The notes under the pieces: model-generated
Databases searched by the model: none
What the model saw: only the letters and a program-made list of their open reading frames with translations
Told to the model about the DNA's origin: nothing
Source of the DNA: Gemmatimonadaceae bacterium
Lineage (GTDB): Bacteria > Latescibacterota > UBA2968 > UBA8231
NCBI GenBank assembly: GCA_002726335.1
Contig: PBSR01000017.1
Coordinates: 17,429-81,428 of the forward strand
Direction of reading: 5' to 3'
DNA length: 64,000 bases
In this document: piece after piece, positions 1-64,000 of the stretch
Numbering within the stretch: the stretch's first letter is position 1
How the letters are laid out: each line of letters begins with the position of its first letter
Translations under genes and position numbers: made by a program

Positions 1-3000
1 GAATTCGTCCACCTCCACGGCCACAGCGAATACAGCCTGCTCGACGGCGGCTGCCACATAGGTCAGATGGCCGGGGCTGCCTCCGAGTACGACATGCCGG
101 CGCTGGCGGTCACCGACCACGGCAACCTGTTCGGTGCGATCGCCCACTATCGGAACTGCGAAGAGGCCGGCATCAAGCCGATCATCGGTTGCGAGGTCTA
201 CGTCGCCATCGGCAGCCGTCACGACCGTGCCGCCGCCCGGGGTCTGCAGCACGCCTCCAACCACCTGATCCTGCTGGCCAGGGATGAGACCGGGTGGCGC
301 AACCTGACCCGGCTCGTATCGGCGGGATACACCGAGGGCTTCTACTACAACCCGCGGATCGACAAGGACCTGTTGCGGGAACATCGCGACGGGCTCATCT
401 GCATGTCCGCCTGTGTCTCCGGCGAGGTCGCCCACCTGATTCAGACAGACGATCTCGCTGCCGCCGAGGAGGCGGCGCGCGAGTATATGGACATCTTCGG
501 CGAGGACTACTACCTCGAGATCCAGCGCCACGGAATCGACATCGAGGCCAAGGTCAACGACGGCCTGCTGAAGCTGCACAAGAAGCTCGATGTGCCCCTG
601 GTGGCGACCAACGACTTCCACTTCCTGCAAGCCGACGACCATGCCGCCCACGACGCCCTGATCTGCATACAGACCGGCAAGATGCTGGCCGATCCGCCGA
701 CGCAGCGCATGTGTTACCCCACCGGACTCTACATGAAGTCACCGGCGGAGATGCAGGAACTCTTCGCTGATCTGCCCCAGGCCATCGAGAATACCGTCGC
801 CATCGCCGAGAAATGCGACCTCAAGCTGGAGTTCGGCGAGCAGCACATGCCCGACTTCCCGATCCCGCCCAGCTTCACCTCCAGTGATGAGTACCTGCGG
901 CACCTGTCCAGGGAGGGGCTGGAGAACCGCTACGCCGAGGTTACACCCGAGATCCAGCAGCGCCTCGACTTTGAGTTGGAACTGATCATCAAGGAAGACT
1001 ACACGGGTTATTTCCTGATCGTGCGCGACATTGTGCAGTACGCCCGTGATTCAGGCGTCAGCGTCGGACCCGGCCGTGGCTCGGCTTCCGGTTGCCTGGT
1101 CGCCTATTGTCTGGGCATCACCGATACCGATCCCATCCGGCACAATCTGCTGTTCGAGCGCTTCCTGAATCCGGAACGCCTGGAGCCACCGGACATCGAC
1201 ATCGACTTTGCTGACACGGGGCGTGATCTCGTCGTGCGGTACATGATCGACACCTATGGCGAAGAAAACGTCTCGCAGGTGATCACCTTCGGTACCATGG
1301 GCGCCAAATCGGTCGTACGTGATGTGGGTCGTGTGCTGGGATTGCCTTTTGGCGATGTGGACCGCATCGCCAAGTACATCCCCAACGAACTCAAGATCAC
1401 TCTGAGCGAAGCGATCGAACGAGTCCCCGAACTGCAGCAGATGACCGGCAAGGATGACGCCGAAGGTCTGCTGCTGAAACACGCCCTCAAGCTTGAAGGT
1501 CTGTCACGCCACGCCTCCGTTCACGCCTGCGCCGTGATCATCGCTCCGTCGAATCTGACCAACTATGTGCCGTTGTATCGGGCGCCCAAAGACGGCACGA
1601 TCACGACACAGTTCGACGGCCCAACATGCTTGGATGTAGGCCTGCTGAAGATGGACATCCTCGGGCTCAAGGAGTTGTCGCTGATGGACGAGGCGGTGCG
1701 CCTGATCCGTCTGCACGAGCCCGGTTTTGACCTCGAAGCCATATCCTGGGATGACGGGCCCACCTTCAAACTGTTCAGCCGCGGGGACACGGTCGGTGTG
1801 TTCCAGTTCGAGAGCGCCGGCATGCGCGAGTATCTCAGCCAGTTGAAGCCGGACAAGATCGAAGACGTCATCGCCATGAATGCTCTCTACCGTCCGGGGC
1901 CGATGGCGCGGATTCCGACCTTTATCGCGCGCAAGCATGGCCAGGAGGAGGTCGAATACGACCACCCCGTGCTCGAGCCGATTCTGGCCGAGACGTACGG
2001 CGTCATCACCTACCAGGAGCAGGTGCTGCGTATCGCCCGTGACCTTTGCGGTTTCACACTGGGTCAGGCGGACAGCATGCGCAAGGCGATGGGCAAGAAG
2101 CTTGCCGACGTCATGGAGAAGTGCAAGAAGGACTTCATCGATGGCGCCGGGGCCAATGACGTGGACCGCCACGTTGCCCAGAAGATCTGGTCCGACATCG
2201 AGGTCTTCTCCGGGTACGGATTCAACAAGTCCCACTCGGCCTGCTATTCGGAAGTGGCGTACAGGAACGCCTACCTCAAGGCCAACTACCCGAAACAATA
2301 CCTCGCCGCGAGCCTGACGAACGACCGTGACAATACGGACCGCCTGACGATCATGCTCGACGAATGCCGTCGCATGGAGATCCCGGTACTGCCACCCGAC
2401 GTCAACGAGAGCGCGCTCAATTTCGTGCCCACCGACAAGGGCATCCGCTTCGGCCTGGCGGCGATCAAGAACGTCGGTGCCGGCGCCGCCCAGTCCATCG
2501 TCGACGGTCGTGTCGAGGATGGCGCGTACGAGGACCTCTACAAATTCTGCGAGCGTCTCGACCTGCGCGCCGTCAACCGCCGCGTCGTCGAAGCTCTCGT
2601 GGCCTCGGGCGCCTGCGACCATCTCGGCGGCCACCGGGCCCAGTTGCACGACGCCCTGGATGTGGCCCTGCGCAATGCTCAGGTCGTCCAGGAGGAACGA
2701 GGTCGCGGCCAGTTCAGCCTCTTCGGCGGCGATTCGTCCGCCCCCCAGCTCGAACATCAGCTTTCCCTTCCGGAGGTGGCCGAGTGGACGGAGACGGAGA
2801 TGCTGGCCAGCGAGAAGGAGCTTCTCGGGTTTTACGTCTCCAGCCATCCCCTCAGCCGCTTCGAGCGCGACCTGCGCAATTTCGCCTCACCCCTTGTCGA
2901 CATTCCGGAACAGGAGGACGGCGCCCCGATCCGCGTCGGCGGACTGATCAGCCGCATCTCAACCTCCGCCGACCGCAAAGGAAACCCCATTGCCTTCGTC

Positions 3001-3453
3001 ACCCTCGAGGATCTGTCCGGCAAAGCGGATATCGTCTTCTTCTCCGATGCCTACGCCAGCAACAAACACCTTATCGTGCAGGAGGAGGTGGTCATGGTCG
3101 AAGGCCGTCTCAACGAACGCAACGGCACCATGAGCATCCTCGCCGACTCGGTGCTGCCCATGGAGCACACGCGGGAGCGGCTGACCCGGTCGGTCAACAT
3201 CACGCTGCCGTCAGAGGCGGTGAACGACGATCTGCTCAACCAGTTGCTCAAGACCTGCCAGGAGTTCGCCGGACCGTGCGACCTGATCATCCGCGTTGAG
3301 AGCACCGGCGACGCCGGTCACACCGATGTCGTGCGCTCGCGCAGTATCCGTGTGAACCCCTGCGACGAACTGCTGCGGCGCGTCGACGCCCTCACCGGCG
3401 TGCGCGAGACGGAGCTGACGACGTTGCCCGCCAACGCCAGACTTCGCGCTTGA
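1..3453 (+). CDS. dnaE: DNA polymerase III alpha subunit (5' end cut by window edge)
   Basis: Replicative DNA polymerase catalytic subunit. The frame is open from base 1, and the first codons already read FVHLHGHSEYSLLDG, the start of the N-terminal PHP domain, so only a few residues are probably missing. The Met codon at 67 lies inside the PHP domain and is not the start. The polymerase core shows GPGRGSASG followed by PDIDIDF, which carries the catalytic aspartates of C-family polymerases. A tandem helix-hairpin-helix region and an OB-fold segment follow near 2900-3150. The visible length of about 1150 residues matches DnaE1. Nothing in the frame looks damaged. A redoxin gene starts 51 bases after the stop. 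Confidence 0.97.
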   Translation, partial: EFVHLHGHSEYSLLDGGCHIGQMAGAASEYDMPALAVTDHGNLFGAIAHYRNCEEAGIKPIIGCEVYVAIGSRHDRAAARGLQHASNHLILLARDETGWRNLTRLVSAGYTEGFYYNPRIDKDLLREHRDGLICMSACVSGEVAHLIQTDDLAAAEEAAREYMDIFGEDYYLEIQRHGIDIEAKVNDGLLKLHKKLDVPLVATNDFHFLQADDHAAHDALICIQTGKMLADPPTQRMCYPTGLYMKSPAEMQELFADLPQAIENTVAIAEKCDLKLEFGEQHMPDFPIPPSFTSSDEYLRHLSREGLENRYAEVTPEIQQRLDFELELIIKEDYTGYFLIVRDIVQYARDSGVSVGPGRGSASGCLVAYCLGITDTDPIRHNLLFERFLNPERLEPPDIDIDFADTGRDLVVRYMIDTYGEENVSQVITFGTMGAKSVVRDVGRVLGLPFGDVDRIAKYIPNELKITLSEAIERVPELQQMTGKDDAEGLLLKHALKLEGLSRHASVHACAVIIAPSNLTNYVPLYRAPKDGTITTQFDGPTCLDVGLLKMDILGLKELSLMDEAVRLIRLHEPGFDLEAISWDDGPTFKLFSRGDTVGVFQFESAGMREYLSQLKPDKIEDVIAMNALYRPGPMARIPTFIARKHGQEEVEYDHPVLEPILAETYGVITYQEQVLRIARDLCGFTLGQADSMRKAMGKKLADVMEKCKKDFIDGAGANDVDRHVAQKIWSDIEVFSGYGFNKSHSACYSEVAYRNAYLKANYPKQYLAASLTNDRDNTDRLTIMLDECRRMEIPVLPPDVNESALNFVPTDKGIRFGLAAIKNVGAGAAQSIVDGRVEDGAYEDLYKFCERLDLRAVNRRVVEALVASGACDHLGGHRAQLHDALDVALRNAQVVQEERGRGQFSLFGGDSSAPQLEHQLSLPEVAEWTETEMLASEKELLGFYVSSHPLSRFERDLRNFASPLVDIPEQEDGAPIRVGGLISRISTSADRKGNPIAFVTLEDLSGKADIVFFSDAYASNKHLIVQEEVVMVEGRLNERNGTMSILADSVLPMEHTRERLTRSVNITLPSEAVNDDLLNQLLKTCQEFAGPCDLIIRVESTGDAGHTDVVRSRSIRVNPCDELLRRVDALTGVRETELTTLPANARLRA

Positions 3454-3504
3454 GACGTTAGCCGGCACTCACGATCTCACCGCGATCTTTATATTGATGA
3501 CCCT

Positions 3505-4047
3505 ATGAACCGATCCCGCTCCGTTGTTCTGCTTCTCTGCCTGTTGCTCGGCGCCGTGGGCTGTGACTCCAGTCGCGCCGAACCCTCGGCCGACGCCGGC
3601 TATCAGGGCGCCATCGATGGCTTCGACCTGTCCGCCTACGAGGGCCGCGTCGTGATCCTCAACTTCTGGGCCACCTGGTGTGGACCGTGCCGCGTCGAGA
3701 TCCCTGACTTGGTGCGGCTGCGTCAGGATTTCTCCGAGGAGGACGTGGCCATCGTCGGCATCTCCGTCGACTCCCGCGGCCAGCCCGCGGAACTCGAGGC
3801 GCTGATCAGGAAGTTCATCGACCGCTACGAGATCAACTATCCGGTGTACCTCGATGGACAGCAGAAGTTCGCCGCCGCCTATGACCCGGACGCCGGTTAC
3901 ATGCGTTATGTACCGACCACGGTCATCATCGACCAGCAGGGGCTGATCCGTGACACGCACTTCGGCGTGCCACGAAATGCGGCGAGACGGGTGGATCCGT
4001 ACGGTGTCCTCGGCCGCCAGGTGCAGGAGCTGCTCGACGGCGCCTGA
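3505..4047 (+). CDS. TlpA/ResA-like thioredoxin-fold lipoprotein
   Basis: Membrane-anchored periplasmic thiol-disulfide protein of 180 residues. Residues 1-20 form a lipoprotein signal ending LLLGAVGC, so Cys20 is the likely lipidated residue. The thioredoxin fold follows, with the redox motif WCGPC inside ILNFWATWCGPC. The later VPTTVIIDQQG contains the cis-proline loop typical of TlpA/ResA proteins. Such proteins reduce apocytochrome or other periplasmic cysteines; the actual partner cannot be told here because no cytochrome maturation gene is adjacent. A strong hairpin follows the stop and probably ends the transcript. Confidence 0.85.
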   Translation: MNRSRSVVLLLCLLLGAVGCDSSRAEPSADAGYQGAIDGFDLSAYEGRVVILNFWATWCGPCRVEIPDLVRLRQDFSEEDVAIVGISVDSRGQPAELEALIRKFIDRYEINYPVYLDGQQKFAAAYDPDAGYMRYVPTTVIIDQQGLIRDTHFGVPRNAARRVDPYGVLGRQVQELLDGA

Positions 4048-4069
4048 GCCCGGGGGCATTCCAGAAAAG

Positions 4070-4105
4070 AAGAAGGGGACGCTCCTGTCGGAGCGTCCCC
4101 TTCTT
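4070..4105. terminator. Bidirectional intrinsic terminator hairpin
   Basis: A perfect 16-bp inverted repeat (arms 4070-4085 and 4090-4105) with a 4-base loop TGTC. The arms are GC-rich in the middle and end in AAGAA/TTCTT, so each strand gives a stem followed by pyrimidine-rich sequence. It lies between the convergent redoxin gene and the small minus-strand gene ending at 4126, and should serve both. Confidence 0.85.
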
Positions 4106-4125
4106 GTCTTTGCTGCCAGCGAACG

Positions 4126-4401
4126 TCAGCTGCGGTAGTCGGCCAGCACTTTCTTGCCGTGGCGCTTGACCAGGACCTCCTTGAAGGTTTCGGTCGAGGT
4201 GCCCAGGCGCAGTCTCTCGACGGCAACGCTTCTCGACAGCACCATCATCGTACCACGGCGGTAGTCGGGGAAACGGCAGAAACTGGCGGGTACTTCCTCG
4301 CCGGTAACACAGCAGGTGTCCTCGACTTCGAGTTCCCGCTGCGAGCCGGGATCGAAGCCGAAGTCAGTCGACTCTTCGTCCGTGTTCTTTTCTTTGGCCA
4401 T
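4126..4401 (-). CDS. Small conserved-looking protein of unknown function
   Basis: A 91-residue protein I do not recognise. It starts MAKEKNTDEE with an acidic N-terminus, has three cysteines (a CC pair and one nearby, in DTCCVTGEEVPASFC), and ends in a basic, helical-looking tail. The cysteine cluster could bind metal but does not form a standard zinc ribbon. The start has a clear GAAGGAG ribosome-binding site about 10 bases upstream. It lies downstream of map on the same strand and ends at the shared terminator, so it is probably the last gene of a map transcript. Confidence 0.6.
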   Translation of the reverse strand: MAKEKNTDEESTDFGFDPGSQRELEVEDTCCVTGEEVPASFCRFPDYRRGTMMVLSRSVAVERLRLGTSTETFKEVLVKRHGKKVLADYRS

Positions 4402-4485
4402 CTCCGCTAACTCCTTCGGGTGGGGATGGGATAGCCTGACGAAAGTAAGGTCTGCCGGGCTGGGCGCAACGACTGCCTAGTGCCC

Positions 4486-5247
4486 TCAGAACGGCAAGTC
4501 GTCGAATCGGGAGAGGATGTCAGGACCCTCCTCGGTGACGGCCACGGTGTGTTCGAACTGCGTCGATAGTGAGCCATCGGCTGTGACCGCCGTCCACTGG
4601 TCGTCCAGGACACGCACGTCGGGCGTGCCGACGTTGACCATGGGCTCCACTGTGAACACCGTGCCCGGCTCGAGTCGACGTCCCTCGCCGGCGGTCCCGA
4701 AGTGGAGCAGTTGCGGCTCTTCATGGAAGGCGCGACCGATGCCGTGGCCGCAGTAGTCACGCACGACGGAGAATCCATCTGCCTCGACCCGTTGCTGAAT
4801 GCTCTGGCCCAGGTCACCCAGACGGGCGCCGGCGACGCTCGCCCGCAGGCCGATGTCCATGGCCTCCCGGGTTGCGGTCATGAGTTGCATCGCCTTGTCG
4901 CTCACGTCCCCGACAGCGAAGGTGACGTTCATGTCCCCGTGGTAGCCGTCCTTCTTCACGGCGATGTCCACCGACACGATATCGCCGGCCAGTAGCTGGC
5001 GTGGTCCGGGAATCCCGTGCACGACCTCCTCGTTGATTGAAACACAGATGCTACGCGGATACCCTCGATAGCCCTTGGCCGAGGCCACTCCCCCCTGAGT
5101 GCGGATGTAGTCGACGGCTATGTCGTCCAGAGCCGCCGTCGTCAGGCCGGGGGCGATGCCGTCCTTGATCCGGGACATCGCATCGGCGGCGATCCGGCAG
5201 CTGGCACGGATGCGCTCGATTTCAGTCTTGGATTTCAGGTGTACCAT
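4486..5247 (-). CDS. map: Methionine aminopeptidase, type I
   Basis: Removes the N-terminal methionine from nascent proteins. The start is placed at MVHLKSKTEIERIR (5247), because type I enzymes begin just before the K-x-x-x-EI motif; an earlier in-frame start at 5298 would add an unconserved leader overlapping the divergent gene. The metal-binding signatures are present: DIAVKKDGYHGDMNVTF (two Asp), GHGIGRAFHEEP (His), FTVEPMVN (Glu) and QFEHTVAVTEEG (Glu). The length of 253 residues is normal. It is divergent from the GT2 gene starting at 5291, leaving 43 bases for both promoters; a minus-strand TACAAT (5272-5277) may be its -10 box. Confidence 0.95.
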   Translation of the reverse strand: MVHLKSKTEIERIRASCRIAADAMSRIKDGIAPGLTTAALDDIAVDYIRTQGGVASAKGYRGYPRSICVSINEEVVHGIPGPRQLLAGDIVSVDIAVKKDGYHGDMNVTFAVGDVSDKAMQLMTATREAMDIGLRASVAGARLGDLGQSIQQRVEADGFSVVRDYCGHGIGRAFHEEPQLLHFGTAGEGRRLEPGTVFTVEPMVNVGTPDVRVLDDQWTAVTADGSLSTQFEHTVAVTEEGPDILSRFDDLPF

Positions 5248-5290
5248 ACCGGTTGGAGTATGGCGGCTGGGATTGTAGACTGTCAAGCAC

Positions 5291-6307
5291 ATGGCCACTC
5301 CTCTCGTCTCCGTCCTGATGCCTGTCTACAACGGTGCTGCCACTCTCGATGAGGCTCTCGACAGCATTGAGGCGCAGACGATGGACGACTTCGAAGTCGT
5401 CGTCGTCGACGATGGTTCTACCGACGGCACGGCGGGACTGCTGTCGCGCCGAAGCGACGCCAGGATGCGGGTCGTCAGTTCCCCACACGTCGGTCTTCTG
5501 CCGGCGCTCAACCTCGGCCTGTCGAACTGCCACGCGCCCTATGTGGCCCGCCTGGATGCCGATGATCTCTGTCTCCCAGACAGACTCGAACGACAACTGG
5601 CCGTCATGGAGCAGGATGGTGACGTGGCCGTCTGTGGCACACAGGTGGAAGCCTTCCCCCCCGCCGATGTGGCGGAAGGATTCCGCATCTACGTCGACTG
5701 GCAGAACGCCCTGGTGACCCACGATGATATCTGCCGGGAGATGTTCATCGAGAGCCCCATCGCCCACCCGTCGGCCGTGCTTCGCCGAGTTGAGCTCGAA
5801 GAACTGGGCGCCTATCAGGAACGCGGCTGGGCCGAGGACTACGACTTGTGGCTGCGCTACCACGCCGCCGGTCGCCGCTTTGCCAAGATTGCCGAGCCCC
5901 TGGTCCGCTGGCGCGAACACGGCGATCGGGCGACGCGAACCGACAGTCGCTACTCGATCGAGAACTTCCTCCGCGCCAAGGCGCACTACCTGTCGCGCGG
6001 ACCGCTGGCCGCACGCGACGGTCTCATCGTCTGGGGCGCCGGTCAGACTGGGCGGCGTCTGAGCAAGCACCTGATCCGTGCCGGACAGCGGCCCCACGCC
6101 TTTGTCGATATCGCACCGAAGCGTATCGGCAGCACTCTGCGTGGCGTACCCATCATCGGCCCTGACGAGGTCACCGCGTGTTGGCAGTCGCTGCGGCGGC
6201 CCATGCTGCTGGCCGCCGTCGCCTCGCGAGGGGCACGGGCACTGATCCGGGAGTACCTGTCAGGTATCGACCTGAGCGAGGGTACTGACTTCCTCTGTGT
6301 CGCCTGA
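5291..6307 (+). CDS. GT2 glycosyltransferase fused to a PglD-like nucleotide-binding domain
   Basis: A 338-residue protein. Residues 1-230 are a GT-A family 2 glycosyltransferase: SVLMPVYNG at the start, VVDDGSTDG at 38-46 for nucleotide-sugar binding, DADD at 89-92 for metal binding, and the late motif [11 protein letters not shown]. From residue 244 a second domain begins with [10 protein letters not shown], a Rossmann glycine loop, and continues with [12 protein letters not shown], the pattern of the N-terminal domain of PglD-type sugar acyltransferases and related cell-wall enzymes. The left-handed beta-helix of PglD is absent. It probably acts in surface polysaccharide or glycoprotein synthesis; donor and acceptor are unknown. 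The start overlaps the leader of the divergent map gene. Confidence 0.85.
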
Positions 6308-6369
6308 CGATCGCCTTGCGCCTTGGCCGGCACGTGGGTATCTATGCACGCAGCCAGTGTCGTGTAATC

Positions 6370-6900
6370 ATGTTGAGACCTCGTTCGCACGTCGACCGCA
6401 TCGACCTGATCCAGGGAGATATCACCCGTCTGGATGTTGATGCTATCGTCAACGCAGCCAACGAATCCCTTCTCGGCGGCGGTGGCGTTGACGGTGCGAT
6501 TCACCGCGCTGCCGGGCCCAGGCTGCTGTCTGAGTGCCGGCTTCTCGGGGGCTGCCCTACCGGAGAGGCTCGGATCACCGCGGGGTATCTCCTGCCCGCA
6601 CGTCATGTTATCCACACGGTGGGTCCCGTCTACCGTGGCACCGAGCGCGATGCGGAGCTGCTGCGCAGCAGCTACCGAAGCAGCCTGGCCCTTGCCGCGG
6701 AGCACGGTCTGTGCCGCGTCGCCTTTCCAGCGATCAGTTGCGGTGTGTACGGATACCCCGTCGAAGCGGCGAGCCGTGTAGCACTGACGACCACGGTGGA
6801 ACACCTGCGGTCCCAGTCCCTGCCCGAGGGCGTCACCTTCGTCCTGTTCTCTCCCCCTGTGTACATGATGTTCGACCAGACCTTGCGCGAACTGAAGTAG
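6370..6900 (+). CDS. Macro-domain protein (ADP-ribose-1''-phosphate/O-acetyl-ADP-ribose hydrolase type)
   Basis: A single macro domain of 176 residues in the YmdB/MacroD class. The start is placed at ATG 6370 because the domain begins at once with [20 protein letters not shown]; an earlier TTG at 6316 would add an unconserved leader. The catalytic loop [20 protein letters not shown] is intact, as is the later GVYGYP segment that closes over the ribose. Family members remove ADP-ribose from proteins or hydrolyse O-acetyl-ADP-ribose. No ADP-ribosyltransferase gene is visible nearby. Confidence 0.9.
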
Positions 6901-7026
6901 CCGCACGCGAAAGTGCTGGTACAAAACCACCCCGGTGCCGATCTAGTCGGATGTGGGTGTGATGGTGAGAGTGTGTGTGAGTGAGAAGTCCTGCGGTGCA
7001 CCTTATGCAACTGGGAGCACGTCGTC

Positions 7027-7776
7027 ATGGATTCAACCGCCTACCTGGACCTTCGCAACGGAGAGCGAGAGCCGCTCTTCTTCTTCATGCTCAACGCCTT
7101 CCTGCAGTCTCGTATTGAAACAGATCACGAGTCGGACGGCGACGAAGAAGTCAACGTCTATCTCGCCGGACTGCTGCATTCCCTCGTGGACGGCCGGTTC
7201 TATGCCGACAACGTCGATCATCTGGCGCCCTCGGCACTCGACGTCTGTGAGAAGGCTGAGCAGAGCTGCACGAACCGCGGCAAGACGGACGTGTACCGCA
7301 CCAACGCCGATCACCGGCTGATGGCCTTCGGCCTTTTCGCCGGCTTCGGCGATCACGTGTCCTTCTACCGTCGAGCCACGACACCGGATGAGGCCTACAT
7401 CGAGGAGGCGCGGCAGTTCTACAGCTGGGCCTCTGTGTTCTGCAGCCGTCTGCCGCCCCGCTATCGTGGTCTGTCGGTGACGCTGGAAAAACTCGCCGAT
7501 GAATTCGGTACATATCACGAGGTCCTCGCCCACATGGCGACAAATCACATGGACCTGATGGAACGGTTGTCACCGGGCCAGACCTGGCACCTGGAGCAGG
7601 ACGCCCATCTGGCGGCACTGCCGCAGATCGAAGCGCAGGCCCTCGACCGCATGCTCGACGCCTACAATCGCTGGCGCCTCGAGCCGAACGAAACGACCCG
7701 CAAGCAGTTCCTCGAAGCCAGTACTCCCTACTCGGAGCTGAAGCCGGACTTCATCCCCCGGAATCTGATGAACTGA
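7027..7776 (+). CDS. Hypothetical protein, soluble and mostly helical
   Basis: A 249-residue protein I cannot assign. It has no signal peptide or membrane segment, is acidic, and reads as mostly helical. Its early part, FFMLNAFLQSR followed by VNVYLAGLLHSL, looks like a conserved helical core, and later segments include ARQFYSWASVF and YHEVLAHMATNHMDLM. Several His and Asp residues could bind metal, but no known motif is formed. Codon use matches the neighbours. A hairpin follows within 35 bases of the stop, so it is probably transcribed alone or with the macro-domain gene. Confidence 0.7.
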   Translation: MDSTAYLDLRNGEREPLFFFMLNAFLQSRIETDHESDGDEEVNVYLAGLLHSLVDGRFYADNVDHLAPSALDVCEKAEQSCTNRGKTDVYRTNADHRLMAFGLFAGFGDHVSFYRRATTPDEAYIEEARQFYSWASVFCSRLPPRYRGLSVTLEKLADEFGTYHEVLAHMATNHMDLMERLSPGQTWHLEQDAHLAALPQIEAQALDRMLDAYNRWRLEPNETTRKQFLEASTPYSELKPDFIPRNLMN

Positions 7777-7809
7777 GAGGAACCGAAACCTCGCGCGATG
7801 TACACGAAA

Positions 7810-7837
7810 GGGCCGCCCCGGATATCCGGGACGGCCC
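7810..7837. terminator. Hairpin terminator between convergent genes
   Basis: An inverted repeat of GGGCCG-C-CCCGGA with its near-perfect complement (one mismatch), centred on TATA/GATATC and lying between the convergent genes ending at 7776 and 7863. On the minus strand it is followed by TTTCG, on the plus strand by TTGCT, so the U-tracts are short. Confidence 0.65.
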
Positions 7838-7862
7838 TTGCTCCTGCAGGCTGTCGAAGGTT

Positions 7863-8387
7863 CTACAGGCCCAGAATCTCGCGGGTCATCTTCTGCAGGT
7901 TTCGATAGTCCGTCAGCTCGTAGCGGTTGCCGTCGGCGTCCTCCACCAGAGCTCGGTTCCTCGACAGCACTCGAATACTTGAGCGAATGCCGCGGATCTC
8001 GATCTGTCGCGCCCCACTCGTCGTCTCCACGTCGGCGTGGACGACGCCGAACTCCTCGCCGATGTGGGTCACGGCGAGGATCTTCGGCAGGAAATAGGTC
8101 AGCGCCAGCTGTTCGTCGAGGGCCGCCCGGCTGTCGCTGTCGAGGCCGCCGGGATCTTCCAGGATGCCAAGCTCATCGCCATCGGTATCGAAGAAACCCA
8201 GGTATCGATCTGCCGCTTCCAGGGGAAAGGCACGGCGCACAGTGACATCTTCGTAGTCTTCGGCGCCGATGCGCACTGCCAGCAACCCGCGCTCTGTGCG
8301 CCGGATCTGCATCTGCGCTGCCACAAGGAGCGCGGCGCCGGTGTCGAGGCCCGGCTCGGTCCGGAGTCCCCCGTCACCGCCACTCAC
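7863..8387 (-). CDS. DUF1854 protein, cyanophycin-cluster type
   Basis: A 174-residue protein with the DUF1854 pattern: VTVRRAFPLEAADRYLGFFD, then DEELGIL-like text (DGDELGILEDP), LTYFLPKILAV and a final VEDADGNRYELTDYRN. In many bacteria this family sits beside cyanophycin synthetase and a dedicated ABC exporter, but its biochemical role is unknown. Here its start codon overlaps the stop of the upstream ABC transporter (ATGA), showing translational coupling. No cphA or cphB lies in the window. No signal peptide or membrane span is visible, so it is probably cytoplasmic. Confidence 0.8.
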   Translation of the reverse strand: MSGGDGGLRTEPGLDTGAALLVAAQMQIRRTERGLLAVRIGAEDYEDVTVRRAFPLEAADRYLGFFDTDGDELGILEDPGGLDSDSRAALDEQLALTYFLPKILAVTHIGEEFGVVHADVETTSGARQIEIRGIRSSIRVLSRNRALVEDADGNRYELTDYRNLQKMTREILGL

Positions 8388-10624
8388 AGAGCTCTCACTT
8401 TGGCCAGTTCCGTCTGCATGTCGACGAGGTTGCGGTAGACACCTTCCTCCTGCTCAAGCAGCGCGGCATGTGAGCCCTCCTCGACGATCCGACCCTTGTC
8501 CAGGACGAACAATCGATCCGCGTTCTTCAACGTCGACAGACGATGAGCGATGGCGAAGGTCGTGCGGTTGGCCGTCAATCGCTCCAGTGCCTCCTGGATC
8601 TCGAATTCGGTCTGCGTGTCCACCGAGCTTGTGGCTTCGTCGAGGATGAGGACCCGGGGATTGCCGATGAGCGCTCTGGCGATGGAGATCCGCTGCCGTT
8701 CGCCGCCGGAGAGACGACCGCCGCGCTCGCCTACCTCACTGTCGTAGCCGTCGGGAATCTTCATGATGAACTTGTGGGCATTGGCGGCCCGCGCCGCAGC
8801 GATGATCTCGGAACGGGATGCCTCAGGGCGGCCGTAGGCGATGTTCTGTGCGATGGAGCCCTGGAACAGCAGGGGCTCCTGCAGGACGACCCCGATCTGG
8901 GCCCGCAGCTTCTTCTGCTGCAGGTCGGTGATCGACACACCATCGATGAGGATCTCCCCGTCCGTCGCGTCGTAGAAGCGGGAGATGAGATTCACCAGCG
9001 TCGACTTGCCGGCACCGGAGTGTCCGACGAGGCCGATCATCTCTCCCGGTTCGACGGTGCATGACACTCGGTCCAGGATGCGGGCAAAACCGTCGTAGGT
9101 GAAGGAGACATTACGGAACTCGACGCGCCCCTCGATCACGCCCGGGTCCTTCGCGTCGGGCCGGTCCATCACCTCGGGTTCGGTATCGAGGATCTCGAAA
9201 ACCCGCTCGGCTGTGGTGGCCGCCGACTCGAGTTCGTCCGATAGTCGGCTCAGTTCACGCACTGGGCTGAGAAACATGACCATGTAGGAGATGAAGGCCT
9301 GCAGCTCGCCCAGGGTCAGCGTGTTCTCCAGAACACGATTGCCACCGAACCACCAGAGGATGACCGAGCCCATGGAGGTGATGAAGGCGATGCCGGGCAG
9401 GAAGTAGGACTTCATCTTCACCGACACCATACGCGACTCACGCAACTCCGTATTGCGCTTGTCGAAGGTGCCGATCTCGCGGCCCTCCTGGGCGAAGGCC
9501 TTGACGACTTTCACCCCGGGGATCGTATCCGCCAGCTGCGAGTTCAGTGCCGAAATGCGCCGCCAGATCGTGTGGAACACCCAGTGGATCCGTTTGCGGT
9601 AGAACAAGGTGACGGCAAGCATGATCGGCGTGGGGATCAGCGCCAGCAGGGCCAGCTCCCAGTTCATCCAGAACAACGCCCCGCCGATGCCGAGCAGTGT
9701 CAGGATGGCGATGACCATGTCCTGAAAGCCAGTGGTGATGAAACCGCGCATGCGCTCCGTATCGCTCGTCACGCGGGTCATGATGCGGCCAGTGGAATGC
9801 TGGCTGTAGAACGACAGGGACAACAGCTGCAGATAGTTGAAGATCTCGGTTTGCAGGTCGTACGTGATGCGTTGACCCAGCCACCCGAGCGTGTAGGAAC
9901 GCACGCCGTTGATCAGCATGCGACTGAAGTGGATGGAAAGCAGCCCCATGACGATCCACAACAGGTCATCGACGTACCCCGCCTCCGGTATCATCGGCCC
10001 CAGATCTAAGTCCTGCCGGCGGACACCCTCGGCGTCGGTGCCCATGTAGTCGGAGATAACGGGCGTGATCACATCGTCGATGAGCCGTCGGTTCAGCTGC
10101 GGCGGCAGCATGCCGATGGCCGTCATCGTCAGGGTCAGAACAAACCCGAAGATGGCCACCTTCTTGTACGGCTTGACGTAGGAGAACAGTCGCCAGAAGG
10201 TTTCGCGTTTCTTGATGCAGGCGGGGCAGACCTTCGAACCGGCCCGCAAGGCGCGGCCGCAGGTCTCGCAGTGTTCGACGCGCCGGTGCGGGATGGCGCC
10301 ATCGTCGTCGTCCTCACCCACCCGGACCGTGGGACTGGCCATGGCTGCTTCCACGACCTGCGGGATGGACGAGAACTTGAAGTAGTTGCCCTGGGAGAAA
10401 CGGACGAGCTCGTGCATGCCGTCGGGCATGTCGATGACGAGTGAACCGTTGCCGACGTAGCTGCGCGTCTGGATGCGCTTCACCTCGGCCAGCGGAAAGG
10501 TATCGACTCGCGGCGCGCCACCATTGGCGTGCAATACGAGGATGCGCTCGTCCGTCAGAACGAGCCAGTTCTCACCGTAGCGCCCGTCGCGATCCAGATC
10601 GGCGACCAGCAAAGCGAGGAGCAA
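8384..10624 (-). CDS. ABC exporter with N-terminal PH-like and zinc-ribbon segments
   Basis: A fused half-transporter. Residues 1-100 look PH-like (LTDERILVL... FPLAEVKRIQ), then a zinc ribbon CETCG...CPAC near 118-135 precedes a six-helix exporter membrane domain. The ATPase shows Walker A GHSGAGKST, signature LSGGERQRIS and Walker B VLILDEATSSVD. This architecture with DUF1854 next door matches the ABC transporter of cyanophycin-associated loci; the substrate is unknown. The start is uncertain: TTG 10624 falls inside conserved-looking sequence. The frame stays open upstream to 10795 and reads plausibly (PFPPSEEIAATDLLEP), but contains no ATG, GTG or TTG. An out-of-frame ATGATG sits at 10759-10764, so a rare start or a base error is possible. 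Confidence 0.88.
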   Translation of the reverse strand: MLLALLVADLDRDGRYGENWLVLTDERILVLHANGGAPRVDTFPLAEVKRIQTRSYVGNGSLVIDMPDGMHELVRFSQGNYFKFSSIPQVVEAAMASPTVRVGEDDDDGAIPHRRVEHCETCGRALRAGSKVCPACIKKRETFWRLFSYVKPYKKVAIFGFVLTLTMTAIGMLPPQLNRRLIDDVITPVISDYMGTDAEGVRRQDLDLGPMIPEAGYVDDLLWIVMGLLSIHFSRMLINGVRSYTLGWLGQRITYDLQTEIFNYLQLLSLSFYSQHSTGRIMTRVTSDTERMRGFITTGFQDMVIAILTLLGIGGALFWMNWELALLALIPTPIMLAVTLFYRKRIHWVFHTIWRRISALNSQLADTIPGVKVVKAFAQEGREIGTFDKRNTELRESRMVSVKMKSYFLPGIAFITSMGSVILWWFGGNRVLENTLTLGELQAFISYMVMFLSPVRELSRLSDELESAATTAERVFEILDTEPEVMDRPDAKDPGVIEGRVEFRNVSFTYDGFARILDRVSCTVEPGEMIGLVGHSGAGKSTLVNLISRFYDATDGEILIDGVSITDLQQKKLRAQIGVVLQEPLLFQGSIAQNIAYGRPEASRSEIIAAARAANAHKFIMKIPDGYDSEVGERGGRLSGGERQRISIARALIGNPRVLILDEATSSVDTQTEFEIQEALERLTANRTTFAIAHRLSTLKNADRLFVLDKGRIVEEGSHAALLEQEEGVYRNLVDMQTELAKVRAL

Positions 10625-10913
10625 CTCGCCCGGGTGCAGCTCCCGACGCAGGTGCGGCTCTAGTTCTTCCGAGATGGGTTCGAGGAGGTCCGTGGCGGCT
10701 ATCTCCTCGGAGGGCGGGAAAGGACGTTCAACCAGCTGCGGCGCAGGTCCGCGGGAACCATCATAAAGGACTGAATCTCTTGGTGTTGGGGCCGTTCAAG
10801 ATCTGTCAACAGCCCGTCAAATCACGTAACCTAAGCTAATGCACGAGGTTACGCGTGGCAACAGAGCCTCTCAAAGGTTGTCACGGGGGATTCATCCGGC
10901 GTAGATTCCGGCC

Positions 10914-11948
10914 ATGCCCACAACCTATACGCCCCAGCAGATACGCCAACGCCTCGATCGCCTGCCGCGCCTGCGGCTGGCCGCCTTGCCCACCCCACTT
11001 GACGAACTGCCGCGTCTTTCGACGGCTGTCGGTGGTCCCCGTATCTGGATGAAACGGGAAGATCTGACGGGCCTGGCCTTCGGCGGCAATAAGATTCGCG
11101 AGTTCGAGTACTCCATAGCGCCGGCGGTAGCCGCCGGATGTGACGTGCTTGTTCATGGCGCCGCGGCCCAGTCCAATCAGTCGCGGCAGACGGCGGCCGT
11201 CGCAGCTCGACTTGGCATGAAGTCCGTGCAGGTGGGCCGCGCCGACGCCCACGCACAGCCCCAGGGCAACCTGCTGCTGTCCCATCTGTTCGGTGCCGAA
11301 GTCCTGTTGCCACCCATCGACGAGCAGGGAGCAACGTTGCAGGCCACGATGGAACGTCTGCGCGCCGCGGGGCACAAACCGTACAACACGAGCTCTGACG
11401 GTGCCGTCTACCGTGGCATCGCCTACGTCGACGGCTTCCTCGAGCTGTGGTCGCAGCTGCGGGAGCGCGGCGTGAAACCCGACGTCATCTACCTCTGCTC
11501 CGGGGCACACACACACACGGGCATTGTCGTGGCAGCCAGAGCCCTCGGTCTTCCCCTGCGCGTCGTCGGTATCAGCCCCAGTCCCCGGGACGACGACGAC
11601 GCGGCGCAGCACATGGCGCAGCTGGCTGCCGAGCACTGCCGGATCCTCGACCTCGACCTCGACATCACGCCGGACGATCTGGAGAGCACCGCCGAGTTCG
11701 TCGGCCCCGGCTACGGCGTCGTCACCGACGGCAGCCGCGAGGCGCTGCAACTGGCCGCACGCAGCGAAGGACTCGTGCTCGATCCCTGTTACACGGGCAA
11801 AGCCATGGCGGGTCTCATCGCCCATGTGCGCGCCGGCTGGTGGACGGCACAGCAGACGGTCGTCTTCGTACATACGGGTGGCACGCCGGCGCTGTTCGCC
11901 TACGCCGATGAGCTGGGGCTGGATTTCGAGACTACGGACGGCACGTGA
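10914..11948 (+). CDS. PLP-dependent D-cysteine desulfhydrase / ACC deaminase family
   Basis: A 344-residue fold-type II PLP enzyme. Residues 44-60, IWMKREDLTGLAFGGNK, contain the PLP lysine (K60) in the GGNK motif of the D-cysteine desulfhydrase/ACC deaminase group. HGAAAQSNQSRQTAA follows, with the SN(H/Q)xRQ phosphate-binding pattern. The C-terminal VFVHTGGTPALFAY is the glycine-rich loop. Family members convert D-cysteine to pyruvate, ammonia and H2S, or deaminate ACC or related D-amino acids; sequence alone does not choose. Its stop overlaps the GTG of glcD, so it is the first gene of a three-gene operon. Confidence 0.88.
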   Translation: MPTTYTPQQIRQRLDRLPRLRLAALPTPLDELPRLSTAVGGPRIWMKREDLTGLAFGGNKIREFEYSIAPAVAAGCDVLVHGAAAQSNQSRQTAAVAARLGMKSVQVGRADAHAQPQGNLLLSHLFGAEVLLPPIDEQGATLQATMERLRAAGHKPYNTSSDGAVYRGIAYVDGFLELWSQLRERGVKPDVIYLCSGAHTHTGIVVAARALGLPLRVVGISPSPRDDDDAAQHMAQLAAEHCRILDLDLDITPDDLESTAEFVGPGYGVVTDGSREALQLAARSEGLVLDPCYTGKAMAGLIAHVRAGWWTAQQTVVFVHTGGTPALFAYADELGLDFETTDGT

Positions 11949-13429
11949 ACCTGCCGACGCCGCAGCCTGAGCGCCTGGCCCGGCGTAGCGATCTGGTGCG
12001 CCGCCTGGCCGGGCTGGTTGACACAGGCGGCCTCATTCATCGTGCCGAAGACCTCGTCGTCTATGAGTGTGACGGCGTTTCGGCCTATCGGCAGACCCCT
12101 CTCGCCGTCGCCCTGCCGACATCCACCCAACAGATCATCGAGGTGGTGCAGGCCTGCGGTGAACTCGACATCCCCATCGTTCCCTGGGGAGCCGGCACGG
12201 GGCTATCCGGCGGCGCCCTGCCTCTCGGCGACGGCATCGTCCTCAGCCTGGCGCGCATGAACCGGGTTCTGCGCGTCGATATCGAGGATCGCGCCGTCAC
12301 CGTCGAGCCGGGCGTGACGAACCTCGCCGTATCTCACGCGGTGGCCGCACACGGCTGCTACTACGCCCCCGACCCCTCGAGCCAGATCGCCTGCACTATC
12401 GGCGGCAACATCGCCGAGAACGCCGGTGGCGTGCACTGCCTGAAGTACGGCACGACGACGAACAACCTGCTCGGGGTACAGCTCGTATTGCCTGACGGCG
12501 ACATCGTCGACATCGGCTCCGCCGCCATGGAGCGCTCCGGCTACGATCTGCTGGCCCTGTATGCCGGCTCGGAAGGCTTGCTCGGTATCGTCACCGAGGC
12601 GACACTGCGAATCCTGCCGAAGCCCCAGTCGGCGCGGGCGCTGATGGCCGCATTTGATACGGTGGCAGCCGCCGGCGCGGCCGTGGCCGACATCATCGGC
12701 GCCGGCATCGTGCCGGCCGGCATGGAGATCATGGATCGACTCTCCATCGAAGCGGTGGAGGAATTCCTCGGCTGCGGCTATCCCGTCGGCGTCGAAGCCC
12801 TGCTGCTGGTCGAGGTGGACGGTCCCGCTGCCGAGGTCGATGCCCAGATCACCGCCGTGGAAGCGCTGGTATCGACGGCCGGATCGCCACAGATCCGCCA
12901 TGCCGATACGCCCGAGGAGCGCCAGCGTCTGTGGGCGGGACGCAAGGCCGCCTTCCCTGCCATGGGTCGGATCAGCCCCGACTACTATTGCATGGACGGC
13001 ACGATCCCACGGGGCCGCCTGCCCGATGTGCTGGACCGTATCGCGACCCTGTCCGCGGCCTGCGGCCTGCGGGTGGCCAATGTGTTTCATGCCGGCGATG
13101 GCAACCTGCATCCGCTGGTGCTCTACGACAGCAACGTGGATGGCGAACTCGAGCAGGCCGAAGAACTCGGTAGCGAGATCCTCAAGGTCTGCGTCGAGGT
13201 CGGGGGCGTACTCTCCGGCGAACACGGCATCGGCATGGAGAAGCGCGACCTCATGCCCTGCCAGCTCTCCGATGACGATCTAGACTTGCAGGGGGAACTG
13301 AAACGCGCCTTTGATCCGACCGGGTTGCTGAATCCGGGCAAGGTCTATCCTGTGCTGCGCACCTGCTCCGAAGGGCGAATGCACGGACACGCCGGGCACC
13401 AGCCGATGGCCGACCTGGAGCGGCCTTAG
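11945..13429 (+). CDS. glcD: FAD-linked oxidase, glycolate oxidase subunit GlcD type
   Basis: A 494-residue flavoprotein of the VAO/PCMH fold that oxidises glycolate or D-lactate. The FAD-binding half shows PWGAGTGLSGGALPLGDG and CTIGGNIAENAGG; the C-terminal FAD-linked oxidase domain shows FHAGDGNLHPL and SGEHGIGMEKRD, all hallmarks of GlcD. It starts with GTG overlapping the stop of the PLP enzyme gene and ends immediately before the TTG of glcE, so the three are translationally coupled. The iron-sulfur partner GlcF is not adjacent. Its substrate could also be a related 2-hydroxy acid. Confidence 0.92.
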   Translation: MNLPTPQPERLARRSDLVRRLAGLVDTGGLIHRAEDLVVYECDGVSAYRQTPLAVALPTSTQQIIEVVQACGELDIPIVPWGAGTGLSGGALPLGDGIVLSLARMNRVLRVDIEDRAVTVEPGVTNLAVSHAVAAHGCYYAPDPSSQIACTIGGNIAENAGGVHCLKYGTTTNNLLGVQLVLPDGDIVDIGSAAMERSGYDLLALYAGSEGLLGIVTEATLRILPKPQSARALMAAFDTVAAAGAAVADIIGAGIVPAGMEIMDRLSIEAVEEFLGCGYPVGVEALLLVEVDGPAAEVDAQITAVEALVSTAGSPQIRHADTPEERQRLWAGRKAAFPAMGRISPDYYCMDGTIPRGRLPDVLDRIATLSAACGLRVANVFHAGDGNLHPLVLYDSNVDGELEQAEELGSEILKVCVEVGGVLSGEHGIGMEKRDLMPCQLSDDDLDLQGELKRAFDPTGLLNPGKVYPVLRTCSEGRMHGHAGHQPMADLERP

Positions 13430-14584
13430 TTGCCCGGAAACGTCCTCCGTCCAGCCGACGCCGGTCAGGTCGCCGAGCTGGTTCGCGACGCCGCTGCCAA
13501 CGATTCGAGCCTGGCCCTGCGTGCCGGTCGCACCAAGGACCGCCTCGGGCGTGCCACGTCGGCGGTCCACCCCGTCGACCTGTCCGCCCTGAGCGGCGTC
13601 GTCACCTACGAACCCGAGGAGCTCATCCTCATCGCGCGTCCGGCGACCCCGCTGGCCGAGGCGGAGGCGCTGCTGGCCGAGCATGGACAGCACCTGGCCT
13701 TCGAGCCGCCGTACTGGGGGACCGGCGCGACGCTTGGTGGCACACTCGGGGTGGCAGCTTCTGGCCCCCGGCGGTTTGTCGCCGGTGCGGCTCGCGACTT
13801 CGTCCTGGGAATGGAGTTCGTCGACGGTCAGGGGCGGGTGATCCACGCCGGCGGCCGCGTGGTCAAGAATGTGACCGGCTATGACCTGTGGCGATCCCTG
13901 GTGGGAGCCTATGGGACACTCGGCATCATGACCGAGGTGTGTCTGAAGCTGTGGCCGCAACCTGCGAGCCAGCGGACACTGGCCGTTGCCGGCCTGCAGC
14001 GGCAGGCCGCCCTGGCTCTCATGTTGGACTGGTCTCGACGCCCTGAGTCTATCACCGGCATCGCGTGCACCTCGGAAGACGACACGGTATGGATCCGTAT
14101 AGAAGGATCTGAAGCTGCGACACTGCCACAGACCGAAACCCTCTGGCGGGAAGCCGGCGCGGGAGACATCCTGTCACAGACCGCATCGAGAAACCGATGG
14201 GAATCGCTGCGCGAGGGTGGCGATCTGACGGCCGCAGCGGGCGAGGTCTGTTTCCGCATCGTCGTGCCTCCCTCCCGGGCCGACGACGCCCTGACACAAC
14301 TGACCGAACGAGGCCTGTCGCGCTGGTGTCTCGACTGGGCGGGGGGTCTGCTCTGGGCCGTGATGCCCGAAGACTGCCCGGCGCACGCCGTGCACGCCAT
14401 CGCCGACGGCGTAGCTGGAATGGCGTCTCGTCTGAGCTCCGAGCCGCAGGATGCCAATCGGGAAGCCTTCACGCCGTTGTCAGCCGGCGTGGGACGGCTG
14501 AACGAGAGCTTGCGGCGAACGCTGGACCCGCACGCTCTGTTCAATCCCGGTCGTGCGGCCTCTCCTCGCGCAGGCCGACCTTGA
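13430..14584 (+). CDS. glcE: FAD-binding glycolate oxidase subunit GlcE type
   Basis: A 384-residue protein with the FAD-binding PCMH domain of GlcE. WGTGATLGGTLGVAASGPRR is the flavin loop, and GRVVKNVTGYDLWRSLVGAY is the typical GlcE sequence. It begins with TTG directly after the TAG of glcD with no gap, so it depends on coupled translation. The C-terminus RTLDPHALFNPGR is the usual end of the family. The gene overlaps the 3' end of the convergent CBM9-like gene by about 44 bases. No glcF follows, so electron transfer must use a partner encoded elsewhere or a different acceptor. Confidence 0.88.
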   Translation: MPGNVLRPADAGQVAELVRDAAANDSSLALRAGRTKDRLGRATSAVHPVDLSALSGVVTYEPEELILIARPATPLAEAEALLAEHGQHLAFEPPYWGTGATLGGTLGVAASGPRRFVAGAARDFVLGMEFVDGQGRVIHAGGRVVKNVTGYDLWRSLVGAYGTLGIMTEVCLKLWPQPASQRTLAVAGLQRQAALALMLDWSRRPESITGIACTSEDDTVWIRIEGSEAATLPQTETLWREAGAGDILSQTASRNRWESLREGGDLTAAAGEVCFRIVVPPSRADDALTQLTERGLSRWCLDWAGGLLWAVMPEDCPAHAVHAIADGVAGMASRLSSEPQDANREAFTPLSAGVGRLNESLRRTLDPHALFNPGRAASPRAGRP

Positions 14585-15359
14585 GCGTACCCAGAGACAC
14601 TGCCCCCACAGCGGTCGATGGCGGTCGGGATTCTGAGAAGCGGACCAACCCGAAGCGGGACGGCACGTGGTACTGGGGCTTCTCTGTCTGCGTGTCCGAC
14701 CAGACGCTGAACTGGGGATTCGTCTTCCCGCCGATCCGGTAGAGATTCAAGCGCCACTCATCGCCAGCTGCCGGCGGCAACCGGGGTGCGTACTCCTCGA
14801 AGCTCGCAAAGGGAATCGCAATCTCCGTCGTCCACCGATCATCGGTGTCGCTGTCGTCGTTGAGCGTGCCCTCGATGGTGATGGCCACTTCCACGCCCGG
14901 CGCATTCCAGCTGCTGCTCCGGCCATCGCGCGGTGATCGATCGAGGATTGTGCCGAGGGCGTTGAACTCGAAGTTGAAGTAGTCATCGACGTTTGCTGTG
15001 TCAGGGGCGACGAAGACCTCGACGGCATCGTCACGAGACACGGCGGCGTCGCGATTCCGCAGCGTCGCCGAGATGTGTTGATCCGACGCCACGAAGGAGA
15101 CGTAGAGAAAGCGGTCATCCCAGAGGAGCCGCGCCTCGGTCGGCTCCTGCTCGCCACTCTCATGCCACGGGAAGATGAACGGCCGTACCGGGCGGGCATC
15201 CCGCCAACTTGCCTCGTCCAGGACACCATCGATGGTGTTCTGCGTGTCCGCCCGATGCACCGTGTAAGATGGCAGGTCGGACTGTGCCTTCACCTGCACT
15301 GCAAGACACACAAGGCAGACGCAGATCCGCATCGTCCATCTCTCGATCTTCCGAAGCAT
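14541..15359 (-). CDS. Secreted CBM9-like (DOMON-fold) carbohydrate-binding family protein
   Basis: An exported protein of about 272 residues. The start is placed at MLRKIERWTMRICVC because a signal peptide (MRICVCLVCLAVQVKA) follows directly; ATG 15332 is an alternative. The mature part has the family-9-like pattern: NTIDGVLDEASWRDA, then ARLLWDDRFLYVSFVASD, then DDAVEVFVAPD, then YFNFEFNALGTILD, and ending with a conserved WRLNLYRIG. Such domains bind sugars or act as heme/sugar-binding modules of larger enzymes; here it stands alone. The C-terminus overlaps the convergent glcE by 44 bases, and no terminator is visible between them. Confidence 0.85.
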   Translation of the reverse strand: MLRKIERWTMRICVCLVCLAVQVKAQSDLPSYTVHRADTQNTIDGVLDEASWRDARPVRPFIFPWHESGEQEPTEARLLWDDRFLYVSFVASDQHISATLRNRDAAVSRDDAVEVFVAPDTANVDDYFNFEFNALGTILDRSPRDGRSSSWNAPGVEVAITIEGTLNDDSDTDDRWTTEIAIPFASFEEYAPRLPPAAGDEWRLNLYRIGGKTNPQFSVWSDTQTEKPQYHVPSRFGLVRFSESRPPSTAVGAVSLGTLKVGLREERPHDRD

Positions 15360-15569
15360 ACACTCTGACCTGGCAGTTGAGGCCAACGAAGCTGGCACAG
15401 AACAGATGGACAGTGGACCGCAAGCTCTGCTCAAGGCCACATCTCGATTCATGGCAAGTCCTTTGATACCTCTGCGTTCGACATCGCGCATGATGGCAGC
15501 GCCGCGTGACTGAAGGCGCAGTGGTGACTTCTGGACATCTGGTCCTGTCGATCCTCACTGTTCTGTTCG

Positions 15570-15842
15570 CTAGGTCCGTCGCTCCACGATCGCCAACAGT
15601 TTGCGGAGTCCGCGAGACAGCAGCAACCGTCCCATGTCACGCAGACGCGGTGAGGCAACCATGGAAGCGGCCAGACACCCGACGCCCAGCAACACATGAT
15701 GGTGAAGCACATGCCAGACGCCCAGCGTCACATACGCTGCCCCGACGACCTGCCAGAGCCGCTGCTGAGGCAGCCAGGGCGAGGGGACCTGGCGTCGGAA
15801 GTCCGGCCGGAGCCTTGAATTCGGGGCAACCACTGTCGTCAA
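15570..15842 (-). CDS. Small two-helix membrane protein, unknown function
   Basis: About 90 residues, not recognised. It starts with TTG one base after the stop of the upstream small gene (TAA-C-TTG), which supports this start and coupled translation. Two hydrophobic stretches, WQVVGAAYVTLGVWHVL and VLLGVGCLAASMVA, are separated by a short His-rich turn (HHH), suggesting a helical hairpin in the membrane with a basic C-terminal tail. Third codon positions are strongly G/C, as in real genes of this window. It may work with the protein encoded just before it. Confidence 0.5.
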   Translation of the reverse strand: MTTVVAPNSRLRPDFRRQVPSPWLPQQRLWQVVGAAYVTLGVWHVLHHHVLLGVGCLAASMVASPRLRDMGRLLLSRGLRKLLAIVERRT

Positions 15843-15843
15843 G

Positions 15844-16146
15844 TTAATTGAGGTGCTGAATCGTCTCATCGGTGCGCGCCCATTCAGCCAGCACCGTACG
15901 TCCTTCTCCCTCGAGAAAGCCTCTCTCCAGCGTGACATAGCGCGCCTCGATGCGTCCCTGGTCCGCCACCGGATGACGGAACTGACGCGGCTGCAGCAGG
16001 ATTGCAGTCATGTACACCTCTCCCAACGCATGTCCGGCGAGGGCCACGTGGGCAAACGTGTAGTGGTGCGGCCGGGGGCGCTGCCTGTTTCGCAGTTGTT
16101 CGATGATGTGACTGTCCTGTTCCATTCGGGCCCCCATTGTCTTCAT
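15844..16146 (-). CDS. Small soluble protein of unknown function
   Basis: A 100-residue protein with no family I can name. MEQDSHIIEQLRNRQRPRPH is a polar start, followed by HHYTFAHVALAGHALGEVYM, a His-rich helix, and a C-terminal half with LERGFLEGEGRTVLAEW. Codon usage is typical of the region, so it is probably a true gene. ATG 16146 has AGGGG about 9 bases upstream; ATG 16125 is another option. It is preceded by the strongest promoter-like sequence of the window, with dyads over the -10 region, so it is likely regulated. Confidence 0.6.
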   Translation of the reverse strand: MKTMGARMEQDSHIIEQLRNRQRPRPHHYTFAHVALAGHALGEVYMTAILLQPRQFRHPVADQGRIEARYVTLERGFLEGEGRTVLAEWARTDETIQHLN

Positions 16147-16217
16147 ATTACATCCCCTGTGTGGGGCACGCCTACCGTGAGTCCGAGTGCATCGGCGAGA
16201 GAAGAGTTTAATGTCAC

Positions 16218-16254
16218 ATGATATTTCTCTATATCATATGATATTTTATATCAT
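16218..16254. promoter_or_regulatory. Candidate operator: two adjacent dyads of ATGATAT
   Basis: Four copies of one 7-mer in alternating orientation: ATGATAT (16218-16224), ATATCAT (16231-16237), ATGATAT (16238-16244), ATATCAT (16248-16254). The middle two abut as a perfect 14-bp palindrome. The array covers the -10 box and the expected transcription start, the usual place for a repressor. Confidence 0.6.
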
Positions 16255-16279
16255 ACTTCGTAATACTATTAAATGTCAA
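16250..16279 (-). promoter_or_regulatory. Near-consensus sigma-70 promoter
   Basis: On the minus strand a perfect -35 TTGACA (16274-16279) and a -10 TATGAT (16250-16255) are separated by 18 bases, inside an AT-rich island that stands out from the GC-rich surroundings. It points at the small gene starting at 16146, giving an untranslated leader of about 100 bases. Confidence 0.75.
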
Positions 16280-16368
16280 GACAGAATCCGATGAGAGACC
16301 GAGCCATTGCTCTCGTCGTACAGCTCCCGCGAGCAAAGCCTCCGATGTTTTTCCAGGACGCCAGCTGA

Positions 16369-17553
16369 TCAGAAGATGTGCCCCGGCCGATAGTCGGGCG
16401 GCGGCGTGTTCCTGCCGCTCAGCCACTGCGACCGGGCGTGCCGGGCGTAGACGTAGCGGTAGTCGTAGGTCTCCTCGGGCATCGACACGTTGCCCGCGCT
16501 CGGGTATCGGGCGATGGCCTCCTCGACGATGTCGATCCCGAGGCCGGGGGTGTCTGGCACGACGATGTGGCTGTTCTCGATCACGGGATGCCCCGTCATC
16601 ACCTCGTAGCGCTGGGGGACGTCGTCGGCCAGGTGCTCGAGAATGAGAAAGTTGGGCAACGTCGCCATCAGATGAACTGCAGCCATCTCCGCCACGGGGC
16701 CCAGTGAGCCATCGTGGGGAGCCATGGTGATGTAGTGGGCCTCGGCCATGGCGGCCATCTTCTTCATCTGCAGCAGCCCACCGGCCCGGCCGGTGTCGGG
16801 CTGGATCACGTCGACGATCTCCCGCTCGATCAGCTCGCGGGTCCCCCATATCGTGGCGTGCCTCTCTCCGGCGGCGATAGGCAGGTCAACGGCATCGGAT
16901 ACACGAGCGATGGCTTCGATATTCTCCGGGGCGACGGGATCCTCATAAAACAGCAGATCGAACTCTTCCAGCGCCTGCCCCAGGGCGATGGCGTCGCGCG
17001 TCGTCAGCCACGGGGGTCCGTGTACATCCACCATGAGGTCCACTTCGGGGCCCACCTCATCGCGGAGGGCGGCCACTGTTTCGACGCAGTTGGTGATGCC
17101 CCCCGTCTTGATCGCCGTGTAGCCCTCGTCGACCAGTTCCCGCGCCCGCTCCGCGGTGTGGGCATGGGCGTAGATGCGCACCTGGTCGCGCATCTTGCCT
17201 CCCAGCAGGCTCCAGACCGGCACCCCGAGGGCCTTGCCTTTGATATCCCACAGGGCCATCTCGATCCCCGTCAGGGCGCCACCACCGACGATGCCCGTCA
17301 TGCCGTGGCCCATCATGGCCGACAGCATCTTCTGCCACAGGCGCTCGATGTGCTGGGGATCCTCGCCGATCAGCAACGGTGTCAGGTCCTTGATCGCCGT
17401 CTCCACCACCCGTGGCCAGCCGCTGGCCTCACCGATCCCGGTGAGGCCGTCGTCGGTGTGCACCTTGACGAACAGCCAGTTGCGGGCCGCCCAGCCGCCC
17501 TGCCCGGGGGGTGCCGCGTGCAACAGAAACGTTTCGATGCGCTCGATCTTCAC
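16369..17553 (-). CDS. Enolase-superfamily sugar-acid dehydratase (mandelate racemase/muconate lactonizing type)
   Basis: A 394-residue enzyme of the mandelate racemase subgroup, close in pattern to D-galactonate/mannonate dehydratases. The N-terminal capping domain ends near residue 120 with GIEMALWDIKGKALG. The barrel supplies three metal ligands: Asp in MVDVHGP, Glu in FYEDPVAPEN and Glu in PIAAGERHA. Histidines in DVHG and in MAPHDGSLGPV are candidate catalytic bases. Such enzymes dehydrate aldonic or uronic acids. The substrate cannot be fixed without structure-based comparison. No kinase or aldolase of a sugar-acid route is adjacent. It is divergent from the polyprenyl synthase gene. 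Confidence 0.9.
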   Translation of the reverse strand: MKIERIETFLLHAAPPGQGGWAARNWLFVKVHTDDGLTGIGEASGWPRVVETAIKDLTPLLIGEDPQHIERLWQKMLSAMMGHGMTGIVGGGALTGIEMALWDIKGKALGVPVWSLLGGKMRDQVRIYAHAHTAERARELVDEGYTAIKTGGITNCVETVAALRDEVGPEVDLMVDVHGPPWLTTRDAIALGQALEEFDLLFYEDPVAPENIEAIARVSDAVDLPIAAGERHATIWGTRELIEREIVDVIQPDTGRAGGLLQMKKMAAMAEAHYITMAPHDGSLGPVAEMAAVHLMATLPNFLILEHLADDVPQRYEVMTGHPVIENSHIVVPDTPGLGIDIVEEAIARYPSAGNVSMPEETYDYRYVYARHARSQWLSGRNTPPPDYRPGHIF

Positions 17554-17597
17554 CTTCGATCTCTCCTTGTGGGGCCATTTCGTTGCGATGCATCTAG

Positions 17598-17626
17598 TTG
17601 ACCCTCTATTGGTTGAGCCTTAATTT
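17598..17626 (+). promoter_or_regulatory. Possible promoter for the polyprenyl synthase gene
   Basis: TTGACC (17598-17603), a 17-base spacer and a weak -10 TAATTT (17621-17626), in the locally AT-rich gap between divergent genes and about 70 bases before ATG 17697. The -35 fits well, the -10 only partly. Confidence 0.35.
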
Positions 17627-17696
17627 CTGTCTTTTCCTGAACTTACGCGGTTTCGCTCAGCGAGCCGATCCCCACCACCTGCGACGTTCCGTCCTC

Positions 17697-18683
17697 ATGA
17701 GCTCCTCCGGGTCCCTCGGCCAACTCCTCGGCCCCATTCAGAAGGAGATTGACCTTTTCGAACAACGCCTGGACGAGATGCTCCAGGCCGACGTCGAGAT
17801 GGTCCACGATGTGGTCCGCTACATGGCTACACTCAAGGGCAAGCGGCTGCGTCCGGCACTGACGGTACTCTGCGCCCGTGCCACGGAGCACTGGGACGAT
17901 CGTGTGATCGATGCCGGCGTCGGCGTCGAGATGATCCATGCTGCCACCTGTATCCACGATGATGTCGTCGATCAGGCGGACACACGGCGGGGCAAGGACT
18001 CGGTCAACAGCAAATGGAATGACCATGTCGCCGTGCTCATGGGCGACTTTCTGCTGGCCAAGGCGCTGTGCCTGTTGGTGGATCTGGGCAACCTGGAAGC
18101 GCTCGGGGCGGTGTCGCGAGCCACTGAGCGGCTCAGCCAGGGCGAGATCTTCGAGTTTCAGATCGGACTGCAGGCTGACACCCGCGAAGAGTCGTACTTC
18201 GCCATGGTGGGCGACAAGACGGCCTCGCTGATCTCTGCCTCGTGTCGTATTGGCCCATTGATGGCCGACGCACCGCGGGAGATGGTGGAGGCTCTGACCA
18301 AGTATGGCGAATCCCTGGGCCTGGCTTTCCAGATCGCCGACGACATTCTCGACTTCACAGGAGATGCGTCGACCCTGGGCAAGCCGGTGGGACATGATCT
18401 GCGCGAACGCAAGATCACCCTGCCGTTGATCAAGGCTCTGGATAAGGCGCCCGAAGACGAGCGCAGCGGCATCGTCAGCATTCTGACGTCACCGACTCCG
18501 AGCGAGGGAGACTGGGCCCGAGTCGTCGACTTCGTCACGCAGTACGACGGTGTCGGCGCCGCGCAACAGACTGCACGGGAATATGCGGCGCAGGCGCAGT
18601 CCTGCCTGCAGATACTGCCGACATCGGTGTCTCGCTCGATCCTCGAGACAGCGGTGCGGTTGGTCGTCGAGCGCGACAGCTGA
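17697..18683 (+). CDS. ispB: Polyprenyl (octaprenyl-type) diphosphate synthase
   Basis: Trans-prenyltransferase of 328 residues that elongates allylic diphosphates with IPP, normally for the quinone side chain. The first aspartate-rich motif DDVVDQADTRRG is at residues 88-99 and the second DDILDF at 215-220. KGKRLRP at 48-54 is the substrate-binding motif. ATG 17697 is chosen because the preceding in-frame sequence is not family-like. The next gene, apbE-like, begins at or overlaps its stop, and secDF follows, suggesting a shared transcript. Chain length cannot be set by eye. Confidence 0.9.
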   Translation: MSSSGSLGQLLGPIQKEIDLFEQRLDEMLQADVEMVHDVVRYMATLKGKRLRPALTVLCARATEHWDDRVIDAGVGVEMIHAATCIHDDVVDQADTRRGKDSVNSKWNDHVAVLMGDFLLAKALCLLVDLGNLEALGAVSRATERLSQGEIFEFQIGLQADTREESYFAMVGDKTASLISASCRIGPLMADAPREMVEALTKYGESLGLAFQIADDILDFTGDASTLGKPVGHDLRERKITLPLIKALDKAPEDERSGIVSILTSPTPSEGDWARVVDFVTQYDGVGAAQQTAREYAAQAQSCLQILPTSVSRSILETAVRLVVERDS

Positions 18684-18703
18684 AGCTTCGCCTCCTGGTT
18701 GGG

Positions 18704-19705
18704 GTGGCAGGTCTGGGGCTGGTGCTCCTGCTGCTGCCCAAGGCGGAGCCAGCCAGGCCACAGGAGATATTCCATGTGGCCATGGGCACGATCGTCCGCG
18801 TCGCTTTGTTCGTGAGCGAAGCGGAGGGCCCGGCGTTGTTCGCCCTCGCCCGCGACGAGATCGATCGGCTGGCGGGCAAGTTGACGCACTACGGTTCGGT
18901 TGGTGAAGTAGCGCGGGTCAACCGTGATGCCCACTCCGGCTGGGTCGAGATGTCCGAGGAATTGTCCGAGGTCCTGGGTCTGTCGCTGGACCTTGCCCGG
19001 CGTACCGGGGGTGCCTTCGATCCATCTCTCGGAGCCCTGACGCAGCTGTGGGGGTTCCCTGACGCGGTGCAGCCGCCGACGCGGGGTGCGATCGATTCGG
19101 CCCTGAGTCGGAGTGGCTATGTGCACGTGCGCCTCGAAGGTGGCCGTGTGCGTTTTGCCCGCGGCGGTGTACGGCTCGACCTGGGTGCCGGTGCCAAGGG
19201 TTTTGTCGTCGATCGGACTGTGGCCCGCTTGCAGGCAGCCGGTGCAACGGCAGGTGTTGTGGAAGCCGGCGGCGATCTGCGCTACTGGGGTACCAAGCCC
19301 GACGGTCGGGACTGGCACTTCGGTGTGCAACACCCGCGCGAGCCGGAACTCGTCGTCGCCGTCGGTGACGTCGGCCTGGCGGCGTTGGCCACGTCAGGGG
19401 ATTACGAACAGACCTTCGAGTCGGATGGGCAGCGTTATCATCACCTGCTCGACCCGGAAACGGGGATGCCGGCACGCCGGACTGTGAGCGCCACCGTCTG
19501 GGCACCCAGTGCGCTGGCGGCAGATGGGCTGGCTACGGCGGCTTTCGTCGCCGGCCCCCGGCAGGCTCTGCAATGGGCCGCGTCCGACGACAGTATGGAA
19601 GTGCTGATCTACTACGAGTCCGATGGTGTACTCAAGCGCGCACTGTCGGAAGGACTGACGGGGCGCATTGATGCGGCCCGTGACTCACCCGCTCACACTC
19701 CGTGA
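18704..19705 (+). CDS. apbE: FAD:protein FMN transferase (ApbE family)
   Basis: Attaches FMN to threonine residues of flavoproteins such as NqrB/NqrC or RnfG, outside the inner membrane. Motifs: MGTIVRVALFV near the N-terminus, GGAFDPSLGAL, RLDLGAGAKGFVVDR, EAGGDLRYWG, HHLLDPETGMPA and ADGLATAAFV, all in family order. A hydrophobic N-terminal segment (VGVAGLGLVLLLL) acts as a signal anchor. GTG 18704 is the first standard start, but the frame continues upstream through KLRLLVG to a CTG overlapping the ispB stop, so the true start may lie a few codons earlier. It is packed between ispB and secDF. Confidence 0.88.
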   Translation: MAGLGLVLLLLPKAEPARPQEIFHVAMGTIVRVALFVSEAEGPALFALARDEIDRLAGKLTHYGSVGEVARVNRDAHSGWVEMSEELSEVLGLSLDLARRTGGAFDPSLGALTQLWGFPDAVQPPTRGAIDSALSRSGYVHVRLEGGRVRFARGGVRLDLGAGAKGFVVDRTVARLQAAGATAGVVEAGGDLRYWGTKPDGRDWHFGVQHPREPELVVAVGDVGLAALATSGDYEQTFESDGQRYHHLLDPETGMPARRTVSATVWAPSALAADGLATAAFVAGPRQALQWAASDDSMEVLIYYESDGVLKRALSEGLTGRIDAARDSPAHTP

Positions 19706-19727
19706 GCCCACAGGCAAAAGCGAAGCG

Positions 19728-22361
19728 ATGACACAGAACTGGAAGAACCTGCTGATCCTGGCCCTCGTGGTCGCCGCCGTGTTCCATCTCTATCCCACCG
19801 TCCAGTTCTACCAGATGGATGGCGACGCACGGCAGAGCATGGAGCAAGATCGGCCTGCGACCTACTACGACCTGCAGAAGCGCGCCATCAATCTCGGTCT
19901 CGACCTGCAGGGCGGCATCCACCTGGTCATGGAAGTGCAGATCGCTGACCTGGAAGCGGAGGAAGCGCGGGATGCCGTCGATCGGGCGCAGGAGGTCATC
20001 CGCAACCGTGTCGACCAGTTCGGCGTCGCCGAGCCCACGATCCAGCGCCAGGGTGAGAACCGCATCATCGTCGAGCTCCCCGGACTGCAGGATGTGGAGC
20101 GGGCCAAGAACCTGATCGGCCAGACAGCTCTGCTCGAGTTCCAGTTGCTCGAGCCGGACGAGGACCGTGATCGTCTGCTGCAGCGCATCGACGCCGTGCT
20201 GGCTGCAAGTGATGGCGGGGACGAGACCTCCGAGTCCGTCGACGAGGGCGAGGCCCCGACCGGGGCCGACACGACAGCGCTGGCAGAGCCGGCCACACCG
20301 AGCCTCTTCGGTGAGGACAGCGACGCTGGTGCTGACCTCTTCGAAGACGGTGCCGACGAGGCCACGCCTGCCGCCGGACTGCTGACCCGGCTGGTCCGCA
20401 TCGGCACGGGTGTCGGTGTATTGCAGCGCGACCTGGCCGGCGTCAAGGCCATGCTCGCCGACCCGCGGGCCCAGAGCCTGGTCCCGTCGGATGTGGAGTT
20501 TCTTTTCACCAGCAAGGCCGAAGGGCCCGAAGGCTCGCGCTACTACCTGCTCTATCTGGTCCGCATCCGGCCGGAGATGACCGGAGGCATGATCGCCGAC
20601 GCCCAGGTCACCATCGGTCAGAGCGTCGAGTACATGGGACAGCCCATCGTCGACCTGTGGACGACGGACGATGGCGTGCGACGCTTCCGCACGGTCACCG
20701 GCGCCCATATAGGTGAACGGCTGGCCATCGTCCTCGACGGCGCCGTCTACTCGGCGCCGACGATCCAGTCCAAGATCATGAACGGCCGCTCGATCATCAC
20801 CGGCTCCGGCACCCAGGAGGAGGCCAAGGATCTGGCCATCGTTCTGCGGGCCGGCGCCTTGCCCGCCAAGGTCGAGATCATCGAGGACCGCACCGTCGGC
20901 CCCTCGCTGGGTCACGATTCAATCGAACAGGGACGCGTGGCGGGAATCATCAGCATGGTCATCGTCGCCGTGTTCATGATCCTCTACTACCGTTTCGCCG
21001 GCATCGTGGCCGATGTGGCGCTGGCCATGAACGTGCTGTTCGTCATGGCCGTACTCGCCGGTTTCCACGCGACCCTGACCCTTCCCGGTATCGCCGGTAT
21101 CATCCTCACCATCGGTATGGCCGTCGATGCCAACGTGCTCATCTTCGAACGGATACGGGAGGAGTTGCGGGCGGGCAAGACCGTGCGTGCTGCCATCGAC
21201 GCCGGCTACGGCAACGCCCTGTCGGCCATCATCGACGCCAACATCACGACCTTTATCGTCGGTATCGTACTCTACGAGTTCGGCACGGGGCCGATCCGCG
21301 GTTTCGCTCTGACGCTGTGCGTCGGTATCGTCTCCAGTCTCTTCACCGCCCTGGTGGTGACGCGATCGATCTTCAGCCTGTGGACGTCGCGCTCCGGCAC
21401 GACAAGCCTGAGCATCGGTCCGGTGGCCTTCCTGGCCAACGCCAAGGTCGCTTTCCTGTCGTTGCGCAAGATCGCCTTCGGCGCCTCGGGCGTGGTGCTG
21501 GCCGCCGGCATCATCTCCATTTTCGCCCACAACGGGCTGACACCGGGTATCGACTTTGCGGGCGGCACGCTGCTCGAGTTGCACTTCGATCCGCCGGTGC
21601 AGGTGCAGACGCTGCGTGACGAGCTCAAGCGCGTCGATGTGGGCGGGCAGACCGTCGATCTGAGCAGTTCGGAGATCAAGCAGTTCGGTCCGCCCACCGA
21701 TATCCTCATCCGGGTCACCGAGGAGGCCGCCGGCACCGACATCGCCGACGGCATCAAGGCGACGCTGTCCACTGCCCTGGCGGGCAACATCGATACTGGT
21801 GACTGGGTTCGCCGTCAGGAAAAGGTGGGGCCGAGGATCGGCGAAGAGCTGACCGGCGCCGCAGTGCGCGCCGTGCTGCTGTCATTGGCCCTGATCCTGG
21901 TCTACATGGCCTGGCGCTTCAAGCAGTTCCTCTACGGCATCGCCGCCGTCGTCGCCCTGTTCCACGACGTCATTCTCACCCTGGGTCTCATCTCCATTCT
22001 CGACATGGAGATCACCCTCGCCGTCGTCGCCGGCCTGCTCGCCATCGTCGGTTATTCACTGAACGACACGATCGTCGTCTTCGATCGTATCCGTGAGAAT
22101 CTGCTCGGTCGGCGCAAGAAGGTCTTCTCCGAGATCCTTGACGGCAGCATCAACGAGTGTCTCAGCCGCACCTTCATCACGTCGCTGACGACCCTGATGG
22201 CGGTGATCGCCATGATGGTCTGGGGGGGCGAAGTGATCCGTGACTTCACCGTCACCCTGCTCATCGGCATCCTCGTCGGTACGTATTCCTCCATGTTCGT
22301 CGCCAGCCCCGTCCTCTTCTATGGACAGCAGCGCGTCGAGAAGGCCGACTCGAACAGCTAG
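19728..22361 (+). CDS. secDF: Fused SecD-SecF protein translocase subunit
   Basis: Single polypeptide of 877 residues joining SecD and SecF, which use the proton gradient to pull proteins out of SecYEG. ATG 19728 starts MTQNWKNLLILALVVAAV, the first transmembrane helix; earlier codons overlap apbE. SecD motifs include NLGLDLQGGIHLVMEV, RNRVDQFGVAEPTIQRQG and GMAVDANVLIFERIREE; SecF motifs include GIDFAGGTLLEL and GYSLNDTIVVFDRIREN. Between residues about 150 and 225 lies an acidic low-complexity insertion in the periplasmic domain. Fusion of SecD and SecF is known in several phyla. A hairpin follows the stop. Confidence 0.96.
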   Translation: MTQNWKNLLILALVVAAVFHLYPTVQFYQMDGDARQSMEQDRPATYYDLQKRAINLGLDLQGGIHLVMEVQIADLEAEEARDAVDRAQEVIRNRVDQFGVAEPTIQRQGENRIIVELPGLQDVERAKNLIGQTALLEFQLLEPDEDRDRLLQRIDAVLAASDGGDETSESVDEGEAPTGADTTALAEPATPSLFGEDSDAGADLFEDGADEATPAAGLLTRLVRIGTGVGVLQRDLAGVKAMLADPRAQSLVPSDVEFLFTSKAEGPEGSRYYLLYLVRIRPEMTGGMIADAQVTIGQSVEYMGQPIVDLWTTDDGVRRFRTVTGAHIGERLAIVLDGAVYSAPTIQSKIMNGRSIITGSGTQEEAKDLAIVLRAGALPAKVEIIEDRTVGPSLGHDSIEQGRVAGIISMVIVAVFMILYYRFAGIVADVALAMNVLFVMAVLAGFHATLTLPGIAGIILTIGMAVDANVLIFERIREELRAGKTVRAAIDAGYGNALSAIIDANITTFIVGIVLYEFGTGPIRGFALTLCVGIVSSLFTALVVTRSIFSLWTSRSGTTSLSIGPVAFLANAKVAFLSLRKIAFGASGVVLAAGIISIFAHNGLTPGIDFAGGTLLELHFDPPVQVQTLRDELKRVDVGGQTVDLSSSEIKQFGPPTDILIRVTEEAAGTDIADGIKATLSTALAGNIDTGDWVRRQEKVGPRIGEELTGAAVRAVLLSLALILVYMAWRFKQFLYGIAAVVALFHDVILTLGLISILDMEITLAVVAGLLAIVGYSLNDTIVVFDRIRENLLGRRKKVFSEILDGSINECLSRTFITSLTTLMAVIAMMVWGGEVIRDFTVTLLIGILVGTYSSMFVASPVLFYGQQRVEKADSNS

Positions 22362-22371
22362 TTGATCAGGC

Positions 22372-22396
22372 GGCGCCCTCCTTTGCGGAGGGCGCC
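22372..22396 (+). terminator. Hairpin after secDF
   Basis: Perfect 10-bp stem GGCGCCCTCC / GGAGGGCGCC with loop TTTGC, ten bases after the secDF stop and 18 bases before the next gene. A TTCTTT follows but no long T-run, so it may attenuate rather than fully stop transcription. Confidence 0.6.
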
Positions 22397-22413
22397 CCGA
22401 GGTTCTTTCGCCC

Positions 22414-23649
22414 ATGCGCAGTCTTGGCGTATGCGTCATCCTGCTGGCCCTGGCCGCCGTCGCGCCGCCAGCGGACCAACGAGGGCCATTCGAGCCACTG
22501 TGGGCCCTTGGTGCCCTGGTGCTGCTGGCTGTGACCTTCCAGAACGTCCTGCGCCGTTTCCACCTGCCGGCGGTGGCCGGCTGGATCCTTGCCGGTCTCG
22601 TTCTCGGCCCGTCTCTCTTCCGAGTTGTCGATCCTCTCCGTGTGCCGCTGCTGGGGCTTTCGTTCGCCTTAGCCGGAGTACTGGCCGGACTGCTGGTCGG
22701 ACTCGGTGTCAGCTGGCCCAGGGCCCGCCGCGGCTGGCGCGTAACACTCGTGCTTGCCGCCTCGACGGTGATCACCTTCGCCGTCGTCGCCGGCGGCATC
22801 ACCGTCACCACCGGCCTCTCGACAACCCCGGTCCTGCTCGTGGCTGCCTTCGCCTCCATGTGGGGGCCGCTGATGGCCGACTTCTGGCGCAACCGTGAAG
22901 TCCAGGTCGTCAGCCTCTTCGGTGCCTGCGTCTCCTTTGTTCTGATCAGTGCCGTCATCGGAGCCCTGGATCTTCCGGGTGGCCTCCATTGGGTGGTACG
23001 GTTGTGGCTGGCCATCCTCGGCGGGGCGGCGGCCGGAGAGGCCATCTGGCGACTTCGACTGCTCGAGAGCAGGGCGTCAGCCCTGCTGAGTCTCGCGGCT
23101 CTGACGCTGATGGCCACCTTCGCCGCCAGCCTCCATGACCTGCCGACGTTGCCTGTCGGGCTCGGAGCGGGTCTGATCCTGGCCGCCCGGCAAGGCTCCG
23201 GGCGACAGCTCGAGCATCTGCTGGCACCGGCACGACCCACGGCGATCCTGTTGTTTGCCGCCCTGCTGGCCGCCTCGGCGGACATTGGCGGGGTCTTGTG
23301 GCCCGTGCCGCAAGGCCTGATCGAAATCGTCGGAGTACAGGCAATCACTCTCGTGCTGATCCGTGGTGTTGCCCCGGCACTGTGGTATCCCCTGCCCTCG
23401 GACGCCGAATTCTCGCGCCGTTCAGGCTGGCTGCTGCTGCCGCGCGGCCTCATCGCCGGACAGCTCGTCCTCGGCGCTGGAGCCGCCCTGCCCGCCCTGT
23501 TGTCTTCCGGCGACAGTTCGCTGTTGCGGGCTGTAGTGGTGGCCGACGTGCTCGTGTACTCGCTCTTTCTCGGGGCTCTGGCCGCCTTTGTCCCGCCGCC
23601 ACCGCCGGCGCCGCCGGCCATCACCGAAAAGGATGTCGAACTCGCCTGA
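22414..23649 (+). CDS. CPA2-like cation/proton antiporter membrane protein
   Basis: A 411-residue polytopic membrane protein with roughly 12 hydrophobic helices. The early segment RFHLPAVAGWILAGLVLGPSL is the typical second helix of the monovalent cation:proton antiporter-2 (KefB/NhaA-like) fold, and ADIGGVLWPV with RGVAPALWY resembles its later helices. It is shorter than KefB and lacks a C-terminal TrkA-N domain. The tail is proline-rich (PPPPPAPPA) and cytosolic-looking. Ion specificity cannot be told. It follows the secDF hairpin on the same strand and precedes yggS by 67 bases. Confidence 0.72.
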   Translation: MRSLGVCVILLALAAVAPPADQRGPFEPLWALGALVLLAVTFQNVLRRFHLPAVAGWILAGLVLGPSLFRVVDPLRVPLLGLSFALAGVLAGLLVGLGVSWPRARRGWRVTLVLAASTVITFAVVAGGITVTTGLSTTPVLLVAAFASMWGPLMADFWRNREVQVVSLFGACVSFVLISAVIGALDLPGGLHWVVRLWLAILGGAAAGEAIWRLRLLESRASALLSLAALTLMATFAASLHDLPTLPVGLGAGLILAARQGSGRQLEHLLAPARPTAILLFAALLAASADIGGVLWPVPQGLIEIVGVQAITLVLIRGVAPALWYPLPSDAEFSRRSGWLLLPRGLIAGQLVLGAGAALPALLSSGDSSLLRAVVVADVLVYSLFLGALAAFVPPPPPAPPAITEKDVELA

Positions 23650-23716
23650 GAACGGCCCGGATTGCAGGCATCCGTCTTGTGTCTGATCAGACCGAGGGGT
23701 ATCTTTTTGGGCTGCC

Positions 23717-24409
23717 ATGGACGCGATTGCCCGCAACTGGAAGGCCCTCAACGAACGCGTCGCAGACGCCGCCGAACGGGCGGGGCGCTCGGCTTCTGAG
23801 ATCACGATCGTGGCGGTGACGAAGACGCGCACCGCCGACGAGGTCTCGGCGGCACTGGCCGCCGGCGTGACCGATGTCGGTGAAAACCGCGTGCAGGAGG
23901 CGGCCTCGAAGCGTGAACAGGTGACCGGGGTCGCCCGCTGGCATATGGTCGGTCAGTTGCAGCGCAACAAGGCGGGCCAGGCGGTCGACATCTTCGATGT
24001 GGTACATTCGGTGGACGGCAGTCGTCTCGCCGACGCTCTGGCACGGCGCGCCGCCGAGGCCGAGCGTGAAATCGAAGTGCTGCTGCAGGTCAACACGTCA
24101 GGCGCAGCGCAGCAGGCGGGGGTCGAGATGGCGGCGTTCCCGGCTCTGCTCGAACACGTGGCCGGTCTTGACCATCTGCGTCTTCGTGGCCTGATGACGA
24201 TCGCGGCGCACAGCGACGACGTCGAAGTCATACGCTCCTGCTTCGCCCGGCTTGGCGATCTGGCGCAGAAACACCGCCAGACAGACTCCGTTCGCCTCGA
24301 CGTACTGTCGATGGGCATGAGCGGGGACTTCGAGATCGCCATCGAGATGGGCGCCACCATGATCCGTGTGGGTACCGTGCTGTTCGGAGAACGATCTTCC
24401 CGTGGGTGA
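23717..24409 (+). CDS. yggS: YggS/PLPBP family pyridoxal phosphate homeostasis protein
   Basis: A 230-residue PLP-binding TIM-barrel protein without known catalytic activity that buffers vitamin B6. K36 in TIVAVTKTR is the Schiff-base lysine. GENRVQEAASK, WHMVGQLQRNKA, VDG, LLQVNTSG, LRGLMTIA, LSMGMSGDFEIAIEMGATM and IRVGTVLFGER follow in family order. It is complete and normal in length. The next gene, yggT-like, starts 4 bases after its stop; the yggS-yggT pair is common in many bacteria. Confidence 0.95.
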   Translation: MDAIARNWKALNERVADAAERAGRSASEITIVAVTKTRTADEVSAALAAGVTDVGENRVQEAASKREQVTGVARWHMVGQLQRNKAGQAVDIFDVVHSVDGSRLADALARRAAEAEREIEVLLQVNTSGAAQQAGVEMAAFPALLEHVAGLDHLRLRGLMTIAAHSDDVEVIRSCFARLGDLAQKHRQTDSVRLDVLSMGMSGDFEIAIEMGATMIRVGTVLFGERSSRG

Positions 24410-24413
24410 CCAG

Positions 24414-24731
24414 ATGAACGACCTGACCAGCGCCGGTGACAGTCCCCTCTTCGATGGTACCAGCTTCCTCAACGGCATCCTCGGCCTCGTCGACAGCCTG
24501 CTGGCCTTCTATCTCATCGTGATCCTTGCCCGGGTCATCATCTCCTGGGTCAATCCCGATCCCTACAGCCGCATCGTGCAGATCCTCTGCGGTCTCACCG
24601 ACCCGGCGCTGAATGCCGTGCGCCGCCGGCTTCCTGCCTTCTTCTGGAGCGCCGGCCTCGACTTCACGCCACTCGTGCTGGTTCTCCTGTTGCAGGTGGC
24701 CCGGCTATTTCTCGGAAGCCTGCATCTGTGA
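24414..24731 (+). CDS. yggT: YggT family membrane protein
   Basis: A 105-residue protein with two hydrophobic helices flanking a conserved loop: LLAFYLIVILARVIISWVNP, then the polar loop PYSRIVQILCGLTDPALNAV, then FTPLVLVLLLQVARLFL. The loop pattern IxxxTxPxLxxxRR identifies YggT/YlmG, linked to cell envelope or division functions. ATG 24414 lies four bases after the yggS stop. Its own stop overlaps the GTG start of ileS (GTGA), so translation is coupled. Confidence 0.88.
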   Translation: MNDLTSAGDSPLFDGTSFLNGILGLVDSLLAFYLIVILARVIISWVNPDPYSRIVQILCGLTDPALNAVRRRLPAFFWSAGLDFTPLVLVLLLQVARLFLGSLHL

Positions 24732-27700
24732 GTGCCGCCTTCTCGAACGCGGAAAACGGATCCTTCTTCGGCGCGGTTCCGGGTCACCCCGACTTCCCGG
24801 CCCAGGAACGGGCCGTGCTGCAGGGCTGGCTCGACGGCGACCTCTACCGCAAGTCGGTGGAGAGCCGGCCTGCGGACCGGGCCTTCCACTTCTATGACGG
24901 CCCGCCTTTCGCCACCGGGCTGCCGCACTACGGCCACCTGCTGGCATCGATCACCAAGGACGTGGTACCTCGTTACTGGACCATGCGCGGCTATCGCGTC
25001 GAGCGTCGCTGGGGCTGGGACTGCCACGGACTGCCCGTCGAGAATGAAGCCGAGCAGCAACTGGGCCTGAAGTCGCGTCGCGACATCCTCGAGTACGGTG
25101 TGCCGCGCTTCAACGAGTTCTGTCGCTCCGTCGTCCTGCGCTACACAGCAGAGTGGCAGGAGCTGATCCAGCGTCTCGGCCGCTGGGTCGACTGGGACAA
25201 TCAGTACCGGACGATGGACCCTGACTTCATGGAATCGGTGTGGTGGGTGTTCAAGTCGCTGTGGGACAAGGACCTCATCTACAAGGGCTACAAATCTCTG
25301 GCCTACTGTCCGCGGTGCGCGACGCCGTTGTCCAATTTCGAGGTCAACCAGGGATATCAGGACACGCAGGATCCGTCGATCACGGTGCGCTTCCAGGTAG
25401 CCGATCAGCCGGGTCTGTCGCTGCTGGCCTGGACGACGACCCCGTGGACCCTGCCATCCAACATGGGTCTCGCCGTAGGTCCCGAAGTCGACTACGTGCG
25501 TGTCACCACGACGGGCGGCGAACAGCTGATCATGGCGCGGGCTCGTCTCGAGGCGATGTTCAAAAAGCGCGAATCGGAGATCGGCAACGTCGAAGACATG
25601 GCTGTAGCCGATCTGGTGGGTCTGCGTTACGAGCCGCTGTTCCCCTACTTTGCCGACCTGGCCGCAGAAGGCGCCTTCCAGGTTGTGGCCGCCGATTTCG
25701 TGTCGACTGAAGACGGCTCCGGCATCGTCCACATCGCCCCCGGCTTCGGTGAGGAGGACTACCAGCTCGGCCAGCGTGTGGGTCTGCCCACGGTGTGCCC
25801 CATCGATGCCGACTGTCGCTTCACCGACGAGGTATCGGACTTTGCGGGTGAGTTCGTCAAGGACGTGGACACGCCCGTGATCCGCCATCTGCGAAGCACG
25901 GGGCAGCTGTTCAGCGAGGGCTCCATCGAGCACAGCTACCCGTTCTGCTGGCGCTGCGACTCGCCCCTCATCTATCGCACGATCTCGACCTGGTTCGTGC
26001 GCGTCGAAGGTGAGTTGAAAGAGAAGATGATCGCCGCCAACCAGAAGGTGTGGTGGATCCCCGAGCACATACAGGACGGTCGTTTCGGCAAGGGACTCGA
26101 AAGTGCACCGGATTGGGCCATCAGCCGCAATCGCTACTGGGGCACGCCGCTGCCGATCTGGCGCAACGAAGAAACGGGCGAAGCGGTCTGCGTCGGCAGC
26201 CGGCAGGAATTGTGCGACCTGACAGGTCAGGACGTCGACGACCTGCACAAGCACGTCATCGACGAACTTGAGATCCCCTCACCCACGGGTCAGGGCACCC
26301 TGCGGCGAATCCCTGAGGTCCTCGACTGCTGGTTCGAGTCGGGATCGATGCCCTACGCGCAGAAGCACTACCCCTTCGAGGGACGCCAGCAGTTCGAAGC
26401 CGACTATCCCGCCGACTTCATCTCCGAGAACCTCGATCAGACCCGTGGCTGGTTCTACACGCTCACCGTGCTCTCGGCGGCGTTGTTCGACTCGCCCGCG
26501 TTCAACAACTGCATCGTCGGTGGCATGCTGCTGGCCGAAGACGGACGCAAGCTGAGCAAGCGGCTGCGCAACTACCCCGACCCGTCCGAGATGCTCGAGA
26601 CCCATGGCGCCGATGCCCTGCGTCTGTACCTGCTGAACTCACCAGCCATGAAGGCCGAGGAGCTGCGCCTCACCGAAGACGGCATCCGCCAGAGTCTGCG
26701 GGACGTCATCATCCCCTTGTGGAACTCGTACAGCTTCTTTGTGCTCTATGCCAACATCGACGGCTGGTCGCCACTCAAAGGGGCTGGCCTGACGGCGACG
26801 AACCGTCTCGATCGCTGGATCCTGTCAGAATTGCAGACTCTGGTGCACAACATCAACGAAGAGATGGAAGCCTACCGTCTCTATCGCACAGTGCCGGCCA
26901 TGGTGGCCTTCGTCGAGAAACTGACGAACTGGTACATTCGCCGCAGCCGTCGGCGATTCTGGAAGTCCGACGACGATGCCGACAAGGCATCGGCGTATGC
27001 CGCACTCTACCAGGTGCTGGTCACGTTTATCAAGTGCCTGGCACCGGTGCTGCCGTACGTGACCGAGACCATCTACGGCAATCTCGTGCGCTCGTGGGAC
27101 GCCGATTCGCCAGAGAGCGTACATTTGAGTGACATGCCGCTGGCCGACGAGTCACTGCGCGACGCCGAGCTCGAAGAGCAGATGGACCTCGCCATGCGCG
27201 CCTGCACTTTGGGCCGGGCCCTGCGCAGCAAACACAATCTGAAGGTTCGTCAGCCCCTGGCCCGAATCTTCCTGCTGCCCCCCGATGAACACAGCCGCGA
27301 CAAGCTGGCCCAGGTGAGCGACCTCATTGCCGACGAGTTGAACATCAAGGAAGTTGTCCTCGTGGAGGACGAATCGGAGATCAGCGAGGTCTCCTACAAG
27401 CCCAACTTCAGGGCCCTCGGGCCGCGCTTCGGCAAGCGCATGAAGGAGGTGGGCGCCGTCATCAGCCGCCTGACGCCGGAGCAGGTGCAAGTTCTGGCCA
27501 CCGGCGGGACGATCGAGGTGGCCGACGGCTCGATCGGCATCGATGACATCGAGGTACAGCGCCGCGAGCGTGATGACGTCGTCGTCGCCGTCGAGGACAA
27601 TCTGGCCGTCGGGTTGGACGTACACGTCACTGAAGAACTGGCCTGCGAAGGCAACGCCAGGGAGTTCGTCAACCGCGTGCAGAACCTGCGCAAGGACGCC

Positions 27701-27907
27701 GGACTCGATGTCTCAGACCGCATCCGCCTGTGGGTGCAGGGCAGTGAGGTGATCGAGGCCGCAGTGGCTACGTTCGGCGAATCGATCGCCGCCGAAACCC
27801 TCGCCGAAGAGATCACCGTCGGCTCCTTGCCAGACGATGGCAGGACGGTGTCCAAGGATCTGGAAGTGAACGACGAAGCCTGCGCGGTCGCCCTCGACCG
27901 GGTCTGA
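24728..27907 (+). CDS. ileS: Isoleucyl-tRNA synthetase, long eukaryote-like (IleS2) type
   Basis: Class I synthetase charging tRNA-Ile, 1059 residues. The HIGH-box equivalent is PHYGHLLASITKDVVPRYW and the KMSKS-box equivalent is DGRKLSKRLRNYPDP. The editing domain shows WTTTPWTLPSNMGLAVG. The HYGH spelling, the KRLRNYPDP continuation and the long C-terminus without the bacterial zinc finger fit the IleS2 class shared with eukaryotes and known in the family for reduced mupirocin sensitivity; applying that to this protein is inference. It starts with GTG overlapping the yggT stop. A DksA-like gene follows after 47 bases. Confidence 0.96.
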   Translation: MSAAFSNAENGSFFGAVPGHPDFPAQERAVLQGWLDGDLYRKSVESRPADRAFHFYDGPPFATGLPHYGHLLASITKDVVPRYWTMRGYRVERRWGWDCHGLPVENEAEQQLGLKSRRDILEYGVPRFNEFCRSVVLRYTAEWQELIQRLGRWVDWDNQYRTMDPDFMESVWWVFKSLWDKDLIYKGYKSLAYCPRCATPLSNFEVNQGYQDTQDPSITVRFQVADQPGLSLLAWTTTPWTLPSNMGLAVGPEVDYVRVTTTGGEQLIMARARLEAMFKKRESEIGNVEDMAVADLVGLRYEPLFPYFADLAAEGAFQVVAADFVSTEDGSGIVHIAPGFGEEDYQLGQRVGLPTVCPIDADCRFTDEVSDFAGEFVKDVDTPVIRHLRSTGQLFSEGSIEHSYPFCWRCDSPLIYRTISTWFVRVEGELKEKMIAANQKVWWIPEHIQDGRFGKGLESAPDWAISRNRYWGTPLPIWRNEETGEAVCVGSRQELCDLTGQDVDDLHKHVIDELEIPSPTGQGTLRRIPEVLDCWFESGSMPYAQKHYPFEGRQQFEADYPADFISENLDQTRGWFYTLTVLSAALFDSPAFNNCIVGGMLLAEDGRKLSKRLRNYPDPSEMLETHGADALRLYLLNSPAMKAEELRLTEDGIRQSLRDVIIPLWNSYSFFVLYANIDGWSPLKGAGLTATNRLDRWILSELQTLVHNINEEMEAYRLYRTVPAMVAFVEKLTNWYIRRSRRRFWKSDDDADKASAYAALYQVLVTFIKCLAPVLPYVTETIYGNLVRSWDADSPESVHLSDMPLADESLRDAELEEQMDLAMRACTLGRALRSKHNLKVRQPLARIFLLPPDEHSRDKLAQVSDLIADELNIKEVVLVEDESEISEVSYKPNFRALGPRFGKRMKEVGAVISRLTPEQVQVLATGGTIEVADGSIGIDDIEVQRRERDDVVVAVEDNLAVGLDVHVTEELACEGNAREFVNRVQNLRKDAGLDVSDRIRLWVQGSEVIEAAVATFGESIAAETLAEEITVGSLPDDGRTVSKDLEVNDEACAVALDRV

Positions 27908-27954
27908 CCGCGTGGAACGAATGTTTGGATGAAGAAACAACAGAAGCCAGGATC

Positions 27955-28335
27955 ATGACTGAGGAAGACCTGCAGTTTTTCAAGGACCTCTTGCTCGACA
28001 AGAAATCGAAGGCCCAGGGCGATCTCGAGGAGTTCGAGCGCGTCTCGCGCTCCGATACGGCCCAGGAATCGTCCGAAGATCGTTCGGCCTACTCCCTGCA
28101 CATGGCCGATCGTGGCACCGATGCCATGGAACGCGAGAAGAACCTGCTCTTCGCCCAGCGCGAAGGCAGCTATCTCGATTACGTCGACGAGGCCCTGCAA
28201 CGCATCGAGGACGGTACATACGGAGCCTGTCGTGAGTGTGGCGGCGAAATCGGTCGCAACCGCCTCGAAGCTGTGCCCACGGCCCCCCAGTGCATCGAAT
28301 GCAAGAGCAAGGCCGACGAGAAGAAGGAGGGTTGA
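27955..28335 (+). CDS. DksA/TraR family zinc-finger protein
   Basis: A 126-residue protein with an acidic coiled-coil front half and a four-cysteine zinc finger: CREC at 92-95 and CIEC at 113-116. DALQRIEDGTYGxC is the family signature, here EALQRIEDGTYGAC. The length and the helical hairpin resemble DksA-like proteins that enter the RNA polymerase secondary channel, but the acidic tip residues of true DksA cannot be confirmed. ATG 27955 is used; a TTG at 27925 would add ten residues. It sits between ileS and lspA, a place where such genes are common in other phyla, and its stop overlaps the lspA start. Confidence 0.85.
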   Translation: MTEEDLQFFKDLLLDKKSKAQGDLEEFERVSRSDTAQESSEDRSAYSLHMADRGTDAMEREKNLLFAQREGSYLDYVDEALQRIEDGTYGACRECGGEIGRNRLEAVPTAPQCIECKSKADEKKEG

Positions 28336-28859
28336 TCTCCCTCCGCGGCATCGAACTGTGGTGCGTACCCGTCGCTCTGGTCCTCGACCAGGTCTCCAAG
28401 ACGGTTGTCGTCAACACGATGAGGCTGCACAGCCCCGTGCCCCTGCTGGGTGACGCCGTGCGGCTCACCTACATCCAGAATGCCGGGGCCGCCTTCGGGC
28501 TCAAGTTGGGCGGTCCCCTGCTCCACACCCTCGTCGCCATCGGCGCCCTCGGGGTGCTCGGATGGCTGTTCCTCAGCCTTCCGGCGACCGCCCGTCTGCA
28601 GCGTACTGCCCTGGCCATGGTGCTGGGTGGTGCCCTGGGCAACATCATCGATCGGATCCGCTTCGACTACGTCATCGACTTCTTCGACGTCGGTGTCTCG
28701 GAGGCTTGGCGCTGGCCGGTCTTCAATGTGGCCGATTCCTTCGTCACCGTGGGCGTCCTCGTCCTGGCTCTGTCCTGGTCACGCCAGAAGGCACCCGACG
28801 CCCCGCCCGCTGCCGCTGAAGAGACTGCCGCCGGGAGCGAGTGCGCCATCGAGGAGTAG
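28332..28859 (+). CDS. lspA: Lipoprotein signal peptidase
   Basis: Inner-membrane aspartyl protease that cleaves prolipoprotein signals after lipidation. 175 residues with four hydrophobic segments. Conserved boxes: LDQVSKTVV near the N-terminus, IQNAGAAFGL, ALGNIIDRIRFDYVIDFFDV with the first catalytic Asp, and FNVADSFVTVGV with the second. TTG 28332 overlaps the stop of the DksA-like gene (TTGA) and has GGAGG just upstream, closer than ideal, so the exact start is not certain. The tail is Ala/Glu-rich. Its presence fits the many lipoproteins encoded in this window. rluD follows after 7 bases. Confidence 0.93.
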   Translation: MISLRGIELWCVPVALVLDQVSKTVVVNTMRLHSPVPLLGDAVRLTYIQNAGAAFGLKLGGPLLHTLVAIGALGVLGWLFLSLPATARLQRTALAMVLGGALGNIIDRIRFDYVIDFFDVGVSEAWRWPVFNVADSFVTVGVLVLALSWSRQKAPDAPPAAAEETAAGSECAIEE

Positions 28860-28866
28860 GCGCCTC

Positions 28867-29838
<972 letters not shown>

Positions 29839-29845
29839 GCCACCT

Positions 29846-30077
29846 TCAGCGGGCGCTGCCGATCGTAAAACAGGGCAGTGTGAATCTGTCCACAAAGCCC
29901 AGTCTTCTGGCCGTGGCCATCGACCCGGAGTTGCCGTAGTTCGCCGTCCATGAGGGCTCCAGGTCCGATGCCGAAGGTCGAGATGGCCCAGGCCAGCTCG
30001 TCGTTGTCGGCGGTGACAACGAAGCCGAAGCCGCCCTCGACAAAGCCGTCGAACCCACCCCAGGTGCTGCCGGTTGC
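29846..30077 (-). other. Coding-like remnant in frame downstream of the propeller gene
   Basis: Directly after the TGA of the propeller gene the same frame stays open and shows G/C-biased third positions. It reads STWGGFDGFVEGGFGFVVTA, later NDELAWAISTFGIGPGAL and DGELRQLRVDGHGQK. It has no start near the stop codon. It may be debris of another gene or a former extension of the propeller protein. I do not recognise the family. Otherwise I see nothing in this gap. Confidence 0.35.
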
Positions 30078-32936
30078 TCAGCCCTGCGTGGCGATCTCCA
30101 TCCGGCGTGCGGCCCAACCGGCGAACAGCAGGGCGGCCAGCGTCTCGAACAACAACGCCAACAACGGCACCAGGCCCTCGCGCAGGCGGGTATCCAGATC
30201 CAGTGGCGCGGGACGGAAACGTGGGATCAACTCCGGGTCCATTTCCGCCTTCGACATGTACTCCGGCAGGAACAGGATGTGTGGCGACTCCGGATCCACG
30301 GCGTCCCGCTGCTGCAGGAACTCGCGCAGCACATCGCGGTAGGCTTCGGCCTGCCGGTGAAAGTGGTCGCGCCAGACAACTCCGGTGCCCAGCAGGGCCT
30401 CCATCGGGTATTGCATGGCGTATCCAGGAGACAGCAGGCTGACGTTGCGGGCGATGGCGAAACGGTGTGACACGCGCCCTTCGATCTCGCGCAGCTTCTG
30501 CTGGGCGCGGGCGTCGGCCTGCTCCGTGCGCTTGCCGAAAACCCTCTCGACGGAATAGTTGAGATCGCGGTCCACGGCGCGGACCCGAAACACGTAGCGG
30601 CCCGGCGCCAGGGCCTGGTATTCGAGCCGTCGTTGTTCCGTGGTCTGCCATGATTCGTCCCGGCCCTCCAGCCGGTACTGATAAACCAGTCTCCCGGGGC
30701 GCGTCTTGAGGCTCAAACCCTCGAATTCGAAGACGGTCAGCCCGGTCGAGTGAGGGATCTCCACAGCCTGCGGACTCTCGTGGCGACGGTCGGCTGTTAC
30801 CGCGGTGATACGTACCTCCGGGTGGGTGTCCCGGGCGGGCCGATAGCGCGTCAGGCCGCCATCGGTGCCAAACCAGTAGTCGCCCCGTTCGTCCTGGAAG
30901 ATGGTTTCTACGATGTTGCCGGACAGACCGTCGTCGACGGTCAGCTGCTGGGCGACCTGGCCGTCGAAAAGCACCACGCCTCCGCCGCTGGTGCCGAACC
31001 ACACATGGCCGTCCGTACCGCAGAAGACCGCCCGGACTCCGACTTTCTCCATGTCCATCTTGAGCCGGGGACGGGAGAAAGACCGGCCGTCAAAGCACCA
31101 TACGCCGGCGCTTGTGCCAAGCCATATGTTGCCGTCCAGGTCCAGAGCCAGGTCGTGTATCGCGTTCATTCGCACACCATCCAGCTGCGCCTGGATGAAT
31201 TCGCGGCCGTTGAAACGTTCGAGCCGTGTTTCAGTGAGGCACCAGAGACCGCCCTCTCGATCCTCCAGCAAGGCCCTGACATTGCGGTTGCTCAGCCCAT
31301 CCTCGTCTCCGTACCATGTCACCGTTTTGCCGCTCAGACAGCTCAGCCCGCTGTCTGTTCCACCGAACCAGATTCGTCCCCCCCGGTCCTGCAGCAAGGC
31401 GACTATGTTCTCATAGCGGAACAAGCCCTCCTGTTTTCCATAGCAGGTGAACGACGTACCATCGTAGAGACAGATGCCGTTCTTTTCGGTACCGAGCCAC
31501 AGGCGACCGTCGGCGTCCCGCAATAGTGCTCCCACACTGCCGTGCTGCCAGCCGTCTTGTGTAGAATAACAGGTCAACGACGTGCCGTCGTACCGCATGA
31601 CTCCGTCCCACGTACCCAGCCACAGGTCGCCCTTCTCGTCGGCAGCGATAGCCCTGACGTGGCCGAGTGGCTCGCCATCCTCCCTCTGCACCTGCATGAA
31701 GGTATCGGCTTCAAAGCAGCTCAGACCGGTCGAGCGCCCGGCCCAGATATGCCCTTCCCGATCCTGCAGCAGCGCCTGAATGGAGTTCGTGCCCAGTCCA
31801 TCCGCCGTAGAATAAACCTGCGTGCTGTGCCCATCGTAGCGGCCCAGACCGCGCTGGCTGCCGATCCACAGGTTTCCGGCGCCGTCCTCCAGGAGGGCGA
31901 GGACTCCATGGACAATCTTTCCGGCTGCCGGCATGATGCCATTCTCCAGGTCATAGCGACCTACTCCCCCGTTGCCACCAAACCACATCTCTCCGGCGCC
32001 GTCCTCCAGCACTGCTTTGGTCCGGTATGCAGAAAAGCCATTGCTAGCGACAGCGCGAAAGGCGCTTCCGTCGTAGTGGCTCACGCCGTCCATGGTTCCG
32101 AGCCAGAGACCGCCCTGCCGATCACAGGTCATGGAAAGAATACTGTCGTGGCTCAGCCCGTCTTGACGGGTAAAAGAGGTGAAGGAGTGGCCGTCGTAGC
32201 GGCTGGCGCCACCGGCTGTGCCGAACCAGACGCCGCCCGCGGGGTCCAGGGCCAGGCAGTTGATTTTGTTGTCGACCAGTCCATCCGCCGTGGTGCAGCT
32301 GCGAAAGGACTCGCCATCGTAATAGCTGGCGCCGCTCCACGTGCCAAACCACAGGCCGCCTTGCCCGTCTTCCAGAATCGCCCTGACGCCATCGTCGATC
32401 AGACCGCTGCGCGTATCGAGCAGGGAGAACGCATGGCCATCAAAACGGATGGCTCCGCCCGGCGTGGCCGCCCATATAAACCCATGGCGATCCTGGCACA
32501 GAGCCGTTGTGTTCGTGTTGGCCAGACCATCCGTCGCGTCGAAATTACGCCAGTGACCCGGCTGGGCATTGAGGCCGGTACCGAGCGGGACAGGGAGACC
32601 GGCAAGAACCATGCTCTGCCCCTGGCCGATCGAGGTCTGGTGGATGGAGAAACCGATCTGCCGTCCTTCTGCAAAGCCAGTGACCGGCGCCAATGCCCGA
32701 ATCTGGTCCTGCCAGGCCCCATCCCGCGTGAGTCGCTCGTATCGGTGCATCCACTCTGGCACGGATTCGCCGCGAAACAGCAGCCGGACCACGGGATGGT
32801 CGGTGGAATCTTCCCGATCGAAGTCGCTGAACCCGTGCTTTTCGAACAAGGGCTTCAGTTGTTTCGCATAGACGGCATCGAAGGCAGCACGGCGTTCGGG
32901 CTGCACCCAGAAGGACCAGCGCGCTATCGTCTTCAA
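30078..32936 (-). CDS. Chimeric 14-blade Reg_prop / Y_Y_Y protein with ABC-2 permease-like C-terminus
   Basis: A 952-residue three-part protein. Residues 1-105 resemble an alpha/beta dimeric-barrel (ABM/NIPSNAP-like) domain (ARWSFWVQPERRAAFDAVY). From about 130 to 690 there are 14 copies of the two-component-regulator propeller motif (LWFGTWSGASYYDG, IWLGTSAGVWCFDG and so on), enough for two seven-bladed propellers. A Y_Y_Y domain follows (LVYQYRLEGRDESWQTTE). In hybrid two-component sensors a membrane helix and histidine kinase come next. Here the last 155 residues instead match the periplasmic part and final helix of a DUF3526-type ABC-2 permease (LLSPGYAMQYPMEALLGTG, HFHRQAEAYRDVLREFL, then LVPLLALLFETLAALLFAGW). 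No N-terminal signal is visible. Function unknown. Confidence 0.8.
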   Translation of the reverse strand: MKTIARWSFWVQPERRAAFDAVYAKQLKPLFEKHGFSDFDREDSTDHPVVRLLFRGESVPEWMHRYERLTRDGAWQDQIRALAPVTGFAEGRQIGFSIHQTSIGQGQSMVLAGLPVPLGTGLNAQPGHWRNFDATDGLANTNTTALCQDRHGFIWAATPGGAIRFDGHAFSLLDTRSGLIDDGVRAILEDGQGGLWFGTWSGASYYDGESFRSCTTADGLVDNKINCLALDPAGGVWFGTAGGASRYDGHSFTSFTRQDGLSHDSILSMTCDRQGGLWLGTMDGVSHYDGSAFRAVASNGFSAYRTKAVLEDGAGEMWFGGNGGVGRYDLENGIMPAAGKIVHGVLALLEDGAGNLWIGSQRGLGRYDGHSTQVYSTADGLGTNSIQALLQDREGHIWAGRSTGLSCFEADTFMQVQREDGEPLGHVRAIAADEKGDLWLGTWDGVMRYDGTSLTCYSTQDGWQHGSVGALLRDADGRLWLGTEKNGICLYDGTSFTCYGKQEGLFRYENIVALLQDRGGRIWFGGTDSGLSCLSGKTVTWYGDEDGLSNRNVRALLEDREGGLWCLTETRLERFNGREFIQAQLDGVRMNAIHDLALDLDGNIWLGTSAGVWCFDGRSFSRPRLKMDMEKVGVRAVFCGTDGHVWFGTSGGGVVLFDGQVAQQLTVDDGLSGNIVETIFQDERGDYWFGTDGGLTRYRPARDTHPEVRITAVTADRRHESPQAVEIPHSTGLTVFEFEGLSLKTRPGRLVYQYRLEGRDESWQTTEQRRLEYQALAPGRYVFRVRAVDRDLNYSVERVFGKRTEQADARAQQKLREIEGRVSHRFAIARNVSLLSPGYAMQYPMEALLGTGVVWRDHFHRQAEAYRDVLREFLQQRDAVDPESPHILFLPEYMSKAEMDPELIPRFRPAPLDLDTRLREGLVPLLALLFETLAALLFAGWAARRMEIATQG

Positions 32937-32954
32937 CCAATCCGACTCCTGTTG

Positions 32955-33130
32955 ACTGGCACGAGCCCAGATTCAGATCTTCAGTTGCGAACAGAAAGGT
33001 GCGGAATCGGGCGACTTTGACAAGCCCAAGCTGCCGGATCTCCTCTACGCTCTGGAGAAGCTGGCGGCGGCGATGCCGGGCCGTCGGCTCGCCGCTTGCG
33101 TCTCCTGGACGCTTGGTTCATCGTACGTCC
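32955..33130 (+). other. Coding-like debris in the divergent gap
   Basis: Between the divergent propeller gene and the gene starting at 33131, one plus-strand frame has strong G/C third positions and reads GDFDKPKLPDLLYALEKLAA, then MPGRRLAACVSW, without a usable start and out of frame with the gene that follows. It may be a gene remnant. I see no convincing promoter in this gap. Confidence 0.25.
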
Positions 33131-35269
33131 ATGCCGCAACGAGAAGAGTTGGAGCAGGCCCTGGACGCGCTGGAGGCGCAGCGGGAGACGCTGGGTGATG
33201 CGGCGGTGGAGGCGGCACAGGCCGGGCTGCGGTTGAAGCTGGCGCAGGTGCTCGCCGCCGAGAGGCCTTCGCCGCAGGCATCCACGCCGGATGTCGACGA
33301 CAGTCCAGCGCGGGCTCCCGGTGGCGGCCACGGCCCGCAGACCTACGCGGGAGATCACCGGACGAACACCGGCATGTACGAGGGAGACATCGCCCATGCC
33401 GAGGTCAACGCCGCGATCAGCGCCTCGGAGAAGGTGGTCCTTTTCGGCCAGCAGACCCGCCTGCGCTCGCGCCGGCTCATGACCGACGAACGCCTGTCGC
33501 GCATCCAGCCGGGGCATCGACTGTCGAAGTTCTTCTACGGCGGCGTGCGCCAGCTGCCCGAACGGCTGCTGGACGCGTTGCTGGCCAAGAAGGTCAGTGT
33601 CACCCTGGTCCGCGGCCGGGATCTGCTGGTGTTCCACGACCGCAGGCGTCACCAATCCTTCCACACCGGTCGCACCCGGCGCACCATCTATCTCCCTGAG
33701 CCCATCCTGGAGCACGCCTACCAGATGGGCTATGACTACTGGGCCATCGCCGAGATCCTGATCCAGGAGAGCTGGCCCCTCCTCGACTACATCCTGCTGC
33801 TGGAGATGATCGAGCGCTGCCAGGTGGCCTATGAAGATCGCTGGACGCTGGGCTATTCATTTCTACGTGAAGGCCTGCGCGCGCACAACAAGCATATGCG
33901 CGACCTGTCCGACGACTACCAGGATCTGGAGGTGGGGCTCCGCAAGGGCGACGAGATGGGAGTCTTTCTCGACACGTACATGGGCCGGCTGTGCGAACTC
34001 GACCGCAGTATCGTCGGTCGCGATCCCCACGACGTGGCGGGGGAGATCTACAAGGACGAGTGGGAGCGCTTTTCCGGGCGGGCAAAGTTGGACGAGGTGG
34101 CGACGCTGAACTCCTTCCCCACCTACTTCATGATCGACCGGGACATCGTCCATCCGGCGGCCTTCCACCGCGCCGACCAGCTCGGTCAGCCCGTCGATCC
34201 CCGGACCGCGGAGGACGCGATCCACGACCTGTGGGACGAGACCCGCTTCAAGTCGAGCCTGTCGGTGCGCACCGAGGAACTGCTGGAGCTGCTCATCGCG
34301 CTGGGAGCGCCGGGTATCCGGGCCTTTCTCATGGCCGTCTCCTTCCGCTACTCGGCGGCAGGCAGCCTCGGCAGCGACGGGCCGATGCTCGACCTCAATC
34401 GGTACGGCATGGTCGACATTTTCCGGGGCAGGATCCAGAGCTATTCGGGGTCGGGACTATCCGAGGTGCCAGGGTCGATCGGCTACGATCTGCGGCAGTT
34501 GCAGCAGTACTACGTCGCCGCCCGCCGCGCCGCCTATTTCGAGGACCTGCGTCAGCTCCCGCGCGAAGCGCTGCAGGAGCAGGCCCACGGCATCCGTGAG
34601 ACCTTGAGCCTGATCGTCGACGAAACCGTCAGCCTGGACCGGGCTCAGGAGCTCAAGGGTCAGATCGTCACGTCCCGCGACCTGACAGGCCTGCTCGACG
34701 CCGTCGAGATGGCAGTGAAGCCCGAAAGCGATGAAAGCGAACGCCAACACATGTCCGGTCTCCTGTACAAGCTCGATGAACACCCCCTGTATCACGAGCG
34801 CTTCCTGCCCGGTGCCACGCAGCTGAACGACGGCCAGCTGCCGGGTCCTCCGAGCATCCGGCCGGAGGTGCAGCGCCTCCACGGTTTCATGCCGGAGCGC
34901 TACTTCGAGCTCAGCTCGGATCCGGCCGACCTGGGATGGTTCCTGGCCCAGTTCCGTGACACCGACGAGAACGACGCCTACAACCGGCTGCTCTTCACGT
35001 GGGCCGCCGCCATCCTCGTCCGCTACGACAACTCCGAGGACTACGGCGACATGTGCTCGCAGATCGTCATCCTCGGCGAGTATGCCGTGCCGCCGCTGGA
35101 GGAGATCACCGCATCCGAGGTCTACTACGCCAGCGAGGGGCGCGGGCGTATCCTCAAGGCAGCCCAGGTGTTGCTGCCCCGGCTGCCCGACTGCCCGCGG
35201 ACACTACGCACAGAGTGGAGCGGTGAGATCGCCAGAAGGCGGGGGTTGGAGCTGGAGCCGGGGGGCTGA
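33131..35269 (+). CDS. Large protein of unknown function with a cyclase-type linker at its N-terminus
   Basis: A 712-residue protein. The start is ATG 33131 because residues 1-40 (REELEQALDALEAQRETLGD) match a helical linker otherwise found in front of adenylate-cyclase or AAA modules in some bacteria. No cyclase follows. The next part, near 110-200, has KFFYGGVRQLPERLLDALL, TIYLPEPILEHAYQMGYDYW and AIAEILIQESWPLLDYILLL. Its order recalls ATLF-type metallopeptidases, in which HExxH would sit where AEILIQE is found; this resemblance is weak and unproven. The rest is helical and acidic with no motif I know. No signal peptide or membrane span is evident. Codon use matches the neighbours. It ends convergently with the GH38 gene. 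Confidence 0.7.
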   Translation: MPQREELEQALDALEAQRETLGDAAVEAAQAGLRLKLAQVLAAERPSPQASTPDVDDSPARAPGGGHGPQTYAGDHRTNTGMYEGDIAHAEVNAAISASEKVVLFGQQTRLRSRRLMTDERLSRIQPGHRLSKFFYGGVRQLPERLLDALLAKKVSVTLVRGRDLLVFHDRRRHQSFHTGRTRRTIYLPEPILEHAYQMGYDYWAIAEILIQESWPLLDYILLLEMIERCQVAYEDRWTLGYSFLREGLRAHNKHMRDLSDDYQDLEVGLRKGDEMGVFLDTYMGRLCELDRSIVGRDPHDVAGEIYKDEWERFSGRAKLDEVATLNSFPTYFMIDRDIVHPAAFHRADQLGQPVDPRTAEDAIHDLWDETRFKSSLSVRTEELLELLIALGAPGIRAFLMAVSFRYSAAGSLGSDGPMLDLNRYGMVDIFRGRIQSYSGSGLSEVPGSIGYDLRQLQQYYVAARRAAYFEDLRQLPREALQEQAHGIRETLSLIVDETVSLDRAQELKGQIVTSRDLTGLLDAVEMAVKPESDESERQHMSGLLYKLDEHPLYHERFLPGATQLNDGQLPGPPSIRPEVQRLHGFMPERYFELSSDPADLGWFLAQFRDTDENDAYNRLLFTWAAAILVRYDNSEDYGDMCSQIVILGEYAVPPLEEITASEVYYASEGRGRILKAAQVLLPRLPDCPRTLRTEWSGEIARRRGLELEPGG

Positions 35270-35277
35270 AACCCGTA

Positions 35278-35297
35278 GAGATTCGCTTGCGAATCTC
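35278..35297. terminator. Perfect palindrome between convergent genes, possible terminator
   Basis: GAGATTCGC, two-base loop TT, then GCGAATCTC. It is located 8 bases after the stop at 35269 and 41 bases from the end of the GH38 gene. It lacks a T-run, so it could instead be a repeat-type palindrome or a protein site. Confidence 0.4.
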
Positions 35298-35338
35298 GAG
35301 GCGAGGCGCTTGGATCCCGTCCTTCTTTGAATCACCGG

Positions 35339-37933
35339 TCAGCGCCGACGTTCGACCAGATCCGCCTCTCGCCACACCAGCTTCTTGCCGCCCCGCTTCA
35401 CGGCCACCGTCGTGAGTCCATAACGTCCGATCCGCACCTTGATCTTCCGACGGAATGGTTTGACCCGCAACGACACGTGGCGTTCACGCGCCGACGTGTT
35501 CTGCAGCCGCACGATCAGCTGGCCACCTTTCTCCGAGCGCTTCAGCGCCACCACCTGGACCTGGTCGTCGTCGACGCTGACGGTGTCACTCACCTGCAAC
35601 CGGCGCTGGCGCTCGACGTGTTCAGCCTGTGGGTAATAGACCTGCCACACCGGCGGCGTGTTGAAGACCTGCGCCGCGCGACTCACCTTCGGCTCGTTGA
35701 AGCGGCCACCCACCATCACCTGCCACGACAGTTCATGCTCGCCCTGGTCCTGGCGCGGGATGAAACGGGCATTCGCACGCTCGTCGTCGGGATTCAGGTT
35801 GAACGAGCTGTATGCCGGGGCGCGGACGACGTTGAGGCCCAGTTCGCTCTCCGTCAGGCTGTGACCGAAGCTGCCCGTGTTGAGCACTGCCAGATGCACT
35901 GGCGAGTCGGCTTGTTTGCCGCGCACGGCGACCCAGCGCTGATTCGTGTGCTCCTCGTGGCGGCGAGTGGGTCGCCGGTCGGCGGCACTGTAGAGCGTCT
36001 CCGCCACGCCGTCCGTCACCTCGAAGCCGAGGGGCACCATGAGCTTGATCATCGTGTCGCGGTGATTGTTGAACAGGCGATCCCGGATCTCGAGACTGCT
36101 GTCGGAATGGCCGATCACGTACTGTCGCGCCAGGGCGCTGGCGCCGCAGACGAATACGGCCTCAACGACGGTGCGCAGGGCGCCGTGTTCAATGATGTTG
36201 ATGGGGCGCGCGACCGTGGTCGAGGCAGGCTTCCACTTGTCGGCCGGCGGCGGCGACAGCTCGGCCACCTGCTCCCGTGTGGCCAGACGGAAGCGCTCCG
36301 CCGGAGCCCGATCCCAGGGCGGCGACACCGATCCGATGTGATGCGACTTGGCCTGTCTGGGGCTGCCACTCGTCCAGCTGTGGTCCATGTCCGCCCAGCA
36401 GGCGGGTTGAAAGGCGCTCTTGCCGACCAGCGAGCGCCGTGCTCCCGGCGCGGACAGGTGATCGATCAGACCGGTACGTGGATTGATCTTCAGAGCGAAC
36501 GTCTTCGTCTTGAAAGACAGGCTGCGGGCGCTGACCTGTGGCAGACGTGGCGCCTTGCCTTTGTCGTTGATGTAGTACTCGTCGAAGCGGGAAACCTCCC
36601 AGGGCTGCAGATCCACCGTCGCCGCCAGTCGCACCCGCCAGTTGTCACCACAGCTGGCCTCGGTCAGCAGGCGCTGACAGGGCACGTCTTCTCCCTTCGG
36701 GCCCCGGAGTCGTACCTCGGGGTTGCTTACCGCCCAGGCGTTGCTGTTCAGCTGCACCTCGAACTCAACCTGCTGGCGTACGGCAAATCCGTGGGGGTTG
36801 GCGATGAAGACGGGGACCTCGTCGCGGCCGCCGTCGCCGTCACGACTTATCAGGCTCTGCAGAGAGCGCAGACGTTCCCGACGCAGAATCTCCCGGGCAT
36901 GGCCGAGCATCTGCACGCTGTCCCGTTCGGCGGAAGGGATCCCGGACCCGGGCAGAATGTCGTGGAACTCGGAAAACAGAATGTCCCGCCAGGCAATCTC
37001 GAGGGCTTTCTCCGGGTAGGTCGCCGTCCCCCACCACCACGCCAACGTCGCCAGGCGCTCGGTGGACGCCATCAGACTCTCCGCCTCCCGGTGGCCGCGT
37101 TTGACGCGACTCATCGATGTGTAGCACCCGGGGAAGCTGTTCTGGATCTCCCCCTGTACGAGAGGGAGTTGATCCATCTGCTTGAGTACGTCGTCGAAGA
37201 ACCGGTCGATCGTACTCTCGACGAATTCGTACTCCGGGTGCTGGCGCGCATACGCCTTGATGGCACGATACTCGTCGCGTGACGGCCCACCCCCGTGGTT
37301 GCCGATCCCCCACAGGATCATCGACACCGGCTCGGTGCCGAAACGGTCCAGACGGTCGGGGCCCCATTCGGCGAACTTGCCGTTCGTCAGGTAGTGATCA
37401 TTGCTGCGGCGGGCGACGATCTCGGTGCCGGAGCGATCCCGCCAGGTGAAGGGACCGGCCGGCAGCTCGTAGGTGCCGTAGTCGGGACGGCAGAAGACGT
37501 AGCGCTCCATACCGCAGCCGGCCAGGATCTGGGGAAACCCCTCGCCGTGTCCGAAGGGATCGAAGTTGTAGGCAGTGCGCGGGTATCGCCCGAAGGTTTT
37601 CTCGAAGTACTCTCTTCCCAGCAAAAACTGGCGGATGTGACTCTCGCCCGAGGTGTTGTTGACGTCCGGCTGCAGATAGGCGCCGCCCGAGATCTCCCAT
37701 TGCCCCTTCTGCACAAGGCGTTGGATCCGCTTGAAGAGCTGTGGTTCGTACTCCTGGGCCCAGCGATAGAGGATTACCTCGTTGTGGTTGAAGACAAACT
37801 CGGCGTTGGCTTCACAGAAGTCTGCGGCCGTGCGGTACGTCGACAGCGCCTCGGTGAGTCCATCCTCCCAGTGCCACAGCCAGACCGGGTCGAGGTGGGC
37901 GTTACAGACCAGGTGGATTCTCTTAGCAGCCAT
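35339..37933 (-). CDS. GH38 alpha-mannosidase
   Basis: Glycoside hydrolase family 38, 864 residues, which cleaves alpha-mannosides. The catalytic domain starts with the zinc motif NAHLDPVWLW (H13, D15). The nucleophile is D125 in AYNFDPFGHGEG. Other family blocks are ISGGAYLQPDVNN, ESLMASTERLATLAW and SEFHDILPGSGI. The C-terminal half is the usual beta-sandwich region with ALRTVVEAVF. No signal peptide is present, so it is probably cytoplasmic and acts on imported oligosaccharides. It lies 57 bases downstream of the Gfo/Idh/MocA gene on the same strand, which fits a sugar-degradation operon. Confidence 0.92.
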   Translation of the reverse strand: MAAKRIHLVCNAHLDPVWLWHWEDGLTEALSTYRTAADFCEANAEFVFNHNEVILYRWAQEYEPQLFKRIQRLVQKGQWEISGGAYLQPDVNNTSGESHIRQFLLGREYFEKTFGRYPRTAYNFDPFGHGEGFPQILAGCGMERYVFCRPDYGTYELPAGPFTWRDRSGTEIVARRSNDHYLTNGKFAEWGPDRLDRFGTEPVSMILWGIGNHGGGPSRDEYRAIKAYARQHPEYEFVESTIDRFFDDVLKQMDQLPLVQGEIQNSFPGCYTSMSRVKRGHREAESLMASTERLATLAWWWGTATYPEKALEIAWRDILFSEFHDILPGSGIPSAERDSVQMLGHAREILRRERLRSLQSLISRDGDGGRDEVPVFIANPHGFAVRQQVEFEVQLNSNAWAVSNPEVRLRGPKGEDVPCQRLLTEASCGDNWRVRLAATVDLQPWEVSRFDEYYINDKGKAPRLPQVSARSLSFKTKTFALKINPRTGLIDHLSAPGARRSLVGKSAFQPACWADMDHSWTSGSPRQAKSHHIGSVSPPWDRAPAERFRLATREQVAELSPPPADKWKPASTTVARPINIIEHGALRTVVEAVFVCGASALARQYVIGHSDSSLEIRDRLFNNHRDTMIKLMVPLGFEVTDGVAETLYSAADRRPTRRHEEHTNQRWVAVRGKQADSPVHLAVLNTGSFGHSLTESELGLNVVRAPAYSSFNLNPDDERANARFIPRQDQGEHELSWQVMVGGRFNEPKVSRAAQVFNTPPVWQVYYPQAEHVERQRRLQVSDTVSVDDDQVQVVALKRSEKGGQLIVRLQNTSARERHVSLRVKPFRRKIKVRIGRYGLTTVAVKRGGKKLVWREADLVERRR

Positions 37934-37990
37934 GGAGAGATCTTTCGGTATCTGGGGTTGTGGGCGGGGACGCCGCCAGCTTGTCGTGGG

Positions 37991-39013
37991 TCACAGAGCA
38001 GTCCCTGCCTCGCCGGCATCCGCCGCTGCCTGCACGCGCAGGACCGTCTCCGATGAGTCCAGCACCTGCTGCGTTGAGGGCTCGCCGTCGTCCAGCGTCT
38101 CCCCGCGGATCGTCTTGAGAAAGGCACGGAAGTACCCGCCGCTGTTGCCCGCTGGCAGTTCACGGCGCTCCGTCTCCTTGCCACCGGCCGTCGTCAGCGC
38201 CAGATGCTCCATGTTGGTTGCGGTTTCGATTACGCCCTCCCGTCCCCAGAACGTCGTGCGCCAGTAGTAGGGCATGCTGTAGCCGGCGGCGTCCGGGGCG
38301 TGATAGGAGACGTCACCGACCACGCCGCAACCGTTGTCCATGGTCAGCAGCATCTGGGCGCCGTCCTCGAAGTGCGGTACGCCGTCGGCAAAGGCATTCC
38401 AGCAACGTGCCGCCTCCACCCGGGCGAACTGCCATCCCGTGACAAAGGGAATGCTGTCGATGGCGTGGACGGCGATGTCATTGATCGTGCCGCCGTGCAT
38501 GCCTTTCTCCCAGTACCAGTCAGGCCTCGAGTCGAGCAGCAGAGGATGCTGACCACCGAACTGGATGGCGTGGATCTCACCGATGGCCCCGGCGCGAATC
38601 AGCTGACGGGCGGCGATGGTGCCGGCTGAGTCCCGCATCGTCAGCATGCAGCCCACCTGCAGCTTGCTCTGCGCCGACAGTTCGCGAATCCGGTCGAGTT
38701 CCTCCAGTCGTGTGCACAGCGGCTTGTCGACTATGACGTGTCGACCTGCCTCCAGGGCGGCGATGGCGCGGCCGCCCCGCAGGCCGAAGGCGTCACCCAC
38801 GGCCACGACGTCACAGTCGACCTCATCGAGCAGACGCCCCGCGTCGTCGTGGGTGATGTCGACCACACCCTTGCTCCGCAGGCTCTCCCGCGTGGGACCG
38901 TGTTCTTCGCAGGCAGCCACGACGGCCACCCCCGGGGTGCTGGCAGCCAGGTCGTAGAGGCTGGTGATGTGGCCGTGGCGGAAGCCGACGAAGGCGAGGC
39001 GGAGTTCAGGCAC
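37991..39013 (-). CDS. Gfo/Idh/MocA family oxidoreductase
   Basis: A 340-residue NAD(P)-dependent sugar or inositol dehydrogenase-like enzyme. The Rossmann start is RLAFVGFRHGHITSLYDLA, where the usual GxGxxG is changed to GFRHGH, a variation seen in some members. VIVDKPLCTRLEEL holds the conserved lysine of the (E/D)KP motif. GGTINDIAVHAID near residue 180 carries the catalytic His. It probably oxidises or epimerises a sugar, and its position just upstream of the GH38 mannosidase suggests a shared glycan. The exact substrate cannot be deduced. Confidence 0.88.
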   Translation of the reverse strand: MPELRLAFVGFRHGHITSLYDLAASTPGVAVVAACEEHGPTRESLRSKGVVDITHDDAGRLLDEVDCDVVAVGDAFGLRGGRAIAALEAGRHVIVDKPLCTRLEELDRIRELSAQSKLQVGCMLTMRDSAGTIAARQLIRAGAIGEIHAIQFGGQHPLLLDSRPDWYWEKGMHGGTINDIAVHAIDSIPFVTGWQFARVEAARCWNAFADGVPHFEDGAQMLLTMDNGCGVVGDVSYHAPDAAGYSMPYYWRTTFWGREGVIETATNMEHLALTTAGGKETERRELPAGNSGGYFRAFLKTIRGETLDDGEPSTQQVLDSSETVLRVQAAADAGEAGTAL

Positions 39014-39127
39014 TTGTGCTCCACTTGGTTGCGGGTTGCTGGTCAGACCGACCGGGACAAACCAAACCCGACGTCAGACGGGGTCAAGGTGCTTGCCGGT
39101 TGGTGTTGGCCCCGGTTACCTTGGATC

Positions 39128-39949
39128 ATGTTTTCGACCGTTGCTGTCGTCGGCGCGGGCACGATGGGACAGGGTATTGCCCAGCTCCTGCTCGAGGCCG
39201 GGTTGACGGTGCACATATACGACCGCTCCCCCGGGGCCCTGGGCCTCGCCGTCGATGCCATCACCCGGCGTCTGCAGCGACGCACCGAGGCAGAGACGCG
39301 GTCCGCCGGTTCGCTGCGCGTCGTCGAGAGCGTGGACCAGCTCGGCGATGCCGACCTGGTCATCGAGGCGGTTCCCGAACACCTCGAGCTCAAGCGGACC
39401 GTGTTTGCCGAGCTCGATCGCCATCTGCCGCCGGCAGCGATACTGGCGAGCAATACCTCGGGCCTCGACATCGATGTCCTGGCGCAGGCCACGACACGGC
39501 CGCAGCGTGTCGTCGGCCTGCACTTCTTCAACCCGCCCCCCCTCATGCCCCTCGTCGAACTGGTGCCGGCGGCAACGACGGACGGTGCCGTGCTGGATGT
39601 CGTCCGGGCCTTCACCGAGAGCCTCGGCAAGACGGCGATCACCGTCGCCAATCGTCCTGGTTTCATCGTCAACCGCCTGCTCTTCGCCATGATCGCCGAA
39701 GCGGGGCGGATCCTCGACGAAGGCGAGACGTCGGCTCAGGATGTGGACCGTGCTCTCTGTCTCGGCGCCAGTCATCCCATCGGGCCCCTGGCGCTGGCCG
39801 ATTTCATCGGCCTCGACGTCAGTCTCGACATCCTCGAGTCGCTGGCATCCGGATTGGGAGAGCGATACACCCCCCCGTCATCGCTGCGTGATCTCGTCGC
39901 TCAGGGGCACCTTGGACGCAAGTCGGGTCGCGGGTTCCATTCGTACTGA
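39128..39949 (+). CDS. 3-hydroxyacyl-CoA (3-hydroxybutyryl-CoA) dehydrogenase
   Basis: A 273-residue NAD-dependent enzyme of the short single-function type (Hbd/PaaH-like). The Rossmann loop is VAVVGAGTMGQGIAQLL at the N-terminus. LVIEAVPEHLELKRTVFAEL, ILASNTSGLDI, VGLHFFNPPPLMPLVELVP (with catalytic His) and GFIVNRLLFAMIAEA follow in order. The C-terminus LRDLVAQGHLGRKSGRGFHSY is the usual ending. ATG 39128 is the natural start; earlier in-frame codons are antisense to the Gfo/Idh gene. It acts in fatty-acid beta-oxidation or butanoate metabolism, but no other beta-oxidation gene is adjacent. Confidence 0.93.
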   Translation: MFSTVAVVGAGTMGQGIAQLLLEAGLTVHIYDRSPGALGLAVDAITRRLQRRTEAETRSAGSLRVVESVDQLGDADLVIEAVPEHLELKRTVFAELDRHLPPAAILASNTSGLDIDVLAQATTRPQRVVGLHFFNPPPLMPLVELVPAATTDGAVLDVVRAFTESLGKTAITVANRPGFIVNRLLFAMIAEAGRILDEGETSAQDVDRALCLGASHPIGPLALADFIGLDVSLDILESLASGLGERYTPPSSLRDLVAQGHLGRKSGRGFHSY

Positions 39950-39973
39950 CCACCTTTGACCGCTCTCGACTCC

Positions 39974-40510
39974 ATGCGAATTCCTGGCTGCAGGGCGCTC
40001 CTGCTGACGGCAGCTCTGTTGGCAGACGGCTGCGGCATGACACCGGCGCCGCGATACACCAGTGCCCCGTCAGCCGGTGGCGCGGGCCTGACACGTGAAC
40101 TGGAAACCCGGCAACGGGCTCTGCGGTCGGGCAACTCGAGCCGGCTCATGAATGTTATCCGCAGTTACCTGGGAGTGCCCTACAAGTGGGGTGGCACCAC
40201 CCGCCACGGCATGGATTGTTCGGCTCTCACACGAGCGGTGTACCGCGAGGCCTACGGCGTGGAGTTGCCGCGCACCTCGAGGCAGATGTACGGCCTGGGC
40301 AAGTCGGTGGCGGCTCGGGGTCAACTGCGGGCCGGCGATCTCGTGTTCTTCCGCATCGACACCTCGGGACCGGGCGTGTCCCATGTGGGGATCTACGTCG
40401 GCGACGGTCGCTTTGCTCACGCCAGCTCCAGCCGCGGAGGGGTCATCGATCCGCTGAGCAACCCCTACTTTGACAAGCGCTACGCCGGCGCCCGCCGCGT
40501 GTTGCCTTGA
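39974..40510 (+). CDS. NlpC/P60 peptidoglycan endopeptidase lipoprotein
   Basis: A 178-residue outer-surface or periplasmic cysteine peptidase. ATG 39974 starts a lipoprotein signal (ALLLTAALLADGC). The NlpC/P60 domain follows: VPYKWGGTTRHGMDCSALTR with the catalytic Cys, LPRTSRQM, AGDLVFFRI and VSHVGIYVGDGRFAHASS with the catalytic His. Members cut the D-Glu-meso-DAP link or related stem-peptide bonds in the cell wall. Its stop overlaps the TTG start of the membrane glycosyltransferase downstream. Confidence 0.92.
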   Translation: MRIPGCRALLLTAALLADGCGMTPAPRYTSAPSAGGAGLTRELETRQRALRSGNSSRLMNVIRSYLGVPYKWGGTTRHGMDCSALTRAVYREAYGVELPRTSRQMYGLGKSVAARGQLRAGDLVFFRIDTSGPGVSHVGIYVGDGRFAHASSSRGGVIDPLSNPYFDKRYAGARRVLP

Positions 40511-41907
40511 TCGGACCGTTGAGCAAGGCCCCCCGGTTGCGGGTGATGGGTCTGCTCGCTGCCGGTGTTCTGCAGCTGAGCGCCTGGTGGTGGATTCGCC
40601 AGCTCGGCGACCTGTCCCTGCACGTGCATGAACTCTGGTGGTCTCTCCTGCCGATTCTTGCCGGGTACTGCCTGGCAGCGCTGGCGTGTCGCGGCGGACA
40701 AATGGCGCACTCCGGGATCATCATCGTCGGCGTCGCCCTGTGCAGCCGACTGCTTCTGCTCGACACCGCCCCGACGCTGTCCGACGACATCTATCGCTAC
40801 GTCTGGGACGGCCGGGTCCAGGCTGCCGGCCTGAACCCGTACTCCCACGCGCCCGAACACGACAGCCGCACCGGGCTGCGGGACGACGACTGGTCACAGA
40901 TCAACCATCCGGAACTGGTCACCGTCTATCCGCCCGTAGCCCAGTGGTTCTTCCACGCCGTGGTGCGTCTGGCCCCCGGTGTGACAGCCATGAAGGCGGC
41001 CCTCGTCGCCTGCGACCTGCTGCTCATCTTCGTGCTCTGGCGCTGGCTCCGGCGCCGCTCTCAGGCAGGCTGGCGCATCCTGCTCTATGCCTGGCATCCG
41101 CTGCCGGTGATCGAGATCGCCGGCAACGGTCACGTGGACATCCTCGGTGTACTCTGTCTGTGTACTGCGCTGCTGTGGTTGTGCGGGGATCGCCGCCATC
41201 TGGCCGCCTGGGCACTGGCGGCGGCCGTACTCGGTAAGATGATCCCGCTGCTCTGCCTGGGGGCCTTCTGGCGGCGACTCGCCCCGGATCGGTCGAGCCG
41301 ATGGCTCCGGACGATCGATCCGCGTCCTCGCCTGTCCCTGCTATGGGTGCCGGTTCTTGTCGTCACCGCCTACCTGCCCTTCCTCGAAGCCGGCGCCGCC
41401 ATGTGGTCGGGGTTGTCCGCCTACGCCGTCAAATGGCGCTTCAACGACAGTGCCTACGGACTCGTCTACCGGTTTCTCAGCAATCCCAAACCCGGCTGGG
41501 AATGGGATGACGAAGCCCTGCTCACGGCTCGCTGGGTCTGCCTTGGCGGCGTGGCGCTGGTGGCCCTCTGGACCGCGTTGCGCCACGGCGACGATGTGGC
41601 CGTGGGCTGCGCCGCGGTACTGGGCGCCCAGTTGCTGCTGGCCCCCACCGTACATCCCTGGTACATGCTGTGGGTGCTGCCCTTCATGGTCCTGCGCCCG
41701 CACCCGGCGTGGATGGCCTTCAGCTGGCTCGTATTCCTGCCGTATCATGTCCTGCTCGACTACCGAAACTCGGGCGTCTGGCAGGAATCGACATCGATCC
41801 GTCTGCTCGAGTACGTTCCCGTGTACCTGTTGCTGCTATGGCCGGTCTGGCGCCTGATATGCAGTTGGCGCCGGAACGAACGACGTGTCCTGACGTCTGT
41901 TGGTTAG
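40507..41907 (+). CDS. GT-C polyprenol-phosphate mannosyltransferase-like membrane protein
   Basis: A 466-residue membrane protein with about ten hydrophobic helices. The first external loop holds TLSDDIYRYVWDGRVQAAGL, followed by NPY, the pattern of the GT87/MptA-type alpha-mannosyltransferases that use lipid-phosphate sugar donors. Later, WHPLPVIEIAGNGHVD and LLAPTVHPWYMLWVLP are conserved family loops. It starts with TTG overlapping the stop of the NlpC gene. It probably adds mannose or another hexose to an envelope glycan on the outer face of the inner membrane; acceptor unknown. Confidence 0.85.
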   Translation: MIGPLSKAPRLRVMGLLAAGVLQLSAWWWIRQLGDLSLHVHELWWSLLPILAGYCLAALACRGGQMAHSGIIIVGVALCSRLLLLDTAPTLSDDIYRYVWDGRVQAAGLNPYSHAPEHDSRTGLRDDDWSQINHPELVTVYPPVAQWFFHAVVRLAPGVTAMKAALVACDLLLIFVLWRWLRRRSQAGWRILLYAWHPLPVIEIAGNGHVDILGVLCLCTALLWLCGDRRHLAAWALAAAVLGKMIPLLCLGAFWRRLAPDRSSRWLRTIDPRPRLSLLWVPVLVVTAYLPFLEAGAAMWSGLSAYAVKWRFNDSAYGLVYRFLSNPKPGWEWDDEALLTARWVCLGGVALVALWTALRHGDDVAVGCAAVLGAQLLLAPTVHPWYMLWVLPFMVLRPHPAWMAFSWLVFLPYHVLLDYRNSGVWQESTSIRLLEYVPVYLLLLWPVWRLICSWRRNERRVLTSVG

Positions 41908-42001
41908 CCGGATCTTGCTCCCGGCGTGGAGTTGTCGGCCCCCGTTCGTATATTGCTGAGCCACACCGGTGCTGTTCCCCCCAAACCCGGTACCTGCCGC
42001 T

Positions 42002-42727
42002 GTGACACCCTTTGTCCGCAAATTGTCCGTACTGGCCTGCTCAGCGCTGCTGCCACTGCTTGCCTGCAGCTCGGTCTCACGGAGCACGACCGCTGCCGGG
42101 CCCTGGTGGGAAGGGACCGACGGGGCCGCTCCGGTCGCCACCGTCACCCCTGACACCACCGGCGCCAAGACCGACTCCGATGGCCCGACCGTGGATGTCA
42201 CGGTTGTCGAATCTGTTAAACCCGAATCCCCCGTTGTGCGTCCAATGGAAGACAGCCTTTCGGTGCTGTCGTCGCTTTCACCCGAGGCCCTGGCGAGCCG
42301 GCGCACTGCCTACGCCAAGCGCACCCGGGCCGAACGTGACCGGGTTCGACAGGTGAACGAGTACGCCTTCTGGTGCCTGGGCCGGGACATGTGGGATGAA
42401 GCCCGCATCCACCTGGAACGGGCCGTGCAGATCGACAGTCTGGCCGCCAGCCTGCACAACAACCTGGGCATCGTCTATGAGCGCATGGGACGGCGCGATC
42501 AGGCCCGTGTCCGGTACGGGATGGCCGCCGGGCTCAACCCCGATCGTCCGTTGTATGAGGCCAATTTGAGTCGTATGCGTGCCGCCCTCGAGCAACCTCG
42601 GCCCATCCCCTCGGACAGCCTGGCGGCGGAAGAGCTGATGCTGCGACCGCCGCGCGGCGATCGCCGTCCCGATCTCGGTGTCGTGCCCAAGCGAACAGAA
42701 GGTGAGGTCCGCCGTGAACTCCCTTGA
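42002..42727 (+). CDS. TPR-containing lipoprotein
   Basis: A 241-residue exported protein. GTG 42002 begins a lipoprotein signal ending LLPLLAC, with the next residues SSVSRS; GTG 41969 is an alternative start. A Pro/Thr/Asp-rich linker leads to a short tetratricopeptide array (AFWCLGRDMWDEARIHLERA, LHNNLGIVYERMGRRDQARV), about two to three repeats. Such lipoproteins commonly act as envelope scaffolds. Its 3' end overlaps the start of the next gene by 14 bases, so it is likely made together with the large peptidase/barrel protein. Confidence 0.8.
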   Translation: MTPFVRKLSVLACSALLPLLACSSVSRSTTAAGPWWEGTDGAAPVATVTPDTTGAKTDSDGPTVDVTVVESVKPESPVVRPMEDSLSVLSSLSPEALASRRTAYAKRTRAERDRVRQVNEYAFWCLGRDMWDEARIHLERAVQIDSLAASLHNNLGIVYERMGRRDQARVRYGMAAGLNPDRPLYEANLSRMRAALEQPRPIPSDSLAAEELMLRPPRGDRRPDLGVVPKRTEGEVRRELP

Positions 42728-45700
42728 AAAGATCACCCGCTGCCTCCTCGTTCTGACGGCCACCCTCGGCCTGACGACGGCGGCGACACCGGCCCAGGAC
42801 ATCGTGTCGTCCCAGTTGCGTCAGGGATTCGGCATGAACAAGGTTCGCTACAAGGACTTCGACTGGCACTTTGTCGAGTCCGAACACCTGCTGCTCCACT
42901 ATGAACCCGAGTTTGCCGATCTGGCCGACCGCGCCGTCGAGTATCTCGAGGAAGGCTACGACCATATCAGCTCGCTGATGCGGCACGAGCTGTCGACCAA
43001 ACCGCCCATCGTCATCTTCAAATCGCACTACGAGTTCCAGCAGACGAATATCATCCAGTCTTTCCTGCCCCCGGGTGTGGCCGGTTTCGCCGAGCCTCTG
43101 CGCTACCGCATGGTCATCCCCTTCAACGGCGACCTCGACGATTTCCGCAACGTCCTGGTCCACGAGTTGATGCACATCTTCCAGTATGACATCGTCAACC
43201 GTGGGCCGGTGAAGCGGATCTCCAATCCCATCGCCAACCCGCCCACGTGGATCATGGAGGGCATGGCCGAGTTCTCCACCGAGGAGAGCAACACGGTCGA
43301 TGAGATGGTGCTGCGGGACGCCGTGCTTACCGACCAGCTGCTCCCGCTGGAGGTCATGGACTCGAGCTGGAATTTCCTGCCGAATCCGTTCCTGGCCTAC
43401 AAGCAGAGCCACAGCCTCATGGAGTACATCGCGGCCAACTTCGGACCGGAGAAGGTGAGTCGCATCCTGCGCGTCTGGGACAGCCAGACCGATACGGACA
43501 AGCTCCTCGAGCGCCTCATCGACATGGACATGCAGACTCTCGACGAGCGTTGGCAGGCCTACATGCGCAAGAAATACTGGCCGCTGCTGCAGGATCGAGA
43601 CTATGTCTCCGAATTCGCTACACGGGTGCTGCAGGACGATGACGTCTACCGCCTGTACATGGCCCCCTCCTGGTCGCTGGGCGGCGATATGCTGGCCACC
43701 CTCAGCACCGATGGTGTCGAACAGCACGTCGACATCATCCGCCTCAGCAACGGCCGCCTCGTGGAGCGTCTCACCGGAAGCATGCGCGCCGAGGTCTACG
43801 ACGATCTGACCTTCAACGACGGCACCGTCGCCTGGGCCCCCAACGGCCGCTCCATCGCCCTGGTCGGCAAGAAGGGCGCCGGCGATGTCGTGGTGCTGTG
43901 GGACCTGTATGACAAACAGATCATCGACGTGCTGACCTTTGACGGTCTCGAGATCGTCGAGGGCCTCGACTGGGCCCCGGACAGTCGCCGGCTGGCCTTT
44001 GTCGGAACGGGCTTCGGGCAGAGCGATATCTACGTCGTCGACGTCGAAACCGGGGATGTCTCGCAGGTGACGGGCACACCGCAGCGGGATGATCAACCCG
44101 ACTTCAGCCCCGATGGTCGGCGTCTGGCTTTCAGCTCCAAGCGGGGTGGCCGGTTCGATATCAAGGTCTACGACTTTGATACGCGGCGCGTCTCGACGCT
44201 GCTGGCCACGCCGAATGACGACATGTGGCCCGAATGGCTGCCCACAGGCGATCGGATTCTTTTCGTTTCCACCAGAGAAGGCATCAACGATCTCTTCCTC
44301 TACGACATCGGCAAGGATCGCGAATACCGCCTGACACGGACGGTGAGCGGCATCATGAGCCCCTCGCTGTCCCCCGACGGCAAGCAGATCGTGCTGACCA
44401 CCTACTACCACAGCCGGCGTGAGCTGTACCGGATGGACGTTCCGAGTCGGGTCGACGTCGTGCGCCGCAGTGACGAGTTGGCGGCGCGCGTCGGCGAACC
44501 GGCGGGAGGTCGCCTCGTCCACGGAGAGACGGCCATGCCCGTCTCTGCCGGAATCGACAGTCAGCAGGCGCCGGCCCCGGAACAGATGGCCAGCATACCG
44601 CCCTCGGCGCCGGTGATCTCACTGAGGGAGGGCTCCGGTATCGATGTGGGCGACGCCGTCAGCCTTCTCGAGTCTGTTGCCAGCACCGACATGCCCGTCA
44701 TGCTGGCCGACGTGAGCGAGGGGTATCGCGCCGATGTGGCCACCCCCGTGGAGGCGGAGGTGGAGGATGTGGGTGCCGCCCTCAGGCGGGACACGGCCCG
44801 CATGGATACCCCCGCGGGGGACGTGGGTAGTGTCGACTTCGATCAGCTGCCCGTGCGGCGCTACACGCCGAAGCTGGAATTCGACGGCATCGCGCTGCAG
44901 ATGGGGTACTACTCCGGCTTCCTGTCCGGCATTGCCCAGCTGAGCATGAGCGACCTGCTGGGTAACCACTCGCTCAACATGTTCACCGACTACGTGGGCT
45001 CGCAGGAGGTGAACAATGACTTCACCTTCGCCGTGGGCTACACCTACTTCGGTCAGCGACCGACCTACAGTGCCTCGATCTTCAACTGGAATCAGTACTT
45101 CAACGACACCGAGGGTGGTCCCACCGGCACCGGCATTCACATCGTCGGCGGCGCACAGCTGGCCAGGGGGCTGATCCGCAGCCGCCAGAGCGGCCTGCTC
45201 GCCGACATGAGTTATCCCCTCGATGTGTTCCGTCGCATCGAGTTGTCCTACTCGTTCGTCGACGAGGAGCGGGAAGTCGCCTGGCCGGTAACCGAACCCC
45301 TCGACGGCTTCAGCACACATCTGTTCAAGGCCGCCTATGTCCATGACTCGCTGCGCAACGGCCTGCTCGGCCCGACGGCGGGACGCCGCTATTATCTGTC
45401 GGCGGGACGCACGCTGTCGGCCACCAGCGACGACCGGACCTTCACGCATCTGGAAATCGACTACCGCCACTACTTCCGCATGGGGCGCTGGTCGGTCCTG
45501 AGTCTGCGCGGCACGAGTGTCGGCTCCCTCGGGCGTGACGGCCTCGAGTACAACCTGGGGGGTCCGGCGTGGTTCCTGCCCTTCTTCCCCGGCTACAACC
45601 TCAACGTCGGCCCCCTTCGCGGCTATCCCTTCTCCGAGTTCAGCGGCAGTCGTGTCGTGCTGTTCAACTCCGAGGTCCGTGTTCCCTTTATCCGCAACAT

Positions 45701-45986
45701 CACCTTCGGCTGGCCGGGTACGTTCGCCATCCCCGCCGTGGATGGTGCTTTCTTCTTCGATGTGGGCAGCGCCTGGAACGATGGCCAGTCCGTCGATGTC
45801 TGGCCGTTGCAGGCCCCGGAAATACCCTTCGACCCGACGGCGGATACGGTCCGCCTGCAGGCCGGGTATGGCTTCGGCCTGCTCGTCTATTTCCTGGCGC
45901 CGATGAACTTCGAATTCGCCAAACGGACCGACTTCAAGACCACCTCCGAATGGCACATGCACTTCAGCTTCGGCAAGGCCTTCTGA
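42714..45986 (+). CDS. Outer-membrane fusion: zinc peptidase (MA-like), beta-propeller and BamA-like barrel
   Basis: A 1090-residue exported protein. GTG 42714 gives a signal peptide (CLLVLTATLGLTTAATPA) with GGTGAGG as ribosome-binding site; the start overlaps the TPR lipoprotein gene. Residues 50-290 are a gluzincin peptidase: HELMH at 150-154 and TWIMEGMAEFSTEE near 178-191 for the third ligand. About 300-590 is a TolB/PD40-like propeller with repeats such as PDFSPDGRRLAFSS and PSLSPDGKQIVLTT. A variable linker (600-720) follows, then a C-terminal barrel of the surface-antigen (BamA C-terminal) type ending with Phe. The combination is known from FCB-like and related bacteria. It is probably surface-exposed; the substrate is unknown. 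Confidence 0.88.
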   Translation: MNSLEKITRCLLVLTATLGLTTAATPAQDIVSSQLRQGFGMNKVRYKDFDWHFVESEHLLLHYEPEFADLADRAVEYLEEGYDHISSLMRHELSTKPPIVIFKSHYEFQQTNIIQSFLPPGVAGFAEPLRYRMVIPFNGDLDDFRNVLVHELMHIFQYDIVNRGPVKRISNPIANPPTWIMEGMAEFSTEESNTVDEMVLRDAVLTDQLLPLEVMDSSWNFLPNPFLAYKQSHSLMEYIAANFGPEKVSRILRVWDSQTDTDKLLERLIDMDMQTLDERWQAYMRKKYWPLLQDRDYVSEFATRVLQDDDVYRLYMAPSWSLGGDMLATLSTDGVEQHVDIIRLSNGRLVERLTGSMRAEVYDDLTFNDGTVAWAPNGRSIALVGKKGAGDVVVLWDLYDKQIIDVLTFDGLEIVEGLDWAPDSRRLAFVGTGFGQSDIYVVDVETGDVSQVTGTPQRDDQPDFSPDGRRLAFSSKRGGRFDIKVYDFDTRRVSTLLATPNDDMWPEWLPTGDRILFVSTREGINDLFLYDIGKDREYRLTRTVSGIMSPSLSPDGKQIVLTTYYHSRRELYRMDVPSRVDVVRRSDELAARVGEPAGGRLVHGETAMPVSAGIDSQQAPAPEQMASIPPSAPVISLREGSGIDVGDAVSLLESVASTDMPVMLADVSEGYRADVATPVEAEVEDVGAALRRDTARMDTPAGDVGSVDFDQLPVRRYTPKLEFDGIALQMGYYSGFLSGIAQLSMSDLLGNHSLNMFTDYVGSQEVNNDFTFAVGYTYFGQRPTYSASIFNWNQYFNDTEGGPTGTGIHIVGGAQLARGLIRSRQSGLLADMSYPLDVFRRIELSYSFVDEEREVAWPVTEPLDGFSTHLFKAAYVHDSLRNGLLGPTAGRRYYLSAGRTLSATSDDRTFTHLEIDYRHYFRMGRWSVLSLRGTSVGSLGRDGLEYNLGGPAWFLPFFPGYNLNVGPLRGYPFSEFSGSRVVLFNSEVRVPFIRNITFGWPGTFAIPAVDGAFFFDVGSAWNDGQSVDVWPLQAPEIPFDPTADTVRLQAGYGFGLLVYFLAPMNFEFAKRTDFKTTSEWHMHFSFGKAF

Positions 45987-45987
45987 C

Positions 45988-46713
45988 GTGCTGAGAATGA
46001 GGCGCCGGGCCACACTGCTGGCAGCTGGACTCTCGGCAGGACTGGCCTGGAGTTGCAGCTCCGGGGTCGTCGGCAGCGGCATGGGTGAAAAGATCCGCTT
46101 CAGCGCCCCTTCGCCGCCCGATGTGGAGCTGTTGCCCATGGTGCAGGATGTCGACATCATCGGCGTTCTGTCGACGACGAATATCGCACCGGTGCAAAGT
46201 CTCGACATCGAGAAGGTCATGGGCCGGCTCACCGACGCCACCGCCCGCGGCCTGCGCAACCTGCAGGACCGCACCGTCATCACTCAGGACGAAATCCGCT
46301 GGCACTTCCGGGATATCACCTTCGACTCGACGATGGTCTTCAGCGACAGCCTGCAGCAGGCGCTGCGCTCCGAGCTGGAGGTTGACGCCATGGTCTATAT
46401 CACACTGCGATCTCTGGACGCGAAGGTGACCCCCGTGTCGCCAAGCGCCTACGGGACGGCACCCAGCCCGGGGTTGAACCTGTCTGTGGAGCTCGAGCTG
46501 ATGTTCGTCAACCTGCACAGTGGCCAACAGTGGTCGCAGGCCGGCAGGCGCAGCAGTTGGCAGCCCGTACAGGTCGATCTGATGGGAGGAGGTCGAGATC
46601 CGACGGAACGGCAGATGCTGATGGCCCTGGCCTCGCCACTGCGCCAGTTCCTGACCCGCCTGGCGCCGCCCCCACGCCGACAAACCCGGCAGTTCGACAC
46701 CAGCGGCGACTGA
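45988..46713 (+). CDS. Putative lipoprotein of unknown function
   Basis: A 241-residue exported protein starting at GTG 45988, one base after the stop of the barrel protein; ATG 45997 is another option. The N-terminus RRRATLLAAGLSAGLAWSC is a signal with a lipobox-like LAWSC. The mature part contains a central segment (VDIIGVLSTTNIAPVQSLDI) and a region on multimeric-looking strands (VDAMVYITLRSLDAKVTP, then LNLSVELELMFVNLHSG) that recalls lipoproteins of the GNA1162/DUF799 or curli-assembly type, without a firm match. It forms a unit with the TPR lipoprotein and barrel genes upstream. A terminator follows. Confidence 0.65.
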   Translation: MLRMRRRATLLAAGLSAGLAWSCSSGVVGSGMGEKIRFSAPSPPDVELLPMVQDVDIIGVLSTTNIAPVQSLDIEKVMGRLTDATARGLRNLQDRTVITQDEIRWHFRDITFDSTMVFSDSLQQALRSELEVDAMVYITLRSLDAKVTPVSPSAYGTAPSPGLNLSVELELMFVNLHSGQQWSQAGRRSSWQPVQVDLMGGGRDPTERQMLMALASPLRQFLTRLAPPPRRQTRQFDTSGD

Positions 46714-46732
46714 AGGACATCACCGAACGAGA

Positions 46733-46768
46733 AAGGGCCCGACTTCCATCGACGGAAGCCGGGCCCTT
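46733..46768. terminator. Bidirectional hairpin terminator
   Basis: Arms of 15 bases, AAGGGCCCGACTTCC and its complement with one mismatch, loop ATCGAC. Flanked by AAA on the left and TTG on the right, it lies between the convergent genes ending at 46713 and 46798. Confidence 0.75.
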
Positions 46769-46797
46769 GTCTGTTAGGTCAGTGTGCTCTGGTCGTC

Positions 46798-47559
46798 TTA
46801 CCGCCGTGTCTTGCGACGCTTGGCGGCATCGCTGCCGCTGCCCTTCGAAGAGCTGCTGGAAGCGGGCTTGGTCGACGTGCCCGAAGAGGAGGACACCTTC
46901 TTCGGTGTGGAAGAGGACGTGCTGGCCGGTCTGGGTGTGCGGTAGCCACTGGTGGACTTGCGCGTATCACGGACGGTACGCTGCGTCCACGCCCGATCCG
47001 CCTCGTCCTGCTGCCGACGCAGGGCGTCCTGCCTGGTGACGGCAGGTACACCGGTACTCGCCGAGCCATTTCGCAATACTGAGTTCTCCGCCCGCAGATC
47101 GGCCAGCTCCTGGGTTGTCACCAGCTGGTACCCAGGCGGGACGTAGGAACTGCCACCACCCGACCCACCGTAGTAGTACGGATCGTAGCCGTAGCCGTAA
47201 GGTCCATAGGCGGAGGAATAGCGGCCGTAGGGATAGGCGGCGCCCAGGCCGGGGCCATAGGCGAAGGGGCTGCCAAAGCCGTAGAGGCCGTAGCGTGAGT
47301 CGTAGCCGCCGACGGGATAGCCGTTGCCGTATCCGTAGCCGTCGTAGCCATAGCCGTCGCGAGGGCTGGTCCAGGGATCGTCGAGATCGTCGCTGTAGCT
47401 CCCGATCAGCGCCGGTTCGGCCATGGCTTCGGTCTCCCAGGCTGCGGCGGGGACATCGACAGTCGAGGCCAGCTGTGGGCCCCGTAGAACCGTGTAGCAG
47501 CCGCTGAGTGCGACAGTTGCCGCCATCAGTGCCACCAGTCTGGAGATTCGTCTGGTCAT
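46798..47559 (-). CDS. Gly/Tyr-rich lipoprotein with basic Ser/Thr/Lys tail
   Basis: A 253-residue protein of biased composition. It begins with a standard lipoprotein signal (LVALMAATVALSGC, Cys21). Residues 60-140 are dominated by Gly, Tyr and Pro (DGYGYDGYGYGNGYPVGGYD), an aromatic low-complexity stretch. A short helical segment (TTQELADLRAENSVLRNG) may form a coiled coil. The tail is rich in Ser, Thr and Lys, ending KRRKTRR. Such a chain may coat the cell surface or bind peptidoglycan, but this is inference. It follows the FadL gene on the same strand and may have its own promoter. Confidence 0.7.
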   Translation of the reverse strand: MTRRISRLVALMAATVALSGCYTVLRGPQLASTVDVPAAAWETEAMAEPALIGSYSDDLDDPWTSPRDGYGYDGYGYGNGYPVGGYDSRYGLYGFGSPFAYGPGLGAAYPYGRYSSAYGPYGYGYDPYYYGGSGGGSSYVPPGYQLVTTQELADLRAENSVLRNGSASTGVPAVTRQDALRRQQDEADRAWTQRTVRDTRKSTSGYRTPRPASTSSSTPKKVSSSSGTSTKPASSSSSKGSGSDAAKRRKTRR

Positions 47560-47601
47560 CCGGTCCTGCCTTCCTCGATGGGCTTCGTGCGCCGTACTAC
47601 C

Positions 47602-47629
47602 AATATATCTAGCGAGAGGGGTCGAGCAA
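47602..47629 (-). promoter_or_regulatory. Possible promoter for the Gly/Tyr-rich lipoprotein gene
   Basis: Minus-strand -10 TATATT (47602-47607) with a weak -35 TTGCTC (47624-47629) at 16 bases, about 45 bases before the start codon. The -10 is good and the -35 poor. Confidence 0.35.
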
Positions 47630-47650
47630 CACTGCCGATCCGGCCGTAAC

Positions 47651-49021
47651 TCAGAACTGGTACGCCACTCCGAGAAAGAGGCGATCGATACTCACGTCCT
47701 CGCGCAATTCCGCCTCGGCAAGTCCCTCTGCCTGCTCGTAGGACCCATGGTTGTAGGCCAGGTCGGCCCGAACGGTTTCGTCGAGCACGAGCCCGGCGCC
47801 AAGCGTCCAGAATCTGCGATCCTGGAGGATGCGGATCACCGGGTTCGTCACAGGATCGGCGACCCGGTTCGGATCTCGGGGGCCGGTGAAAGGCAGCGGA
47901 TCGGTATAGGTGCCTGCCCGCAGGTCCAGCGCCAGCCAGGGAACCTGCCACTCGACACCCAGGTGGTAGCTGAGTATGTCGTCATACTGATCCTCGAAGG
48001 AGGTGTTGGTGCGCAGCTCGAAGGCATCCCCGTCGGCATACTCGGTCTGCGACCACTCCGTGGCCTGCACCGAGGCGGCCAGCAGCACCTGGGGAGCGGG
48101 CCGGTAGGAGGCGCCGATGCCGAAGGAAAGGGGCTGGTCGATTTTGTAGCTGCTGTCAAAATCGCTGCTGCGGGCACTTTCGACTCGACCATCGTCGAAC
48201 TCGACGCGGGTGAATGCCGTGTCCGGTGGAGCACGGTAGGTGAAGCTCACCTTGTGTGTCGGCCCGGTGGTGATGGTGGCGCCGAGACGAAACCTGGGGT
48301 CCTCTTCGGATGAGTGCATCATAGCGCCAAGTGTGGCTGTCCAGGTCGTCTCGTAGTCGTCGATGAAGAACTCCTTGTCCACGAAGCGGCGCTCCAGGAA
48401 CAGGTCCTCCGTGTCGATGGAGACGAAAGTGCTCTCCGTCTCGTTCTCCCCAGAGATCAGATTGAGAGTCAGCCCGAGGGACATCGAAGGCGTCACATCC
48501 ACAGCGGCGGCGATGGTCGTCACCGCCAGTTCTCCTTCGCGGAAGAAGCTGTCCTCAAAGGCAAGACTGTCGCCGATGACACTGCCAGAGCCATCCCGCT
48601 GCACGGCGAAGGTGGGCAACTGCAGACCCCAGTCGAAGTCCTTCACACGGTTGAACCCGGCAGCCAGCACAAAGGCGCCGCGATACACCGGATAGGGGTA
48701 GACGAAGCCCAGAGAACCGAAGCGGGTGTTACTCACGTCGGCGGTTGCCGAGGCGGCGACGGCGGTGCCCCGGCCGGCGGTGGCCACGTTCTGCTTGGCG
48801 TTGCGCAGGAAGGCGACATAGACCTCACGCCGGCGCATCTGGGCCAGCCCGGCGGGATTCCAGAACACGGCGGTGAAATCGTCGGCAACGCCGGTGTAGG
48901 CGCCGCCCATGCCCATGGCACGTACACCGAGGCCGGCGAAATTGTCGATGGCACTCTCCTCCTGGGCGACGGCGGCCGCCGCCAACAGCAGGACGAGGAA
49001 AGTCATAAGGGGCCACTTCAT
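47651..49021 (-). CDS. FadL/OmpP1-family outer-membrane channel
   Basis: A 456-residue exported barrel protein. A signal peptide (MTFLVLLLAAAAVAQ) is followed by the hatch region IDNFAGLGVRAMGMGGAYTG-VADDFTAVFWNPAGLAQM, the diagnostic start of FadL/TodX channels for hydrophobic compounds. The rest is alternating beta strands ending LFLGVAYQF, with a terminal Phe for barrel assembly. In FCB bacteria related proteins also act with the type IX secretion system, but nothing here proves that. Its ATG overlaps the stop of the upstream barrel gene (TGATG), the last coupling in a run from the sensor kinase. Confidence 0.88.
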   Translation of the reverse strand: MKWPLMTFLVLLLAAAAVAQEESAIDNFAGLGVRAMGMGGAYTGVADDFTAVFWNPAGLAQMRRREVYVAFLRNAKQNVATAGRGTAVAASATADVSNTRFGSLGFVYPYPVYRGAFVLAAGFNRVKDFDWGLQLPTFAVQRDGSGSVIGDSLAFEDSFFREGELAVTTIAAAVDVTPSMSLGLTLNLISGENETESTFVSIDTEDLFLERRFVDKEFFIDDYETTWTATLGAMMHSSEEDPRFRLGATITTGPTHKVSFTYRAPPDTAFTRVEFDDGRVESARSSDFDSSYKIDQPLSFGIGASYRPAPQVLLAASVQATEWSQTEYADGDAFELRTNTSFEDQYDDILSYHLGVEWQVPWLALDLRAGTYTDPLPFTGPRDPNRVADPVTNPVIRILQDRRFWTLGAGLVLDETVRADLAYNHGSYEQAEGLAEAELREDVSIDRLFLGVAYQF

Positions 49022-49824
49022 CAGAACATCTCCGTATAGCGTACCGAGAGTTCACGACTCATGTCCGGATCGGGCCCCCCCACCGTTCCGGACTCGTCTC
49101 CGTTCTCCAGAATGTTCTTCAGCAGGAATCCCAATCGCAAGCCCTGTACCGGCGACCAGTGAGTCCCCGCATTGAGATACCCCCGGCCGGAGCCGAGGGA
49201 ATCATCGGCATTGTCGTTCAAGGCGAAATCATACTCCGCCACGGCGGACAGTTCCTCGTTGATCGTCTTGTCGATCCCCACCCAGCCATTGGGGCCGTCG
49301 TCGTCCTGGCTCTCACGGCTCCAGTTGATCCCGGTGTGGACACCGAACTGCCCGAATCCGGAGACGTAGTTCTTGCTGGCAGCAACGAAGAAGCCCTTTG
49401 ACTTGACCTGGTAACGGTCTCCTGCCCGTGGTCCGTAGCCCTGTGTCTCATAGCCGATGGCGAAGGCGGGCAGGGCCTCGCTCTCCTCCAGAACCCGGTA
49501 CCGTGCCGCCGCTTCGACGCGGGGATACCAGTTGATCGGGTCATTGCCGATGACACCCTCGCCGCCGTACGACAGACCGATCGTCAGTCGGCGCATGATC
49601 CCGGCATGCAGCTGCCCCACCAGCCCCCCGTCGGGAAACATCCTCATATCGACGGCGAACCGGCCCTTGTCGACGAGACCCGCCGTCGGATTGTCCACCA
49701 GGCGGACCAGCTCCCCGGAGCCGGGTCCGACGGCCCCATCCTGTGCTGCCGCCAACTCAGGCACGGCACAGACCAACATCAGAATGCAGCCCGCCAGATG
49801 ACGGCCCTTCCACGGTACTGTCAC
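49021..49824 (-). CDS. Outer-membrane beta-barrel-like protein of unknown function
   Basis: A 267-residue exported protein. GTG 49824 overlaps the stop of tsaE (GTGA) and is followed by a signal peptide (HLAGCILMLVCAVPELAAAQ). Mature sequence: LVDNPTAGLVDKGRFAVDMR, GGLVGQLHAGIMRRLTIGLSYGG and repeated amphipathic strands, ending VRYTEMF with a terminal Phe. This resembles barrel proteins with a YjbH-like opening, but I cannot name the family. It sits between tsaE and fadL and is translationally linked to both. Confidence 0.72.
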   Translation of the reverse strand: MTVPWKGRHLAGCILMLVCAVPELAAAQDGAVGPGSGELVRLVDNPTAGLVDKGRFAVDMRMFPDGGLVGQLHAGIMRRLTIGLSYGGEGVIGNDPINWYPRVEAAARYRVLEESEALPAFAIGYETQGYGPRAGDRYQVKSKGFFVAASKNYVSGFGQFGVHTGINWSRESQDDDGPNGWVGIDKTINEELSAVAEYDFALNDNADDSLGSGRGYLNAGTHWSPVQGLRLGFLLKNILENGDESGTVGGPDPDMSRELSVRYTEMF

Positions 49825-50312
49825 TCCGTCTCCCTCCCGTGTGCCTGGCTGACGATCGGACGCCGCCAGTGGATCGTGCGGTGAGTGGCGGTGTCGCCGT
49901 GCTCGAGGCGCACCTCCCAGCGCGACTCGGGCAGATACTCCGGCATACGATCTGCCCATTCCACCAGACTCACCCCCTGCGAATCTTCGAAAAACTCAAG
50001 TGCGCCAATGTCCTCGAGCTCCTCCCCTGAGGCCAGGCGATACAGATCGAAATGGTAGACTGTCAGTTCGCCGCCGGCAGCCTTTCGAGCTGCGTACAGG
50101 TTCAGCAGGACAAATGTGGGACTGTTGACCACATCCGTCACGCCCAGTCCCTCGGCGATTCCCTGGATGAGACATGTCTTGCCGGCGCCCAGATCCCCAC
50201 TGAGCGCCACCAGCTCACCCGGCTGCATAGCCGCCGCCAGCTCTCGCCCGAACTGTCTCGTCTCCTCGGGATCGATGGTGACACGCTCACCGGCCGAGGG
50301 GAGAGCCGTCAC
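49821..50312 (-). CDS. tsaE: tRNA t6A biosynthesis ATPase TsaE
   Basis: A 163-residue ATPase that, with TsaB and TsaD, makes threonylcarbamoyl-adenosine at position 37 of ANN-decoding tRNAs. Walker A is SGDLGAGKTCLIQGIAEGLG at residues 38-57; VNSPTFVLLNLY, VYHFDLYRL and SLVEWADRMPEYLP follow as in all TsaE proteins. The ATG overlaps the stop of the PorX-like gene (ATGA). tsaB and tsaD are not in the window. Confidence 0.95.
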   Translation of the reverse strand: MTALPSAGERVTIDPEETRQFGRELAAAMQPGELVALSGDLGAGKTCLIQGIAEGLGVTDVVNSPTFVLLNLYAARKAAGGELTVYHFDLYRLASGEELEDIGALEFFEDSQGVSLVEWADRMPEYLPESRWEVRLEHGDTATHRTIHWRRPIVSQAHGRETE

Positions 50313-51877
50313 TTCGATTCCAGTGTCACCACGGGCAGAACCACCTCTTCCAGGGAGATGCCGCCGTGCTGGAAGCTGTCCTTGTACTGTCGCTGATACT
50401 CGTTGTAGTTCGTCGGGTAGACGAAGTAAAAGTCCTCCTTGGCGACGATATAGTTCGAACCCAGACCCGTGGACGGCAGACCCCAGGCCTCCGGATCCTC
50501 GATCAGCAGGCTGTCCTTGGCGTCGACGCGCAGGTTGCGGCCATACTTGTAGCGCAGGCTCGTCGACGTCTGCCGATCACCGTGCACCTTCGTCGCCCGG
50601 CCGCCGCGCACAGCGCCGTGGTCGGTGGTGATAACCACAGTGGCGTCGGTACGGGATAGACGCTTGAGCAGCTCGAACAGCGAGGAGTGCTCGAACCAGG
50701 ACAACACGAGAGAGCGAAAACCACTCTCGTCGGGAGCGATCTCCTTCAGCAGTTCGGAATGTGAGCGGCCGTGGACGAGCATGTCGAGGAAATTGTAGAC
50801 CACGCCGACCAGAGGTACGCTGCCCATGCTGTCAGCCTTGCGCGCCAGACTCTGCCCTTCGGCTGTATCGATGACCTTCACGTAGCGCGAGTCGCCCTTC
50901 AGCTTGATGCCCATATCGGCGATCTGGTCATCGAGAAACCGGTGCTCATGCCGGTTCAGGCTGTGCTCGTCATCCTTGCCACCGTGTGACCACAGCTCTT
51001 TGTACTTCTTAGCGATCTCCACCGGGAACAGTCCGGAGAAGATCGCATTCCGGGAGTACGGTGTAGCCGTTGGTAAGATTGAATAGTGGTAGTCGCGGCG
51101 CACGTTGTAGAACTCGGAGACCATCGGCTCCAGGATCATCCAGTGGTCGAGGCGCAGGCAGTCGATGACAATGAAGAACACCTGCTTGCCCTGTTCCAGC
51201 AGCGGTGCCACCCGTTCAGGAACGACATCTACCGACAGGGGTGGAGAGTCTTCTTCACTGGCCACCCACGTGCGGTAACTGTGTTCGACGAAACGCCCGA
51301 ATTCGTGATTGCACTCCTTGCGCTGAGCCTCGATCATCTGTCGCAGGCCATCGTCTCCGATGCGGCTGATCTCGATATCCCACTCTGACAGCAGTCGATG
51401 CACGTCGATCCAGGTGCGCCACGTCATGTCACCGGCCAGCCATTCACGGATCTGGTTCGACTTCGACACATACGCCTGTCCGGCCTGGCTCTGACGGATC
51501 TGCCTGGCGTCGAGAATCTTCTTGCAGGCCATGAAGATCTGACTCGGGTTCACCGGCTTTGTCAGGTAGTCGTCGATGCGCCGGCCGATGGCCTCGTTCA
51601 TCAGGTATTCTTCTTCACTCTTCGTGATCATGATGACGGGCACGTTCGGGTCGCGCTCCTTCAGTTGCTCCAGCGTCGACAGTCCGTCGAGACCTGGCAT
51701 CATCTCGTCGAGCAGCACCAGGTCGAAGTGCTCCTGCTGCAACAGCGCCAGGGCATCTTCGCCGTTGCTCACAGGTGTTACATCATAGCCACGCTCGTTC
51801 AGATACATGTGGTGTGAACGCAGCAGGTCGCTTTCATCGTCGGCCCACAGGATCTTGTGGTTGGTCGATTCCGTCAC
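50309..51877 (-). CDS. porX: PorX-like response regulator: REC domain plus PglZ (alkaline-phosphatase-like) domain
   Basis: A 522-residue two-domain protein. Residues 1-120 are a receiver: ADDE at 12-15, phospho-acceptor D57 in LVLLDEMMPG, switch region MITK and K107 in YLTKP. A helical middle leads to a PglZ domain: FFIVIDCLRLDHWMILEPMV, then ILPTATPYSRNAIFSGLFP with the conserved Thr, later RRIDDQ-type and VVITTDHGAVRGGRA with the metal-binding Asp/His. This is the architecture of PorX, which controls type IX secretion in Bacteroidetes and, in that family, hydrolyses oligonucleotides with zinc. It lies 12 bases after the sensor kinase gene, its likely phosphate donor, and overlaps tsaE. Confidence 0.9.
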   Translation of the reverse strand: MTESTNHKILWADDESDLLRSHHMYLNERGYDVTPVSNGEDALALLQQEHFDLVLLDEMMPGLDGLSTLEQLKERDPNVPVIMITKSEEEYLMNEAIGRRIDDYLTKPVNPSQIFMACKKILDARQIRQSQAGQAYVSKSNQIREWLAGDMTWRTWIDVHRLLSEWDIEISRIGDDGLRQMIEAQRKECNHEFGRFVEHSYRTWVASEEDSPPLSVDVVPERVAPLLEQGKQVFFIVIDCLRLDHWMILEPMVSEFYNVRRDYHYSILPTATPYSRNAIFSGLFPVEIAKKYKELWSHGGKDDEHSLNRHEHRFLDDQIADMGIKLKGDSRYVKVIDTAEGQSLARKADSMGSVPLVGVVYNFLDMLVHGRSHSELLKEIAPDESGFRSLVLSWFEHSSLFELLKRLSRTDATVVITTDHGAVRGGRATKVHGDRQTSTSLRYKYGRNLRVDAKDSLLIEDPEAWGLPSTGLGSNYIVAKEDFYFVYPTNYNEYQRQYKDSFQHGGISLEEVVLPVVTLESK

Positions 51878-51889
51878 GTACTCATCCTC

Positions 51890-53734
51890 TCAGACATTCT
51901 CGGTTCTGGCAGGCAGGTTGATCTCGAAGGTCGTACCGGCTCCCTGTTCGGACCGCGGGATGTGGATGTGGCCGCCGTGGTACTCTTCCACGATGCGGCG
52001 CACGAAGGCCAGCCCCAGACCCCAACCACGCTTCTTCGTGCTGAAGCCGGGCTGGAACACTCGGGCCAGGTTCTCCGCGTTGATGCCGCGGCCGTTGTCC
52101 TCGATAAGGATGCGCACGCGGTGACGCTCCTCGTCAAAGCTGGTGCCGATGCGGATGCACCCCTCCTGCTGCACCATGGCGTCCATGGCGTTCTTGAACA
52201 GGTTCTCGAAAACCCAGCCCATCAGCTCGGCATTCAGTGGCACCGCGGGGATTGCCTGCAGATCGAGAACGAACTCGTGTCGGCCGAACTGCGGGCCACG
52301 CCCCTTGAAGTAGCCCACCGTATCATTGATGACGTCGCGGACGTCCGCTGGTTTCAATTCGGGCACCGAACCGATCTGACTGAAGCGGGAAGCAATCTGA
52401 TTCAGACGCCCCATGTCCTGCTGCATCTCGCCGACCACCTGATCCACCGACTGCCCGGCCTCGTGTCGCATGTCTTCAGTGGCGGTGACCAGATCGTGCA
52501 CGCGGCCACTCATCAGCTCGAGCCAGCCTGACAGCGACGACAGCGGCGTACCCAGCTGATGCGCCGTCTCCTTGGCCATGCCGACCCAGATCGAACGTTG
52601 TTCACTGCGCCGGATATTGCGCGAGCCGACCCAGCCGATGAGGACGAAGAGCAGCAGCACGCCGACGGTGATGAAGGGAGCCAGCGAGATGCGGCTGAGC
52701 CACTCCGTGTCGCCATAGTGGATCTTCAACTCGTTGTGCACGCGGAAAGTGATGGGCTCGGTGCTGGCGGCGACACGGTCGTAGAGCGCCTGCGCCTCGG
52801 GGCTGATCTGCCCCGATTCGCGGAAGGGAGGCAGCGACGGACCGCCCCAGGCGATGACCCGGCCGGTCCGCGACACAGCGAAATCGGCACCGGCGCGGAT
52901 CAGATGGTTTACGGAGTCTGTCGAGACGTGAAACAGCAACGGCCGCACACCGTCAGCTTGCCAGGCTCGCGCAGCCTTGGCGGCCTCTTGTCGATTTGCC
53001 TCCGATGTGTCGACCGACGCAGGAAGGTGTGGCCCTCCCCATGCCACGGCATACCCCTCGGGATCGAGGACCACGAGATCCTGGGCGTCCTGGTAGACGC
53101 GGACTATGGCCTCGGTGTTCCACGAAGCGACGACGGGCTCGTTGACGTCGTCCATGGCGTCCATGACCACGCGCACTGCGGCTAGGGTCGCAGGTGAAGC
53201 GGCGGCGCTGCGGCTGACATTGGTCGCGTCCTGCGGCGGCAGGCCGGGACCGCCCCACAAGGTGACCCGTCCACGATGGTCGGTGACGACCACGGGGAAC
53301 GAGTTCTTCTTGTTGTGGATGATTTTCTCGAAGATGTCACCTGACACCTCAGAGGGTAGCGCGTCGGAGATCGCCAGACCGTAGAGGTTGGCGTAGAGAT
53401 TCGCCCGGACCCGTTCCTGGTCGCGGAACTGCTGAATGACGTACTCGTTGTAGAGCAGAAAGGCCATCACGCCCAGAACGCCCCCGAGGAAGAGAAAGAC
53501 TCGGAACGTCGGCGACAGACCCCAGGCGGTGGGCGCCAGAACCCGCCAGCCCCTGGCTCGCCTGCTGCCTGCCGGCCGCTCGCCGGTTTGCCGGTCATTT
53601 CCTGGAACGGTCGGTGTGGTGACCCGGTCGCTCGTCGGGCGCGGCTCGACGGGGTCGTCCGTGCGACGGCGGCGGCGGCGGCGCACAGCGTCTTCGGAGC
53701 TGCGTTCAGGGGGACGTGACAAGGGCGTTGTCAT
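51890..53734 (-). CDS. Membrane sensor histidine kinase with three WGGP sensor repeats
   Basis: A 614-residue kinase. Residues 1-72 are a charged cytosolic tail with a run of arginines (RRRRRRR). Transmembrane helices lie near 76-98 and 351-370. The periplasmic part between them contains three copies of a motif: LWGGPGLPP (159-167), AWGGPHLPA (231-239) and AWGGPSLPP (295-303), each after a short strand-rich DxxGxV stretch. The kinase core has the H-box KETAHQLGTPLSSL (H392), an N-box LFKNAMDAM, EDNGRGI, and KRGWGLGLAFVRR. It heads the operon with the PorX-like regulator directly downstream, so the two probably form a pair. Confidence 0.92.
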   Translation of the reverse strand: MTTPLSRPPERSSEDAVRRRRRRRTDDPVEPRPTSDRVTTPTVPGNDRQTGERPAGSRRARGWRVLAPTAWGLSPTFRVFLFLGGVLGVMAFLLYNEYVIQQFRDQERVRANLYANLYGLAISDALPSEVSGDIFEKIIHNKKNSFPVVVTDHRGRVTLWGGPGLPPQDATNVSRSAAASPATLAAVRVVMDAMDDVNEPVVASWNTEAIVRVYQDAQDLVVLDPEGYAVAWGGPHLPASVDTSEANRQEAAKAARAWQADGVRPLLFHVSTDSVNHLIRAGADFAVSRTGRVIAWGGPSLPPFRESGQISPEAQALYDRVAASTEPITFRVHNELKIHYGDTEWLSRISLAPFITVGVLLLFVLIGWVGSRNIRRSEQRSIWVGMAKETAHQLGTPLSSLSGWLELMSGRVHDLVTATEDMRHEAGQSVDQVVGEMQQDMGRLNQIASRFSQIGSVPELKPADVRDVINDTVGYFKGRGPQFGRHEFVLDLQAIPAVPLNAELMGWVFENLFKNAMDAMVQQEGCIRIGTSFDEERHRVRILIEDNGRGINAENLARVFQPGFSTKKRGWGLGLAFVRRIVEEYHGGHIHIPRSEQGAGTTFEINLPARTENV

Positions 53735-53827
53735 GGTGTGGGTTTCGAAGAGGCAGAGCGACTTCTAATTTAGCATGGATCGGTGACACTCGCTCCGAAT
53801 AGGTTCATCCCTTTGAAAGCCAGCCAG

Positions 53828-54823
53828 ATGCGACGTTCCCGCCCCGTACGAACCGGGTGTGCGGCCGAGCCGGACAGGTCCGTGCCTCGGCGGGCAAAAC
53901 GCTGGTGCAGCATGCTTCTGCTCGGCACCTTGCTGGCGACGGCGGCCTGGGGAGAAGCGCAGGTGCAGCGGGTGGAAACCGAGGGACTGCACCTGGATCG
54001 TCTGGCCGCGCTGGGGGCCGGCGGTGTCGTCGCCCACTGGGCTGGCTTCAGGTACTTCGATCGTGCCTGGTACCAGGGCGAAAAACGCGGATCGATCCGC
54101 TGGCTTCGTGACTGGTCGGGCAACACCTACCTGCACATGGACAAAGGCGGCCACTTCATGGGTGGCATGTTCATGTCCCGCAGCCTGGGTGACGCCTTTC
54201 GCTGGACCGGCTTCACACCACGGGCGGCGGCCGGGCTCGGCGCCGCTACCAGCTGGGCGCTGCTGTTCGAGGTGGAGATGCGCGACGCCTACTTCGCCGA
54301 CTGGGGCTTCTCGATTCCCGACTTCCTCGCCAACACGGCAGGTGCTTCGGTTCCCCTCATGCACACCCTGTGGCCGCGGACGCAGGCGCTCAACTTCAAG
54401 TTCAGCTGGTTCCCGTCGCCACTCTACCTGGACTACGATGAACGCCTTGCTGCCGGTCGGCCCCGTACGCGGTACGCCATCGACGACTACGAGGGCATGA
54501 CCTTCTGGCTCGCCCTGACCGTCGAGCAGGCCCTGCCGAAGCGCCTGCAGACACGGTGGCCGGATTGGCTCGGTTTCGCCGTCGGCTACAGCGCTCGTGG
54601 CATGCATGGAGCCAACGTGAAGAGTCGCGGACGGGAACGGGAATACCCGGAACTGCCGTCGGCGCACCCCGAGATCCTGCTGTCTCTCGATTATGATGCT
54701 CGGTACATGCCTGCAGGAGGCTGGTTGTGGGAGGAGTTCAAACAGCAGCTGAACTGGCTGCACTTCCCCGCACCCGCAGTGCGGGTCTATCCGGATCTGC
54801 GCTTCTACCTGCTCTATCTCTGA
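53828..54823 (+). CDS. DUF2279 (YfiM-like) exported protein
   Basis: An exported protein of about 331 residues. ATG 53828 is used; GTG 53783 and ATG 53912 are alternatives, the last giving the shortest signal (MLLLGTLLATAAWGEAQ). The core motif is LHMDKGGHFMGGMFMSRSLG with the conserved Asp-Lys-x-x-His, then SWALLFEVEMRDAYFADWGF-SIPDFLANTAG, which matches DUF2279 proteins of FCB bacteria. The later part has strands ending VYPDLRFYLLYL. Its role is unknown, likely at the envelope. It is divergent from the sensor kinase, with less than 100 bases between, and ends 4 bases from the end of the convergent flagellin gene. Confidence 0.8.
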   Translation: MRRSRPVRTGCAAEPDRSVPRRAKRWCSMLLLGTLLATAAWGEAQVQRVETEGLHLDRLAALGAGGVVAHWAGFRYFDRAWYQGEKRGSIRWLRDWSGNTYLHMDKGGHFMGGMFMSRSLGDAFRWTGFTPRAAAGLGAATSWALLFEVEMRDAYFADWGFSIPDFLANTAGASVPLMHTLWPRTQALNFKFSWFPSPLYLDYDERLAAGRPRTRYAIDDYEGMTFWLALTVEQALPKRLQTRWPDWLGFAVGYSARGMHGANVKSRGREREYPELPSAHPEILLSLDYDARYMPAGGWLWEEFKQQLNWLHFPAPAVRVYPDLRFYLLYL

Positions 54824-54827
54824 GTGA

Positions 54828-55994
54828 TCAGCGCAGCAGGGAAAGGATTCTCTCGATGTCGGCGTCGGCGTGTCCGGCGATGCTGGTGGCTGCCTGCGAC
54901 AGGATCTGGGCCTGTGTCATACGTGTCGCCGCCCGAGCCACGTCCACCTCACGAATCCGGGACTCGGCGTCTATCATCCGCTCCACGACACTCTCACTGG
55001 TGCTGATGCTCAGTTGCAGGCGATTCTGAAAAGCGCCAAGCCGATTGCGCTCGCCGGTGATCTTGTCGATGGCCGTGCCCAGTTCTACCAATGCGCCCTG
55101 GGCGTCGATGCGGGTGACGATCGACAGACCGCCGAGACCAAGGACCGGACCGGTAGCCCGCATATCGCTGATGCCGACGCGACTCACGTCGTTGCTCGTC
55201 TCGGAAGGCCCGACCTGGAAGGTGAGACCGTCATCCTCCTCCACGATGAGGGTCTGACCATCGAGGACACCGTCCACATAACCACCTGGTGCCCCGCGGA
55301 CGTTCTCGCCGGTGAGGGTTACCTCCACCCCGAGTCGGTCGAAACGGACCTTGTGGAATTCGCCTTCGCCCAGAGAACCATCCTGACCGAGGAAGCTGGA
55401 GACAGCCACGGTCTGCGTCTGTACGCCATTGCCAAGGGTGACGAAACCGTCTCCCGGCGTGTCGACGAAGGTGTAGGTTCCGACGGTGGCATCGCTGACG
55501 AGGATGTCGGTCAGGCCGGTGTCGGCGGCGCTGGTGGCAGCCGTCGAGGCAGCATTCAGGTGGTTGTTGCCGCCGGTGAGCAGTTGCTTGCCGTTGTAGG
55601 TCGTGGCGCTGGCGATACGATCGATCTCGGCGCGCAGTTCGTTGAATTCTGAGTTGATGTTGAGGCGATCGACGTCGCTGAAGACGGAGGATGCCCCCTG
55701 CATGGCCAGAGCGCGCATGCGGTTCACCATCGCACTGATCTCGTTCAGCGAGCCGTCGGCGACCTGAATCAGCGAGAAGGTTTGCTGGATGTTGCGCGTG
55801 CCTTCGGCGATGGCCCGCACCTCAGAGCGGATGCCGTCGGCCAGGGCCAGGCTGGCCGGATCGTCGCTGGCCCGATTGATGCGCAGGCCGGAGGACAGCA
55901 TGCCGATCTGCTTGCTCACGTCGGCTTGATGCACCGCCATCGTCCGGTGCACTTCGGTCAGATGTGAGTTGTGGTTGATGCGAGCTGTCGCCAT
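54828..55994 (-). CDS. fliC: Flagellin
   Basis: Filament subunit of 388 residues. The conserved N-terminal D0/D1 region reads ARINHNSHLTEVHRTM, then LSSGLRINRASDDPASLALA and TFSLIQVADGSLNEISAMVN; the C-terminal D1/D0 region has LGAFQNRLQLSISTSESVVE, ESRIREVDVARAATRMTQAQ and ends DIERILSLLR. A variable Gly/Asp/Val-rich centre (about residues 150-290) is the surface-exposed domain. AAGGA lies about 4 bases before the ATG. A sigma-54-type promoter is present upstream. No hook, chaperone or cap gene is in the window. Confidence 0.95.
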   Translation of the reverse strand: MATARINHNSHLTEVHRTMAVHQADVSKQIGMLSSGLRINRASDDPASLALADGIRSEVRAIAEGTRNIQQTFSLIQVADGSLNEISAMVNRMRALAMQGASSVFSDVDRLNINSEFNELRAEIDRIASATTYNGKQLLTGGNNHLNAASTAATSAADTGLTDILVSDATVGTYTFVDTPGDGFVTLGNGVQTQTVAVSSFLGQDGSLGEGEFHKVRFDRLGVEVTLTGENVRGAPGGYVDGVLDGQTLIVEEDDGLTFQVGPSETSNDVSRVGISDMRATGPVLGLGGLSIVTRIDAQGALVELGTAIDKITGERNRLGAFQNRLQLSISTSESVVERMIDAESRIREVDVARAATRMTQAQILSQAATSIAGHADADIERILSLLR

Positions 55995-56051
55995 GGGATC
56001 CTTTGCACTGCGATCAGAGAAGGCGCTCGAAGGAGGCGTTCACCGAAGGTG

Positions 56052-56067
56052 AGCAAAGTGTATACCA
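56052..56067 (-). promoter_or_regulatory. Sigma-54-type promoter of the flagellin gene
   Basis: Minus-strand TGGTATACACTTTGCT matches the -24/-12 pattern TGGCAC-N5-TTGCW with the exact GG-N10-GC spacing. The implied start of transcription near 56041 leaves a leader of about 46 bases before the flagellin ATG. Confidence 0.7.
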
Positions 56068-56079
56068 CGGACTGTGAAA

Positions 56080-56095
56080 CGGCTCAACTGAACCG
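56080..56095. promoter_or_regulatory. Imperfect dyad upstream of the sigma-54 promoter
   Basis: CGGCTCAACTGAACCG, with arms CGGyTCA / TGArCCG, begins 13 bases upstream of the -24 element. It could bind a regulator, although enhancer sites usually lie farther upstream. The remaining gap to bactofilin (56096-56193) shows nothing else I can name. Confidence 0.3.
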
Positions 56096-56193
56096 TCCGA
56101 CATAGCCCTAAACTACTGTTTACATAGGATTAACAGTCATCGGCATCCAAACCACATCGATCTGGATCCCGTGGGCACTGCGGGAAATTCCTG

Positions 56194-56682
56194 CTAGGAA
56201 CCGGAGGCGCGGGCTCCGTCCTGAGTCGTTTCGAGGGTGGCCGCGGCAGCGGCGCCGTCCAGCCGCTTGCCATCCATGGGGATGACCGAGCCATCGCGCT
56301 TGGTGTTGTCCTCGATCTCGCTGGCCGCCGTCTCCATGGAGCAACTGCCGTGGAACACGGCTCCCTCGGAAACCGACAGGGCACTGGCATAGACATCACC
56401 GATGAAACGAGCCTGACTGTCTAGGCGGACCTTGTCGGCGCGAACAGTGCCGCGAACGATACCGTTGATATAGATATCCCGCCCCTCGAGATGGGCGTAG
56501 GCTTCACCTGACTGGCTGATGGTGAGTGCCCCCGAGCAGGTCAACTCTCCCTTGAATGTGCCGTCGATGCGAACGCTGTTGTCGACCTTCATCACTCCTT
56601 CGAAGACCGTTCCGCGACCGATGATGGTATTCAGGGTCTGGCCGTTACCGGCGACCGAACCGTTGTCCTTTTTCTTCAGCAT
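56194..56682 (-). CDS. Bactofilin
   Basis: A 162-residue cytoskeletal protein that polymerises without nucleotide and positions envelope or motility machinery. The core from about 17 to 110 is a right-handed beta-helix with the family opening NTIIGRGTVFEGVMKVDNSV, then RIDGTFKGELTCSGALTI, AHLEGRDIYINGIVRGTV and VRLDSQARFIGDVYASALSV. A polar, Ala-rich C-terminal tail is probably disordered. It lies between flagellin and the kinase gene on the same strand but has its own gap of 100 bases upstream; the proximity to flagellin may be functional. Confidence 0.92.
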   Translation of the reverse strand: MLKKKDNGSVAGNGQTLNTIIGRGTVFEGVMKVDNSVRIDGTFKGELTCSGALTISQSGEAYAHLEGRDIYINGIVRGTVRADKVRLDSQARFIGDVYASALSVSEGAVFHGSCSMETAASEIEDNTKRDGSVIPMDGKRLDGAAAAATLETTQDGARASGS

Positions 56683-56783
56683 AGCTTGTCTGGCGTCCGA
56701 GTGGTCTTGGCTTTGGGAACGTATACTGAACGGTCAATATAGCCCGGCCTTCAGGGAGGGGCAACGTCCCTCGGGGGGCACCC

Positions 56784-57965
56784 CTACCTTTTCTTCTTGG
56801 CTTTGCCGTTGCCCCCCATCATCTGACGGATCTCCCGCTCCTGCTGCAGTCGCTCGGCGACGACGGTCACCGCCGCACTCGTCGGATCTTCGATGGCGGT
56901 TACATCGATGGTGGGCACATCCTCCTCCTCGCTGCACTGCAGGATGTGTTCCTGGATCGTGAGGATGTGATCCAGATGGGCCAGATACTTGTGTGATTCC
57001 CGTGCCGGTTCCTCTGTCGCCCGTTTGGTAAACCTCTCCTGGTAGGCATCGGGCTCGGTGACCAGCAGACTGAGAGGCGCGATGATCGCCTTCTTGTCGA
57101 AGGCGGACAGGTCGATGAACCCGGGCAGCAGGTGCACGCCGTCCATGATGACGCTGGTGTTCTCCTCGACGCAGCGACTGATGATGGCGCGCACGCCGAC
57201 GCCGACAACCCGCGCCTGCTCCCGGTACCCGGCGATGACGGGATCCAGGCCAACCTGACCCGATTCCGGAATCGCCTCCGCCGCACGGTACGATGAGGTG
57301 TGAATGGCTGGCATGAAGTCCTCCGCCAGAGTAAGGCGCAGGATCTGGCGGATGTCGTCGGTGGCCACGACCCGCGGAATGTCGAGCAGGTTTGCCAGGC
57401 TGATGGCCAGCGTCGTCTTGCCCACACCACTGGCGCCGCCGATCAGTATGACGAGAGGCTTGTCGAGGTTGCCCCAGGCCCGCCAGATCCGATAACGCTG
57501 GGCGTAGTTGCGCCCGTGCTCCTGACGCAGCACCTGCTCGACGACTTTCTCAAGTTCCTCGTGATCGATGTCGGCATTGCGCTCCTGCACGAGCCGACTC
57601 TCGACGTTCTGCGCCAGGGAGTAGGCGGCCTCCGGCGGCAGACCCGAGGCCTGGATCGAGTGGGACAGCAGTTCCTTGGAGAAGGGTCGTGACCCCTTCT
57701 TGCGCGTGACCCGGATCGTCGTCGGGGCTCGCTCCCAGAATACGAGATCACCCACGGTCCGCTCGGCATGGTCCCGCGCCAGCAGGCTGCCGATCAGTTC
57801 GAGGATCTCCTCCCGCTTGACGTTCTTGCGCTCGCGCAGCTCGCCGCGCACCTCGTCGGCCAGCTCGTACGCCTCGTCATGGTCGAAGCCGCGCTGGATC
57901 AGATGGTGGACTAGCATTCCCCGCATGAAGGGGATCTGCTTCTTGCCGTCGGTGATCATGGCCAT
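56784..57965 (-). CDS. 2-phosphoglycerate kinase-like enzyme with two N-terminal ATP-cone domains
   Basis: A 393-residue protein from ATG 57965; a TTG at 58004 overlapping the upstream stop would add 13 residues. Two successive ATP-cone-type segments are visible: DGKKQIPFMRGMLVHHLIQR (near residues 6-65) and KKGSRPFSKELLSHSIQASG (near 85-155). A P-loop kinase follows: VILIGGASGVGKTTLAISLA, then VVATDDIRQILR, then TSVIMDGVHLLPGFI. This order is that of the 2-phosphoglycerate kinases known from cyclic 2,3-diphosphoglycerate synthesis in hyperthermophiles, though many bacterial homologues have unknown substrates. It is directly downstream of the epimerase gene. The tail is Lys-rich. Confidence 0.82.
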   Translation of the reverse strand: MAMITDGKKQIPFMRGMLVHHLIQRGFDHDEAYELADEVRGELRERKNVKREEILELIGSLLARDHAERTVGDLVFWERAPTTIRVTRKKGSRPFSKELLSHSIQASGLPPEAAYSLAQNVESRLVQERNADIDHEELEKVVEQVLRQEHGRNYAQRYRIWRAWGNLDKPLVILIGGASGVGKTTLAISLANLLDIPRVVATDDIRQILRLTLAEDFMPAIHTSSYRAAEAIPESGQVGLDPVIAGYREQARVVGVGVRAIISRCVEENTSVIMDGVHLLPGFIDLSAFDKKAIIAPLSLLVTEPDAYQERFTKRATEEPARESHKYLAHLDHILTIQEHILQCSEEEDVPTIDVTAIEDPTSAAVTVVAERLQQEREIRQMMGGNGKAKKKR

Positions 57966-58004
57966 GATGTAACGGTACCCCCGCTCTTCGAGAGGGGCAA
58001 GCAA

Positions 58005-58934
58005 TTACCCGGAGTTGCGCATCCAGTCCACCGTCTGTCGGAGACCCTCTTCGAAGGAAACACGTGGCTCAAACCCCAGATCACGGCGGGCGCGCGTGAT
58101 GTCGGCCACGGAGGCGCGCACGTCACCGGTCCGCTCCGGGCCGTGTTCCGGCTGCAGATCGGTGCCGAGCACCTGGTTCAACGAAACGACCAGCTCGTTC
58201 ACCGTAACGCCTCGGGACGTGCCGATGTTGTAGACCTCACCGCTGGCGTTGGGCGCTGCCAGAGCCAGCAGATTGGCGTCGACCACGTTGTCCACGAAAG
58301 TGAAGTCGCGTGACTGTTCGCCATCGCCGTGGATCAACGGCGTGTCGCCATCGATCATCCTGCGGGCAAAGATCGAGATGACGCCGCTGTACTGGCTGGC
58401 AGGATCCTGACGCGGTCCGAAGATGTTGAAATACCGGAAGCAGACGGTCTCCAGACCGTAGACGTGCGACCAGACGCGGCAGTAGTGCTCTCCGGTGACC
58501 TTGGACAGGCCGTAGGGCGAAACCGGCAGGGCGACCATGTCTTCGCGTTTGGGGATCGTCGGATCGGTGCCGTAGGCAGCGGCCGAAGCGGCGAAGACGA
58601 CCCGCCGGACCCCGGCCTGACGCGCCGCTTCGAGCAGACGCAACGTACCCACGACGTTGACCTCCTGCTCGTCGAGTGGCTGTTCCACCGAGTACTGCAC
58701 CGAGGCGATCGCGGCGTGGTGCAACACGATTTCGGCCTCCTCCACAGCCTGCGCCGCCGTGGACGGATCGCGCAGATCGCCCACCATGAGGTCCACGTCG
58801 GTGTCACCGAGATTGCCACGCCGTCCACTCGACAGATTGTCGAGAGCACGGACCTCGTGCCCGTCGGTGACCAGGCGTCGGCACAGGTGTGAACCGATGA
58901 AACCGGCGCCGCCGGTGACCAGAATGCGTGCCAC
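58005..58934 (-). CDS. NAD-dependent UDP-sugar epimerase/dehydratase (GalE/WbpP type)
   Basis: A 309-residue extended short-chain dehydrogenase. The NAD-binding loop is ILVTGGAGFIGSHLCRRL; the catalytic Ser region is FAASAAAYGTDP and the Tyr-Lys pair is in SPYGLSKVTGEHY. YFNIFGPRQDP and DFTFVDNVVDANLLAL are typical of UDP-GlcNAc/UDP-glucose 4-epimerases. It probably supplies a nucleotide sugar for envelope glycans. The kinase-like gene follows immediately on the same strand. Exact substrate is open. Confidence 0.92.
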   Translation of the reverse strand: MARILVTGGAGFIGSHLCRRLVTDGHEVRALDNLSSGRRGNLGDTDVDLMVGDLRDPSTAAQAVEEAEIVLHHAAIASVQYSVEQPLDEQEVNVVGTLRLLEAARQAGVRRVVFAASAAAYGTDPTIPKREDMVALPVSPYGLSKVTGEHYCRVWSHVYGLETVCFRYFNIFGPRQDPASQYSGVISIFARRMIDGDTPLIHGDGEQSRDFTFVDNVVDANLLALAAPNASGEVYNIGTSRGVTVNELVVSLNQVLGTDLQPEHGPERTGDVRASVADITRARRDLGFEPRVSFEEGLRQTVDWMRNSG

Positions 58935-59080
58935 TGTTTCGATCTCCCGGGAGCGTGTGACAGTGCGGGCTGCACCCCTGCAGTCGTGTTGCCTGCCAAG
59001 GGAGCAGTCGGGATATTACCCAACCGGGAAGTATACGGTTTCGAGGCAGAACCCACCCTCTCCGTCGCAGGAGTCCAGAT

Positions 59081-60184
59081 ATGTCCAATCCGCTGGTCGA
59101 TCTCGGGTCCCAGGGCCAGAGCGTCTGGTACGACAGCATCAGCCGCAGTCTCATCACCAGTGGTGACCTGGGCCGCCTGATCGCCGGCGACGGCGTGCGG
59201 GGCATGACGTCGAACCCGGCCATCTTCGAGAAGGCCATCTCCGGATCTGACGACTATGCGGATGACCTGCGGCGACACGCCGCAGCCGGACTGTCGCCGC
59301 TGCAGATCTACGAGGCCATTGCCATCGACGACATCCGGGGCGCCGCCGACGTGCTGCGGCCCATCTTCGACGAGACGCAGGGAGCCGACGGCTACGTGTC
59401 GCTGGAAGTCTCGCCCCATCTGGCCGACGACACTCAGGCCACCATCGACGAGGCCCTGCGTCTGGCCGGCGCCGTGGACCGCCTCAATCTCATGATCAAG
59501 GTACCGGGGACGCCGGCAGGCATTTCTGCCGTCGAGGCCCTCATCGGCAAGGGGCTGAACATCAACGTCACCTTGCTCTTCGCGCAGGACAACTACGCCG
59601 CCGTGGCCGACGCCTACCTTGCCGGTCTCGAGAATCTGACGGCTGCCGGTGGCGACGCAGGTTCGGTGGCCAGTGTGGCCAGCTTCTTTGTCAGCCGTAT
59701 CGACACGCTGGTGGACTCGAAACTGGAACAGCTGCCGGACGTCACCGACCTCCGTGGCAAGGTTGCCATCGCCAACGCCAAACTCGCCTACCAGCATTTC
59801 CTGAGGCTGAGCGCCACAGACCGCTGGCAGGCCCTGGCGTCGAAGGGTGCGCGTCCACAACGGCTTCTCTGGGCCAGCACCGGTGTCAAGAATCCACAGT
59901 ACCGCGACGTTCTCTATGTCGAGGAGCTGATCGGCCGGGATACGGTCAACACCATGCCGGTGGCCACCTTCGAAGCCTTCCGCGACCACGGCGTCGTGGC
60001 CGCGACGCTGGAGCAGGGCGTGGACGAGGCCCTGCGTGTCATGGCCGCCGTCGATGCCGCCGGCATCTCCATGACCGCCGTCACCGACAGGCTGCAGGCC
60101 GATGCCGTCGCCCTGTTCGTCGAGCCCTTCGACAACCTGCTGGGCGCCATCGAGAGCCAGTGCGCCGCATTGCCGCAGGGCTGA
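59081..60184 (+). CDS. tal: Transaldolase
   Basis: Pentose-phosphate enzyme of 367 residues that transfers a dihydroxyacetone unit between sugar phosphates. The N-terminus has QSVWYDSISRSLITSGDLGR and GMTSNPAIFEKAIS; the Schiff-base lysine is in LNLMIKVPGTPAGI, and NINVTLLFA and ASFFVSRIDTLVD follow. The long form groups with actinobacterial/cyanobacterial-type transaldolases. AGGAG lies 8 bases before the ATG. zwf begins about 20 bases downstream, giving a tal-zwf operon. It is divergent from the epimerase gene. Confidence 0.95.
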   Translation: MSNPLVDLGSQGQSVWYDSISRSLITSGDLGRLIAGDGVRGMTSNPAIFEKAISGSDDYADDLRRHAAAGLSPLQIYEAIAIDDIRGAADVLRPIFDETQGADGYVSLEVSPHLADDTQATIDEALRLAGAVDRLNLMIKVPGTPAGISAVEALIGKGLNINVTLLFAQDNYAAVADAYLAGLENLTAAGGDAGSVASVASFFVSRIDTLVDSKLEQLPDVTDLRGKVAIANAKLAYQHFLRLSATDRWQALASKGARPQRLLWASTGVKNPQYRDVLYVEELIGRDTVNTMPVATFEAFRDHGVVAATLEQGVDEALRVMAAVDAAGISMTAVTDRLQADAVALFVEPFDNLLGAIESQCAALPQG

Positions 60185-60203
60185 GCATGAGACCGGGTGT
60201 CAG

Positions 60204-61712
60204 GTGACCGACTCGCTGCTGGCACCGGATCGGGTACCCGATCCCTGCGTCCTGGTCATCTTTGGCGCCTCCGGTGACCTGACCCGGCGAAAACTCGTAC
60301 CCGCGGTCTGGCATCTGCAGCAACAGGGGCGCCTGCCGGAGAACTTCGCCCTCGTCGGTGTCGCCCGTTCGCCCATGAGCAGCGATGGCTTCCGCGCCCA
60401 CATGGGACAGGCCCTGGAGGAGTTCGTCGGGGCCAGCGGCGAGCAGGTGGAGGGCTTTCTCTCGCACCTGGAGTACCTCAGCGGTGATCCAGGTGACTCG
60501 GCGTTCTACCAGCGATTGAATGTCCGTCTGCAGCAGATCGATGACGAACGCGGCACCGCCGGCAATCGCTGCTTCTACTGCTCGGTGCCTCCCCAGGTCT
60601 ACCTGACGATCATCGAGCAACTCGGCGTCGCCGGACTGCATCGCGAGGGCCAGGGCGAACCCGGTTGGGTCCGCATCATCGTGGAAAAACCCTTCGGCCA
60701 GGACCTCGACAGCGCCGGCGAGTTGAACCGGGCCATTCACGCCGTGTTCTGCGAGCCTCAGATCTTCCGCATCGATCACTACCTGGGAAAGGAGACGGTG
60801 CAGAACATCCTTGTCTTCCGCCTGGCCAACTCGATGTTCGAACCGTTGTGGAATCGACGCTACGTCGATCACGTGCAGATCACGGCGGCCGAAGCGGTGG
60901 GTGTCGAACACCGGGCCGGCTACTACGACGGTTCCGGGGCCCTGCGCGACATGATCCAGAACCACCTGCTGCAGGTCATGTGTGTCGTCGCCATGGAGCC
61001 GCCGTCGGCCTTCGACGCTGAGTCCGTACGTCTGGAGAAACTGAAGGTTCTCAAGGCTGTGCGTCCCATCAGTATCGGCGAGGTCGACCGCTTCGCCGTG
61101 CGCGGCCAGTACACCGCCGGTGCATACGACGGTGGGCCGGTCCCGGGGTATCTCGACGAGGAGGAAGTGCCGGCAGGCTCCCGCACCGAGACCTTCGCCG
61201 CCGTCGAGTTCACCCTCGACAACTGGCGCTGGCAGGGCGTGCCATTCTATGTGCGCACTGGTAAACGCCTGGCACGAAGGGCCAGTGCCATCACGATGCG
61301 CTTCAAGCAACCACCACACCTGATCTTCTCCGGGGGTCGGGACGTACGGCCGAGCACGTTGACCATTCGCATCCAGCCCGACGAGGGCATCTCTCTGTCC
61401 TTCAGCGGCAAGATGCCGGGACCGGATGTGAATCTCGGCTCCGTGGAAATGGACTTCAGCTATCAGGATGCCTTCGGGGGCCGCAGCCCGGAAGCCTACG
61501 AGACGCTGCTGCTCGATTGTCTGCTCGGTGACGGCACGTTGTTCGCCGACTCCAGGTGGATCGAGAAATCCTGGGAGCTGCTGATGCCCGTCCTCGAAGC
61601 CTGGAACGCGACGTCTGCGACCAGCGTGCCAGAATACGCGGCCGGCACCTGGGGACCGCGGCAAGCCGACCTGCTGTTCGACCGCGACTGGAGGACCTGG
61701 GCGTGTCCCTGA
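60204..61712 (+). CDS. zwf: Glucose-6-phosphate 1-dehydrogenase
   Basis: First enzyme of the oxidative pentose-phosphate branch, 502 residues. GTG 60204 gives the normal N-terminus; VIFGASGDLTRRKLVPAVW is the NADP loop. The active site is FRIDHYLGKETVQNILVFR, and IIVEKPFGQD and RWQG-type GVPFYVRTGKRL are present. It is complete and of normal length. Its stop overlaps the start of the glucokinase remnant by 10 bases, so the three genes tal, zwf and glk were probably one operon converting glucose to pentose phosphates. Confidence 0.96.
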   Translation: MTDSLLAPDRVPDPCVLVIFGASGDLTRRKLVPAVWHLQQQGRLPENFALVGVARSPMSSDGFRAHMGQALEEFVGASGEQVEGFLSHLEYLSGDPGDSAFYQRLNVRLQQIDDERGTAGNRCFYCSVPPQVYLTIIEQLGVAGLHREGQGEPGWVRIIVEKPFGQDLDSAGELNRAIHAVFCEPQIFRIDHYLGKETVQNILVFRLANSMFEPLWNRRYVDHVQITAAEAVGVEHRAGYYDGSGALRDMIQNHLLQVMCVVAMEPPSAFDAESVRLEKLKVLKAVRPISIGEVDRFAVRGQYTAGAYDGGPVPGYLDEEEVPAGSRTETFAAVEFTLDNWRWQGVPFYVRTGKRLARRASAITMRFKQPPHLIFSGGRDVRPSTLTIRIQPDEGISLSFSGKMPGPDVNLGSVEMDFSYQDAFGGRSPEAYETLLLDCLLGDGTLFADSRWIEKSWELLMPVLEAWNATSATSVPEYAAGTWGPRQADLLFDRDWRTWACP

Positions 61713-62181
61713 TCCTCGGTGGCGACGTGGGCGGCACGAAGGCGTACCTGGGACTGTACCGTGTCCTCGGAGGGAAGCTCGACCCGGTAGACGTCAAACG
61801 TTTCGAGTCGTGTGACTTCGAGGGGGCCGCGCAGCTGCTTGCCGCCTTCGTCGACCACTGCGGCCAGCGACCGGATCGGATCGTTCTCGGCGTTCCTGGA
61901 CCCGTGCGACACACGCCGGTGAAGCCGGTCAATCTGCCCTGGACGATCGACCCGGGGCAGATCGCCTCGGCTGTCAGCGTGGCGCACGTGTTCCTGCTCA
62001 ATGACCTGGAGGCTGCCGCCTACGGCCTTCTGGCGTTGGCCGACGAGGACGTGATCACTATCAACGAAGGCGAACCCGATCCCACGGACGGATTCCCGTT
62101 CACATCATAAAGCAGGACAACACGGCGCTGCTGGGGGCGGCTTACTACGGCGCCCGTATACTCAAACAGGGAAAGGCCTGA
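61703..62181 (+). pseudogene. glk: Glucokinase with internal deletion and frameshift
   Basis: The first part (GTG 61703 to about residue 130) is a good Glk N-terminus: LILGGDVGGTKAYLGLY for phosphate binding, then VLGVPGPVRHTPVKPVNLPW, and LLNDLEAAAYGLLAL with the catalytic Asp. The frame ends at TAA 62108-62110. From about 62083, another frame carries the typical end of the family, IPVHIIKQDNTALLGAAYYG, stopping at 62181. Complete family members have about 320-340 residues, so roughly 150-180 residues including much of the large domain are missing. The join lies near 62080. It is either a real inactivating deletion or an assembly fault. Confidence 0.8.
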
Positions 62182-62182
62182 A

Positions 62183-62755
62183 ATGGCAGCTGACCCCATA
62201 CCCCCGCCACCCTCTCCGGCACTGCTGTCCAAGGCCGGGCGAATCAAGGTCTTGCTCACCGACATCGACGGCGTGTGGACCGATGGCAGACTGTTCTATT
62301 TCCCTGGACCTTCGGGCGATCTCGTCGAGACGAAAGGCAGTACTGCCATCGACGGCATGGCCCTGCGCTGGTGGCATGCCGCCGGCCACGTAAGTGGCGT
62401 CATCAGCGGCCGCGACGCCCCCGGGATCACCCACCGTTGCCAGATGCTCGGAGTGTCCTACGTGTTCCAGGGGCACCTCGACAAGATCGAGCCGTGGGAG
62501 CAGATCTGCCGCGAGGCGGGCGTACAGAACGACGAAGTGTGCTACATGGGAGACGACCTGCCGGACACGCCTCTGCTCCGTCGGGCCGGTCTTGGCGTGG
62601 CGGTGGCCAATGGCCGGCCGGAGGTGAAATCCGTCGCCGACTACGTGACGGTGTCCCCGGGGGGGGAGGGTGCCCTGCGCGAGGTCATCGAGTTGATCAT
62701 GAATGCCCGTGGTGAATGGCAGGCAGTGCTGCAGAAGTACGGCCTCGACAGATGA
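62183..62755 (+). CDS. kdsC: KdsC-like HAD phosphatase (KDO-8-phosphate phosphatase)
   Basis: A 190-residue small HAD enzyme without cap domain. Motif I is VLLTDIDGVWTDGRLFYF (D27, D29), motif II is VISGRDAPG, and the later MGDDLPDTPLL holds the metal-binding aspartates. It probably removes phosphate from KDO-8-P for the lipopolysaccharide core, which supports an outer membrane; a role in other sialic-acid-like sugars is possible. ATG 62183 is one base after the end of the glucokinase remnant. The stop overlaps the ATG of the next gene (ATGA). Confidence 0.88.
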   Translation: MAADPIPPPPSPALLSKAGRIKVLLTDIDGVWTDGRLFYFPGPSGDLVETKGSTAIDGMALRWWHAAGHVSGVISGRDAPGITHRCQMLGVSYVFQGHLDKIEPWEQICREAGVQNDEVCYMGDDLPDTPLLRRAGLGVAVANGRPEVKSVADYVTVSPGGEGALREVIELIMNARGEWQAVLQKYGLDR

Positions 62756-63138
62756 AGACCGACGAAGAGACGCTCCTCGAGCTGTCGCAACGGCTGATCG
62801 ACAGCATCGCCGACGGCGACTGGCAGATCTACGAATCTCTGTGTGCGCCGGAATTGACGGCCTTTGAGCCGGAGGCCCTGGGTCACCGTGTCGAGGGACT
62901 GCCCTTCCATCGCTATTACTTCGACCTGGGGGCACCGGCAGGCGCCAGGAACGAGACCATGGTCGACCCCCGGGTGCAGCTGCTGGGCAAGGATGCGGCC
63001 CTCGTCACCTACATGCGGTTGACCCAGCACCAGACCGACGCCGGACCGGTGAGCCGCCGTTGCGAGGAGACCCGGGTGTGGCAGCGGCGAGACGGCCGCT
63101 GGTGGCACGTGCACTTCCATCGCTCGAACAACGGCTGA
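62752..63138 (+). CDS. SnoaL-like / CaMKII-association-domain protein
   Basis: A 128-residue single-domain protein with the cone-shaped NTF2-like fold. ETLLELSQRLIDSIADGDWQ leads to YESLCAPELTAFEPEALGH, then VEGLPFHRYYFDL, and ends CEETRVWQRRDGRWWHVHFHRS, a pattern close to the association domain of calcium/calmodulin kinase II and bacterial homologues. Function in bacteria is unknown; such domains often bind small ligands. Start ATG 62752 overlaps the kdsC stop, so translation is coupled. Confidence 0.82.
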   Translation: MKTDEETLLELSQRLIDSIADGDWQIYESLCAPELTAFEPEALGHRVEGLPFHRYYFDLGAPAGARNETMVDPRVQLLGKDAALVTYMRLTQHQTDAGPVSRRCEETRVWQRRDGRWWHVHFHRSNNG

Positions 63139-63176
63139 GCCGGGTTGACACACGCACCTGTGTGCCTCTACACACG

Positions 63177-64000
63177 CTACCAGCGTCCTTTCACCGATCC
63201 CCAGGTCGATGCCCGCACGCTGGTTGCCGGCGACGACGGGGCCTGGCGCACCAGGCGGGCACCGACCCCACCGTCGGGAAAATCCTGGGAGCCGCCATAG
63301 CGGAAAGCTGAACGCAGGCCGCGGGCATCCCCCATGAAGATGCCGCCGCGGACGATACGGAACTGGCCATCTTCCGGGCCCTGCGGATCCACCTGTGGCC
63401 CGGCAGCGTACACGCCGGACCAGTCCTGGACCCACTCCCAGGCGTTGCCGTGCATGTCATAGAGCTTCCACGGATTTGGCAGTTTCTGGCCCACCGGGTG
63501 GGCCCACGGCTCGCCGCGGAAGAACGTGTTGTCACGGTTCCAGGCGTAGTCGCCGATCAGATCCGGGTCGTCGCCCCAGGACCATCGCGTTGTGGTGCCG
63601 GCCCGCCCGGCGTACTCCCATTCTGCTTCGGTCGGCAGTCGGCAGTAGGGGCCGCCTTCGGCGTCATTGAGGGCGCTGACGAAGTCCTGTACATCCAGCC
63701 ATGAGACGTACGTGGCCGGATGGCTGGGGTCGTCAGAAACGTAGGTTCGGCTGTCCTGCGTCCAGGGCTCGGTGCCCATGACGGCCGTCCACTGGGCCTG
63801 CGTGATCTCAAACTGACCAAGGTAGAACCCATGCTCGATGGTCACTTCGTGTCGGGGGAACTCGAAACTGATCACCAGTTCCTCATCCTCCGCGGAACCC
63901 ATCAGGAACGATCCCGCCTCGATCCAGACGAAGCGCATTGTCTGTCCACCGGGCAGGGCAAATTCGGCCTCCTCGAGGTGAGGGGGATCCGTTTCCGCCC
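63177..64000 (-). CDS. FGE-sulfatase (SUMF1-type) domain protein, 5' end beyond window
   Basis: At least 274 residues. ATG 63938 begins in the domain, but the frame stays open to the window edge and reads HLEEAEFALPGGQTM before it, typical of the family start, so the real start lies outside. Core motifs: FVWIEAGSFLMGSAEDEE, GQFEITQAQWTAVMG, PATYVSWLDVQDFVSALND, CRLPTEAEWEYAGRAG, NPWKLYDMHGNAWEWVQDW and RIVRGGIFMGDARGLRSAFR. The active-site cysteine pair of formylglycine-generating enzymes is not seen near the C-terminal RGG segment, so it is probably a non-oxidase member of the family (sugar or peptide binding or another modification). Confidence 0.85.
   Translation of the reverse strand, partial: AETDPPHLEEAEFALPGGQTMRFVWIEAGSFLMGSAEDEELVISFEFPRHEVTIEHGFYLGQFEITQAQWTAVMGTEPWTQDSRTYVSDDPSHPATYVSWLDVQDFVSALNDAEGGPYCRLPTEAEWEYAGRAGTTTRWSWGDDPDLIGDYAWNRDNTFFRGEPWAHPVGQKLPNPWKLYDMHGNAWEWVQDWSGVYAAGPQVDPQGPEDGQFRIVRGGIFMGDARGLRSAFRYGGSQDFPDGGVGARLVRQAPSSPATSVRASTWGSVKGRW

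Follow-up and report, generated by a model that had tools for sequence, protein, structure and literature searches.

A 14-blade Reg_prop sensor half fused in frame to the end of a NosY-like ABC-2 permease: a likely lineage-specific recombination product

The open reading frame at 30078-32936 of the DNA analyzed here (a stretch of 64,000 nucleotides, hereafter termed the window) was shown to encode a protein in which the sensor half of a Reg_prop regulator runs in frame into the end of an ABC-2 permease. This fusion gene is likely a lineage-specific, in-frame recombination product without a normal function, and it appears to have arisen once, within a single lineage, and not to represent a novel type of sensing machine. 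The features discussed below are as follows.

30078..32936, minus strand: fusion gene, 952 amino acids (ORF call and translation)
32946..32950, minus strand: AGGAG, likely ribosome-binding site, 9 nt before the TTG start (sequence)
32601..32936, minus strand: N-terminal domain of NIPSNAP/ABM fold, residues 1-112 (predicted fold)
30813..32552, minus strand: 14 Reg_prop blades, residues about 129-708 (Pfam, match to 4a2l, motif count)
30558..30701, minus strand: Y_Y_Y domain, residues 746-793 (Pfam match)
30549..30560, minus strand: joint, residues 793-796 (alignments of sensor relatives and permeases)
30078..30557, minus strand: permease tail, residues 794-952 and stop, comprising the last loop with DUF3526 and the final helix (Pfam, permease alignment)
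30120..30176, minus strand: single membrane helix, residues 921-939 (hydropathy; equivalent to the last helix of the permeases)
29839..35338, no strand: 5.5-kb block holding the fusion gene and its 712-aa neighbour, in place of about 1 kb with one phosphotransferase-like ORF in genomes G002 and G003
33131..35269, plus strand: divergently oriented 712-aa gene next to the fusion gene (without a family match in Pfam or NCBIfam)

The reading frame starts with TTG behind AGGAG, a likely ribosome-binding site, and none of the 12 codons between the start and the preceding stop is ATG, GTG, or TTG. In the Pfam search of the protein, Reg_prop (E 3e-60), Y_Y_Y (residues 746-793, E 4.6e-10), and DUF3526 (residues 801-877, E 8e-8) all scored above the gathering cut-offs. 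The blade motif D/E/GxxGxxW was found 14 times at a spacing of 39-43 residues, whereas 1000 shuffled sequences had 0.85 on average and 5 at most; by analogy, 14 blades would fit two seven-bladed propellers. Neither a histidine kinase nor a receiver family was detected by Pfam at E values up to 1, and the combination of Sigma54_activat and HTH output was likewise absent. Hydropathy identified one hydrophobic helix (residues 921-939); judged by hydropathy and reading frame, the protein carries no signal peptide, as there is no N-terminal hydrophobic stretch and the upstream stop lies 12 codons away. A full-length AlphaFold model (mean pLDDT 37) was set aside. These results were in good agreement with the preliminary description of the protein, which had claimed 14 Reg_prop motifs and a Y_Y_Y domain, a C-terminal match to DUF3526-type permeases, and one membrane helix with no kinase. 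Two minor points had to be corrected: the permease part has 159 residues (794-952) instead of 155, and the gene is on the minus strand.

The ABM/NIPSNAP-like domain that had been proposed for the N-terminus was upheld at the level of predicted fold. A single-sequence model of this N-domain (mean pLDDT 74) matched NIPSNAP proteins in the PDB with a best E of 2.7e-5, and 24 PDB chains with identities of 6-22% were obtained at E up to 0.001. At the sequence level, residues 1-112 gave no family match above a curated cut-off, a profile of five N-domains reached its best NIPSNAP chain (5ixu) in the PDB sequences at E 0.29, and a protein database search with the N-domain returned two candidates, neither of them significant.

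The window is Latescibacterota-like: at 24728-27907, Pfam identifies a class I tRNA synthetase gene, presumably of the isoleucyl type, and its nearest relative, 87% identical, belongs to a Latescibacterota bacterium MAG (locus L001 of genome G001). The N-domain and the tail were searched for in 64 genomes of the phylum of G001. The N-domain gave 37 matches in 12 of these genomes, 17 of them in G060 alone, and 11 frames with an N-domain, among the longer ones of the 37, were scanned by Pfam for their outputs. Sigma54_activat was the commonest (six of the 11: L142, L152, L201, L205, L208, and L210), followed by HisKA/HATPase (L209 and L214) and by SpoIIE (L212), PAS (L213), and a TPR-type end (L144) in one frame each; a DUF3526 end occurred in none of the 11. 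On this comparison, the N-domain, propeller, and Y_Y_Y together are an ordinary Latescibacterota sensor module with interchangeable outputs. The earlier view that a permease end stands in place of a histidine kinase thus held for the permease end, and not for the kinase as the specific output that was lost. Hydropathy analysis of seven sensor frames showed no helix in five, namely L151 and four with Sigma54_activat (L142, L152, L201, and L208). L144 and L214 have a hydrophobic stretch ahead of the N-domain, and hence not all such sensors are cytoplasmic.

The six Sigma54_activat frames are regulators composed of a NIPSNAP-like domain, Reg_prop, and Sigma54_activat, and they look like cytoplasmic counterparts of the periplasmic Reg_prop sensors. 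Since no paper on propeller plus sigma-54 regulators was found in an open library of 5.39 million papers, this group of NIPSNAP/double-propeller sigma-54 regulators, brought to light by the study of the fusion gene, may be little described.

A tree of 21 sensor halves gave no firm position for the fusion protein, whose branch length of 1.11 (median 0.54) was exceeded by those of L144 and L147, nor did it assign an output type to the parent. The fusion protein was represented by residues 126-795, and the other rows, of 720 residues at most, stopped at the DRDL motif, except that L205, L210, and one L153 row were cut elsewhere and end without it. Supported clades paired unlike outputs (PAS with sigma-54, and kinase with SpoIIE), which is consistent with repeated output swapping.

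The junction between the two parts was delimited by alignment. On the sensor side, similarity to L142 and L152 extends down to 30552 of the window, and four permeases align from 30557, 30560, or 30584, so that sensor and permease homology adjoin to within some two codons (residues 793-796), where six permeases read [YF]-[AD]-x-E-[RKH]-R. In 10 of 24 sensor frames, the Y_Y_Y domain ends in AVD[RK]DL[NV]YS, with several others stopping before the motif, and the position of this motif in the relatives is where the tail of the fusion protein begins. The alignment ends and the motif position place the joint at the Y_Y_Y boundary at which the sensor family attaches its output module. Base composition also differed across the joint: G or C was found at the third position of 550 of 745 codons in the N-domain and propeller, as compared with 134 of 159 tail codons (Fisher p 0.006, uncorrected for amino-acid make-up). 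As the GC3 of seven other window genes ranges from 0.786 (a pseudouridine synthase gene) to 0.861, the sensor half, not the tail, is the low part. The joint and the separate homologies of the two halves support the suggestion made at the outset that the gene was assembled by recombination. When the rest of the window was searched with two sigma-54 regulators and four permeases, no leftover sigma-54 or permease parts were detected.

The tail search in the 64 phylum genomes yielded 49 matches in 18 genomes, and six of the closest full-span matches (L119, L120, L121, L122, L159, and L155) were compared. All six contain ABC2_membrane_2; DUF3526 scored above the cut-off in L119, L120, L121, and L122 and below it in L159, and was not listed for L155. 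By hydropathy, four of them have six helices, L119 has seven stretches, and L122, the sequence of which is cut by a contig end, has five. A profile of the six matched the core of NosY (7o0y) with E 7.7e-10, and L119 resembled GldF weakly, scoring far under the cut-off. The fusion tail is 42-47% identical to these permeases over the last loop and final helix, the only parts that it spans; five of the six permease helices and the ABC2_membrane_2 core are absent from the fusion protein.

Of the 44 residues invariant in the six permeases, 38 are kept by the tail. When each permease was left out in turn, the tail kept fewer invariants than the omitted permease in five of the six comparisons (80-87% vs 88-96%; for example, 39 vs 44 of 47 and 40 vs 44 of 50) and more in the remaining one (46 vs 44 of 54), the permeases themselves ranging from 44 of 46 to 44 of 54. 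By this measure, the tail has diverged a little further than the majority of the permeases, while staying within the span set by the most divergent of them, and it keeps codon periodicity. The loop that precedes the last helix presumably lies outside the cytoplasm in the parent permease. The absence of a signal peptide makes this topology unavailable to the fusion protein, and the orientation of helix 921-939 is ambiguous because arginines flank it on both sides.

Among the permeases of this kind, seven tail-like matches fall within 50 kb in G006 (C1, 5210256-5259229), an expanded cluster of such permeases. In the close relative G001, the permease (C165; L091 and L123) and an N-domain Reg_prop gene (C218; L145) both lie in split frames, which are either pseudogenes or draft-assembly errors. 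No paper on DUF3526 with ABC-2 was found in the open paper library.

The combination of sensor and tail was seen in a single protein cluster. None of 46 tail-bearing frames in 42 phylum loci contains the sensor half (the loci overlap, so the distinct frames are fewer, and not every one of the 49 matches has a locus). In a database of 5.8 billion proteins, 2152 candidates had 0.55-1.75 times the length of the fusion protein, and of these only the window's own cluster carries the tail. The other genomes with the same three-part order whose search had been advised were thus lacking among the phylum loci checked and, beyond the window's own cluster, among the database proteins of similar length. 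This cluster comprises nine member sequences on 25 contigs (the longest of 507 kb), some of which may stem from repeated assembly of the same samples. No further tail copies were obtained from a contig scan of GTDB r220 (37 pattern matches, no relative), from viral contigs (two pattern matches, no relative), or from plasmids. In a shorter length range, the protein search gave one further tail protein, P0003, in which an N-terminal fragment of UvrD precedes a tail 76% identical to that of the window over 92 columns, with a similar share of invariants (e.g., 24 of 28). As it stands on a contig of 1856 bases and its UvrD half matches phylum helicases only moderately (best 4.6e-11), P0003 is a probable assembly chimera and was not counted as another case of natural fusion. 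It does show that the tail has a close relative in a different source.

In G002 and G003, about 1 kb with a phosphotransferase-like ORF (Pfam APH in L002) lies between a pseudouridine synthase gene and a family 38 mannosidase gene. In the window, 5.5 kb separate the pseudouridine synthase gene (28912-29838, presumably rluD-like) from the mannosidase gene, the tail end of the fusion gene facing the synthase and its sensor end the mannosidase side. Relatives of the divergent 712-aa protein were found in six of nine genomes searched, with up to seven matches in one genome, and all listed matches start at residue 55 or later. No transporter, partner permease, or ATPase gene was found beside the fusion gene (28912-29838, 32999-35269, 35339-37933, and 37991-39013 were scanned); an ABC exporter is located at 8384-10624 of the window. 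A repeat search of 29700-35500 revealed no mobile-element ends, the direct repeats being confined to the propeller coding region and the inverted ones to three weak pairs. The intergenic region 29838-30084 showed neither a Pfam match nor convincing similarity to the loci compared, and no tRNA or Rfam element was found in the window.

We propose that recombination in this lineage joined in frame the sensor half of a regulator with a NIPSNAP domain, 14-blade Reg_prop, and Y_Y_Y, itself probably cytoplasmic, and the 3' end of a NosY-like, DUF3526-bearing ABC-2 permease gene, the joint being placed where the sensor family attaches its output module. The product would keep the whole sensor half with its own start signal and end in the last loop, helix, and stop of the permease; the output lost would, by analogy with the relatives, most likely be a sigma-54 activator module. 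Such a protein would presumably serve neither normal signalling nor transport: the sensor half would bind what its relatives bind with no output domain left to relay the signal, and its final helix might provide a membrane tether, making it at most a membrane-tethered ligand-binding protein.

The intact frame and the nine cluster sequences on 25 contigs argue against this reading and imply that the fused gene has persisted; the invariant permease residues and the codon periodicity kept by the tail count on the same side. The frame and the cluster would also suit a functional new architecture, namely a cytoplasmic double-propeller sensor that is anchored by the permease-derived helix and has no output domain of its own, acting for instance by sequestering a ligand or by pairing with an intact sensor paralogue via the N-domain. 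The preserved start signal and all 14 blades, the 38 invariant permease residues, the joint at a module boundary, and the output swapping seen in the supported clades fit this possibility as well. We nevertheless regard it as unlikely, since no second lineage with the sensor-plus-tail order appeared among the phylum loci or the database proteins of similar length, the tail is poorer in invariants than the permeases in all but one leave-one-out comparison, and the sensor branch is about twice the median, though two rows are longer. Moreover, the loop is one that presumably lies outside the cytoplasm in the parent permease, yet no signal peptide is present. It is slightly less probable still that the last loop and helix of the permease were reused as the anchor of a soluble 14-blade sensor, yielding a receptor tethered to the membrane that has no output of its own and acts by way of partner sensors.

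That an assembler joined two unrelated genes is quite improbable. The tail of P0003 behind a UvrD fragment indicates that such joints may arise artificially near this sequence, and the 25 contigs could in part be repeated assemblies of the same samples; against this stand the recovery of the cluster on so many contigs, one of them of 507 kb, the position of the joint in frame at a module boundary, and the synteny with G002 and G003. Because the synthase and mannosidase genes are neighbours there, a single false joint would need to reunite syntenic neighbours, which makes a one-joint chimera unlikely, while two false joints around an insert may be compatible with the synteny. Least probable of all, and very much so, is a part of a ligand-gated transporter, with the propeller as ligand sensor and the tail associating with a separate permease or ATPase. 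The permeases L119 and L121 do adjoin a second, larger ABC-2 permease-like gene (NCBIfam matches below the cut-off) and may work in pairs. The fusion gene, however, is flanked by the pseudouridine synthase gene, a gene with no family match, and the mannosidase gene, and its product lacks the ABC2_membrane_2 core. With no signal peptide, no output domain, and five of six permease helices missing, a propeller-gated permease is unsupported, and the earlier idea of a propeller sensing a ligand beside a permease fragment is not borne out.

In the preferred reading as a recombination product, the fusion falls at an output boundary that has been used repeatedly, the same sensor module occurring in combination with ends of the sigma-54, kinase, phosphatase, PAS, or TPR type. 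If the protein is not functional, it serves as a warning that three clean domain matches in one ORF need not represent a working architecture. A functional protein would illustrate how sensors may come to gain a membrane anchor, and the reuse of the permease end, if true, would be a module swap from transporter debris to a signalling part.

Compared with known systems, the N-domain shares a predicted alpha+beta fold with the NIPSNAP/antibiotic biosynthesis monooxygenase proteins (5k9f and 1vqy), differing from them in the lack of a family sequence match. The tail has the last loop and helix in common with the NosY-like ABC-2 permeases with DUF3526 (PF12679), from which the fusion protein differs by the absence of the first five helices and the ABC-2 core. 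The hybrid two-component Reg_prop sensors 4a2l, 3v9f, and 3ott, presumably of the HTCS type, have a double-propeller sensor half like that of the fusion protein (4a2l match, E 2e-46); in contrast to them, the fusion protein has no signal peptide, kinase, or receiver, and carries a NIPSNAP-fold domain in front and a permease tail behind. The Latescibacterota Sigma54_activat regulators L152, L142, and L201 share the N-domain, propellers, and Y_Y_Y, with L152 aligning over residues 1-795 at 34% identity. These three regulators have no predicted membrane helix. In the fusion protein, a permease tail takes the place of the output module.
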